In this document: positions 1-35,939 of the stretch, piece by piece
Numbering within the stretch: position 1 is the stretch's first letter
Layout of the letters: the number at the start of each line of letters is the position of its first letter
DNA from: Verrucomicrobiota bacterium
GTDB lineage: Bacteria; Verrucomicrobiota; Verrucomicrobiia; Chthoniobacterales; UBA10450
NCBI GenBank assembly: GCA_003219415.1
Contig: QHOS01000025.1
Span: 1-35,939 of the forward strand
DNA: 35,939 nt
Reading direction: 5' to 3'
Translations under genes and position numbers: made by a program
Notes under the pieces: generated by a model
Seen by the model: the letters and a program-made list of their open reading frames with translations, nothing else
What the model was told of the DNA's origin: nothing
Database searches by the model: none

Positions 1-2
1 AA

Positions 3-2291
3 AAGCACGGACTAGTCCACCGCGATTTAAAGCCGGCAAACCTGATGCTCGTCGAGCCGGACGAACCCGAAGTGGTAGGGCGCGACCGCCGGGCGCGCCG
101 CAAACGGACGGCGCAGCGCGCCAGCTCTACCGTAAAAATAATCGACTTCGGTGTAGCCAAGGCGCTTCACGCTCAAACTGGTCCGCTGTCGCTGACTCAT
201 GAGAGATTTGTCGGTACGCCGGCATTCGCCAGCCCGGAACAATTTGAACATTCCGCTCTCGACGTGCGCTCCGATATCTACTCGCTGGGCGAAACGCTGT
301 GGTTCGCGCTTACAGGAAAAGCGCCATTTGCAGGCCGTAGCGTAGATGAGATTCACCGCGCTCAACAATCAAATGTGCTTCCCATCGAACAACTGAAAGC
401 AGCGCACGTTTCGTCCCGCCTCGGGTCGTTGCTCAAATCGATGCTCGCACTCGAGCCAGCCTCCCGACCCGGCACCCGCGCATTGGCAGCGCGTCTGCAG
501 CGTTGCTCCCCAGAGGCACGCAGCAAGCGACGCACGCGCGTCGCTCTCGCAGCCGCCGCGATCCTGATTCTCGGCGCGTCTGCGCTTTTGGTCTTTCAGC
601 CACCGCGTATCCAACAAAATGCGCCTTTGAGTCCCGCACCGGACAAAAGTATTGCGGTGCTTCCGTTTGAAAACCTGAGTCGCGATCCGGACAATGTCTA
701 CTTCGCCGATGGCGTGCAGGACGAAATTCTAACCCGTCTTGCCAGCCTCGCCGATCTGAAGGTGATCAACCGTACCTCGGTGATGCAATACAAAAGCGGG
801 TCCGCGCGAGATCTACGTAAAATCGGCCACCAACTAGGTGTTGCGCGTGTAGTGGAAGGAAGCGTGCAGCGAGCGGGCAACCGGGTGCGCGTCAACGCCC
901 AATTAATTGATGTGTCCACCAATCTGGCGCTATGGGGGCAGACTTATGACCGCGACCTTGCGGACGTTTTCGCGATTCAAAGTGAAATTGCGACCTCGAT
1001 TGCCCGCCAATTGCAGGCCAGCCTTTCGGCACGCGAAAAGACTGCGATTGAACAAGCCCCCACAAATGACATCACCGCCTTCGAACTCTACGCTCGAGCC
1101 AAAGATCTTCTTGCGAGCAGGAATGCGAAAGCGAATTTGCTGGAGGCGGCTGATCTGCTGAACCAGGCTGTCGCGCGTGATCCATCATTTTTTAAAGCGT
1201 ATTGCCTGCTCGCTTGGACTCACGACCTCCTTTATTTTTTCGGTCACGACCATACGCCCGCGCGGCTGGCATTAGCTGAAGCGGCAATTGAGACGGCATT
1301 TCGGCTCCATCCAGATGCGGGTGAAGCACACCTCGCGCGCGCCCGGAACCTTTATGAAGGATACCTCGATTATGACGCTGCTCTGGCCGAATTAGAAGTT
1401 GCCGCCAAGACCTTGCCCAATAGTGCCAGTGTTTTCGAGCTCAAGGGTTACATCGAGCGTCGCCAAGGCAAACAAGAAGAGGCGGTGCGTAGCCTGGAGC
1501 GCGCCATTGATCTGGATCCGCGGAACAGCTACATGCTGCAGCAGATTGCGCTCAGTTATCGTCTTCTGCACCGTTTCGCTGAGCAAAAATCGGTTTTAGA
1601 TCGCGCGTTGGCTATTGATCCGAATAATGTCGATATCCAACTCGAGCGCGCGGCCGTGTATTTCTATTGGAAAGCGGATTCCCGCCCCCTGCATCAAATG
1701 GTCGATTCAATTCGGACCACAAATCCCGCTGCTACTCAAGACATCGCCGAGTATTGGCTTTTTTACGCATTGGCCGAACGCGATGCTGCTGCTGCAAGAA
1801 ATGCCGTGATCGCAGCAGGCGAAAATCCAGCCTTGACCGACGAGACCGTTAATTTCAGTCGGTCGTTCATGGAAGGTGTTATCGCCCGCATGACGAAAGA
1901 TGATGCAGAAGCACGTGCGGCTTTCACTGCGGCGCGCATGGAGCAGCAGAAGGTCCTTCAATCTCCCGAAAGCTACGGGCCGGTGCTCTGCGTGCTGGGT
2001 TTAATCGACGCTGGGCTGGGACGGAAAGAAGAAGCGCTGCGGGAAGGCCGGCGTGCAGTTGAGGTTCTTCCCGTGGAAAAAGATGCAATTCACGGAATCG
2101 GTATGGTCGAATACTTCGCGATGATCGCTGCGTGGGCTGGTGATAAAGATCTCGCCTGCCAGCAGCTTGCAATCGCCATCCGTCCGCCGAGCCCACTCAA
2201 CTACGGCCACTTGAAACTGCTGCCGTTTTGGGACCCGTTGCGAGGCGATCCGCGTTTTGAAAAAATCGTCGCCTCCCTCGCACCGAAGTGA
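3..2291 (+). CDS. Ser/Thr protein kinase with TolB-like and TPR domains, 5'-truncated by window edge
   Basis: The reading frame is open to the left edge and runs straight into the catalytic loop HRDLKPAN (residues 6-13 of the visible part), so the kinase N-lobe lies outside the window. DFG (48-50) and the APE-like SPE (77-79) follow. About 34 residues, arginine-rich, separate HRDLKPAN from DFG, where most bacterial Hanks kinases have only about 12-15. A single membrane segment near residues 179-198 divides the cytoplasmic kinase from a TolB/FlgO-like domain beginning SIAVLPFENLS (about 215-345). Tetratricopeptide-like repeats follow to the end, closing with the motif DPLRGDPRFEKIV typical of this family. 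It is probably a transmembrane kinase that relays an envelope signal; the substrate is unknown. The kinase-TolB-TPR architecture is well known in Acidobacteria and Verrucomicrobia. Confidence 0.93.
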   Translation, partial: KHGLVHRDLKPANLMLVEPDEPEVVGRDRRARRKRTAQRASSTVKIIDFGVAKALHAQTGPLSLTHERFVGTPAFASPEQFEHSALDVRSDIYSLGETLWFALTGKAPFAGRSVDEIHRAQQSNVLPIEQLKAAHVSSRLGSLLKSMLALEPASRPGTRALAARLQRCSPEARSKRRTRVALAAAAILILGASALLVFQPPRIQQNAPLSPAPDKSIAVLPFENLSRDPDNVYFADGVQDEILTRLASLADLKVINRTSVMQYKSGSARDLRKIGHQLGVARVVEGSVQRAGNRVRVNAQLIDVSTNLALWGQTYDRDLADVFAIQSEIATSIARQLQASLSAREKTAIEQAPTNDITAFELYARAKDLLASRNAKANLLEAADLLNQAVARDPSFFKAYCLLAWTHDLLYFFGHDHTPARLALAEAAIETAFRLHPDAGEAHLARARNLYEGYLDYDAALAELEVAAKTLPNSASVFELKGYIERRQGKQEEAVRSLERAIDLDPRNSYMLQQIALSYRLLHRFAEQKSVLDRALAIDPNNVDIQLERAAVYFYWKADSRPLHQMVDSIRTTNPAATQDIAEYWLFYALAERDAAAARNAVIAAGENPALTDETVNFSRSFMEGVIARMTKDDAEARAAFTAARMEQQKVLQSPESYGPVLCVLGLIDAGLGRKEEALREGRRAVEVLPVEKDAIHGIGMVEYFAMIAAWAGDKDLACQQLAIAIRPPSPLNYGHLKLLPFWDPLRGDPRFEKIVASLAPK

Positions 2292-2446
2292 GGTTTAAGC
2301 TTAGACTCTTCACGAATCGGTAAAGAGGTAAAGGTCGAAGGCTATCGCGTGGGAAATGAACTGCGCTATGTCTCTGCAAGGGAGATCAGGCGATCTCGGA
2401 GGAGAGTCCGTACCGACGAAAGAAATAGGGCGTAGTGATCGTTCCG

Positions 2447-2662
2447 CTAACTCGTGGGAGGCGGAGTAGGAGTAGGCTTATTGGGCTTTGGCCCTGGAGA
2501 AGGTACAGGGGCTTCTGTACTCGACCTCTTGTTCTTTTGCGTTCGGGCAGTTGTGGGAGCAGGAGTAGGGCTGTTGGGCTTTGGCCCTGGCGTCCACGGT
2601 GAGTAACAACTCACGAAAAGCGAGGCGCCAGCCAGGATGCAGATATATTTTTTCGTAATCAT
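2447..2662 (-). CDS. Small proline-rich putative lipoprotein
   Basis: The predicted product is 71 residues when started at the internal Met of the MITKKY sequence. That Met is preferred because it is followed directly by a hydrophobic segment ending LFVSC, a passable lipobox; an upstream in-frame Met would add 17 unlikely residues before the signal peptide. The mature part is low-complexity, rich in Pro, Thr and Lys, with the unit PGPKPN appearing twice and a PTPTPPPTS end. This suggests a short, flexible, lipid-anchored surface peptide. No homologous family is recognised. No clear Shine-Dalgarno sequence precedes the start. It lies alone on the minus strand opposite the small + strand ORFs. 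Confidence 0.5.
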   Translation of the reverse strand: MITKKYICILAGASLFVSCYSPWTPGPKPNSPTPAPTTARTQKNKRSSTEAPVPSPGPKPNKPTPTPPPTS

Positions 2663-2966
2663 AGAGTCATCTTGAGTTCCTGAGTCAACGTGAGCAAGAC
2701 ATTTGTCAGGCATTCAGGATTCGCAAGTTTTGTTCGAGAAGTGCGTGATGATCGCGGAGTAAGCGTGGGTTCGTTTTGAAATCATGCGCTTCGACTATGG
2801 TCTGTGGTGCGGCCTTTCGGTCCGGCGCGGCGTCTTTACCTTGCGGTACCTAGTTTCCTCACTCGTGTTTCTGGTCGGCTGAATTTTGGGCCGCATTCAT
2901 CTCCTTGATTTTTCGGTGAAGGGTTCCCCGCTTGGTCCCGTCCGCGCGTTTCGTAGCCGGCAGTAA

Positions 2967-3019
2967 GGATTTTAACAACCTTTTTGCCACGCGGGGCGAA
3001 ATTTTCCGAAGGAACAGGG
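2967..3019 (+). promoter_or_regulatory. Conserved leader element, copy 1
   Basis: This is the first of four similar elements. The shared order is GGATTTT, AAC, a T-run, then GCCACGC, GGGCGAAA, TTCCGAAGGAA and CAGG. TTCC-GAA-GGAA can form a four-pair hairpin that would hold the AAGGA ribosome-binding motif. GCC and GGC around ACGCG can form a second small stem. The element ends next to a possible ATG at 3023 and 34 nt before the better-supported start at 3053. No known riboswitch class is recognised. Confidence 0.55.
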
Positions 3020-3052
3020 TAAATGGCTAAACCGATCCAAAGAGGAGTTGAA

Positions 3053-3214
3053 ATGCAAAAGCTAAACCCTGAGATACCTTTTACGTCTGCACGGAAGGAC
3101 GAAGCAAACGAGGGAGCACGTATCTCTATCAGAGATCCGGACACGATCCTCACCACGATTGTGCTTCTACTTGCCTGCCTGGCCCTCGCGGTCCTGGCGC
3201 ATGCAGTCATTTAG
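3053..3214 (+). CDS. Small single-pass membrane protein
   Basis: The product is a 53-residue protein: a polar N-terminal half and a C-terminal hydrophobic stretch (LTTIVLLLACLALAVLAHAV) fitting one membrane span with a very short tail. The start is placed where AGAGGAG sits five bases before ATG. An in-frame ATG at 3023, directly behind the conserved leader element, would add ten residues and cannot be excluded. The topology resembles small C-tail-anchored stress or regulatory peptides, but no family is recognised. It is one of four ORFs in this stretch preceded by the same leader element. Confidence 0.5.
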   Translation: MQKLNPEIPFTSARKDEANEGARISIRDPDTILTTIVLLLACLALAVLAHAVI

Positions 3215-3498
3215 CAACGCGTCAGGACAACCCCAGGGGTATCTGCTTGGTCCCAACATACGTCGTTCTAACGACGCCGGCAGCAACAACGTGGCAGCGG
3301 GAGCTTAAAGTCCTTTTCAGCAACACGGGGTACCTTCCGCATCGCTGTTGGCTGAGATGTGTCCGATAGCGCCGACACTGGTCACAGCGACTTAGCCATC
3401 GGTCACGGAGGTTGCTTGGCCCGCTTTAACCTCCCACTCTCTCTGCCGCACCTATCTTGGCTATCCGTCCTATCGCTGTAATGCGCGGTCGGCCGGAA
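3215..3498. other. Intergenic stretch without a supported gene
   Basis: No convincing ORF is seen on either strand. A near-perfect palindrome, CGTCGTT and AACGACG around CT, lies at 3261-3276. It lacks a T-run and is not a convincing intrinsic terminator. Confidence 0.5.
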
Positions 3499-3550
3499 AG
3501 ATTTTTAAACTTTTTTGCTACGCCGGGCAAAAGCTTCCGAAGGAAATAAG
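3499..3550 (+). promoter_or_regulatory. Conserved leader element, copy 2
   Basis: It matches copy 1 in order and spacing: ATTTTTAAAC, a T-run, GCTACGC, GGGCAAAA, TTCCGAAGGAA, then ATAAG in place of CAGG. GCT can still pair with GGC through a G-U pair, so the first stem is retained despite the C-to-T change. The next ORF starts at 3631 with its own ribosome-binding site. A three-codon ATG-AAA-GTT-TAA mini-ORF begins at 3601 between the two. Confidence 0.5.
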
Positions 3551-3630
3551 TAAACCGCCAGAACTGGATTCTCCTAAAGAAATCAGAGAAGGCCAACACA
3601 ATGAAAGTTTAATAGGAAAGGAATTTTTAA

Positions 3631-3825
3631 ATGAAAATCTTTATCGTTTATGATTTAGATTCAAAAATGCCCTTTGCTGTTGGCGAACAAGTGAGCGCGG
3701 AAACGGCGCGATGTTGTGCAAGCGCGGCAACCGGAATCTTGCACGCAAATCTTTTTGCAGAAGAAATTGATTTAGGAAAACAATTACCTATATCACCGGA
3801 GCCAGGCACCGTAGCCAGTGCTTAG
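3631..3825 (+). CDS. Small hypothetical protein, 64 aa
   Basis: A 64-residue product with no signal peptide or membrane span begins MKIFIVYDLDSKMPFAVGE. AGGAAAGGAA seven to eight bases before ATG is a strong ribosome-binding site and fixes the start. The middle has a small hydrophobic/alanine-rich helix (SAETARCCASAATGILHANLF) and the end is acidic. No family is recognised. It follows copy 2 of the conserved leader element by about 80 nt, and the tiny MKV-stop ORF at 3601 could couple to its translation. Confidence 0.5.
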   Translation: MKIFIVYDLDSKMPFAVGEQVSAETARCCASAATGILHANLFAEEIDLGKQLPISPEPGTVASA

Positions 3826-3914
3826 ACGCAGCTTTATTCTCCCCAGTTTTTCGCTCAAGCGTTTGGCGCGTTCCGCCCCTTGCGCGACCCGTGTTATGCG
3901 TACTCGGCCCCAAG

Positions 3915-3966
3915 GGATTTTCAAACTTTTTTGCCACGCTGTGCAAAAAGTTCCGAAGGAACAGGT
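3915..3966 (+). promoter_or_regulatory. Conserved leader element, copy 3
   Basis: GGATTTTCAAAC, a T-run, GCCACGC, GTGCAAAA, TTCCGAAGGAACAGG and TAAAACC occur in the same order as in copies 1 and 2. The TTCC-GAA-GGAA hairpin is kept exactly. The GCC/GGC stem is weakened here to GC/GC or CAC/GTG. The next ORF starts 27 nt downstream. Confidence 0.55.
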
Positions 3967-3992
3967 AAAACCAGCAAATCGCCAAAAGCCGA

Positions 3993-4217
3993 ATGAAAAC
4001 GAAAATCACACAGAGCATCAACTCCGCCGCGATTGCCATAGCGCTGTTTTGCGCCGTTGCAATCCTGTCGCCTTCACCCACCAGCATAAATACCACGATC
4101 AATGACCGCGCAGCCGATGCATTGCGCCATATCATTATTAGGCAGGCTGGTAGCACGCCCGGCTCAGCTGCTATGACAAGGCGTTGCAACTACATTGCAA
4201 CCCATACAAAGTTGTAG
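3993..4217 (+). CDS. Small putative secreted peptide
   Basis: The 74-residue ORF begins MKTKITQSINSAAIAIALFC and has a typical n-region and hydrophobic core of a signal peptide, with possible cleavage after the AILSPSP region. The remaining ~45 residues are hydrophilic and not recognised. The Shine-Dalgarno sequence is weak. The N-terminus (MKT plus hydrophobic core) resembles that of the large Asp-box protein downstream, which is preceded by the same leader element. A strong hairpin terminator follows 43 bases after the stop. A second frame overlaps (3818-4105) but has no signal features and is taken as a shadow. Confidence 0.45.
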   Translation: MKTKITQSINSAAIAIALFCAVAILSPSPTSINTTINDRAADALRHIIIRQAGSTPGSAAMTRRCNYIATHTKL

Positions 4218-4260
4218 TTTCTTCTGGCTTTGGCCAAATAATCCAGCTAAAGCTGTAAGC

Positions 4261-4292
4261 AAGCCGTCACGTTAGGTCGTGACGGCTTCTTT
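4261..4292 (+). terminator. Intrinsic terminator
   Basis: An 11-bp perfect stem, AAGCCGTCACG and CGTGACGGCTT, encloses a TTAGGT loop and is followed by CTTTGTCTCCTTT. It lies just after the small secreted-peptide ORF and would end its transcript. Confidence 0.8.
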
Positions 4293-4495
4293 GTCTCCTT
4301 TGGGTTTCATATAGCACTCACCACAGCATACAGGTAAGCAGGACGGCACAAATCCATTCGTTAGATAACATAGAGGTCAAGTCTCCTTTTTGTTCTTGGC
4401 TTTTCTAAAAGGGTTCCGGCTGGTATGTTATGTTCGCCGGGCCGGTTACTCGCGGCCGGTGGTAGCTATGCGATTTCGAGAAACAAGGTCTGTCC

Positions 4496-4539
4496 GCATT
4501 CTTTTTGCCACGCCGGCGAAAACTTTCCGAAGGAACAGG
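4496..4539 (+). promoter_or_regulatory. Conserved leader element, copy 4, fused to a start codon
   Basis: CTTTTTGCCACGC, CGGCGAAAAC, TTTCCGAAGGAACAGG and then C-ATG. Here AAGGA of the hairpin TTCC-GAA-GGAA stands seven bases before the start codon of the large Asp-box protein, so opening or closing the hairpin would directly set ribosome access. GCC-ACGCC-GGC forms a clean upstream stem. Confidence 0.6.
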
Positions 4540-4540
4540 C

Positions 4541-6928
4541 ATGAAAACAATATGCCTGAGTCAAACACGATGCCTGACCGCAGTCTCCTTGATGCTTGTA
4601 GGTGTGTTACTAACCTGTTACGGCGTCATAGTGAACTTGCGTCACGGCGGTATACAGGATATCGAGAACGTGGCTGACGTTGTACCTGCGGAGGAGGATG
4701 GGGATGCCGAGTATCTGGAAAAGCGTCATGAATTCCTGGACCGGTTCTTCGGGACCGGGCCAGGAGGCGTGTCGCCTAGTGCTTACATGGCCGCGCTCGC
4801 CGCGGCGCGCTCGCTGCCTCCAAGCCCGCTTTTGCAAGGCGGGAAGTTCGTGTCGCCCGAAGCGCCGGAGGTCACGTCGCCATGGACTTCTCCAATAGCG
4901 CCTCCCATGCAGAACAGTTACGGCGGAAACGCAAGCGCGAGGGTCCATGCGTTAGCTATTGATCCGGTCAACGCCAACGTCGTTTATACAGGAACCTTCG
5001 GCGGGCTCGCCAAGACAACCGACGGCGGCGTCACTTGGCGGTATTTGTCTGACTCGTGGGCTTCACAGAGTGTCAGCGCAATCGCCGTCAATCCTGGCGC
5101 GTCTAATGACGTCTACGTTGGCACGGGCAGAGAAGGCAGTGGCGCTGCCTCTTATGAGGTCGGCCTCTACCGCTCATTCGACGGAGGGTCAACCTGGAGT
5201 AGCGCCTTGGGAAAGGCCCAGTTTGAAGGTACGTACATCAGGACGATTGCTATCGACCCGAACACCTCGAGCTCGCAATTGACCACGACCGTATACGCCG
5301 CCAACGGCGGCACAAACACTTGCGGATTGTGGCGCTCAACTGATAGCGGCGTCACTTGGTTGCAGTTGTACCAGGTCGACAACGGCGTTTATGATGTAGC
5401 CATAGACGCCGCGACTCATCCTTCCACCCTTTACATCACTGAGGACAACGGGACGTTTAAGAGCACCGATTCCGGCCGATCCTGGACACTCATACACAGT
5501 GTTCTCGAGCATTCCCGCAATCGGTTAAGCGTGGCTAACTCCACGCTTTACCTTTTGGGGCCGAGCGATCCGGACCATAACCTCTACAAGTCCATGGACG
5601 GCGGAGCGACTTGGATTCAAATACCAACCCGTTGCCCCTGCGCTCCTGACGTTTGCGCAAACGACAACCCGCCTGGCCCTCCGATCTGTGCCGACAGCTG
5701 CGCCAGCCGCTGCGGTAATATCGGCTTTTCCGTGTTCGCCGTGGACCCCGTCGACCCACAGATCATTCTCGGAGGCAACCAGGCTCTTTACCGCACGGAT
5801 AACGAAGGCGCGACTTGGACCGAAATAGGAAACAAGTGGGGCAACGATCCCGATCCAGCCCGCCGCATCCATACCGACCAACGAGCGATCGTCTTCTCGC
5901 GGACAGCTCCTAATGTCGTGTACGAGGGCAACGACGGAGGCATCGTAAGATCGAGGGACGCGGGGCTGCACTGGACGAACCTTAATCAAAACTTTCCAGG
6001 TGCGTTGCTCTACGGCGTGGCCTTAAGCGCGGACGGCAATATGGTCGCGGGAACCCAGGACAACGGCGTGGTCTTCAGCGGCGCGAGTGCACCTTGGGAT
6101 ATGATCTTTGGCGGCGATTCCGCCCACAATCTCATCGATCCGGTCGATGGGACGGTTGGGTACTTCACGATGTATCGCGATTATGTCTTTAGAAGATTCA
6201 ACACGGCAACGCCGCACACCTCGGTCAATGTTCGCCCGTCTCAATTTGATGACGATGCAAGCTGCAACTTCTTTCCGACGTTTAGCATGAATCCATCTTC
6301 TCCAACTCATATCATCGCCGCTTGCCAGCAGGTGGTCCGAACCCTTGACGGCCCGACGGTTACGCCTGAGAGCTGGACGACGATCGGGCAGCCGTTTGCG
6401 GATCCTGTTACTGCAACCTACGAAGCACCGAATAATTCTAACGTCATTTACGCCGTCGCCGCTCATGGGGAGGTTTGGATGACTACGAACGCGAACGCCG
6501 GGACCGCGGCTGTCTGGAGGAATGTCACCCGAGACTTACCGGGGGGGATCTGGACCATCGCCGTTCATCCCACCGACCCGCAAACGGCATATCTCGCGTG
6601 CGATTCAGGCATGTATAAAACCACCGACATGGGAACAACCTGGATGCAACAGGGAGTCCAAAACCTGATCTATCGTGATGTAGCCATCGATCCACTGAAT
6701 CCTCAACATATCTTTGCAGCTTCTAATGCAGGAGTTTTTGCCAGCACCGATGGCGGGCTCAGCTGGGGAAACATGAGCGACGGCATACCGGCAGGATTGG
6801 TGGTTACTGCGCTCTCCTTTAATGCCAGTAGTCGGCAGCTTGCCGCTTCCACCTTTGGGCGTGGAGTTTACATGCTTCATCTGGATCCGCCTCCGCGGCC
6901 GCGTCCCACTCCGCGGCCCAGGCCATGA
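4541..6928 (+). CDS. Exported Asp-box (BNR-like) beta-propeller protein
   Basis: The 795-residue product has an N-terminal hydrophobic segment (LTAVSLMLVGVLLTCYGVIV) acting as signal or anchor. At least nine Asp-box units S/T-x-D-x-G-x-T/S-W follow, for example TTDGGVTWRYL, STDSGVTWLQL, SMDGGATWIQI and STDGGLSWGNM. This is the repeat found in sialidase/sortilin/xyloglucanase-type propellers. A cysteine-rich insert (CPCAPDVCANDN to SCASRCG, about residues 367-390) could carry disulfides, consistent with export. The tail is PRPRPTPRPRP. Catalytic residues of a glycoside hydrolase are not evident, so binding is as likely as catalysis. The start at 4541 is chosen because AAGGA of the conserved leader sits seven bases upstream; an ATG 36 bases earlier would begin inside the leader. 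Confidence 0.88.
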   Translation: MKTICLSQTRCLTAVSLMLVGVLLTCYGVIVNLRHGGIQDIENVADVVPAEEDGDAEYLEKRHEFLDRFFGTGPGGVSPSAYMAALAAARSLPPSPLLQGGKFVSPEAPEVTSPWTSPIAPPMQNSYGGNASARVHALAIDPVNANVVYTGTFGGLAKTTDGGVTWRYLSDSWASQSVSAIAVNPGASNDVYVGTGREGSGAASYEVGLYRSFDGGSTWSSALGKAQFEGTYIRTIAIDPNTSSSQLTTTVYAANGGTNTCGLWRSTDSGVTWLQLYQVDNGVYDVAIDAATHPSTLYITEDNGTFKSTDSGRSWTLIHSVLEHSRNRLSVANSTLYLLGPSDPDHNLYKSMDGGATWIQIPTRCPCAPDVCANDNPPGPPICADSCASRCGNIGFSVFAVDPVDPQIILGGNQALYRTDNEGATWTEIGNKWGNDPDPARRIHTDQRAIVFSRTAPNVVYEGNDGGIVRSRDAGLHWTNLNQNFPGALLYGVALSADGNMVAGTQDNGVVFSGASAPWDMIFGGDSAHNLIDPVDGTVGYFTMYRDYVFRRFNTATPHTSVNVRPSQFDDDASCNFFPTFSMNPSSPTHIIAACQQVVRTLDGPTVTPESWTTIGQPFADPVTATYEAPNNSNVIYAVAAHGEVWMTTNANAGTAAVWRNVTRDLPGGIWTIAVHPTDPQTAYLACDSGMYKTTDMGTTWMQQGVQNLIYRDVAIDPLNPQHIFAASNAGVFASTDGGLSWGNMSDGIPAGLVVTALSFNASSRQLAASTFGRGVYMLHLDPPPRPRPTPRPRP

Positions 6929-7020
6929 TTTCAAGAGGATGAGTATGTTCGATTCAATTTTGATAGCGCCACTCTCGTGATGTTCCGGTTTCACAAGTCA
7001 AAATCAGCGATCTCTTCCAA

Positions 7021-7536
7021 ATGAAAACGGGTAGTTTGTTTGCAGAATTGAAGCGGCGCAAAGTTTACAGAGTTGCGGTTGCGTACGCTCTCATGGGATG
7101 GGCGCTGGCTCAGGGGATCGCGCAGGTTTTCCCGGTGTTCGAGGTTCCGAACTGCATACTGCGCTTGATCATGGTTCTTATTCCGTTCGGATTTCCGATT
7201 GCGCTGGTTCTTGCGTGGCTGTTTGAACTGACGCCGGAAGGCTTGAAACGAACGGTAGACATACCGCCGGATAAAGTCCCTGACATCGTTCGGCAGCTTG
7301 AGGCGCACGCGCGGCAACAATTCGTCCGCGGCTATTTATGTGCCTTAATTTACGCCGGATTGGGCGACAAAACGAAAGCGATCGATTACCTTAAGCGGGG
7401 ATATCTCAATCACGACAATATCGACGTTACAGGGGTTCGAGTCGATCCCATGCTCGATGTGCTGCGCAGCGATCATCGGTTCGAAACCCTCGCGGACGAA
7501 GCCTCCAACATACACGATCACGTCGGCCCATGTTAA
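7021..7536 (+). pseudogene. Internally deleted TolB-N/TPR membrane protein remnant
   Basis: The first ~85 residues (FAELKRRKVYRVAVAYALMG, two membrane helices, ELTPEGLKRTVDIPP) match the standard N-terminus of the family whose members continue with a TolB-like domain and TPRs. The last ~75 residues (ALIYAGLGDKTKAIDYLKRG, then VDPMLDVLRSDHRFETL) match the standard C-terminus of the same family. The roughly 300-400 residue middle is missing without loss of frame, leaving 171 aa. An in-frame deletion could yield a stable small membrane protein, so it may still be expressed. The complete kinase at the start of the window has the same kind of C-terminus. Confidence 0.7.
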
Positions 7537-7666
7537 GCTCAACCTAAGTCGCTGAGAACCCGGCTGTCCGTCTTATCGACGACTGAAGATCAGCGCATCG
7601 AAATCAGATCGATGCAGCGATGATCAGAGCGAAGGTGGATCAATGCTGTGGCGGTGGCCCCCGTGC

Positions 7667-7692
7667 GGTGCCGGAAGTCAAATGCCGGCACC
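7667..7692. other. Inverted repeat
   Basis: GGTGCCGG and CCGGCACC form an 8-bp perfect stem with a 10-nt loop. There is no T-run beside it. It lies in a 240-bp gene-free stretch before tRNA-Leu. Confidence 0.4.
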
Positions 7693-7726
7693 TCAGTCTC
7701 AGCGCCCCGCAGAGCCGGCACAGGTC

Positions 7727-7748
7727 GGAAGCTGCTTGAGCTTCCTTT
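7727..7748 (+). terminator. Probable intrinsic terminator
   Basis: GGAAGCT and AGCTTCC form a 7-bp stem with a GCTTG loop, followed by TTTGTAGCTTTG. It stands upstream of tRNA-Leu and would end transcription arriving from the left. Confidence 0.55.
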
Positions 7749-7775
7749 GTAGCTTTGTACTTTCAAGCCTCCAAT

Positions 7776-7859
7776 GCCGGCGTGGCGGAATTGGCAGACG
7801 CGCTGGACTCAAAATCCAGTGATCGCAAGATCGTGTGGGTTCGAGCCCCTCCGCCGGCA
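7776..7859 (+). tRNA. tRNA-Leu(CAA)
   Basis: The acceptor stem GCCGGCG pairs with CGCCGGC. The anticodon stem CTGGA/TCCAG holds the loop CTCAAAA, giving anticodon CAA. A long variable arm (GTGATCGCAAGATCGT) is typical of leucine tRNAs, and the T-arm GGGTTCGAGCCCC is canonical. CCA is not encoded. Confidence 0.97.
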
Positions 7860-8008
7860 AACCGTCTAACCCTATCTCTTGCGAGAGAGAATTAATCAGT
7901 TATCGCACCGGCAAACTTCGCATCCGCGCGAAGGCAGGCAACTGCGGTGGCGCGACGTATTCACCGTTTATTGCTTGTATAGAAGAGCGAGAACCCACAT
8001 GTTCTCTC

Positions 8009-8779
8009 GTGAACGGGAAGGCTGGCGACCGGGGTGAAGATGGACCTGGCGAGTTTGTAACTACCCGCTGGAGCCTTATCCTTTCCGCCGCCAACGGAAG
8101 CGAAGAACAAAAGGCGCGCGACGCGCTGGCCGAGCTTTGCCGAACTTATTGGCGACCCGTTTTCTCGTTCGTCTGCAGACACGGCTATTCCACACAGGAC
8201 GCGCAGGACCTTACGCAGGATTTTTTTATGACCATTCTGAAGAAAAATTGGTTGCACCACGCCGATCGAAGTCGCGGTCGGTTCCGCTCGCTGTTGCTCA
8301 AGTCGCTCCAAAATTTTCTTGTTAACGCCACCGAGAAATCACATGCCCACAAACGCGGCGGCGGCGCGGAATTTATTTCCTGGGACGATTGGATGGCGGA
8401 AGCGCAGTCGCAATTGTCCATCCCAATTCAAGCACTCGACTCCGTGCCGCCGGAGCGCATCTTCGACCTCGCTTGGGCGACGACGGTTGTGGAACACGCG
8501 TTTCAACGCCTGCGGGAAGAATGCGAGAGCAGAGGCAAGCTCTGGCTTTTCCAAGCACTAAGCTCCCATCTTACTGATGAACGCGATGAACTGTCATATG
8601 CCAATCTATCTGCGGAATTGGAAATGGCGGAGACGGCCGTGAAAAAACAGCTGCACAACATGCGCCAGCGTTACCGCAGTCTGCTGCGCGATGAAGTCTC
8701 ACGCACGGTCCAAAATCCTGCCGACGTAGATGACGAGATCCGGTATCTGTGTGCAGCGCTCGCAGGAAGAACCGCGTAA
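8009..8779 (+). CDS. ECF-type RNA polymerase sigma factor, kinase-associated group
   Basis: The core matches the ECF sigma factors that sit beside Ser/Thr kinases in Planctomycetes, Acidobacteria and Verrucomicrobia: FVTTRWSLILSA, then LCRTYWRPVFSFVCRHGYS, DAQDLTQDFFMTIL (region 2) and a C-terminal region-4-like segment (ELEMAETAVKKQLHNMRQRY). The reading frame is open back into tRNA-Leu, so the true start must lie downstream of the tRNA. GTG at 8009 (256 aa) is the best in-frame candidate, though its ribosome-binding site is weak; the start is uncertain. The stop codon is only five bases before the kinase start, so the two genes are almost certainly co-transcribed. No anti-sigma gene is seen; the kinase may take that role. 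Confidence 0.88.
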   Translation: MNGKAGDRGEDGPGEFVTTRWSLILSAANGSEEQKARDALAELCRTYWRPVFSFVCRHGYSTQDAQDLTQDFFMTILKKNWLHHADRSRGRFRSLLLKSLQNFLVNATEKSHAHKRGGGAEFISWDDWMAEAQSQLSIPIQALDSVPPERIFDLAWATTVVEHAFQRLREECESRGKLWLFQALSSHLTDERDELSYANLSAELEMAETAVKKQLHNMRQRYRSLLRDEVSRTVQNPADVDDEIRYLCAALAGRTA

Positions 8780-8784
8780 CTTTG

Positions 8785-11148
8785 ATGAAGACTTCCGACC
8801 ACCGGTCTGATTCACTCCCGAGCGCGAGTAAAGGCACCGCAAAATGCGAGAAGTGCGGCGCAACCATGCGACTCGACACCGGAGTTTGTGTTAGCTGCCT
8901 CTTGCTCGAGGGACTGGAAACTGATGGCGACGTATCCAAGGCGGTTTATGAAAGCGTACTCGACGAGGTGGACGCGTCGCACAAGCCTTGGTTCTTAGGC
9001 AACTACGAAATTCTCGAGCAGATCGGTTGCGGCGGCATGGGCGTGATCTATCGCGCCAGGCAACGACATTCCCGGCGCATCGTCGCGGTAAAGCGCGTCC
9101 TTAGTTATCGCGCTGATTCACACGGAGCGCTGCAGCGTTTCCGACGAGAAGCACAGGCGGTGGCCAGTCTGGATCATCCAAACATCCTTCCGATATACGA
9201 GGTGAGCGAAAGCGAGGACGGCCTGCCGTTTTTCAGCATGAAGTTCGCGGAGAAGGGAAGCTTGCAAGAGAACACGGCTTCTCTGCGCGATGAACCGCGG
9301 AAGTGCGTGCAACTCATGGCAAAAGTCGCGCATGCTGTCGAATACGCCCACAGCCGGGGAGTTCTCCACCGTGATCTAAAACCGGGAAACATTCTGCTCA
9401 ACGATCGGGGCGAGCCACTGGTCAGCGATTTCGGTTTGGCGAAGCTGCTGGACGGGAACAACGATCTTACAAGGTCGCTGACTACGTTCGGAACAGCAGG
9501 TTTTATTGCCCCTGAGCAAGCTAATGGTGCAGCCGCCGATTTTACGCCGGCGGCCGATGTTTACAGTCTCGGCGCAGTTCTGTTCAACGTGCTTGCCGGA
9601 CGTCCGCCATTCCTGGGTTCGAATCCGGTTTCCGTGATTCGTCAAGCGTCTGAAACGCAGGCGCCCAAACTACGCTCGCTGGTACCATCACTCGATCGGG
9701 ATTTGGAGACGATTTGTGCACGCTGCCTCGAACGTGATCCAAAAGCGCGCTACCGCTCCGCCGGCGATCTCGCAGCCGATCTGGAACGCTGGCTCGGCGG
9801 CCGTCCAATCGTAGCCCGCCCGGTTTCACCTCCAGCGCGGATCTGGCGCTGGTCGCGTCGTAACCCCAAACTGGTTGGAGCAGCGACTGCCGGTCTTCTT
9901 TTAGGCGCGGCTGCGGTTTGGTTATTTCGCGCCGAACTCTTCCGAGCTTCGCAGTTTAATCCCCCGGACAGGAGTATTGCTGTTCTACCATTTACCGATT
10001 CTAGCGAGACGAAAGATCAGGAATATTTGTGTGACGGCATAAGCGAGGAGATTCTCGATACCTTGGCGCAGGCTGACGATTTGCGCGTGGTCGGCCGAAG
10101 TTCGTCATTCTCATTGAAAGGAAAGAACACAAAGGAGGTTGGAGAAAAGCTTAACGTTGGAAATGTGCTTGACGGAAGGTTGCAGCGCCAAGGTAACCGC
10201 GTTCGTGTAACAGCCGAACTGATTGACGCGCGAAACGGTTTTCGCGTGTGGACGGAAACTTATGACCGCGAGTTGGACGACGCATTTGCACTTCAAGGCG
10301 AAATCGCCCGGTCTATCGTTGACGCGCTCAAGATCAAGCTCGGCGTTCGGCTTTCCGCTCACGAACAACCCGGCAACGACGCGTACGACGTTTATCTACA
10401 GCGACTTTTCACGGATGTAACTCATCCGACAGGAATAAGCAGTATTGGCATTAGCGTGCCCGTACAGAATCCATTAAATCCATTCACCGTTCCGGATTAC
10501 ACATCTGCGGGAGGTTTCGACACGCGCCACCCGGACACTCGAGTGACCGCTGCACCTCCAGGGACGGGAGTCACTACCAGTGTGCGTGATCGCGCATCGG
10601 AAGCCGGTCTGCAAACGAACAAAATTACAGCGGACGTGACCGCTGCGCCTCCACGGACAGGATTCGCTACCAATGTGCGCGATCGCGCATCGGAAGCCGG
10701 TCTGCAAACGAACAAGATTATAGCGGACGGGCCAGCGGCCATTCATGGGTTTGTCAAAGATGCAAAAGGCGAACCGATTAAAGGCGCAGGCGTTCGAATC
10801 GAATCGCGAGACGGCAAACAGGTGTTCAGCACAGTTAAGACCGATCCAAACGGCCGCTATATTTCACAGGGACTGCAACCGGGCGTTTACCGGGTAACGT
10901 TGCTTGTAAATGGCGCGGTCAAGGCGTCGATCATGAACACGCAAACCAAGGCGGATCAACCGACTCAGCTGAATTTCGATTTCAAGCCAACGTCCGAAGC
11001 AGGTAACATTGCAAAGGGCGGAAAGCGCATGGTGTGGGTGCCAGCTCGTACCGGGAGCCATATCGGCGGTACTTGGGTCGAAGTCGACGACAGGGGAAAG
11101 GCGCATTCCGGTTCCAACATTGAGACAGTCACCGCTCGTACTTGGTAA
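8785..11148 (+). CDS. Ser/Thr kinase with zinc-ribbon, TolB-like and carboxypeptidase-regulatory-like domains
   Basis: Layout of the 787-aa product: a CxxC-x10-CxxC zinc-ribbon-like motif (Cys 21, 24, 35, 38); a complete Hanks kinase (glycine loop GCGGMG 81-86, Lys103 in VAVKRV, HRDLKPGN 196-203, DFG 215-217, APE 242-244); one membrane helix about 363-383; a TolB/FlgO-like domain beginning RSIAVLPFTDSSE (about 395-523); a linker with two near-identical 31-residue repeats (587-648); and a carboxypeptidase-regulatory-like beta domain (650-723; HGFVKDAKGEPIKGAGVRI, then GRYISQGLQPGVYRVTL). The TPR tail usual after the TolB-like domain is absent. The start follows the sigma-factor stop by five bases, which identifies the pair as one operon. 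The gene likely encodes a transmembrane signal relay acting on the sigma factor; this is inference. Confidence 0.93.
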   Translation: MKTSDHRSDSLPSASKGTAKCEKCGATMRLDTGVCVSCLLLEGLETDGDVSKAVYESVLDEVDASHKPWFLGNYEILEQIGCGGMGVIYRARQRHSRRIVAVKRVLSYRADSHGALQRFRREAQAVASLDHPNILPIYEVSESEDGLPFFSMKFAEKGSLQENTASLRDEPRKCVQLMAKVAHAVEYAHSRGVLHRDLKPGNILLNDRGEPLVSDFGLAKLLDGNNDLTRSLTTFGTAGFIAPEQANGAAADFTPAADVYSLGAVLFNVLAGRPPFLGSNPVSVIRQASETQAPKLRSLVPSLDRDLETICARCLERDPKARYRSAGDLAADLERWLGGRPIVARPVSPPARIWRWSRRNPKLVGAATAGLLLGAAAVWLFRAELFRASQFNPPDRSIAVLPFTDSSETKDQEYLCDGISEEILDTLAQADDLRVVGRSSSFSLKGKNTKEVGEKLNVGNVLDGRLQRQGNRVRVTAELIDARNGFRVWTETYDRELDDAFALQGEIARSIVDALKIKLGVRLSAHEQPGNDAYDVYLQRLFTDVTHPTGISSIGISVPVQNPLNPFTVPDYTSAGGFDTRHPDTRVTAAPPGTGVTTSVRDRASEAGLQTNKITADVTAAPPRTGFATNVRDRASEAGLQTNKIIADGPAAIHGFVKDAKGEPIKGAGVRIESRDGKQVFSTVKTDPNGRYISQGLQPGVYRVTLLVNGAVKASIMNTQTKADQPTQLNFDFKPTSEAGNIAKGGKRMVWVPARTGSHIGGTWVEVDDRGKAHSGSNIETVTARTW
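10543..10728 (+). repeat. Tandem 93-bp repeat inside the kinase gene
   Basis: Two consecutive in-frame 93-bp units encode VTAAPPGTGVTTSVRD and VTAAPPRTGFATNVRD, both continuing RASEAGLQTNKI. They form the linker between the TolB-like and the regulatory-like domains. High identity suggests a recent slippage-type duplication. Confidence 0.85.
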
Positions 11149-11362
11149 TTTTGAAAACCGCCACGACGAACCAACGGCCAATATCAGGGGCCGTACATGG
11201 TATGTCGCGCTGAAGAAGCGCTTCTAATCTGTAGCCACGGCCCAGTAAGCCGTGTGCGCGCCACTAACAAAGGCGCTGCAGCAGTAGTCGGTCCCGCTCT
11301 TTTTCTACCGTTTAAGTAATTTTCTCGGAACTTCGCCTCTTCTTTCCTGTAGGAAGCATTGA

Positions 11363-13048
11363 ATGGTGCGACAGAATTTTCCCGCCCCAATCTTCGGCCT
11401 GCTCTTCTGGCTCATATTCGTGAGTACTGGCCGGACTCAAAACGGTGGTACCTGGCAAACGCGGGCCCCCATGCCTGTTAGCCGCCAAGAACTCGCGACT
11501 GGGGTGCTAAATGGCAAGGTGTACGTCGTTGGCGGTTATGATGCAGATGCTCACTCCACGGCCACAGTGCAGGTCTATAATCCAACCACCGACACGTGGA
11601 CTTTGGCGCAGGCGCTTCCTATTGCGGTTAATCATAACGCCGCAGCCGTGGCGGGGGGAAAACTTTACAGCTTCGGCGCGGGCGTAGGAGAGACGTTTGT
11701 TTACGATCCAAACAGTAACTCGTGGGCTGCCAGAGCTTCCAGCCATTACGTGCACCGCGGAACTGCCGCAGTCGGAGTAATCAATAATAGAATTTATGTT
11801 ACTGGCGGGGAAGGCACTCCCAGCCAACGCGAGCTGGAGGTGTACGATCCAGTCGCAAACACATGGACAGTTAAGGCGCCCATGAGCGTTCCGCGCAATC
11901 ACACCGCTGGCGGCGTGATCAATGGGAAATTCTACGTTGTTGGTGGCCGAGCCGGACCGTCAACTGATGCCCTCGAAGTTTACAATCCGCAGACTAATAC
12001 CTGGTCCACGCTAGCGCCGATGCCAACCGCCCGCTCCGGTTTCGCAGCGGCGGTCGTCAACAATGAGCTTTGGGTTTTCGGCGGGGAAGACCCTCAAACT
12101 CTGGTTTTGCGTGCAGAGGTGGAGGTCTATAGTCCTGCCACTAACAGCTGGCGTCGGTTGCCCAATATGCCTTCGCCGCGGCATGGAATCTGGGCATCGG
12201 TTATTGGGAACAAAATCTACATTCCAGGTGGTGGCACCACCCCGGCCTTGATAAATCCTACGAATACGAACCAGATTTTTACCGTTAGCGTAGCAGAGAG
12301 GGCTGCACTGGCCGACTTTAATAACGACGGCCACCCGGATTATGTGCTCCGTAAGCCAAGCACGCATCAAACGGCGATCTGGTATCTAAACAACAACATT
12401 TATCAGGGTGGCGCTTTAGGTCCAAGCATCACAGTTGGCTGGGCCCTGGATGGTGTGGCGGATTTCAATCGTGACGTGCATCCAGATTACGCACTATTCA
12501 ATCCCACTACCGATCGAACAGCGATTTGGTATATGTCAGGGCCAACGCGCATCGCAAGCGCGTATGGGCCAACGCTTCCCGGTGGCTGGGATTTGGTGGC
12601 TACGGCCGATTTTAACGGTAATGGCTACCCGGACTATGTGCTTTACAATGCAAGCACGCGCCAGACAGCGATCTGGTATCTGAACAACAACGTTTTCGTT
12701 AGCGGCGGGTTCGGTCCAACTCTTCCGGTCAACTGGAACGTGGTGGGGGTAGCAGATTTTAATCGCGACGGCCATAGAGATTATTTGTTGTTCAATTCCA
12801 GTAATCACCAAACAGCGATTTGGTATTTATCAGGGCGAACGTTGGTCGGAGGCGCTTATGGGCCGATCATTCCCAGTGGGTGGGCGTTAGTGGCTACGGC
12901 TGACTTTAACAGTGACGGGCGTCCGGATTATCTGCTTTACAATCCAGCCACTCGCCAGACAGCGATCTGGTATCTCAACAACAACGTTTACGTCAGTTCC
13001 GCATTTGGCCCGACCCTTCCAGCTGCTTGGAGCTTGGTCGGGCAGTGA
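11363..13048 (+). CDS. Secreted kelch-repeat protein with C-terminal 49-residue VCBS/FG-GAP-like repeats
   Basis: A signal peptide (FGLLFWLIFVSTGRTQ) leads into about five to six kelch-type blades of the form VNGKVYVVGG, then VYNPTTDTW (residues ~30-300), predicted to fold as a beta-propeller. Five exact-length 49-residue units follow from residue 317 to the end, each ADFNxDGxPDYxLxN, then QTAIWYLNNN and GPTLPxGW. They alternate between an IWYLNNN type and an IWYxSG type. The ADFNxDGxxD segments resemble calcium-binding FG-GAP/VCBS loops. It is probably an extracellular binding or adhesion protein. The gene ends in the middle of the repeat array; the same repeat pattern continues in decayed form after the stop codon. 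ATG lies 11 bases after TTCCTGTAGGAAG, in which the AGGA ribosome-binding motif pairs with TCCT. Confidence 0.88.
   Translation: MVRQNFPAPIFGLLFWLIFVSTGRTQNGGTWQTRAPMPVSRQELATGVLNGKVYVVGGYDADAHSTATVQVYNPTTDTWTLAQALPIAVNHNAAAVAGGKLYSFGAGVGETFVYDPNSNSWAARASSHYVHRGTAAVGVINNRIYVTGGEGTPSQRELEVYDPVANTWTVKAPMSVPRNHTAGGVINGKFYVVGGRAGPSTDALEVYNPQTNTWSTLAPMPTARSGFAAAVVNNELWVFGGEDPQTLVLRAEVEVYSPATNSWRRLPNMPSPRHGIWASVIGNKIYIPGGGTTPALINPTNTNQIFTVSVAERAALADFNNDGHPDYVLRKPSTHQTAIWYLNNNIYQGGALGPSITVGWALDGVADFNRDVHPDYALFNPTTDRTAIWYMSGPTRIASAYGPTLPGGWDLVATADFNGNGYPDYVLYNASTRQTAIWYLNNNVFVSGGFGPTLPVNWNVVGVADFNRDGHRDYLLFNSSNHQTAIWYLSGRTLVGGAYGPIIPSGWALVATADFNSDGRPDYLLYNPATRQTAIWYLNNNVYVSSAFGPTLPAAWSLVGQ
12311..13045 (+). 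repeat. Five tandem 147-bp repeats
   Basis: Five 147-bp units follow one another without a break, each beginning with the codons for ADFN. Units 1, 3 and 5 resemble each other more than units 2 and 4, so the older duplication unit may have been a 294-bp pair. Confidence 0.9.
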
Positions 13049-13139
13049 GCAAACATAAGCGCGCATCTCGAAGAAGACGCTCGTATCGTACAAACCGAGC
13101 TGCGCCTTGGGCAGCGACAACATAACAGCCGTCTGCAGA

Positions 13140-13413
13140 CCGGGCGAGCGGATCTATCCCATCGCAATACAGGCCACACCGCTATCGGCTATTTATTGGG
13201 ACTAGCGGTTATTGGTGCCGCAAAAGGGGCCGCTCCTTCCCAGCGGCTGGGCATTGGTAGTTACAGCCGACTTTAACGGTGACGCCAAACCGGATTACTC
13301 GCTCTACAACACGAGCACCGGGCAAACCGCGATCTGGTATCTGAACAATAATATTTACATCGGTGGCGCGTACGGCCCGACTCTTCCTATTGGCTAGAGC
13401 TTGGTCGCACCAT
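13140..13413 (+). pseudogene. Decayed continuation of the 147-bp repeat array
   Basis: Beyond the kelch gene stop, 13160-13260 aligns at DNA level with the even-type unit (CTATCGGCTATTTATTGGG against CGATTTGGTATTTATCAGG; then TTCCCAG and GGCTGGGCATTGGTAG). From about 13266, an odd-type unit is readable (ADFNGDAKPDYSLYN, QTAIWYLNNN, GPTLPIG) until a TAG where the others read W. The stretch 13049-13140 is not alignable with confidence. At least two more units therefore once existed and were cut off by the stop at 13046 plus frame errors. Confidence 0.75.
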
Positions 13414-13552
13414 GAGTGACGGCCTTGGCGCCGCGTTTTAGGCGTTAACTGTTCACGTTTTGGGGAAGCAGACCACTACTCGGCAGTCTTAGCGCGACCG
13501 GTTCAGCGCTTAACTATCGACGACTGGGCAATCTGGGGTAACGGTTTTGTTA

Positions 13553-15325
13553 ATGACGAAAGAGGAAATCGCTGGCGTGCTGGAGCAAATCGCGACACTG
13601 CTCGAATTGAAGAACGAAAACCCTTTCAAAATCCGGGCTTACACGAATGCCGCGCGTGCGGTCGAAACATTTGGCGGAAATATCAGCAATTTTCAGGATG
13701 AAGAAGCGCTTTCGAAAATTCCCGGAATCGGGAAGAGCATCGCTCTCAAGATCAAGGAACTCGCGACGACTGGATCGCTGAAATATCTGGCGGAATTGAG
13801 CGCGGAATTTCCATCCGGAATTCTCGAATTGTTCTCACTGCCCGGGCTTGGCGCCAAGAAGATTAAGGCTCTTCACGACAAGCTTCAGATCAGTTCCATC
13901 GAGCAGCTGCAAAAAGCATGCGAAATCGGGCGTGTCGCTGAATTGCCCGGTTTCGGCGAAACAACCCAGCAAAAACTCTGTGACATCATTGCAAAACGCG
14001 CCGCGCACGCCGGTTCATTTCAAGTCGGGCAGATCGCAGCAGAAGCGGAAACATTGCGGTCCGATCTGGCGGCACAGGGCAGCGCTGTGCAGGTCGATCT
14101 GGCTGGAAGTTATCGGCGGAGAAAAGAGATCGTACATGATTTGGATCTTTTGGTGGCGACGAAGAACCCCGCGGACATCACGAAATTTTTCGTTTCCCAT
14201 CCGCTGGTGGAATCGATTATCGCGCAGGGGCCCACCAAATCGAGCGTACGACTGCGATCGGGAGTGCAGTGCGATCTGCGAGTGGTGAGCACGACGGAAT
14301 ATCCTTTCGCGCTCGCTTATTTCACCGGAAACAAGGAACACAACATCGAATTACGCAGCCGTGCGCTCCAGCGGGGCTGGACGCTCAACGAATACCGGCT
14401 CGCTCCGCTTCCGGTGGATCCGAAAGCGAAGAAGAAAAGGCCGATAAAGAAAATTCCAAACGTGCACGATGAAGCAGGCCTTTATCGTGCAGTCGATCTC
14501 GATTTTATTCCGCCGGAATTACGGGAGAATTGGGGTGAATTCGAAGCCGCTGAGAACCATTCGCTGCCAAAACTCATTGAGAAGGAAAACCTGCGCGGCA
14601 CATTTCATTGTCACACAACGGCAAGCGATGGGCACAACTCCGTCGAGGAGATGGCGGAAGCTGCACAGGAGCTGGGACTCGAGTACCTCGGGATCGCAGA
14701 CCATAGCCGAAGCTCGATCCAGGCACATGGATTGGACGAAGCGAAGTTGCGCTTCCAAATCGCCAGCATTCGGACGTTGAATAACAAGCTGCACGGCCTT
14801 CGCCTTTTTGCGGGTGTGGAATGCGACATTCTGCGCGACGGTTCGCTTGATTTTCCAAACGAAGTCCTCGCAGAGCTCGATTACGTCGTTGCGTCCGTTC
14901 ATTCCGTGTTCAATTTAAGTGAAATTGAGATGACCCGCCGCGTGATCCGGGCCATGGAGAATCCGTTCGTTACGATGCTGGCGCATCCAACTGGCCGATT
15001 GCTCCTGAAGCGAGATCCCTATCCAATTGATATTCCAAAAATCGTCGATGCGGCGGCGCGCACGGGGACATGGATCGAGCTCAATGCTGCGCCGAAGCGC
15101 CTCGATCTCGACTGGAGGTGGTGGCCACTGGCGAAACAAAAGGGTGTTAAATGTGTGATTAACCCGGACGCGCATCGCACGGAGAGATTGCAAGATTTGT
15201 GGTTCGGAATCGGGATCGCGCGCAAAGGCTGGCTGACCAAAGCGGACGTGATGAATTGCTTACCGGTTGTTAAGATCGAGGGCGCGCTCCGCGCAAAGCG
15301 GGAGTCGGTAGGGGGCGATCGCTGA
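13553..15325 (+). CDS. polX: PolX-type DNA polymerase / PHP-domain exonuclease
   Basis: The 590-residue protein shows the full bacterial PolX layout. Helix-hairpin-helix elements (KIPGIGKSIALKIKEL, then LPGLGAKKIKAL and LPGFGETTQQKL) are followed by the family X nucleotidyltransferase core with GSYRRRKEIVHDLDLLV, holding the catalytic Asp pair. The C-terminal PHP domain has HCHTTASDG, GIADHS, ASVHS, AHPTGR and NPDAH, the metal-binding His/Asp set. The known role of the family is gap-filling synthesis and 3'-5' exonuclease activity in base-excision repair. ATG at 13553 is preferred over a TTG six bases upstream. It follows the decayed kelch repeats and converges with the arginine genes. Confidence 0.95.
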   Translation: MTKEEIAGVLEQIATLLELKNENPFKIRAYTNAARAVETFGGNISNFQDEEALSKIPGIGKSIALKIKELATTGSLKYLAELSAEFPSGILELFSLPGLGAKKIKALHDKLQISSIEQLQKACEIGRVAELPGFGETTQQKLCDIIAKRAAHAGSFQVGQIAAEAETLRSDLAAQGSAVQVDLAGSYRRRKEIVHDLDLLVATKNPADITKFFVSHPLVESIIAQGPTKSSVRLRSGVQCDLRVVSTTEYPFALAYFTGNKEHNIELRSRALQRGWTLNEYRLAPLPVDPKAKKKRPIKKIPNVHDEAGLYRAVDLDFIPPELRENWGEFEAAENHSLPKLIEKENLRGTFHCHTTASDGHNSVEEMAEAAQELGLEYLGIADHSRSSIQAHGLDEAKLRFQIASIRTLNNKLHGLRLFAGVECDILRDGSLDFPNEVLAELDYVVASVHSVFNLSEIEMTRRVIRAMENPFVTMLAHPTGRLLLKRDPYPIDIPKIVDAAARTGTWIELNAAPKRLDLDWRWWPLAKQKGVKCVINPDAHRTERLQDLWFGIGIARKGWLTKADVMNCLPVVKIEGALRAKRESVGGDR

Positions 15326-15370
15326 GCGCACCGGAACTTTACGGATGCCGCGGCGGTTCGTCCCGACCAC

Positions 15371-16177
15371 TTAGCACTTTTCTCGTTGCGGCATAAACAT
15401 GGTGAGGCATTTGCAGGCCCCGCCGGCTTTGATGAATTCGCTCATCGGCAGTTCGTAGCAGCAGTAGCCGCGGTCTTGCAGCGTCGCGACGAGCCGCGGC
15501 GCGCCTTCGGGTAGGACGATATCTCGCTCGATGACGACCGCATTGCATGAAAAGTGCATTGCTTCCTCTGGCAAAACGTCGATCAAGCCAGTGACCTGTT
15601 CGCGAATTGCGCGCTGGCCGTATTCATCGAACGCGGACGGAAACCAAAACGCGGAGCCGTCCGGCAAGGGGCAAAAGCAGGTGTCGAGATGATAAAAGCG
15701 CGGATCGACCAATTCGACTGAGATTACGAGACAGCCAAGGATATCCGCCAGGGCGCGGTGAGATTGAATGTCGGAACGAAATTTGTAACCGCAGAAGAGC
15801 GCATCGCCGCCAAAAAGCGCGTCGCCTTCGCCCTCGAAATAAAGATTTTCCGGCAACCAATTCACGTCATAACCGCGTTGTTCCATCCATTTCGCGAAGA
15901 AGGGCTGCTCACCCGCGCGCTCTTTATGGCGAAAATTACTGGGGATGAATTTGCGACCAATCGTCAATCCGGCGTTTGCCGTGAAAACCATATCGGGAAG
16001 TCCGGGCTGGGGCGAAATCAAATGAACGTCGCAATCGAGATTTGAAAGTCGCGCATGCAATTCTTTCCACTGCTTTTGCACCAGGGCTGCGTCGGCGCCG
16101 TGCGCGCGGCTCATCCAGGGATTGATCTCGTACTCGATCCCGTAGTAATCGGGCGGACAGAGGAGCAGTTCGCGCAT
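15371..16177 (-). CDS. Amidinotransferase-fold arginine dihydrolase / dimethylargininase-like enzyme
   Basis: The 268-residue product has the pentein (arginine-modifying) fold signatures: FTANAG early, NLYFEGEGDALF, FYHLDTCFCPL with the catalytic His, and the terminal GGACKCLT with the nucleophilic Cys. The FTANAG form and the neighbour point to arginine dihydrolase (ArgZ/AgrE N-domain: arginine to ornithine, CO2 and two ammonia) rather than to DDAH; this is inference. The start at MRELLLCPPDYYG is chosen because the longer frame would run into the upstream gene and add unlike sequence. It lies 13 bases downstream of the ornithine-metabolism gene, so both are one operon. Confidence 0.85.
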   Translation of the reverse strand: MRELLLCPPDYYGIEYEINPWMSRAHGADAALVQKQWKELHARLSNLDCDVHLISPQPGLPDMVFTANAGLTIGRKFIPSNFRHKERAGEQPFFAKWMEQRGYDVNWLPENLYFEGEGDALFGGDALFCGYKFRSDIQSHRALADILGCLVISVELVDPRFYHLDTCFCPLPDGSAFWFPSAFDEYGQRAIREQVTGLIDVLPEEAMHFSCNAVVIERDIVLPEGAPRLVATLQDRGYCCYELPMSEFIKAGGACKCLTMFMPQREKC

Positions 16178-16190
16178 AAGGACTGTCAAT

Positions 16191-17420
16191 TTACTCGCGA
16201 ACGCGAGACTCACTAAGACAGTCGGCGAGCTCTCGCAGAAACGGTTCCACGTCTGTGACCAGACCGATTGATTGCAAGGGCTGGTGCTCGACCACGCGCT
16301 CCACGGCAGCCGGATCAATGTCGACGCATACGGTTTTTGCCGCAGGCGCGAGCATGCTAGCTACGGCAAGCGAATGTTGGACTGTCGCCAGCATCATCAC
16401 ATGAGTTACATCGGCGAGCTTTTGTCGCATGACTTTTTGAGCTTCGATAATGTCTGTCGTCACGCCAGGAATTGGTCCCTCGTCGCGAATCGCGCCTGTC
16501 AGCACGATGTCAACATCGTGGAGGACGCAGGCGTACATGACCCCGCGGGTGAGGATTTTTTTTCGCACGGCAGCAAAAATTCCGCCAGCCTCGCGAATTG
16601 TATTGATGGCGCGCAGATGGTTCTCGTGCCCCCCTCGCGTGAAGGCAAGATCGGGATTCATTCCCAATGAGGTTCCGAACAGAGTGTGTTCCACATCGTA
16701 CGCGACAAATGAATTTCCGGCGAAAAGGCGATCGACATAACCCGCTTCAATGAGGCGCACCAAATGATCGGCGGCGCCGGTTCGTACGATTGCCGGGCCA
16801 GCGACGATCGCGATTTTCCTTTTCGCTGTTTGTGCACGCCGCAACTCCTCACCCAGTTCACGAATGATGGCCGATTTCGGTTCGTCGGCATCAACAACCG
16901 TATTGATGAATTGAAAGATGTCGGTGTGGGTGGTCGAACGCTGCACCGGTACGACGCGGACCCCTTGATGACCGACCACAATTTCGTTTCCCTTGTTAAC
17001 ATCGAAAAACTTGACCGCACGGGCGGATTCTTTTTTTCGATCAAGCGCAATCGCGCTGTTGATCATTGCAGGCCGCACCTCGATTTCCTTACCGTCGAAG
17101 CGGATAAACGTCTGTTGATTGGTTGTCACGTAGAAATCGCTGGGAAAGACTCCGTCCGCAGGCGCGCTAGCGAGTTGCACATTTGCACGCTCAATCACTT
17201 CGGCTCCGTGCTGGCGAAGACGCAGCACCAGTTCGTCAAGCGCTTCGCTTGTCTCAGCGGACACTTCAATCCGTGCGAAGCTCTGGTCCGCACGTCTTTC
17301 GCCAATCTTGATCTCCCCGATCTTGAAATTCGCGCCGTGAGTCAGAATCTGATCCAGAACCTTAGGCAAAATGAGAGAATCGATGATGTGCCCGCGTAGC
17401 TCGATCGTTTCCGAAACCAT
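16191..17420 (-). CDS. LOR/SDH-domain protein, probable ornithine cyclodeaminase (AgrE C-domain type)
   Basis: The 409-residue protein begins with the LOR/SDH bifunctional-enzyme domain (ETIELRGHIIDSLILPKVLD, then IGERRADQSFARIEVSA) and continues with a Rossmann-like part (IAIVAGPAIVRTGAADHLVR and VDRLFAGNSFVAYDVEHTLFG). It corresponds to the C-terminal part of cyanobacterial AgrE/ArgZ, which converts ornithine to proline with loss of ammonia. Here it is a separate gene placed before the arginine dihydrolase-like gene, so the two could turn arginine into proline. Methanogen/archaeal homologues of this domain exist as stand-alone proteins, so another NAD-dependent reaction is possible. Confidence 0.85.
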   Translation of the reverse strand: MVSETIELRGHIIDSLILPKVLDQILTHGANFKIGEIKIGERRADQSFARIEVSAETSEALDELVLRLRQHGAEVIERANVQLASAPADGVFPSDFYVTTNQQTFIRFDGKEIEVRPAMINSAIALDRKKESARAVKFFDVNKGNEIVVGHQGVRVVPVQRSTTHTDIFQFINTVVDADEPKSAIIRELGEELRRAQTAKRKIAIVAGPAIVRTGAADHLVRLIEAGYVDRLFAGNSFVAYDVEHTLFGTSLGMNPDLAFTRGGHENHLRAINTIREAGGIFAAVRKKILTRGVMYACVLHDVDIVLTGAIRDEGPIPGVTTDIIEAQKVMRQKLADVTHVMMLATVQHSLAVASMLAPAAKTVCVDIDPAAVERVVEHQPLQSIGLVTDVEPFLRELADCLSESRVRE

Positions 17421-17512
17421 TTGTAAAACTTAGCCGATCAGAGTGACGGCGCCAGTTGCGTAAGAAAGCGTATTCGCAATTTCCGATCTCATGGTTCAAT
17501 TTCTCTTCCGAT

Positions 17513-17659
17513 ATGGAAAAACCCAGCGCGCGCGGTCCATCCGCCAGTCGTAAGGCGCATCGTGCGCTGGCTCAGGTTCTGAATCGAAAACCGAAACGAC
17601 CGCCACCGCTGCCTGCGAAAAAAATTGCCAGAGTCGTAGACCGCGCTGCGCGCGGTTAA
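17513..17659 (+). CDS. Small basic hypothetical protein
   Basis: A 48-residue, Lys/Arg/Pro-rich ORF (MEKPSARGPSASRKAHRALA, then NRKPKRPPPLPAKKIARVV). Strong positive charge suggests nucleic-acid or ribosome association, but no family is recognised. A longer form starting at 17456 is possible. It is followed after six bases by the next small ORF, so the pair may be co-transcribed. Low confidence because of size and composition. Confidence 0.35.
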   Translation: MEKPSARGPSASRKAHRALAQVLNRKPKRPPPLPAKKIARVVDRAARG

Positions 17660-17665
17660 AACGGA

Positions 17666-17890
17666 ATGGCCATGCAGCAGTATCTGCCAGCTCTAGCCAC
17701 GAAGATCGCAAAGATGCTGTCGATCAAGCCCGAGTACCTGGTAACACAGCCTGCGGAGCTTCGAATTCTCCGAGAAATGTCCGAGGCGGAGGTCAGAGAG
17801 TTTGCAAGAAATCACGGCTGGCGTGTGATATCCCGCCTCGGGGGGCGGCAGATCGAATTTTACAACGATGCAAGCCTGCGCCCGCTGTAG
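17666..17890 (+). CDS. Small hypothetical protein, 74 aa
   Basis: A soluble, helix-rich product (YLPALATKIAKMLSIKPEYL, then LREMSEAEVREFARNHGWRV) that ends with a short beta-like strand pair (RVISRLGGRQIEFYNDA). The EFARNHGW segment looks like the end of a small DNA- or protein-binding helix bundle, but no family is recognised. Codon use is like the neighbours. The ribosome-binding site is weak (ACGGA). Confidence 0.5.
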   Translation: MAMQQYLPALATKIAKMLSIKPEYLVTQPAELRILREMSEAEVREFARNHGWRVISRLGGRQIEFYNDASLRPL

Positions 17891-18000
17891 CCGGGGGTCG
17901 AATGAGCTAATCGCGATTAGACTGAAATCGATCGATTCCGTTACAACCGCCACTGGACAGCGCAAAGCTGTTAGCTTACCAATGCGCCAGCCGTAATTAA

Positions 18001-18318
18001 ATGGAAGCAGCGAAAATTTATTTTATTGTTTTCGGCGTTCTAACGATTGCCGGCGGCGTTGTCGGTTACGTCAAGGCAGACAGTGTGGCGTCGATCATTG
18101 CCGGGTCAATCACTGGGATACTGCTACTTGTAGCCGCGTTTCTTCTTCCCGAACATCGCGCAATCGGTTTGGCAACTGCATTCATTATCTCGCTTTTGCT
18201 CGCTGCGCAGTTCGCTCCCAAATTCCTACGCACCGGAAGAGTGATGCCTGCAGGGATGATGTCGATCCTAAGTGTGATTGGGGTCATCGCGGCGATTGTC
18301 GCCTGGGTGAAAAAGTAA
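18001..18318 (+). CDS. TMEM14-family small integral membrane protein
   Basis: The 105-residue protein has four hydrophobic segments separated by short turns. YFIVFGVLTIAGGVVGYVKA with the following SVASIIAGSITGILLL, and the glycine-rich helices, match the TMEM14/UPF0136 family. Members are found in cyanobacteria, plants and animals, where some act in fatty-acid or haem transport; the bacterial role is unknown. The GTG start of the chitosanase-like gene lies four bases after its stop, so the two are likely co-transcribed. Confidence 0.8.
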   Translation: MEAAKIYFIVFGVLTIAGGVVGYVKADSVASIIAGSITGILLLVAAFLLPEHRAIGLATAFIISLLLAAQFAPKFLRTGRVMPAGMMSILSVIGVIAAIVAWVKK

Positions 18319-18322
18319 TCGC

Positions 18323-19750
18323 GTGGGAAGAATTCGTCTGCGGACCTGGCGAAGCCTGGTGCTGGTGATATTCAGCGCGCTTTTCGCCGCGATCGTTTAT
18401 CGCTGGATCTCACTGGAACGCCTGCAGCATGCTGCGCCACTGGAAGTCATCGCGACGCCGACGCCCAGCCCGACGCGGCCACCTCTCATCAGTGGGAAAC
18501 TGGACACCGCAAAATTATTCAACGGGATCACACTTCATTCAACGGTGGAGACGATACCCGGCGCGGATGCAACCACCGAGCGTGCCGAGCCAGACAGCTA
18601 TGTGCTCGACCTTAAATTGCAGGCACGGGTGCCTTCGCCAAATAAGACCATTGAAGATCTGGCCAAGGTCAGCCCCCAATTACCCACGCTGTTGCCCGGA
18701 TTGACGACGATGCTACAGCCAAATCCGGTTTCGCCGCTCTACGCTCAGCTCTACGATACGAAAGTCAGAATGCTACGCGAAAACCTCGCTCGCCTTGATG
18801 TACTTCTCTCGCGGCATAATTTTTTCGATTGCCAAACCGTCTTGCAGTTTCAGCATCCGCAAACGCACCGAAAAGCGCTCCTGCTCCAGGGAGATATGGA
18901 TGTAGATGCTGACGGCTCCGATGCAGATCGGATGCCCATTAGCACGGGCACACCCACAAATTTCAAGCCGTCCACCAGTTATCGCTGGCCCAAGAAGACG
19001 CCCGAGCCTAATCCATACCTCGCAGCTACTGAAGACGGATTGAAGCGTGCGGAAGCTGAGTTTGCCCTTTCCACTACGAGTCCCGCCCGCAAACGTGATC
19101 TGCGCAACGTGATCGCGCAATTGCGCGCGGAAATCAGCACGTTAAAAAAATACAGTTTCCTGATCGGGGCGACCGACCCCTTTATTGTGGTGCCCGGTGC
19201 ATTCATGCATGGCAGTGATCCGGTTAAACCCGGGGACTACGCGCTTGTCATTTTCGGCAACTCGATTTACCCGGCCCTCGTCGGTGATATAGGGCCTAAC
19301 GACAAAGTCGGGGAGGCATCATTGCGTATTGCGAAAGAGATCAACACGCTTTCGACGCCGTACAATCGTCCGGTTAGCGATCTCAAGGTGACTTACATGA
19401 TCTTTCCCGAAACCGCTGACAAACCATTTGGTCCTCCGGATTTGGAGAAGCTTCAAGCGCGCTGCGAGACGCTCGTCAAAGAAATCGGCGGCGCGAGCGT
19501 ACCGCTGCATCACTGGGAAAATATCATTCCGCCTTCGCCTTCGCCCAGTCCAGTACAGAGTCCGCTGCCGTCGGCGAGTACAACAGCGTCTCCTCCAGCA
19601 GGTGTATCGGCGACAACTTCTGCGTCGCCATCGCCGACATTTGCGTTTCCCGTTCCGAGCCCAGCGGGGACTACCCCGACCGATTCGACGCATACGCCAA
19701 CGAGGTCCCCCGCCGTAACGCGGAGCCCGATCAAGAAACGTAAGCCGTGA
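18323..19750 (+). CDS. GH75 chitosanase-like exported protein
   Basis: The 475-residue product starts with GTG and has an N-terminal membrane anchor or signal (SLVLVIFSALFAAIVYRWI). The central region has the marks of glycoside hydrolase family 75: GDMDVDADGSDADR (190-203) with clustered acidic residues, a second block SFLIGATDPFIVVPG, and VGDIGPNDKVGEASLRIA (320-337). An insertion of about 65 residues, part of it coiled-coil-like (LKRAEAEFALSTTSPARKRD), splits the domain. The C-terminal ~80 residues are a Ser/Pro/Thr-rich tail that may span cell-wall material. Fungal and bacterial GH75 enzymes cut chitosan; whether this divergent copy does so is not known. Confidence 0.75.
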   Translation: MGRIRLRTWRSLVLVIFSALFAAIVYRWISLERLQHAAPLEVIATPTPSPTRPPLISGKLDTAKLFNGITLHSTVETIPGADATTERAEPDSYVLDLKLQARVPSPNKTIEDLAKVSPQLPTLLPGLTTMLQPNPVSPLYAQLYDTKVRMLRENLARLDVLLSRHNFFDCQTVLQFQHPQTHRKALLLQGDMDVDADGSDADRMPISTGTPTNFKPSTSYRWPKKTPEPNPYLAATEDGLKRAEAEFALSTTSPARKRDLRNVIAQLRAEISTLKKYSFLIGATDPFIVVPGAFMHGSDPVKPGDYALVIFGNSIYPALVGDIGPNDKVGEASLRIAKEINTLSTPYNRPVSDLKVTYMIFPETADKPFGPPDLEKLQARCETLVKEIGGASVPLHHWENIIPPSPSPSPVQSPLPSASTTASPPAGVSATTSASPSPTFAFPVPSPAGTTPTDSTHTPTRSPAVTRSPIKKRKP

Positions 19751-19811
19751 ACGTCGAATACGGGGGTGCGCTGTCTAGCTTGCTCGCGGTGTCAACGGTA
19801 CCTTGTACGAA

Positions 19812-21011
19812 ATGATCATCCGTGATGCTGTTGAGGCTGATCTGCCGACCATAGTTGAGATTTACAACGCCACTGTGCCGACACGCATGGTGACAGCCGA
19901 ACTCGAGCCAACGACCGTCGAAGCTCGGCTGCCGTGGTTCCGCGAACATTCGTCAGAGCATTATCCTTTCTGGGTTGCGGAGTCGGAAGGTCGCGTGATT
20001 GCCTGGCTCGATTTCAAAAGGTTCCTACCGCGCTCTGCGTATCGTGGCACAGTCGAGATCAGTGTTTACGTCGATGAAGAATTTCGGCGTCGCGGTGTGG
20101 GACAGCGATTATTGGAACAGGCGATCGCACGCGCACCATCGCTGGGCATCACTGCCCTGGTCGGTCTCATTTTCGGGCATAACGAGCCGAGCTTGAAATT
20201 ATTTCAATCTCTCGGCTTCGAACGCTGGGGATTTTTTCCTGGAGTCGCGCAACTCGATGGCGTCGAGCGCGATCTCGTGGTGATGGGCCAACATTGTCCA
20301 CCGCGAGCCACCGCGATCGCGAGATCACTGGTTCAATCACGAATCAATAATCAGTTCAACGACAGTCAGAGCCTAATGTATTTGCTGATGCAATACCGGC
20401 ACGAGCCGATTCATTCGAAGATGCTGAAAATCCGCGACAAATATTCCATGTTGCATTTGGACGTGCTGATTCTCATTTATCATTTCGCAAAAATTTGCTC
20501 TGACAATATTCTCGAAATCGGCGCCTTTGTCGGTGGGGCCACGATTGCCGCGGCGTTCGGCGTGCGCGATTCAGGAACGCCGAAAAAGCTGATTGCTATC
20601 GAACCGGGCGGCAGCGTCAAACACAAGCGGCTTGGTACGCGCAATATTTTCCGCGACTTGGAACGAAACCTTGCCAGGCAGCGTGTATCGGAGTTGGTGA
20701 CTACTATCAAGGGCCGTTCCTTTGACCCGGCAACAATCTCCGCAGTCAATGAGACGCTGGGTGCAGACAAAGTTGGTCTCCTGATTCTTGACGCCGATGC
20801 AGCCAAGCGGCGCGACATCGAGTGCTACTGCGACAGATTTGCAGACGGGTGCTGGATGGTCATTGACGATTATTACGGCATTGGTACCAACGCAAAGATC
20901 ACCCCAAGCCGAGCCGATGTAGAGGCGCTAACCGCCGCCGGTTATTTGCAACCACTAGGTTTCTACGGCTGGAGCACGTGGGTCGGACGCTGGGGAGGCC
21001 TTCAACGCTGA
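19812..21011 (+). CDS. GNAT acetyltransferase fused to class I methyltransferase-like domain
   Basis: Residues 1-162 form a phosphinothricin-acetyltransferase-like GNAT domain (MIIRDAVEADLPTIVEIYNA, VEISVYVDEEFRRRGVGQRL with the acyl-CoA loop RRRGVG, then HNEPSLKLFQSLGF). Residues ~175-399 form a Rossmann methyltransferase of the CmcI/Methyltransf_24 kind (NILEIGAFVGGATIAAA, then LIAIEPGG and GLLILDADA, CWMVIDDYYG). No stop or frameshift separates them, so a single two-domain protein is made. ATG at 19812 is preferred over a TTG nine bases upstream. Substrates are unknown; a small amine that is first acetylated or methylated is plausible. Confidence 0.8.
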   Translation: MIIRDAVEADLPTIVEIYNATVPTRMVTAELEPTTVEARLPWFREHSSEHYPFWVAESEGRVIAWLDFKRFLPRSAYRGTVEISVYVDEEFRRRGVGQRLLEQAIARAPSLGITALVGLIFGHNEPSLKLFQSLGFERWGFFPGVAQLDGVERDLVVMGQHCPPRATAIARSLVQSRINNQFNDSQSLMYLLMQYRHEPIHSKMLKIRDKYSMLHLDVLILIYHFAKICSDNILEIGAFVGGATIAAAFGVRDSGTPKKLIAIEPGGSVKHKRLGTRNIFRDLERNLARQRVSELVTTIKGRSFDPATISAVNETLGADKVGLLILDADAAKRRDIECYCDRFADGCWMVIDDYYGIGTNAKITPSRADVEALTAAGYLQPLGFYGWSTWVGRWGGLQR

Positions 21012-21088
21012 AGTAATTTGGTTGGAAACGTTAGACGTTGGAGACCGCGTCCGTTGTCGGGTGGGAAGGCCTTGACCTTCACATTCGG

Positions 21089-21463
21089 CTAGGCCTCTGG
21101 ACCAATGACCAGATGAATCACGCTGTTCGGCGCGGAGATAAAGAAGCCGTTGAAGTCCTCGCTCAATGGCTCAACCTCATCGCGCCGCGTCACACCATGC
21201 ACTTTCAGAAAGGATGCCGCGGCTTCCGTGTCGTTTGTTTCCAGCTCCAGCCAGATATCCGGATGACTCAGGTTCGGGACCTTGTCGATCCAGAGGCGGT
21301 TCGGACCGAACTGGAAAATGCAGCCATCCTTTTCCTCTTCAATTAAAGGCAGTCCAAGCGTGTCACGATAAAACGACACTGTCTGGTCATATGTGTGACT
21401 GGGGCATTTGATGGCGATGTTTGCTCCGCCAGAGAATTGCGGGCCTTCGAGCTTTGCAACCAT
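21089..21463 (-). CDS. VOC-family (glyoxalase/bleomycin-resistance fold) protein
   Basis: The 124-residue protein fits a single VOC domain: ANIAIKCPSHTYDQTVSFYRDTLGLPL, split by GCIFQFGPNRLWID, then PDIWLELETND and a closing NSVIHLVIGPEA. The pattern SFYRDTLGLPL is typical of glyoxalase-like metal enzymes and antibiotic-binding proteins. It begins 18 bases after the fumarase stop and is probably transcribed with it. Specific substrate cannot be told from sequence. Confidence 0.85.
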   Translation of the reverse strand: MVAKLEGPQFSGGANIAIKCPSHTYDQTVSFYRDTLGLPLIEEEKDGCIFQFGPNRLWIDKVPNLSHPDIWLELETNDTEAAASFLKVHGVTRRDEVEPLSEDFNGFFISAPNSVIHLVIGPEA

Positions 21464-21481
21464 CGCGTCGGGAGAGTAAGC

Positions 21482-22891
21482 CTAACCTTCCTTGCCGCCC
21501 GGCTCGGTCATTTTGACCGGATCGAGTGCGCGCTCCAGTTCTTTTTCGGGCAATACTTTTTTCTCGCGCGCGATTTCGCGCACGGTGCGGCCGGTTTTGG
21601 CACTCTCCTTCGCGATTTCAGCCGCACGATCGTAGCCGATCTTGGGCGCGAGGCTTGTCACCATTGCCATGGATAGCTCGATCAATTCGCGGCACCGCTC
21701 TTCGTTCGCGACGATGCCACGAACACACTTGTCACAGAAAACATCGACCACATTTGCCAGCAGCCGGATCGATTCGAGAAGATTGTGCGCCATCACCGGC
21801 ATCATCACATTGAGCTCGAAGTTTCCATTCGCGCCGGCCCAGGTAATGGTCGTGTCGTTACCGATCACTTGTGCGCAGACCATCATCATCGCTTCGCACA
21901 TTACCGGGTTCACCTTGCCCGGCATGATCGAACTGCCAGGTTGCGTCGCCGGCAGTTGGATTTCCCCGATTCCGCATCGCGGACCGCTCCCGAGCCAGCG
22001 GATGTCGTTTGCAATCTTAAACAAACTCACCGCAATCGTCTTCAGGTGACCGCTGACTTCAACGACTGCGTCCTTTCCACCCTGCGCCTCAAAGTGGTTT
22101 TTTGCCTCGCAAAAAGCGATGCCGGTGCGTTGCTCCAAATGCCGCAGCATTTTTTCCGGAAGATTAGCATGACGGTTGAGACCGGTGCCTACCGCAGTTC
22201 CGCCAAGTGCCAGCTCACGCAAAGCTTCGATCGATTTCTGCGCGCGTTCTTTGGCATAAGCAACCTGTTGCGCGTAACCGGAGAATTCCTGCCCGAGGCG
22301 AACTGGCGTCGCATCCATTAAATGCGTTCGGCCGATTTTCATGACGTTCCAGAATTCTTTCGCTTTGGCTTCCAGTGCGGCGTGTAATTTTTCAAGAGCC
22401 GGAATGAGGCAATTCTTTAATTGTTCCGCTGCGCTGATATGAATGGCGGACGGTATCACGTCGTTGCTGGACTGGCCCATGTTGACGTGATCGTTGGGAT
22501 GCACCAATTCACGCGACCCGATTGCCTTGCCTGCTAGTTGAGCGCAGCGATTCGCGATGACTTCATTGGCATTGGTGTTTGTGCTGGTACCCGAACCGGT
22601 CTGGAAAATATCGAGCGGAAAATGGTCGTCGAGTTTTCCTTCAACAACTTCTTCAGCGGCTTGCACGATCAGCGCGGAACGCTCCGCATCGAGCAAGCCA
22701 AGGTCGTGATTTGCTTGTGCGGCAGCCCATTTGATCAAGCCAAGAGCGCGAACGAATGGCCGTGAAAACCGATAGCCGCTCACCGGAAAATTTAGCACTG
22801 CGCGGTGAGTCGATGCGCCGTGGAGAGCAGACGCTGGAAGCGTCATCTCGCCCATCGAATCTTTTTCCCTTCGGGTCGGCTTCTCCGTCAT
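21482..22891 (-). CDS. fumC: Class II fumarate hydratase
   Basis: The 469-residue protein is a normal-length fumarase C: REKDSMGEMTLP at the N-terminus, GSGTSTNTNANEV, HPNDHVNMGQSSND (active-site segment), TAVGTGLN and the signature GSSIMPGKVNP. It catalyses fumarate to malate in the TCA cycle; class II enzymes need no iron-sulfur cluster. The start MTEKPTRREKDSMG agrees with E. coli FumC and overlaps the stop of the upstream methyltransferase gene by four bases (ATGA), implying translational coupling. Confidence 0.97.
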   Translation of the reverse strand: MTEKPTRREKDSMGEMTLPASALHGASTHRAVLNFPVSGYRFSRPFVRALGLIKWAAAQANHDLGLLDAERSALIVQAAEEVVEGKLDDHFPLDIFQTGSGTSTNTNANEVIANRCAQLAGKAIGSRELVHPNDHVNMGQSSNDVIPSAIHISAAEQLKNCLIPALEKLHAALEAKAKEFWNVMKIGRTHLMDATPVRLGQEFSGYAQQVAYAKERAQKSIEALRELALGGTAVGTGLNRHANLPEKMLRHLEQRTGIAFCEAKNHFEAQGGKDAVVEVSGHLKTIAVSLFKIANDIRWLGSGPRCGIGEIQLPATQPGSSIMPGKVNPVMCEAMMMVCAQVIGNDTTITWAGANGNFELNVMMPVMAHNLLESIRLLANVVDVFCDKCVRGIVANEERCRELIELSMAMVTSLAPKIGYDRAAEIAKESAKTGRTVREIAREKKVLPEKELERALDPVKMTEPGGKEG

Positions 22892-23538
22892 GCCGAACGA
22901 TGTGCGCTAACGCTAAGGCTCGCCGTCTGCAGAGTCCCGCGTTTGTGACCATCAAGCAGATGCGTCTTCTGAAAAACAGTGATGAACATCGGAGGTATGT
23001 TTTGCAGGAAGTACTCTGACTGGGCGTGTTCGAACAGGGTCGCGTGTTGCTTCAGTTCGTTCGTGACTTGATAGATGATGAAACTGCCACCAAGCGCCAG
23101 CGCATCATATGTTTTTTCCAAGAGTGCGCGTTTCTTCTCAATCTTAAGGATGCTGAACGGAATACCCGAAAGAATATAATCGCAGCGATCGATGCGGTGA
23201 CGTTTCAATTCGTGTGGCAACGAAGCTGCGTCGCCATGAATGACACGTACACGCCGGTCGCCGGCAAACTGTCGTTCCAAATCGCGCGCGAATGCTCGGT
23301 CCAACTCGAACAAGAGCAGATGTGAATCCGGACACATCCGCCGTGCAATCTCGCGCGAATGTACTCCTTCTCCCGGCCCGTACTCGGCGATCACACGTGG
23401 CTGACTAAAATCCATCTTGCTGGCGACACGTTCCACCAGAGCTTTGGAACTGGGAATGATTGATGCAATCTGAAACGGACGTTTCAAAAATTGTTTGAAA
23501 AACAGGGCACTCACGAGACGCGAACAGTCGTCCTGCAC
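22888..23538 (-). CDS. Class I methyltransferase, phospholipid N-methyltransferase-like
   Basis: The 216-residue protein has FLKRPFQIASIIPSSKALVE and the SAM motif VIAEYGPGEGVHSREIARRM, then HLLLFELDRAFARDLE and VRVIHGDAA. This spacing, with IPSSKAL before the SAM motif, is characteristic of the PmtA-like phosphatidylethanolamine N-methyltransferases and of the related rRNA dimethylase fold. YILSGIPFSIL corresponds to motif IV. It may methylate membrane lipid headgroups. Its stop overlaps the fumC start by four bases. Confidence 0.75.
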   Translation of the reverse strand: MQDDCSRLVSALFFKQFLKRPFQIASIIPSSKALVERVASKMDFSQPRVIAEYGPGEGVHSREIARRMCPDSHLLLFELDRAFARDLERQFAGDRRVRVIHGDAASLPHELKRHRIDRCDYILSGIPFSILKIEKKRALLEKTYDALALGGSFIIYQVTNELKQHATLFEHAQSEYFLQNIPPMFITVFQKTHLLDGHKRGTLQTASLSVSAHRSA

Positions 23539-23690
23539 ATCGAAGTTGTCCAGTCACGAAGTGGTCGCATAAACGGTAGGATTTCTACTGCGGCTGAAAC
23601 TTTCTTGCAGCATGGCAAATTGCCCACCCTGCTGCCGATATCTCGCTTGACTCGTCTCTAGTCCCCGATCAGTTATCACTGCTGATTTGA

Positions 23691-23765
<75 letters not shown>

Positions 23766-23967
23766 TCCAAAAAAGGACTCGCCGAGTTGTGCAGAAATGT
23801 GTGTGTGTGCGCGGCAGGAAATTACGTTACGAATCAACCGCGTATCCAATAATCTCCCTGGTGATCTGAACGGCGAGCTTCTGGCTTCCCGGCTGAAACG
23901 ATTACGGTTGACAGATTCCTAACCAAACGATCCAGGCCGACGTTAGGCCCGCTCCTTTATCGAGAAT

Positions 23968-24645
23968 GTGTCACAATATGCTATAGCTGTGGGGCTTTTC
24001 AGCGAATTTCGATTGGCGGATTACCTTTCGCCTGAAGCGATGACCCATGAATTCGACGGAAAACTTTACGATTTTTCGAAACTTGGAATCGCCAATTCCG
24101 TAGTTCGGAGTGTGACCCAGTCATCCGCCTCTCTCGCGCTGGTCCCTGAACCAGTATGGTTTTGTCTAAAGACGCAGCCAAAGCGCGAGCATTTGGCCGC
24201 GACCGCGCTCCGGCGTCAGTTTGCCGTCGAGTGTTTCTCGCCTCGATTGCGTTTCCGAAGGATGACCCAAAGGGGCCCGGTCTGGTTTGTAGAGGCCATG
24301 TTTCCTGGCTATCTGTTCGCAAAATTTGTCTACTCGACCCAGCACCGCGCCGTTGAAAATTCTCACGGCATCCGAGGGATTGTCCATTTTGGCGATCGGC
24401 TGGCAACCTTGCCTGAAAACGTTGTAACTGCACTCCAATCGAGAGTGGGTTCGGAAGAAGTCGTGACTCTTGATTGCTCCATCAAAGTCGGCCAATCGGT
24501 TCAAATCATCGATGGACCGTTTCAAGGACTTGATGTCGTGGTTACTCATTTACTTCCCGCGAAAGAACGGGTCCGCGTCCTTTTCGATTTCCTTGGGCGG
24601 TCCGTGGAAATGGAAGTTTCAACGGCAAAAGTGCTCGCAGCGTAA
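23968..24645 (+). CDS. NusG-paralogue transcription antiterminator (RfaH/UpxY/LoaP type)
   Basis: The 225-residue frame contains a NusG N-terminal domain from about residue 62 (VWFCLKTQPKREHLAATALR, then FFSPRLRF-like CFSPRLRFRR and AMFPGYLFAKF) and a KOW-containing C-terminus (KVGQSVQIIDGPFQGLDVVV, then RVRVLFDFLGRSVEMEV). Such paralogues usually open exopolysaccharide or secondary-metabolite operons by suppressing termination and lie beside their target. The first 60 residues are not part of the domain; the GTG start is uncertain and ATG at 24040 is an alternative. The gene stands alone on the + strand, opposite the CTERM gene block. Confidence 0.85.
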   Translation: MSQYAIAVGLFSEFRLADYLSPEAMTHEFDGKLYDFSKLGIANSVVRSVTQSSASLALVPEPVWFCLKTQPKREHLAATALRRQFAVECFSPRLRFRRMTQRGPVWFVEAMFPGYLFAKFVYSTQHRAVENSHGIRGIVHFGDRLATLPENVVTALQSRVGSEEVVTLDCSIKVGQSVQIIDGPFQGLDVVVTHLLPAKERVRVLFDFLGRSVEMEVSTAKVLAA

Positions 24646-24682
24646 GCCTGATCCGCACCTTATCTGGGCCTACAATCTCAAA

Positions 24683-24838
24683 TCAAAGTAGGTTACGACC
24701 CAGATAGGGAAATCGGTGCGCAAATTCCTGGGCCTCGGTTTCGGCAGTAAATTTTCCGACGAGAACAGAGGCATTCCGATGTTTGCTAGCTTTCCATAAA
24801 TGCTGCCGAAGCGGGGAGGTACGAATTCGTACAGTCAA
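24683..24838 (-). pseudogene. Possible SPOR-like protein fragment without a clear start
   Basis: A minus-strand frame reads protein-like sequence (ASKHRNASVLVGKFTAETEA, then QEFAHRFPYLGRN) resembling the SPOR-domain turn, but it has no ATG; only TTG at 24838 could start it. It may be the remains of a longer gene or chance. Low confidence. Confidence 0.2.
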
Positions 24839-24901
24839 ACATGGAAGCCGGCTTGAGTCCGATTGTCTGCAGGCCTATGTCGGCGTCTCAAAAGTACAAG
24901 C

Positions 24902-24931
24902 AAAGTGGCCGTCCAGAGGAACGGCCACTTT
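24902..24931 (-). terminator. Terminator of VPDGG-CTERM gene 1
   Basis: AAAGTGGCCGT pairs perfectly with ACGGCCACTTT around an 8-nt loop. On the minus strand it follows the CTERM gene stop and is trailed by TTTGCTTGTACTTTT. The stem and left flank match the terminator after gene 3 (27810-27838), not the one after gene 2. Confidence 0.8.
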
Positions 24932-24970
24932 CGATACAAGCTTTTTTAGCGAGGTCGGTCGCTTGCCTTG

Positions 24971-25531
24971 TTAACTCATTATGTAACGTCTGGCCACGCC
25001 CAGCACACTAAGGGCAGCGCCGAGTAACATCGCAGTAGTGCCACCATCGGGAACTCCAGGAACACCTGGGCCGAAGAGCGTCCAGCCGGAAAGACCATAT
25101 CCGCCAGCTGTCGCCGGAATCGTGATGATGCCGCTGAGATCTCCAACGTACCAAACCTCAGATCCGTAGTTTGGGCCATCATATTTCGCAAACAGATAGG
25201 TATACAACCCAGTGCCAAGATTTATGGTTGTACTCGTTCCGTTTACATGGCCAGCCAACACAGCTTGAGGCAATTGGCCGAAGCTATGGTTTGAGCGAAA
25301 GTAGGTCTGTCCATCGGCTTTGTCGCTCGTGCCGAGAGCCATGCCAATCAAATGATTGACATAAATCAGGCGGTCAGCATCGCCCGAAGGGATACCGAAA
25401 TTCACGAAGCCCAGCTCATGGGCATCGCCAATCGTAAGGGCTTTGGCGTTATTGCTGAATGCAAGCATTGCACCGAGGACGACCGTGCAAAGCAGTGCGA
25501 ATTTCATTGTCGAACTTTTGTTTATTTTCAT
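24971..25531 (-). CDS. VPDGG (VPDSG-type) CTERM surface protein 1
   Basis: The 186-residue product has a signal peptide ending AKA before LTIGDAHELG and a mature beta-rich domain (DADRLIYVNHLIGMALGT, YLFAKYDGPNYGSEVWYVGD). The C-terminal sorting signal has the motif VPDGGTT, a hydrophobic helix (AMLLGAALSVLGVA) and a basic RRYI end. Exosortase systems recognise such tails; VPDSG-type signals are known from Verrucomicrobia. The start is ATG at 25531, because an upstream TTG lies inside the sigma-54 promoter. Transcription would begin about five bases before ATG, giving a nearly leaderless mRNA with no ribosome-binding site. The protein is almost identical to protein 2. Confidence 0.93.
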   Translation of the reverse strand: MKINKSSTMKFALLCTVVLGAMLAFSNNAKALTIGDAHELGFVNFGIPSGDADRLIYVNHLIGMALGTSDKADGQTYFRSNHSFGQLPQAVLAGHVNGTSTTINLGTGLYTYLFAKYDGPNYGSEVWYVGDLSGIITIPATAGGYGLSGWTLFGPGVPGVPDGGTTAMLLGAALSVLGVARRYIMS

Positions 25532-25563
25532 GTCGCAGTAGAACAAAGCAACCGCTGTGCCAA
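24972..25563 (-). repeat. 592-bp direct repeat, copy A
   Basis: This block and copy B (26307-26898) are nearly identical at DNA level. The homology ends exactly after the TGGCAC of the sigma-54 promoter on one side and within the stop codon on the other. The differences visible at protein level lie mostly in the signal peptide. Confidence 0.9.
25547..25562 (-). promoter_or_regulatory. Sigma-54 promoter of CTERM gene 1
   Basis: On the minus strand TGGCACAGCGGTTGCT: the -24 TGGCAC and the -12 TTGC are separated by five bases, the textbook sigma-54 pattern. It lies directly before the ATG at 25531. Confidence 0.9.
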
Positions 25564-25659
25564 AGCAAAAACGGACTCAACGATTGTCATAAGTCCTGAT
25601 GTCACTGATATTTACGATTACGAGAAATTCCGTTGGGTCGCACACGCTGGTATCGAAAG

Positions 25660-25766
25660 TCGTTAAGTATTCCGACGATGACTTGTCTGATCAATATGTC
25701 GCAACATAACACGCAAGAAATAAGGACTTTGTAACGAATATTTCCGCGTGTCAGGATTTCCGACGC
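25660..25766 (-). promoter_or_regulatory. Candidate PrsR activator-site pair upstream of CTERM gene 1
   Basis: Two sites of the form NNGT-N11-ACGN: inner TCGTTAAGTATTCCGACGA at 25660-25678, outer GTGT-N11-ACGC at 25748-25766. The inner ACGA starts 113 bp from the -24 TGGCAC. The two sites are 88 bp apart. The same arrangement precedes genes 2 and 3. Confidence 0.5.
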
Positions 25767-25872
25767 TTCGATTTGCGCTAGTGATGATATCGCCGGATCG
25801 CCAAACAAGCTAACCAGCTTTGCCGTTTGAACCGAACCGGCAGTTTGGCTCCGACTCTATTTACGACTCCAG

Positions 25873-26083
25873 TCAAAAATTGCCAACGAACCAGACTTCG
25901 GCACCGCAGCCGGTGTAATTCGCAAACAAGCATTTGTATATGCCACCGGCCCCAAGATTGATGGTTGTAGCCGTGCCGTTCAGGGCCCACACCTGCGATC
26001 GGCGAAGAATTGAACGCCTGGTTTGAGCGAAGGTAGATCTCGCCGTTAGCAATGTCGATCGAGCCAAGAGCCATCCCAATGAG
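25873..26083 (-). pseudogene. Decayed VPDGG-CTERM paralogue
   Basis: Two frames together read LIGMALGSIDIANGEIYLRS, NQAFNSSP and then, after a frameshift near 25985, GTATTINLGAGGIYKCLFAN and EVWFVGNF before a TGA. These match the middle of the intact paralogues (LIGMALGTSDKADGQTYFRS to YGSEVWYVGN). The signal peptide, promoter and CTERM tail are missing. It lies between genes 1 and 2. Confidence 0.85.
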
Positions 26084-26231
26084 TAAGATCTTCCAACAAT
26101 ATGCGAAACGACGCGGACTCGGGAGTATGGCTAAGCCTTACTGACTCGCGGCAGATCGCGCCATGACTGATTTTTGCCAATGATATGTCCTTTCGTTCTG
26201 CCAGCCGACCGGGCGCCTTCTCTGTCTGTGC

Positions 26232-26264
26232 AAAAAAAAACCGGGCAGGTTTTACCCTGCCCGG
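26232..26264 (-). terminator. Intrinsic terminator of CTERM gene 2
   Basis: On the minus strand a 9-bp perfect stem CCGGGCAGG/CCTGCCCGG with a 6-nt loop is followed by nine T residues. It is the strongest intrinsic terminator in the window, 42 bases after the gene stop. Confidence 0.92.
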
Positions 26265-26305
26265 CAAATCATTTTTCGGCTCCAGATACAGGAGCTGGTA
26301 ACCAG

Positions 26306-26866
26306 CTAACTCATTATGTAACGTCTGGCCACGCCCAGCACACTAAGGGCAGCGCCGAGTAACATTGCAGTGGTGCCACCATCGGGAACTCCAGGAACAC
26401 CTGGGCCGAAGAGCGTCCAGCCGGAAAGACCATATCCGCCAGCTGTCGCCGGAATCGTGATGATGCCGCTGAGATTTCCAACGTACCAAACCTCAGATCC
26501 GTAGTTTGGGCCATCGTATTTCGCAAACAGATAGGTATACAACCCAGTGCCAAGATTTATGGTTGTACTCGTTCCGTTTACATGGCCAGCCAACACAGCT
26601 TGAGGCAATTGGCCGAAGCTGTTGTTTGAGCGAAAGTAGGTCTGTCCATCGGCTTTGTCGCTCGTGCCGAGAGCCATGCCAATCAAATGATTGACATAAA
26701 TCAGCCGGTCAGCATCGCCCGAAGGGATACCGAAATTTACGAAGCCCAGCTCGTGGGCATCGCCAATCGTAAGGGCTTTGGCGCTATTGCTGAACGCAAG
26801 CATTGCGCCAACGAGAGCCATGCAGAGCAGTGCTAGTTTCTTTGTTGAACTTTTGTTTATTTTCAT
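26306..26866 (-). CDS. VPDGG (VPDSG-type) CTERM surface protein 2
   Basis: The 186-residue product is nearly identical to protein 1. The signal peptide differs most (KKLALLCMALVGAMLAFSNS against MKFALLCTVVLGAMLAFSNN). The mature part and the VPDGGTT-hydrophobic-RRYI tail are the same apart from two substitutions (His to Asn, Asp to Asn). The ATG at 26866 lies about five bases after the predicted sigma-54 transcription start. It is a single-gene unit with its own strong terminator. The biological role of this mature domain is unknown; secreted, sorted, probably attached to the outer layer or polysaccharide. Confidence 0.93.
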   Translation of the reverse strand: MKINKSSTKKLALLCMALVGAMLAFSNSAKALTIGDAHELGFVNFGIPSGDADRLIYVNHLIGMALGTSDKADGQTYFRSNNSFGQLPQAVLAGHVNGTSTTINLGTGLYTYLFAKYDGPNYGSEVWYVGNLSGIITIPATAGGYGLSGWTLFGPGVPGVPDGGTTAMLLGAALSVLGVARRYIMS

Positions 26867-26898
26867 GTCGCAGTAGAACAAAGCAACCGCTGTGCCAA
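26307..26898 (-). repeat. 592-bp direct repeat, copy B
   Basis: Partner of copy A (24972-25563). Sequence immediately outside both ends is different in the two copies. Confidence 0.9.
26882..26897 (-). promoter_or_regulatory. Sigma-54 promoter of CTERM gene 2
   Basis: TGGCACAGCGGTTGCT on the minus strand, identical to the promoter of gene 1 and at the same distance from the ATG. Confidence 0.9.
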
Positions 26899-26997
26899 CG
26901 GCAACAAACCATCATATAAGTATCGCAACATGTTGGTGTATAGATTGTTACGTGTGGCCCGAAATTTTCGAGAATAGAACTGGATTGGTGCCAAAAA

Positions 26998-27104
26998 TCG
27001 TAAGACTTTCCGACGGTTATTGCGCTGTCCAACTGAGAAAGGCATAAGAGCCACTAAGAATAGGCATTACACGGTGCAGCGCCCGACGTAAGTAATTCCG
27101 ACGT
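26998..27104 (-). promoter_or_regulatory. Candidate PrsR activator-site pair upstream of CTERM gene 2
   Basis: Inner site TCGTAAGACTTTCCGACGG at 26998-27016, outer site ACGTAAGTAATTCCGACGT at 27086-27104. The inner ACGG begins 116 bp from the -24 element; the two sites are 88 bp apart, the same as for gene 1. The surrounding sequence is otherwise unlike gene 1. Confidence 0.5.
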
Positions 27105-27809
27105 TTTGCTCTCGGCCACCAAGACCTGAAACGGCCCAAGCTGAAAATGCGCGTCCAGCAGGACGAGAAGGCTCGCCGCCAATGAAAAATTGAGCAGGGT
27201 TTTGTCCTGCCAGGCATAAAATGATGGCTTGCCGTATCGAAGGTGGCGAGGGCCACGCCAGGGGCACATTTCTGTCATGCCGCCGTCACGAACGACCGCG
27301 CTACTTCGCCGAACAAGATCTATTCTGATGAGAGCACACGTCGCAACAGGACGGGAATGGCTACCCACTCAGCTAACCGAGATGCAGACTTTGGAGCCTT
27401 GATTCAGGCCATCGTACGTCGACGAACAGGAGGATAGGAGCCAAGGAAAAAGAGAGCACAACCGCGCACCGATTTCGCCTCTACCCAGTGACGTCCTGTG
27501 GCATTCGCAAATCTGACAAATTCAAACATTCAGTGGCACGACCGGGGTGTTTTGCCGGGGGTCGGGAGGAAAATTCGACCGGTGTTGAACTCTGATCAAC
27601 CTTCGCTGAGAGCCAAGGGGCACTTCGAGCCATCACTCTGGGCAGGCGGAACGAAGGTACCCTCTGCGTATCACATGCAGCCCTGGCTTGAATAACAAAG
27701 AGTAAGGCTGGTCGAGCGCAGAGGAAAACTTGGGAAAGCGACCCGCCGGACACGAGAGTGCTCGAGGACAGCGGAGATAACCTTGTCATAGGGTTCGGGT
27801 ACAAGCAAA
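27105..27809. other. Gene-free spacer between CTERM genes 2 and 3
   Basis: About 700 bp without a supported gene. Short frames on both strands lack ribosome-binding sites and family resemblance. At 27194-27210 a weak GCAGG/CCTGC stem followed on the minus strand by TTTTT resembles a damaged version of the gene 2 terminator and could mark a lost paralogue. Confidence 0.4.
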
Positions 27810-27838
27810 AGTGGCCGCCCCAAAAGGGAACGGCCACT
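27810..27838 (-). terminator. Terminator of CTERM gene 3
   Basis: AGTGGCCG and CGGCCACT form an 8-bp stem, extended inside by CCC/GGG with a short internal loop. On the minus strand it is followed by TTTGCTTGTAC, the same trailing sequence as after gene 1. Confidence 0.75.
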
Positions 27839-27865
27839 CTTGTGTCGGGAAACTGATTTAACTAA

Positions 27866-28423
27866 TTACCTCTTCAGGAAGCGCCGTGCCATGCCGAGCG
27901 AGCCGAGGGCCGCACCGAGCAACATTGCTGTGGTGCCGCCGTCCGGCACAGTGCCCGGGGTGCCAAAGAGCGTCCACCCCGAAAGGCCATAACCACCAGC
28001 GGTAGCCGGAATCGTAATAATGCCGCTTAGATCTCCAACGTACCAAACTTCAGATCCATAATTTGGGCCGTCATACTTCGCAAACAGATATACAAATGTG
28101 CCGCCGGTGCCCAGATTTATAGATGTGCCGGTGCCGTTTACACCTGTAAACGCGGCAGGCGCCAAGGGACCAAAATCGTTGTTTGAGCGAGTGTAGGTCT
28201 GTCCGTTGGCTTGGTCAGTGGTGCCAAGGGCCATGCCGACCAAATGATTGACATAAGTTAGTCGATCACCGTCGCCGGATGGTATTCCAAATTGCACGAA
28301 GCCCAATTCATGGGCGTCGCCGATTGTAAGGGCACGGGCATTGGGACTGAATGCTAACATTGTCGCGCATACCGCCGTGCAGAGTAGCGCCAGTTTAGTT
28401 GTGGGAATTATATTTATTTTCAT
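27866..28423 (-). CDS. VPDGG (VPDSG-type) CTERM surface protein 3
   Basis: The 185-residue product is a clear but diverged paralogue of proteins 1 and 2. It has the same plan: signal peptide ending ARA before LTIGDAHELGFVQFG, mature domain with YLFAKYDGPNYGSEVWYVGD, and tail VPDGGTT, AMLLGAALGSLGMA and RRFLKR. The stronger basic end and the changed spacing before VPDGG (FGTPGT) distinguish it. A sigma-54 promoter predicts a 17-nt leader before the ATG. It is the member nearest to prsT and may represent the parent gene of the array. Confidence 0.93.
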   Translation of the reverse strand: MKINIIPTTKLALLCTAVCATMLAFSPNARALTIGDAHELGFVQFGIPSGDGDRLTYVNHLVGMALGTTDQANGQTYTRSNNDFGPLAPAAFTGVNGTGTSINLGTGGTFVYLFAKYDGPNYGSEVWYVGDLSGIITIPATAGGYGLSGWTLFGTPGTVPDGGTTAMLLGAALGSLGMARRFLKR

Positions 28424-28450
28424 AGGATTTTCGGGTTTTCTAAAGAAGGA

Positions 28451-28466
28451 AGCAGGCTTTGTGCCA
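28451..28466 (-). promoter_or_regulatory. Sigma-54 promoter of CTERM gene 3
   Basis: On the minus strand TGGCACAAAGCCTGCT: a perfect -24 TGGCAC and a -12 CTGC (one mismatch from TTGC, the invariant GC kept) at the correct five-base spacing. Confidence 0.85.
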
Positions 28467-28566
28467 AGACTTCAGTTCGCGTGTCAGAAAAGCTGTAATA
28501 TTCTTGTTACTAAAGACTTATCAAGATGCCACGATTCCAGCAAATTCCGTATGAGTCCGCGTTGAG

Positions 28567-28676
28567 TCGTAAATTACCTCGACGAGCCACAGTAGTACGG
28601 GTGGATTCGAGATATGTAATAGCTTGGCAATTACAGTTTTACGGCGGAACCTAGGAATTGTACGGATTCCCGACGG
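28567..28676 (-). promoter_or_regulatory. Candidate PrsR activator-site pair upstream of CTERM gene 3
   Basis: Inner site TCGTAAATTACCTCGACGA at 28567-28585, outer site TTGT-N11-ACGG at 28658-28676. The inner ACGA begins 116 bp from the -24 element, as for gene 2; the two sites are 91 bp apart. Confidence 0.45.
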
Positions 28677-28806
28677 TCTTCGTTGCCTGCAGCTCTGCGG
28701 CTAACTGTTGCAGCACAGTTTCACCTCGCCGGATCCTACGGACACTGAACCGCGGTCGGGAGAAGGGCTATTGGTTTTTACGCTGACCAGCACCGAAGAC
28801 CGCCTT

Positions 28807-31800
28807 TTACTTTGGCTGCAGATCTGCGAGGGCATGCCTTGCTTCGGATGCCAGAGGCTCCTGAAGACCGCCAACCAAGGCTTGATTAAGGACGTCGCGT
28901 GCTTCGGCTTTTTGTCTGGTCTGAAGTTGAGACATTCCCAGATAGAAAAGAGAATTGGCGTTGAGCGATGTTTTCCGAGCGCTTTCCTCCAATAATTGGA
29001 TTGCGCGCTGGTATTCCTTTTTCTCATAGCTCAATCGTCCAAGAAGTTCCGCCAATTCGCCGTCATCTGGTAATGCCTTACGCGCTTTTGTGGCAAGGTC
29101 GTACGCCGCAGCAGTTGTGGATGGCTCTTGCGCATACAGTTTGGCCAGGCGTTTTTGCGCAGGCGCGAAATCCGGTGATCGACGAAGGATGCTCGTGTAT
29201 ATCTCAGATGCCGGCTTTATCTGACCGCGCTGTTCATCGAGGGCGGCCTGGGCCATGAGGGCGGGCAGATACTCAGGACTTGCTTGCAATTCCTTTTGGA
29301 TCTCGTTCTCAGCCGCCACGAGTTCCTTTAAGTTTTCATCCAATGCAGTTAACGAAAGAAATGTTCTAGCGTCAGCAGCTTCCGGGAAGTCGGAACCGGT
29401 CGCCAGAGCTTTTTGCATGGTTTCACGAGCCTCATTCACTTTTCCCAATCTATAAGCAGCCCAAGCCAAATCGTGGAGGATCGACGGATCGTTTTCGCGC
29501 TGTCGTGCTGCCTCCTGCAGAAGGCTGTACGACCAAGCGAGATTGCCACTTTGGTAGGCAACCTTTCCGAGAATGCTGGTGACCTGGGGATCATTCGGCG
29601 TCAGTTCGCGCGCTTTTTTTGCGTAGGCGAGAGCTTTCTCCTTATTCTGAAGGGGCCCGGCATAGAGTTGCGCGAGTTTGGTTGTCGCCGAAGCCAACCG
29701 AGGATTTAGTTTTAGTACCTGCTCGAAAGCCGCGGCCGCTTTATCCGCTGCGCCTTGTTTCTCATAAGCCTCACCCAAACGCGTCTGAGCGATGACGTCG
29801 TTAGGTTGCTTTTTCGCCATTGCTTCCAGTTGTGAAACCGACAATTCTGGCGCAGCGGCGGCATCGTTTTTTAGCAAAGCGAGATGACGTTTGCTTTCCT
29901 CCTTGCCGGGAAAATCGTTGGTCGCGCTCGCGGCTTTTTGGAGAGCCACCCTGGCTAAGTCTGGCTGACCCATCATATAAGCCGTCATGCCAAGGTGGAA
30001 TTGGACTTCCGGACTATCGGGTAACTTTGCTGCGCTCCCTTGCAGAATCGCCAGGGCTTGTTGATACTCGCCGCGCTTGGACAAAATCCAGCCAAACGTG
30101 TCAGCTATTGCGGGATCGTTTCCCTGGAGGTCGCGGGCTTTGCGCGCCAGATCGTAAGCCTTGCCTAGATCATTCAGTCGATCGGCATAGAGGCAAGCAA
30201 GATTATTCAGAGCTGAAACTAAGTCAGGTTTCAACGAGAGAAGGTGCTCGTAAGCATCGCGTGCTTTAGCGAACTCGTTTGTCCGCTCGTGCAGGAGCGC
30301 GAGTGTCATAAGCGCTGATGCATCATTAGGATTTTTCGAAAGCTGGGTCTGCAATTGACTGAGCGCTTGGGGAAGCTTGTTGGTCACAAGATAAGTTTGG
30401 ACCAGCAAATCGTATGCGCCGCCAAAATTTGGGTCGAGTTGGAGTGTCTTTTGGAGCTCTGTCTCGGCTGGACCCCATTTTTCTTCCGCTACCAGGATCT
30501 TCCCCTTGAAAAAATGGGCTGCTGGCGAATCAGGTGTCTTTTGGAAGTGACGATCTATCCTCTGCTGCGCAGTATCAAAATGCTTTTCCAGCAAGTCCAG
30601 TTCCACGAGTTGATCGACTGGCCACAAGTTATCTGGCGCGAGCTCGGCGGCTTTTTCAAATGCCTGGCGTGCTTCGTCATTTCTCTTGGCTTGACGTAAG
30701 GTCAGGCCTAATGCCATCTGCGCTTGTGGATCGCGCGGTGCAAGCTTTGCTTCCTCGCCGGTGATTACAGCGGCATCGTCAAAGCGATCAAGCGAGCCAT
30801 ATGCAGCGGCCAAGAGCAATGCCGCAGGCCTTAACTCGGGAGACCTCTTCAGCAAACGCGTCATCGGTTCAATAACAGCTTCGCCATGGCCAGAACGAAG
30901 ATTGATGTCGGCAAGAAGCAGTATGGCTTCGGCGTAGTTCGGGTTAATTGAGATGGCCTGATCCAACACTACCTTTGCCTGGTTCATGTTATTCTTTTTG
31001 AGATAAGCACGTGCCAGTTCGTACTTGATAAGAGGAGTGTCCGGATAGGTTTGGTCGAGCCTTTCTAAAACCTCGGTAGCTTTTTTCGTGTCGCCCTTTG
31101 CTAGCAGTACCTCGCTTTCCAGTCTGTGGCCATCTATGTATTGCGGCTCGCGGCTAAAAACATTTTCAAGAAGCGAGAGAGCCTCGTCATATTTACCTTC
31201 CTTAAAGGCAAGCTCGGCTAGCAAAGTCCAGCCTGGCAGATAGTCGGGTGCCTGTGTGGTCATCTCAGTCGAAATTCTTCTTGTTTCTGCGGTATCACCT
31301 GCCGCGGACATGAACGCTGCATATTTCAAGCGCTCCATGGAACGAACAGGCGCAAGCTCCGCTGCTTTTTTGAATTCTTCGCCGGCTTGTTTCTGGTCTT
31401 TCTTGAGCAGATAGAGATCTCCCAGCGCCATGTGCGCGGCGGAAGAGTTAGGATTGACGGTAAGCGCTGGCCGCAGGGCTTTTTCTGCCGCAGCTAAGTC
31501 GCCACTGCTGAGAAACAGATTCGCCGAAGCGAGGTGAAAAGAAACGTCGTCCTTTTTAGGGTATTTCTCGAGATGTTGCTCCGCGGCCTGAATGTCTTCC
31601 TTGCTTCGCGCCGCTTCAGTCAAAGCGATAATCGCGTCTTCATTGTCTGGGGTCTGCTCCAGCACCTTAAGGGCTTGTTTGCTTGCATCGGCGAAGCGCC
31701 CTATGGCCAGATAACATCGGGTGAGCCGTATTCGATTTTGATCGTTCTTGGGAGCCAGCTCGTTCGCCTTCACAAGGAACGCAGCGGCACGCAGCGGTGA

Positions 31801-32031
31801 TCCATCCTCCAGCCACATGGTTCCAATTCTTTCGAAGGCGAGCGCGTTTTGCGGGTCTAGCCGCACCACGTTGAGGTAGCTTACCTTTGCCTTGTCGTAA
31901 TTGCCGGCTTTAAAATAAGAGTCCGCCTCCGCGAGAAACCGTGTCTTCTTGGCTTCCTTAGAGCAGGAGGCGATGAGTGCAGCCGCTAGAGTAAGCGTTA
32001 CGATTCTAAATAACATTTTCGACGTTTGCAT
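28807..32031 (-). CDS. prsT: PEP-CTERM-system TPR-repeat lipoprotein PrsT
   Basis: The 1074-residue product begins with a lipoprotein signal (LFRIVTLTLAAALIASC, lipobox IASC, followed by SKEAKK). Nearly the whole remainder is tetratricopeptide repeats, more than twenty, starting YFKAGNYDKAKVSYLNVVRL. PrsT proteins of exosortase loci are of this kind, though often somewhat shorter (about 900 aa). It would sit lipid-anchored in the periplasm and serve as a scaffold for export or assembly of sorted proteins or polysaccharide. ATG at 32031 gives a 13-nt gap to prsR; ATG at 32016 is an alternative. Longer frames run into prsR and are rejected. Third gene of the prsK-prsR-prsT operon. Confidence 0.92.
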   Translation of the reverse strand: MQTSKMLFRIVTLTLAAALIASCSKEAKKTRFLAEADSYFKAGNYDKAKVSYLNVVRLDPQNALAFERIGTMWLEDGSPLRAAAFLVKANELAPKNDQNRIRLTRCYLAIGRFADASKQALKVLEQTPDNEDAIIALTEAARSKEDIQAAEQHLEKYPKKDDVSFHLASANLFLSSGDLAAAEKALRPALTVNPNSSAAHMALGDLYLLKKDQKQAGEEFKKAAELAPVRSMERLKYAAFMSAAGDTAETRRISTEMTTQAPDYLPGWTLLAELAFKEGKYDEALSLLENVFSREPQYIDGHRLESEVLLAKGDTKKATEVLERLDQTYPDTPLIKYELARAYLKKNNMNQAKVVLDQAISINPNYAEAILLLADINLRSGHGEAVIEPMTRLLKRSPELRPAALLLAAAYGSLDRFDDAAVITGEEAKLAPRDPQAQMALGLTLRQAKRNDEARQAFEKAAELAPDNLWPVDQLVELDLLEKHFDTAQQRIDRHFQKTPDSPAAHFFKGKILVAEEKWGPAETELQKTLQLDPNFGGAYDLLVQTYLVTNKLPQALSQLQTQLSKNPNDASALMTLALLHERTNEFAKARDAYEHLLSLKPDLVSALNNLACLYADRLNDLGKAYDLARKARDLQGNDPAIADTFGWILSKRGEYQQALAILQGSAAKLPDSPEVQFHLGMTAYMMGQPDLARVALQKAASATNDFPGKEESKRHLALLKNDAAAAPELSVSQLEAMAKKQPNDVIAQTRLGEAYEKQGAADKAAAAFEQVLKLNPRLASATTKLAQLYAGPLQNKEKALAYAKKARELTPNDPQVTSILGKVAYQSGNLAWSYSLLQEAARQRENDPSILHDLAWAAYRLGKVNEARETMQKALATGSDFPEAADARTFLSLTALDENLKELVAAENEIQKELQASPEYLPALMAQAALDEQRGQIKPASEIYTSILRRSPDFAPAQKRLAKLYAQEPSTTAAAYDLATKARKALPDDGELAELLGRLSYEKKEYQRAIQLLEESARKTSLNANSLFYLGMSQLQTRQKAEARDVLNQALVGGLQEPLASEARHALADLQPK

Positions 32032-32044
32032 ATGGAGGATGGCT

Positions 32045-33430
32045 TTAATGTAAGTTGATATTTGTAGCTGCGCGTTCCTTAGAAATACCCAGTTTTTCCA
32101 TGAGTTCGTAAAGAGTCGGTCGACTGATGCCGAGCTCGGCAGCTGCGGAAGTGATTTTGCCAGAGTTCTTCTTAAGGGCCTGCTCAACCATTTCTCGTTC
32201 GACGTGCTCGCGTGCTTGTCGCAGAGTCGTTGCAGCCGAAGACACCACTCCCCGATCCCGTTCCAACTCGAGGTCCTTTGCGGTCACTCGCGACCCACTG
32301 GTCATAATCACGCCCCTTTTCACCCGGTTTTGGAGTTCGCGGACATTTCCAGGCCACGAATAACAGCTCATCGCGCGCAACGCGTCCGGCGCGAAAACCA
32401 TCCTGGTCCGGCCGTTTTGGCTGCCATACCTTTGCAGAAACTCGCGGGCCAGGAACACAATATCTTCCCCGCGTTCACGAAGCGGCAGAAGGCGAATCGT
32501 GACAACAGCAAGACGAAAATAGAGATCTTCGCGAAATTTCCCGTTATTGATCAGCCCTTTTAGATCGGCGTTGGTCGCGGCCACCAGCCTGGTATCGACT
32601 TGAAGCTCTTGTCTCCCGCCGACTCGTTGCAAGCGCTGTTCTTGAAGGAACCGGAGGAGTTTCACCTGAATAGCTGGCGGAAGCTCTCCAATCTCATCTA
32701 GAAAGAGGGTGCCGCCACTGGCTGTTTCCAATAGCCCTTTGCGTTGAATGTGAGCGCCGGTAAAAGAGCCTTTTTCGTGGCCGAACAACTCACTCTCCAA
32801 AAGGTTTTCAGGAATAGCATTACAGTTGATTGCGACAAAAGGGCCGTCCTTGCGCGCGCTGCGGTGATGAATGGCCGCTGCCGCCATTTCTTTACCGGTG
32901 CCGCTTTCTCCCAGCAAGAGCACTGGAGCATTAGTCCCGGCCACCTTGCGAATGAAAGCAAAGACTGCCTGCATTTGTGGACTGGTGCCGAGCATGTTCT
33001 CAAAGACATCAGAGCGCTGGCTTTGTTGTAACTTGTGGTATTCCTTCTCGAGTTCCATCACGTGGATGCAGCGACGAATGAGCAGCCTCAGTTCTTCCAT
33101 TTCCACAGGCTTGCACAAGAAGTCATAGGCGCCCGCGCCAACCGCCTGGATGGCGTTGTGTTTTTCCCCCTGCCCGGAAATAATGATGACCTTGGCCGTG
33201 TTATCGATTGCAAGTATGTCGGATAGCACGGCCAAGCCTTCGTCGCATTCATTGGGGCAAGGTGGTAGACCCAGATCAAGTAACGTTACCGCTGGAGAGT
33301 GAGCCTCAAAGCTTTCAACCGCTGCCTTGCGATCTTCGGCGAAGTGGACTTCGTAATCCTCGCCCAGGGCCCATTTCATCTGGGTCCGGATGGCTTCGTC
33401 GTCATCCACAATGAGCAATTTCGGTTTCAT
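32045..33430 (-). CDS. prsR: PEP-CTERM-box sigma-54 response regulator PrsR
   Basis: The 461-residue product is an NtrC-type activator. The receiver domain (LLIVDDDEAIR) has the phospho-acceptor Asp52 in LLDLGLP. The AAA+ domain has Walker A GESGTGKE (174-181), GSFTGA (221-226; the sigma-54 contact loop, normally GAFTGA) and Walker B GGTLFLDE (239-246). The C-terminal Fis-type helix-turn-helix is GKITSAAAELGISRPTLYEL. The start is ATG at 33430, whose ATGA overlaps the prsK stop. It is expected to activate the sigma-54 promoters found before all three CTERM genes downstream. Confidence 0.95.
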   Translation of the reverse strand: MKPKLLIVDDDEAIRTQMKWALGEDYEVHFAEDRKAAVESFEAHSPAVTLLDLGLPPCPNECDEGLAVLSDILAIDNTAKVIIISGQGEKHNAIQAVGAGAYDFLCKPVEMEELRLLIRRCIHVMELEKEYHKLQQSQRSDVFENMLGTSPQMQAVFAFIRKVAGTNAPVLLLGESGTGKEMAAAAIHHRSARKDGPFVAINCNAIPENLLESELFGHEKGSFTGAHIQRKGLLETASGGTLFLDEIGELPPAIQVKLLRFLQEQRLQRVGGRQELQVDTRLVAATNADLKGLINNGKFREDLYFRLAVVTIRLLPLRERGEDIVFLAREFLQRYGSQNGRTRMVFAPDALRAMSCYSWPGNVRELQNRVKRGVIMTSGSRVTAKDLELERDRGVVSSAATTLRQAREHVEREMVEQALKKNSGKITSAAAELGISRPTLYELMEKLGISKERAATNINLH

Positions 33431-35544
33431 GCTGTTTGGCATTTGAGAGGCAGCATGACTCGGAACGTTGTGCCTACGCCGAGTTCGCTTTCTACGTGGA
33501 TCTTCCCATAATGGGCTTCGACAATTGTCTTGGATTGAAACATACCAATGCCCAATCCTTTTTTCTTTGTGGAGCGGAACGGCCGGAAAAGAGAATTCTT
33601 GATAAACTGCTCACTCATTCCGCATCCGTTATCACTCACGGATAAGGCTACCCACTCTCCCTGGCGTGTCGTCTCCACCGTAATCCGGCCGTTCGTGCCG
33701 ACCGCATCGCACGCGTTGAGAAGGAGGTTCGTACATACGCTTTGAAGTTGTTGTCCATCGGCCAATATCTTTGGGATCTGATCAAATTTGGTTACCAAAT
33801 TGTTTTCCAGTGTCCCATTCAAGGTTGCGAGAGCTTCCGTGACAACGACATTGAGATCCAATTCTGCGGTCTTGAGACGCAATTCATGCCGCAGGGCGTT
33901 CATGCGGTTGATAAGATCATTGATCCGGCTGGCCGCGCTCCCGATTCCGCGGAATGCATCCTGCCGGAAAGCGGGATTGTCGAAGTGGGCCGGCAGATTC
34001 TGCAACATGAGGCCCAAGGTTGAGGCTGCATTCTTTAGGTCATGAATCAAGAATGCGGACATGGTTTGAAACGCCTCGAGCTCTTTCTTTTCCATGATCT
34101 CTTCTGTAAGTCTCAGCTTCAGGAGACTCGCCGCCACTTGCTCGCCGATGCATTTTAGCAAGTCCATCTCTTCCGCCGAGTAGCCGAGCCCCCTAACGCG
34201 GTCTGCGAGGACTATTACTCCGACCCAGCTCTCTCCACCGACCAGCGGAACACAAATGGGGCTGCCCCCAGTGCGGAATTGCCCACTGCTTCTCTCCATG
34301 AGCTCTCGTGCCCATTTTTCTTTTGCTCTACCGAGATCAAAGGGTCGTGACACTTTGATTAACTCACTTGAATTGAGCTCCTTCCCCGCGATCGAGCTGA
34401 TCGAATCGTCGCTCGGCGCCTGCTCCGCATTAGAGGTTGAGCTCACTCGCATCAGGCGCTCTCCGTGCTCATCGAAGAGCCAGGTCGAGACAGAAAGCGC
34501 ACCAAATGTCTCTGAAATCAACCGCGACGCGATCGTGGCAAGCGCAGTCTCATCGAGGGCAATCGAGAGACTTTGAGTGAATCGCGCCCAAATCTGACGG
34601 AAATCATGCTGCGGCCTTTTAAAGTGGCGACTGACGAAGAGCTGCAGACTTTGCCGAGCTCGGTCAGAAAGAAGCAGAACGGCTAGGATAGCCACCCCAA
34701 GGAGGACGACAAACGCTGCGATTGGAAAACTGGCAGCACCGCCAAAGCGGGCGACGATTTGAGCCAATACGCCAACAACAAAAAGATATGCCCCGGTCAG
34801 CAACACCGTGATCGAGGTATGTAAAACGGCGCGTGATGGATAGACATCAATTTCGCCAAATCCGCTTCGAACATAAGCAGCGGTGATCAGCGCGCATCCG
34901 ATTAGAAGAGCAGTCGCTTCGACGCTGAGTTGACTCGGGCTGTAATCCGAGAAAAGCAGCGCCTGACTTCGGGTGTAAATGCAGGCGCCAAAGATCACCG
35001 CAAGCCCCAGAACCAGGAACTTGATTCGCCAGCGCATCGTTCCAACGGCGGCGCGGAAGGTCCGCTCGATATTCGTCAGAATTAACACCGTCGAAATGAG
35101 GATCAGAACGTTTAGAATCTTTGCGGGTTCATCAAGCTTGAGTCCCCATCCGTGAACGGGTTGCTCGTACGTGACGACGTAGAAAAAAGGACTGTAGAGG
35201 GCCGCCAACGACAACATTGGAACCAAAAAAGCGCCAAGAAGAAGCCACCGCGATTGGACGAGAAAATCGCGGTAGTTTGCCCTGGAATATGTCAGGCTAA
35301 ACGTTAGCCAAATGCCAGGGAGAAATGATCTTGCCACCAGAGAAAGCGTTTGCCAAAAGGCCGCCCTCTCAGGAAGGAGCGTATCGTTTGCTATTGCCCC
35401 AAACAGGCTTTCCAAGGCAAAAGCCAGCATTCCAGCCGAGAAACACCAGGTCGCAAGCGAACGCTGCTTTCTACGGGCCGCAGTCGCCGCCAAAGCGGCG
35501 CTGAACATGGCGGCGGCCAACGCTAAAACGGCATTCGGATTCAC
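33427..35544 (-). CDS. prsK: PEP-CTERM-system sensor histidine kinase PrsK
   Basis: The 705-residue product has about eight membrane segments in residues 1-295, the PrsK-type sensor region. A GAF domain (~320-475) follows, then DHp with H-box FLIHDLKNAASTL (His501) and an ATPase domain: N-box NLLLNACDAV, DNGCGMSE (638-645) and GLGIGMF (663-669). It likely phosphorylates PrsR, whose gene overlaps its stop by four bases (ATGA). The signal is unknown. First gene of the operon; no sigma-54 promoter is seen directly upstream, so expression probably depends on a housekeeping promoter. Confidence 0.94.
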   Translation of the reverse strand: MNPNAVLALAAAMFSAALAATAARRKQRSLATWCFSAGMLAFALESLFGAIANDTLLPERAAFWQTLSLVARSFLPGIWLTFSLTYSRANYRDFLVQSRWLLLGAFLVPMLSLAALYSPFFYVVTYEQPVHGWGLKLDEPAKILNVLILISTVLILTNIERTFRAAVGTMRWRIKFLVLGLAVIFGACIYTRSQALLFSDYSPSQLSVEATALLIGCALITAAYVRSGFGEIDVYPSRAVLHTSITVLLTGAYLFVVGVLAQIVARFGGAASFPIAAFVVLLGVAILAVLLLSDRARQSLQLFVSRHFKRPQHDFRQIWARFTQSLSIALDETALATIASRLISETFGALSVSTWLFDEHGERLMRVSSTSNAEQAPSDDSISSIAGKELNSSELIKVSRPFDLGRAKEKWARELMERSSGQFRTGGSPICVPLVGGESWVGVIVLADRVRGLGYSAEEMDLLKCIGEQVAASLLKLRLTEEIMEKKELEAFQTMSAFLIHDLKNAASTLGLMLQNLPAHFDNPAFRQDAFRGIGSAASRINDLINRMNALRHELRLKTAELDLNVVVTEALATLNGTLENNLVTKFDQIPKILADGQQLQSVCTNLLLNACDAVGTNGRITVETTRQGEWVALSVSDNGCGMSEQFIKNSLFRPFRSTKKKGLGIGMFQSKTIVEAHYGKIHVESELGVGTTFRVMLPLKCQTA

Positions 35545-35641
35545 AATTGGCTCCGAGCTGACATGATGAATCGCATTGCAGTTTCAGTTATGGCACGAGT
35601 TTCCGGCCGATCACTAAATCGAGGTCTCATTCGTTCAGCGA

Positions 35642-35701
35642 AACGCTCTCTGGGCGCGAGCCGTAGCGTCGGGTCTCTGAAGCGTTCTCCGGAAACCGGA
35701 G
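35642..35701. other. Inverted repeats upstream of prsK
   Basis: AACGCT (35642-35647) can pair with AGCGTT (35681-35686). Directly beside it CTCCGG-AAA-CCGGAG (35687-35701) is a perfect 6-bp hairpin. They lie in the 258-bp gap between prsK and the preceding minus-strand gene. They may form the terminator of that gene or part of the prsK leader; no T-run is present. Confidence 0.4.
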
Positions 35702-35802
35702 GACAAAGTTCTCGAAAACTTGCGTAAAAAATGAAACGGGGGCGAACCAGGCGCCCACCGGAAGAAAGGCAGAACCTTCGAGCCCGGTGCGATGCCTCAG
35801 CT

Positions 35803-35937
35803 TTATTCTACTGAGCGAGCCCGGATCTCACCCTTGCGGAGCCACCACAACAGCAGCAAAAGCGGAATCAGCGAAAGGACGAAGAAGATAGGCCCGCCAC
35901 GGGTGTGTATGGGACTGTGAATCATCTGCGGGCCTAC
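35803..35937 (-). CDS. C-terminal end of a membrane protein, truncated by window edge
   Basis: A frame open to the right edge ends with HTRGGPIFFVLSLIPLLLLL, WWLRKGEIRARS and a stop. One hydrophobic helix followed by a basic tail is consistent with a membrane-anchored C-terminus. ATG at 35925 could alternatively start a 40-residue peptide. The overall architecture (TM plus positive end) resembles a sorting tail, but no VPDSG or PEP motif is visible in the part seen. Family unknown. Confidence 0.45.
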   Translation of the reverse strand, partial: VGPQMIHSPIHTRGGPIFFVLSLIPLLLLLWWLRKGEIRARSVE

Positions 35938-35939
35938 AT

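What the first reader, a model, noticed from the sequence alone, without database searches (positions are those of the whole stretch)
2967..4539. Four copies of an unrecognised ~50-nt leader element that buries the ribosome-binding motif in a hairpin
Copies at 2967, 3499, 3915 and 4496 share T-run, GCCACGC, GGGCAAAA, TTCCGAAGGAA and CAGG in the same order and orientation. Each precedes a small exported/membrane ORF or, for copy 4, the large Asp-box protein. TTCC-GAA-GGAA is constant, and the first stem shows a GCC/GGC to GCU/GGC change that keeps pairing. In copy 4 the AAGGA in the hairpin is seven bases before ATG. This looks like a cis-acting RNA, such as a thermometer, metabolite sensor or protein-binding leader, that controls a set of exported proteins together. 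No known class is recognised by eye.
Basis: partly seen in the sequence, partly recalled or inferred. Interest (0 to 1): 0.8.

Follow-up and report, generated by a model that had tools for sequence, protein, structure and literature searches.

The report
Repeated promoter-like element of exported-protein genes
Four near-identical 40-base stretches sit in front of genes for exported or membrane proteins in an uncultured soil verrucomicrobium, and comparison with its relatives suggests they are a shared on-switch (a promoter) rather than a folded RNA, sometimes followed by a separate RNA hairpin at the start of the message that really is conserved.

Summary
In detail: four copies (2976-3023, 3506-3553, 3922-3970, 4499-4541, +), a fifth elsewhere in the genome, none in reversed-pattern controls, and no Rfam family. 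About 40 further copies occur in relatives (mainly about a dozen of 35 genomes of the genus; a second genus of the family; single copies further out), reading towards genes that are mostly for exported proteins. Pairing is not conserved (RNAalifold predicts no pairs over 43 copies), no copy folds much better than shuffles, and AAGGA lies at Shine-Dalgarno distance in only 5 of 39 loci (spacing to ATG 5-185 nt). The best reading is a promoter-type DNA element. Immediately downstream, some copies carry a separate 5'-leader hairpin (here 3551-3600) that does covary and occurs at ~148 places in 29 of 35 genomes of the genus. In front of 110 such hairpins the same slot is filled by a second element (79), by this element (11), or by a canonical TTGACA/TATAAT promoter (one clear case). 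The element therefore occupies the promoter slot. What reads it is unknown; an ECF-type sigma factor is a guess. No transcript data exist.

The parts
2976..3023 (+). Copy 1 of the element; upstream box TTTGCCACGC 2983-2992, downstream box TTCCGAAGGAA 3004-3014
   Evidence: R1 match 50.8 bits, E 4.8e-13 in the genome
3506..3553 (+). Copy 2 of the element; boxes 3514-3523 and 3535-3545; followed directly by the leader hairpin
   Evidence: R1 47.5 bits, E 4.9e-12
3551..3600 (+). Separate 5'-leader hairpin, the covarying RNA of the region
   Evidence: R3 match E 2.4e-10 in the genome search, 46.5 bits; covariation of the family
3922..3970 (+). Copy 3 of the element; boxes 3930-3939 and 3951-3961
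   Evidence: R1 52.0 bits, E 2.0e-13
4499..4541 (+). Copy 4 of the element; boxes 4504-4513 and 4525-4535; start codon 6 nt after AAGGA
   Evidence: R1 47.5 bits, E 5.1e-12
3053..3214 (+). Small C-terminally hydrophobic ORF behind copy 1 (53 aa; alternative start 3023, 63 aa)
   Evidence: no Pfam
3631..3825 (+). Small ORF behind copy 2 (64 aa) with its own AAAGGAA ribosome-binding site
   Evidence: no Pfam
3993..4217 (+). Small ORF behind copy 3 (74 aa), MKTKI... with hydrophobic N-terminus; similar ORFs lie behind copies in G034, G026, G011
4541..6928 (+). Large exported Sortilin-Vps10/BNR (Asp-box) protein behind copy 4 (795 aa); similar proteins in G023 carry the element at the same distance
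   Evidence: PF15902 E 3.2e-20

Best explanation
The repeated element is a promoter-type DNA sequence, read by an unidentified alternative sigma factor (possibly ECF-type) and/or activator. It starts transcription of a small set (1-9 per genome) of genes, mostly for exported or membrane proteins, in one branch of soil Chthoniobacterales. An upstream box (TTTGC[A/C]A[C/T]GC) and a downstream box (TTTCCGAAGGAA) are separated by a short AT-rich tract; transcription would begin at or just after GAAGGAA. At some genes the message would then begin with a separate hairpin leader that is shared with genes driven by other promoters. Shown: conservation, orientation, position at gene starts, absence of conserved pairing, slot equivalence.
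For: Slot test: 110 distinct copies of the downstream leader hairpin are preceded at nearly fixed distance by a second element (79; 42 nt in 72 of 79), by this element (11; 38-40 nt), or by a sigma-70 promoter (clear case L319/L232, TTGACA-N15-TATAAT 17 nt before GGCC; a weaker relative, L222). No pairing: RNAalifold 0 pairs on 43 copies; stem 1 inner pairs broken in 21-22 of 42. No conserved columns upstream of about -10 and no sigma-70 signal in the 80 nt upstream (mean 2.8 vs 3.1 shuffled), whereas the L232 and L222 promoters score 14.3 and 10.1 in the same scan. Composition turns from G+C-rich upstream (56%) to A-rich downstream (36% A) at the element. Box spacing is nearly constant while distance to ATG runs from 5 to 185 nt. 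34 of 39 downstream ORFs have a strongly hydrophobic segment near the N-terminus. 21 sigma-70 region 2 proteins in the genome offer candidate readers.
Against: No transcript start is known for any of these uncultured organisms. Conservation runs through ~35 nt rather than two short boxes, more than a simple promoter needs. The ECF pattern AAC-N16-CG is strict in only 8 of 39 copies, so that label is weak. No sigma-factor gene was found behind a good copy, so there is no sign of autoregulation. The clear sigma-70 case is one locus type, and about 17 of the 110 hairpins have an unassigned upstream slot. In five loci GAAGGAA could serve as a ribosome-binding site.
Confidence: 0.62

Rival explanations
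1. A transcribed leader recognised by sequence rather than by fold: a protein or small RNA binds the single-stranded TTTGCAACGC/CCGAAGGAA boxes and controls translation or stability of the mRNA.
For: Good copies read towards a gene; conservation is contiguous over ~35 nt; GAAGGAA is purine-rich like a ribosome-binding site; in one locus (L365, G034:C96) the element lies downstream of a class-2 element and so could be transcribed.
Against: No promoter signal upstream of the element. The same slot is taken by a sigma-70 promoter elsewhere. CsrA, the best-known reader of AGGA, is absent from the window's genome and from all 34 congeners searched.
Confidence: 0.2
2. One reading: a structured leader (thermometer, sensor or protein-binding RNA) in which TTCC-GAA-GGAA hides the ribosome-binding site.
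For: Copy 4, its counterparts in G023 (L049, L082) and a copy in G084 have GGAA 5 nt before ATG; UUCC/GGAA is intact in 23 of 39 copies and 86% of cells are paired.
Against: 34 of 39 copies are not at Shine-Dalgarno distance; several lineages read TTTCGGGAAGGAA, which destroys hairpin 2; no two-sided change in that helix; folding z-scores near zero.
Confidence: 0.07
3. An operator: a repressor or activator dimer binds the TTTTGC...GCAAAA dyad, overlapping an ordinary promoter not recognised here.
For: TTTGC/GCAAA is an imperfect inverted repeat in many copies and mismatches are tolerated as in DNA sites.
Against: Constant orientation towards the gene and the conserved asymmetric CCGAAGGAA half go beyond a symmetric operator; no -10-like box is conserved elsewhere.
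Confidence: 0.09
4. A mobile repeat or cassette boundary scattered without function.
For: Patchy distribution in the genus, arrays of 2-4 small ORFs each with a copy, single copies in distant families.
Against: At gene starts in one orientation, different upstream flanks, kept at the same 5-nt distance in front of the large beta-propeller protein in G000 and G023.
Confidence: 0.02

Closest known systems
ECF (extracytoplasmic function) sigma-factor promoters, e.g. sigma-W or sigma-E type
   Same: Two boxes at nearly fixed spacing with an AAC/CAC-containing upstream box, T-rich spacer and a non-TATAAT downstream box; regulon rich in exported proteins
   Different: Strict AAC-N16-CG in only 8 of 39; conservation is longer; no cognate sigma factor identified
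Sigma-54/PrsR promoter upstream of PEP-CTERM genes in Proteobacteria (Haft et al. 2006, PMC1569441)
   Same: A shared cis element in front of exported, sorted proteins; PEP-CTERM genes do follow some copies in genus g30 and G161
   Different: No GG-N10-GC signature on either strand; most PEP-CTERM genes checked in G161, G095, G097 and G098 lack the element; the paper reports its motif only in Proteobacteria
RNA thermometers and Shine-Dalgarno-sequestering leaders
   Same: Purine-rich AAGGA next to a complementary UUCC
   Different: Spacing to ATG not kept, pairing not kept, no compensatory changes
5'-terminal mRNA stem-loops such as that of ompA (from general knowledge)
   Same: The hairpin downstream of some copies (3551-3600 here) would lie within a few nt of the predicted 5' end and is shared by many exported-protein mRNAs
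   Different: No sequence relation known; internal A-rich loops and a GGCC/GGCC outer stem; no Rfam match

Membership tests
Shine-Dalgarno-sequestering leader / RNA thermometer | Ribosome-binding site within a conserved helix at 5-9 nt from the start codon | tested here: not met
   5 of 39 loci in range
Shine-Dalgarno-sequestering leader / RNA thermometer | Pairing kept by compensatory change in homologues | tested here: not met
   no two-sided change in helix 2; inner pairs of helix 1 broken in half the copies
Known cis-regulatory RNA (Rfam 15) | Match to a curated covariance model | tested here: not met
   (E up to 10: only chance snoRNA/IRES matches); for the hairpin loci
CsrA/RsmA target | CsrA encoded in the genome | tested here: not met
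   PF02599 absent from G000 and all 34 congeners; found in 5 other genomes of the order
Sigma-54 promoter (PEP-CTERM type) | GG-N10-GC (-24/-12) | tested here: not met
   No such column pair in 39 copies, either strand
Sigma-70 housekeeping promoter | TTGACA-N17-TATAAT | tested here: not met
   Core region scores below its shuffles
ECF sigma-factor promoter | AAC motif in the upstream box and a CG-containing downstream box about 16 nt further | tested here: inconclusive
   Loose form ([AC]A[CT] .. [CG]G) 36 of 39; strict form 8 of 39
ECF sigma-factor promoter | Transcription start a few nt downstream of the second box and recognition by a cognate sigma factor | not testable with these tools
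   No transcript data; 21 sigma-70 region 2 genes in the genome are candidates

The most novel reading that the evidence does not exclude
The element, its class-2 counterpart and the downstream GGCC hairpin form one modular 5'-leader RNA system that controls a large part of the exported proteome of this genus, with exchangeable 5' domains in front of a common structured domain.
Probability: 0.15. Interest if true: 0.75.

Novelty: new member of a known kind. Interest (0 to 1): 0.5.

Why it matters
From my own knowledge and the few papers found here, transcription signals of the abundant uncultured soil Verrucomicrobia are hardly mapped. This gives a testable promoter class with a small regulon of mostly exported proteins, a second class occupying the same position, and an undescribed covarying 5'-leader hairpin shared between them in most genomes of the genus. 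Together they define a regulated set of exported proteins and let candidate sigma factors be sought by co-occurrence.

Tried and rejected
Rfam at gathering threshold and at E up to 10: nothing. CsrA model: CsrA absent. An alternative hairpin UUUCC/GGRAAA with AAGGA in the loop, suggested by g30 and G161 copies: no more pairing than shuffles. Idea that this is the PEP-CTERM promoter of Verrucomicrobia: suggested by L072 and G161:C411, but 40 stretches around PEP-CTERM matches gave only the copy already known. Sigma-54. Integron-like cassette array: considered because of the small ORFs, not formally tested; discounted because copies sit at gene starts with differing flanks. The class-2 pattern search had a one-base spacing error of mine, so its near-empty result says nothing about class-2 frequency; it did expose one tandem class-2/class-1 arrangement. 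Mismatch limits blocked two searches. Literature searches for a described motif in these bacteria found none.

Full report
Observation. A weight matrix from them finds nothing comparable elsewhere in the window (62-57 bits against 9). The genome holds a fifth copy (G000:C214:1993-2040, - strand) and none in the reversed-pattern control. Rfam 15 has no match, also at E up to 10.

Extent. A sequence-only covariance model (R1 from 23 copies, R2 from 43) finds the element strongly in about a dozen of 35 genomes of the genus, with 1-9 good copies each, in a second genus of the family (g30; G095, G097, G098) and as single copies in G084 and in another family (G161). A scan of 84,980 species genomes with an exact degenerate pattern gave 17 stretches, all from verrucomicrobial MAGs, labelled Verrucomicrobia, Spartobacteria or Chthoniobacterales/Chthoniobacteraceae (AV series, palsa_1392 and others). 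The good copies read towards a gene, and 34 of 39 nearest ORFs carry a strongly hydrophobic segment in the N-terminal region: beta-propellers (Sortilin/BNR, NHL, Kelch), small membrane peptides, and PEP-CTERM proteins in G095 and G161.

Not a structured RNA. In the genus, helix 1 loses its inner pairs in about half of the copies and helix 2 shows no two-sided change; over 43 copies RNAalifold predicts no pair at all, and pair counts exceed shuffles only marginally (80.7% vs 79.0%). Several lineages read TTTCGGGAAGGAA, which abolishes helix 2. The copies fold no better than shuffles. GAAGGAA is at Shine-Dalgarno distance in 5 of 39 loci; elsewhere the start codon is 13-185 nt away, in some loci with its own ribosome-binding site. 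The CsrA idea fails because no genome searched in the genus has CsrA.

The slot argument. Downstream of copy 2 and of many copies in relatives lies another conserved stretch, GGCCAGAAAUGA-n-UUCUC-loop-GAGAR-GUCA-AAGAA-GGCC. A structured model of it (R3) finds it in 29 of 35 genomes, about 148 places, including window 3551-3600. In 110 distinct copies it keeps 88.8% of pairs (at most 47.7% when slid) with 38 two-sided changes against 20.1 in shuffles (0 of 500 reach it), although that alignment was fitted to the structure; on the smaller MAFFT alignment the trend is the same but weaker. Plain RNAalifold on gapless subsets finds it in one subset and not in the other. Immediately in front of it stands, in 79 cases, a different element (class 2: TTTCCGCGTAAC-N20-TAC..GTGAAC) at 42 nt in 72 of 79; in 11 cases the element of this finding at 38-40 nt; and in one clear case a textbook sigma-70 promoter, TTGACA-N15-TATAAT (L319/L232), with a weaker relative in L222. 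About 17 others are unassigned. The simplest reading is that class 1 (this element) and class 2 are promoters of two specificities in front of a common 5' leader.

Supporting features. No column upstream of about -10 is conserved; no sigma-70 signal is enriched in the 80 nt upstream; base composition changes from G+C-rich to A-rich at the element, as expected at the start of a leader; box spacing is nearly constant. If transcription starts just after GAAGGAA, the beta-propeller mRNA of copy 4 would be leaderless or nearly so, and the leader hairpin would begin within a few nucleotides of the 5' end (inference). One locus (L365) has a class-2 element about 60 nt upstream of a class-1 element, like tandem promoters, though it also allows the class-1 copy to be transcribed.

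What reads it is open. The upstream box with (A/C)AC and the T-rich spacer recall ECF sigma promoters, but the strict AAC-N16-CG form holds in 8 of 39 copies and no sigma gene was found behind a good copy; the genome has 21 sigma-70 region 2 proteins. Sigma-54, described for proteobacterial PEP-CTERM genes (PMC1569441), does not fit.

Verdict. A real, apparently undescribed cis element; most probably a promoter class, not a ribosome-binding-site-burying RNA. The RNA of interest in this region is the adjacent hairpin leader.

Noticed in passing
window 3551-3600; R3 matches in 29 of 35 genomes of the genus (A7): Undescribed covarying 5'-leader hairpin in front of mostly exported-protein genes, typically 17-20 nt before the start codon; no Rfam match in the loci scanned.
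   Followed up: partly
Upstream of 79 of 110 hairpins, e.g. L249, L225, L253: Second conserved element (class 2: CGTAAC-N20-TAC) in the same slot, commoner in front of the hairpin than the element of the finding.
   Followed up: partly
L315, L317, L321, L323, L329 (upstream of hairpin): Before genes for a family beginning MKNRSSLTIF/MKTRLKIF (..NPDGCYPAFTTAEGCNA) the slot holds other sequences, some with an inverted repeat such as TTTTGCCTAGGGCTAGGCAAAA.
   Followed up: no
L365 (G034:C96): Class-2 element about 60 nt upstream of a class-1 element, without a hairpin between: tandem arrangement.
   Followed up: partly
L072 and L163 (G095:C13, G161:C411): The element precedes PEP-CTERM proteins outside the genus, though most PEP-CTERM genes there lack it.
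   Followed up: partly
L076 (G034:C50), L079 (G011:C92), window 2976-4217: Arrays of very small membrane or exported ORFs, each with its own copy; related small ORFs recur (MKTKIARHISPGAIAIALF.., MKNGDTIATVIAFLF..). Function unknown.
   Followed up: no
window 7776-7859 and 7835-11148: A tRNA gene followed by a sigma-factor-like ORF and a Ser/Thr kinase-like ORF about 1 kb past the beta-propeller gene; no sign that it reads the element.
   Followed up: no

Follow-up and report, generated by a model that had tools for sequence, protein, structure and literature searches.

Enhancers of NtrC-type activators are dyad-like sites for a dimer with a Fis-type helix-turn-helix, are often two in number, and act on sigma-54 at a distance. 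For PEP-CTERM genes of Proteobacteria, a 17-nt 'motif 1' with the 3' end TTTACA, sometimes repeated, was described upstream, followed after 32-92 nt (mean 62.8) by a sigma-54 promoter, motif 2 (Haft et al. 2006, BMC Biol 4:29; PMC1569441). Motif 1 was proposed there as the predicted PrsR site, the motif was stated to be common to Proteobacteria only, and no PrsK/R/T was listed for V. spinosum (PMC1569441). In the betaproteobacterium Aquincola tertiaricarbonis, the -24/-12 promoter of the PEP-CTERM gene pepA, located near prsT, was mapped (TGGCAC/CTGCTT), and pepA expression required RpoN1; a predicted enhancer upstream was remarked on by the authors (PMC9850573). In the literature searched, no demonstration of direct PrsR binding to the element was found.

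The window analyzed here, a whole stretch of 35,939 nt, corresponds to contig C118 in the 3.6-Mb genome of a soil Verrucomicrobiota bacterium (GCA_003219415.1). It shares with the arrangement of Haft et al. a site that is sometimes repeated, a -24(GG)/-12(GC) sigma-54 promoter next to it, a single CTERM-protein gene, and the presence of PrsK, PrsR and PrsT; a -24/-12 promoter of a CTERM-protein gene near prsT is also the likeness to Aquincola pepA. The differences are the lineage and the substrates (Verrucomicrobiota with VPDSG-CTERM proteins, against Proteobacteria with PEP-CTERM proteins), the second G in GTCGG, a last base that is A or G, and frequent pairs of sites 87-93 bp apart, unlike the Haft set. 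The spacer between element and promoter was 98-101 nt in the window (98, 101 and 101 nt for genes 1, 2 and 3, respectively) and approximately 75-131 nt across the 48-promoter set described below, so that the range of 32-92 nt, a statistic of the Proteobacterial set, was not matched. From NtrC sites the present element differs in its unrelated sequence and in pairs that commonly lie 88-91 bp apart.

Three VPDSG-CTERM genes adjoin prsT-prsR-prsK, all on the minus strand and all above the curated cut-offs of their families (Table 1; the cut-off of TIGR03778 is 22 bits). A C-terminal VPDxG signal, a transmembrane helix and a basic end were found in all three VPDSG-CTERM proteins. Genes 1 and 2 are recent copies and almost the same in sequence; their core promoters are identical, and the likeness ends at the -24 element. 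The PrsR match to TIGR02915 covers positions 1-444 of 445, that is, the full NtrC-type architecture, and in the phylum sample PrsR (>545 bits) was separated by a clear gap from other NtrC-type proteins (<458 bits). By PrsR sequence comparison, the nearest named relatives are the soil Verrucomicrobia MAG AV48 (95% identity) and Candidatus Udaeobacter AEW3 (92%). The genome also encodes RpoN (436 bits), outside the window. No VPDSG-specific exosortase (TIGR04151) above the cut-off of 300 was found in the genome; the best match, an exosortase relative encoded outside the window, reached 247 bits. The prsT frame was taken from the first start codon, and the real start may sit further in.

Table 1. 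Genes, sigma-54 promoters and candidate PrsR operators in the window (operator scores from a matrix trained on other genomes)
Feature	Coordinates	Strand	Sequence	Remarks
VPDSG-CTERM gene 1	24971..25546	-		TIGR03778, 24.1 bits; frame from TTG 25546, first ATG 25531
VPDSG-CTERM gene 2	26306..26881	-		TIGR03778, 24.1 bits; frame from TTG 26881, first ATG 26866
VPDSG-CTERM gene 3	27866..28423	-		TIGR03778, 22.2 bits
prsT, TPR lipoprotein	28807..32187	-		TIGR02917, 396.5 bits (cut-off 312.2)
prsR, NtrC-type sigma-54 activator	32045..33442	-		TIGR02915, 586.4 bits (cut-off 502.6); proposed operator binder
prsK, membrane histidine kinase	33427..35544	-		TIGR02916, 399.9 bits (cut-off 300)
Sigma-54 -24/-12 promoter, gene 1	25547-25562	-	TGGCACAGCGGTTGCT	
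Candidate inner PrsR operator, gene 1	25661..25677	-	CGTCGGAATACTTAACG	22.0 bits
Candidate outer PrsR operator, gene 1	25749..25765	-	CGTCGGAAATCCTGACA	21.7 bits
Sigma-54 -24/-12 promoter, gene 2	26882-26897	-	TGGCACAGCGGTTGCT	
Candidate inner PrsR operator, gene 2	26999..27015	-	CGTCGGAAAGTCTTACG	25.1 bits; top-scoring position of the window
Candidate outer PrsR operator, gene 2	27087..27103	-	CGTCGGAATTACTTACG	22.0 bits
Sigma-54 -24/-12 promoter, gene 3	28451-28466	-	TGGCACAAAGCCTGCT	
Candidate inner PrsR operator, gene 3	28568..28584	-	CGTCGAGGTAATTTACG	12.5 bits; weak member
Candidate outer PrsR operator, gene 3	28659..28675	-	CGTCGGGAATCCGTACA	20.7 bits

In the original prediction, each of the three genes was assigned a -24/-12 promoter preceded by an inner and an outer site in largely unlike DNA, and these assignments were reproduced. 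With the first G of GTCGG, or the base equivalent to it, as the reference point, the inner sites lie at -114, -117 and -117 and the outer sites at -202, -205 and -208 from the -24 element of genes 1, 2 and 3, respectively; the inner-site distances of 113, 116 and 116 given earlier denote the same positions and differ by one base in counting, and the outer sites indeed lie 88, 88 and 91 bp further away. The octamer TTCCGACG occurs on the plus strand inside four of the six sites (25670, 25758, 27008 and 27096), as claimed. Its stray copies at 9139 and 24754 were likewise found, together with a third copy at 6273 that had been missed. When the three upstream regions were aligned on the -24 element and compared without gaps, identity was 23-27%; since this is the level of chance, the sites are conserved amid otherwise unrelated DNA.

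To define the element, VPDSG-CTERM genes were taken from PrsR-encoding genomes across the phylum, and regions with a good scored sigma-54 promoter were retained, giving 48 distinct upstream regions, of which six came from this genome; the matrix was trained on the other 42. De novo counts of 5-7mers in the 48 regions, carried out blind to the earlier finding, returned GTCGG in 45 regions (10.9 expected) and CGTCGG in 34 (3.7 expected), the other leading words being TTTACA, CTTACG and TTACAG, and no second element of similar enrichment was present in these counts. The best register was a 17-nt element with the consensus YGTCGGAATNNYTDACR; the matrix information spans 17 positions (YGTCGGaat..yTtACR), and conservation is concentrated in the 17-mer YGTCGG....TDACR, which is partly dyad-like and orientation-specific. 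The form TCGT-N11-ACGR given in the original prediction extends the same element by one flanking base on either side. By itself this form is weak, being present also at 5916 and 29303, and the 17-mer describes the site better. As a defining motif, the dyad TCGT-N11-ACGA was rejected as too weak alone (116 genomic copies, while the reversed control gave 85).

In a leave-one-genus-out analysis, a site of at least 12 bits was found in 45 of the 48 promoters, against none of 48 in the reversed-sequence control and three of 48 in the opposite orientation; the orientation of the element relative to the promoter is fixed. The enrichment upstream of CTERM genes in related genomes that the original prediction had proposed looking for is strong. 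The element was also carried by 10 of 47 CTERM genes for which no sigma-54-like promoter was detected, and many CTERM genes had neither element nor promoter. When the window was scanned with the matrix from which this genome had been excluded, the six sites ranked 1, 2, 3, 4, 6 and 7 among all positions, with a single intruder at rank 5; the expected count of sites of at least 20.7 bits in the window was 0.003.

The distribution of the element among genomes was examined with a strict pattern, in which GTCGG-N6-TDAC is followed after 76-136 nt by a sigma-54 promoter, and statistics on the window's own genome likewise rest on pattern searches. Within the order (213 genomes), the strict pattern was present in 19 of 30 PrsR-positive and 9 of 183 PrsR-negative genomes (Fisher p=4e-13), and in the phylum sample (388 genomes) in 7 of 11 and 5 of 377, respectively (p=1e-9); the genomes were counted as independent though they are related, so these p-values overstate certainty. 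The reversed pattern occurred once in each of two of the 213 genomes of the order and was absent from the 388-genome sample. The nine PrsR-negative genomes with the pattern in the order belong to PrsR-bearing genera or stand close to them, and their assemblies are incomplete (completeness 59-90%). The strict pattern was missing from 11 PrsR-positive assemblies of the order, and two of the four missed PrsR-positive genomes of the phylum sample (G224 and G139) have the element with a slightly altered sequence or promoter. Strict matches with a readable downstream gene were mostly situated before CTERM genes, including four of four in the window's own genome. The order and orientation of site and promoter are conserved in many genomes, and the site tracks PrsR.

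Outside the phylum, the comparison covered prsR/prsK loci on plasmids of Vibrio and Nitratidesulfovibrio. Vibrio alfacsensis encodes PrsK, PrsR and PrsT and has the element upstream of PEP-CTERM genes; one example, TGTCGATATATTTTACA, fits the published description of Haft et al. A Nitratidesulfovibrio plasmid with prsK and a PrsR-like regulator carries the element before a PEP-CTERM gene. Several dozen sigma-54-like sequences were scanned in the plasmid loci, and the genes with an upstream match of at least 13 bits were PEP-CTERM genes and, in one case, a gene for a membrane protein. A Thermodesulfovibrionia genome has the element before a PEP-CTERM gene close to its prsR; no convincing element was seen near the PrsR relative of the Photobacterium GJ3 locus. 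The PrsR recognition helices are alike: SRPTLYELM (window), TRPTLYHLL (Vibrio) and SRPTFYDLL (Nitratidesulfovibrio).

Haft motif 1 and the present matrix, compared through the text description and the sequences read here, have an equal width of 17 nt and a TTTACA-like 3' end. Because of this match, the prsR-linked elements elsewhere and the alike recognition helices, the sites in the window appear to be Haft-type PrsR operators, in a lineage new for them. The 17-nt elements are very probably PrsR operators that activate the sigma-54 promoters of VPDSG-CTERM genes, a reading already put forward in the original prediction and supported here, from sequence comparison, by enrichment before other CTERM genes and by co-occurrence with PrsR in order and phylum. 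The original prediction had also taken an operator in a VPDSG system to be undescribed; this holds for Verrucomicrobiota and VPDSG substrates, and the class of operator had been predicted for Proteobacteria in 2006. What is new is that the predicted PrsR site occurs also in Verrucomicrobiota with VPDSG substrates, at longer spacing and frequently in pairs.

Under the proposed mechanism, each VPDSG-CTERM gene would be a single-gene unit transcribed from its -24/-12 promoter by sigma-54 RNA polymerase, and PrsR, an NtrC-type activator whose gene lies 4-8 kb away, would recognize the 17-nt elements as its operators. PrsK would phosphorylate PrsR, and phosphorylated dimers would use their C-terminal Fis-type helix-turn-helix to occupy the inner and the outer element; both sites of a pair may be needed. 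The bound dimers could then assemble the active AAA+ ring, which would contact the promoter-bound polymerase by DNA looping and lead to promoter opening.

A different NtrC-type activator that co-occurs with PrsR might bind the element instead, given that several sub-cut-off TIGR02915 matches per genome mark further activators of this type and that nine PrsR-negative assemblies carry the pattern; this is improbable, because such activators are near-universal (384 of 388 phylum genomes) whereas the element is limited to PrsR-bearing lineages, accompanies prsR in two other phyla, and goes with a prsR that adjoins the target genes and has a conserved recognition helix. It is very unlikely that a repressor or a DNA-bending protein of the IHF kind, rather than an activator, binds the sites and gives the enhancer region its shape while PrsR binds elsewhere: a bending protein would fit a location between the outer region and the promoter, and promoters vary in having one site or two, but the word counts gave no other comparably enriched element, and the 17-mer is orientation-specific, partly dyad-like and linked to the presence of PrsR. 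Chance likeness or a leftover of gene duplication, to which the recent origin and identical core promoters of genes 1 and 2 might point, was ruled out by the matrix ranks, the 0.003 expected sites, the recovery in 45 of 48 promoters and the 23-27% upstream identity (27% between genes 1 and 2).

With PrsR operators as the preferred reading, the operator consensus would now be sharp enough to find targets from sequence alone, and the exosortase surface-protein regulon of Candidatus Udaeobacter-type soil bacteria would become predictable. Beyond Proteobacteria, the range of the predicted operator would take in Verrucomicrobiota and one Thermodesulfovibrionia genome, and a 20-year-old prediction of the PrsR site becomes directly testable with a 17-bp probe.

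Some promoters of the 48-promoter set have a single site and others have two. Two sites of at least 10 bits were present in 22 of the 48, spaced 18-21 bp or, mostly, 87-93 bp apart; in shuffled sequence, a site of at least 10 bits was found in less than one region of 48. Somewhat speculatively, and with the odds against it, Udaeobacter and its relatives might use operator pairs that are obligatory and keep a set spacing of 18-21 or 87-93 bp, in which the active ring is formed from dimers at two remote sites; the arrangement could possibly also serve as an expression dial for paralogous surface proteins, their enhancers being exchanged as modules at the -24 element. Such an obligatory-pair promoter architecture, if true, is so far without report for PrsR.

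Site-to-promoter distances cluster at 91-93, 102-106, 109-119 and 138-141. Clean helical phasing is not claimed, as the best period was 11.9 bp and a period of 10.5 bp fitted poorly (R=0.29) in a sample that includes related sequences. A further match in the window at 24052-24072 on the plus strand (21.5 bits) lies inside an RfaH/NusG-like reading frame, and no sigma-54 promoter was seen after it. This is probably a chance coding match; it is identical in one relative, in which the surrounding region is 85% identical.

Homology between the duplicate VPDSG-CTERM genes 1 and 2 stops at the -24 element of their sigma-54 promoters (window 25547-25562 and 26882-26897), so that the enhancer region on the one hand and the core promoter plus gene on the other look like modules that were exchanged separately. 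Since only a few bases lie between the expected transcription start and the first ATG of each gene (window 25531-25562 and 26866-26897), the predicted messages of both would be nearly leaderless or translated from a later ATG.

In G224, a PrsR-encoding genome, 36 VPDSG-CTERM matches were obtained, and the sigma-54 promoter was absent at most of the CTERM genes examined; it is therefore likely that some, but not all, of the substrates in this genome are under PrsR control. At another locus (L140, G501:C171:7900-8055) and its equivalents in G499, G500, G502, G504, G505, and G506, a conserved operator and sigma-54 promoter were located 139-141 bp apart. In L140, no CTERM gene was recognised downstream of this pair, which possibly serves a non-CTERM target or a small RNA of the PrsR regulon.

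Within the window, TTCGACGGAAAACTTTACGAT (24052-24072, + strand), close to where an RfaH/NusG-like gene begins, matched the operator matrix with 21.5 bits, and an identical copy was present in the relative L014. No sigma-54 promoter was seen downstream of this match, which is probably a coding coincidence.

Gene traces in the window are listed below; for the exosortase-like fragment, a longer exosortase match was found on contig C48 of the same genome.

Decayed or truncated genes in the window
Feature	Position	Strand	Remarks
Additional VPDSG-CTERM gene, decayed remnant	25778-26200	-	Between genes 1 and 2
Exosortase-like frame, C-terminal end, running off the contig	35827-35937	-	38 bits to TIGR04151 (VPDSG-specific exosortase family); adjoins prsK
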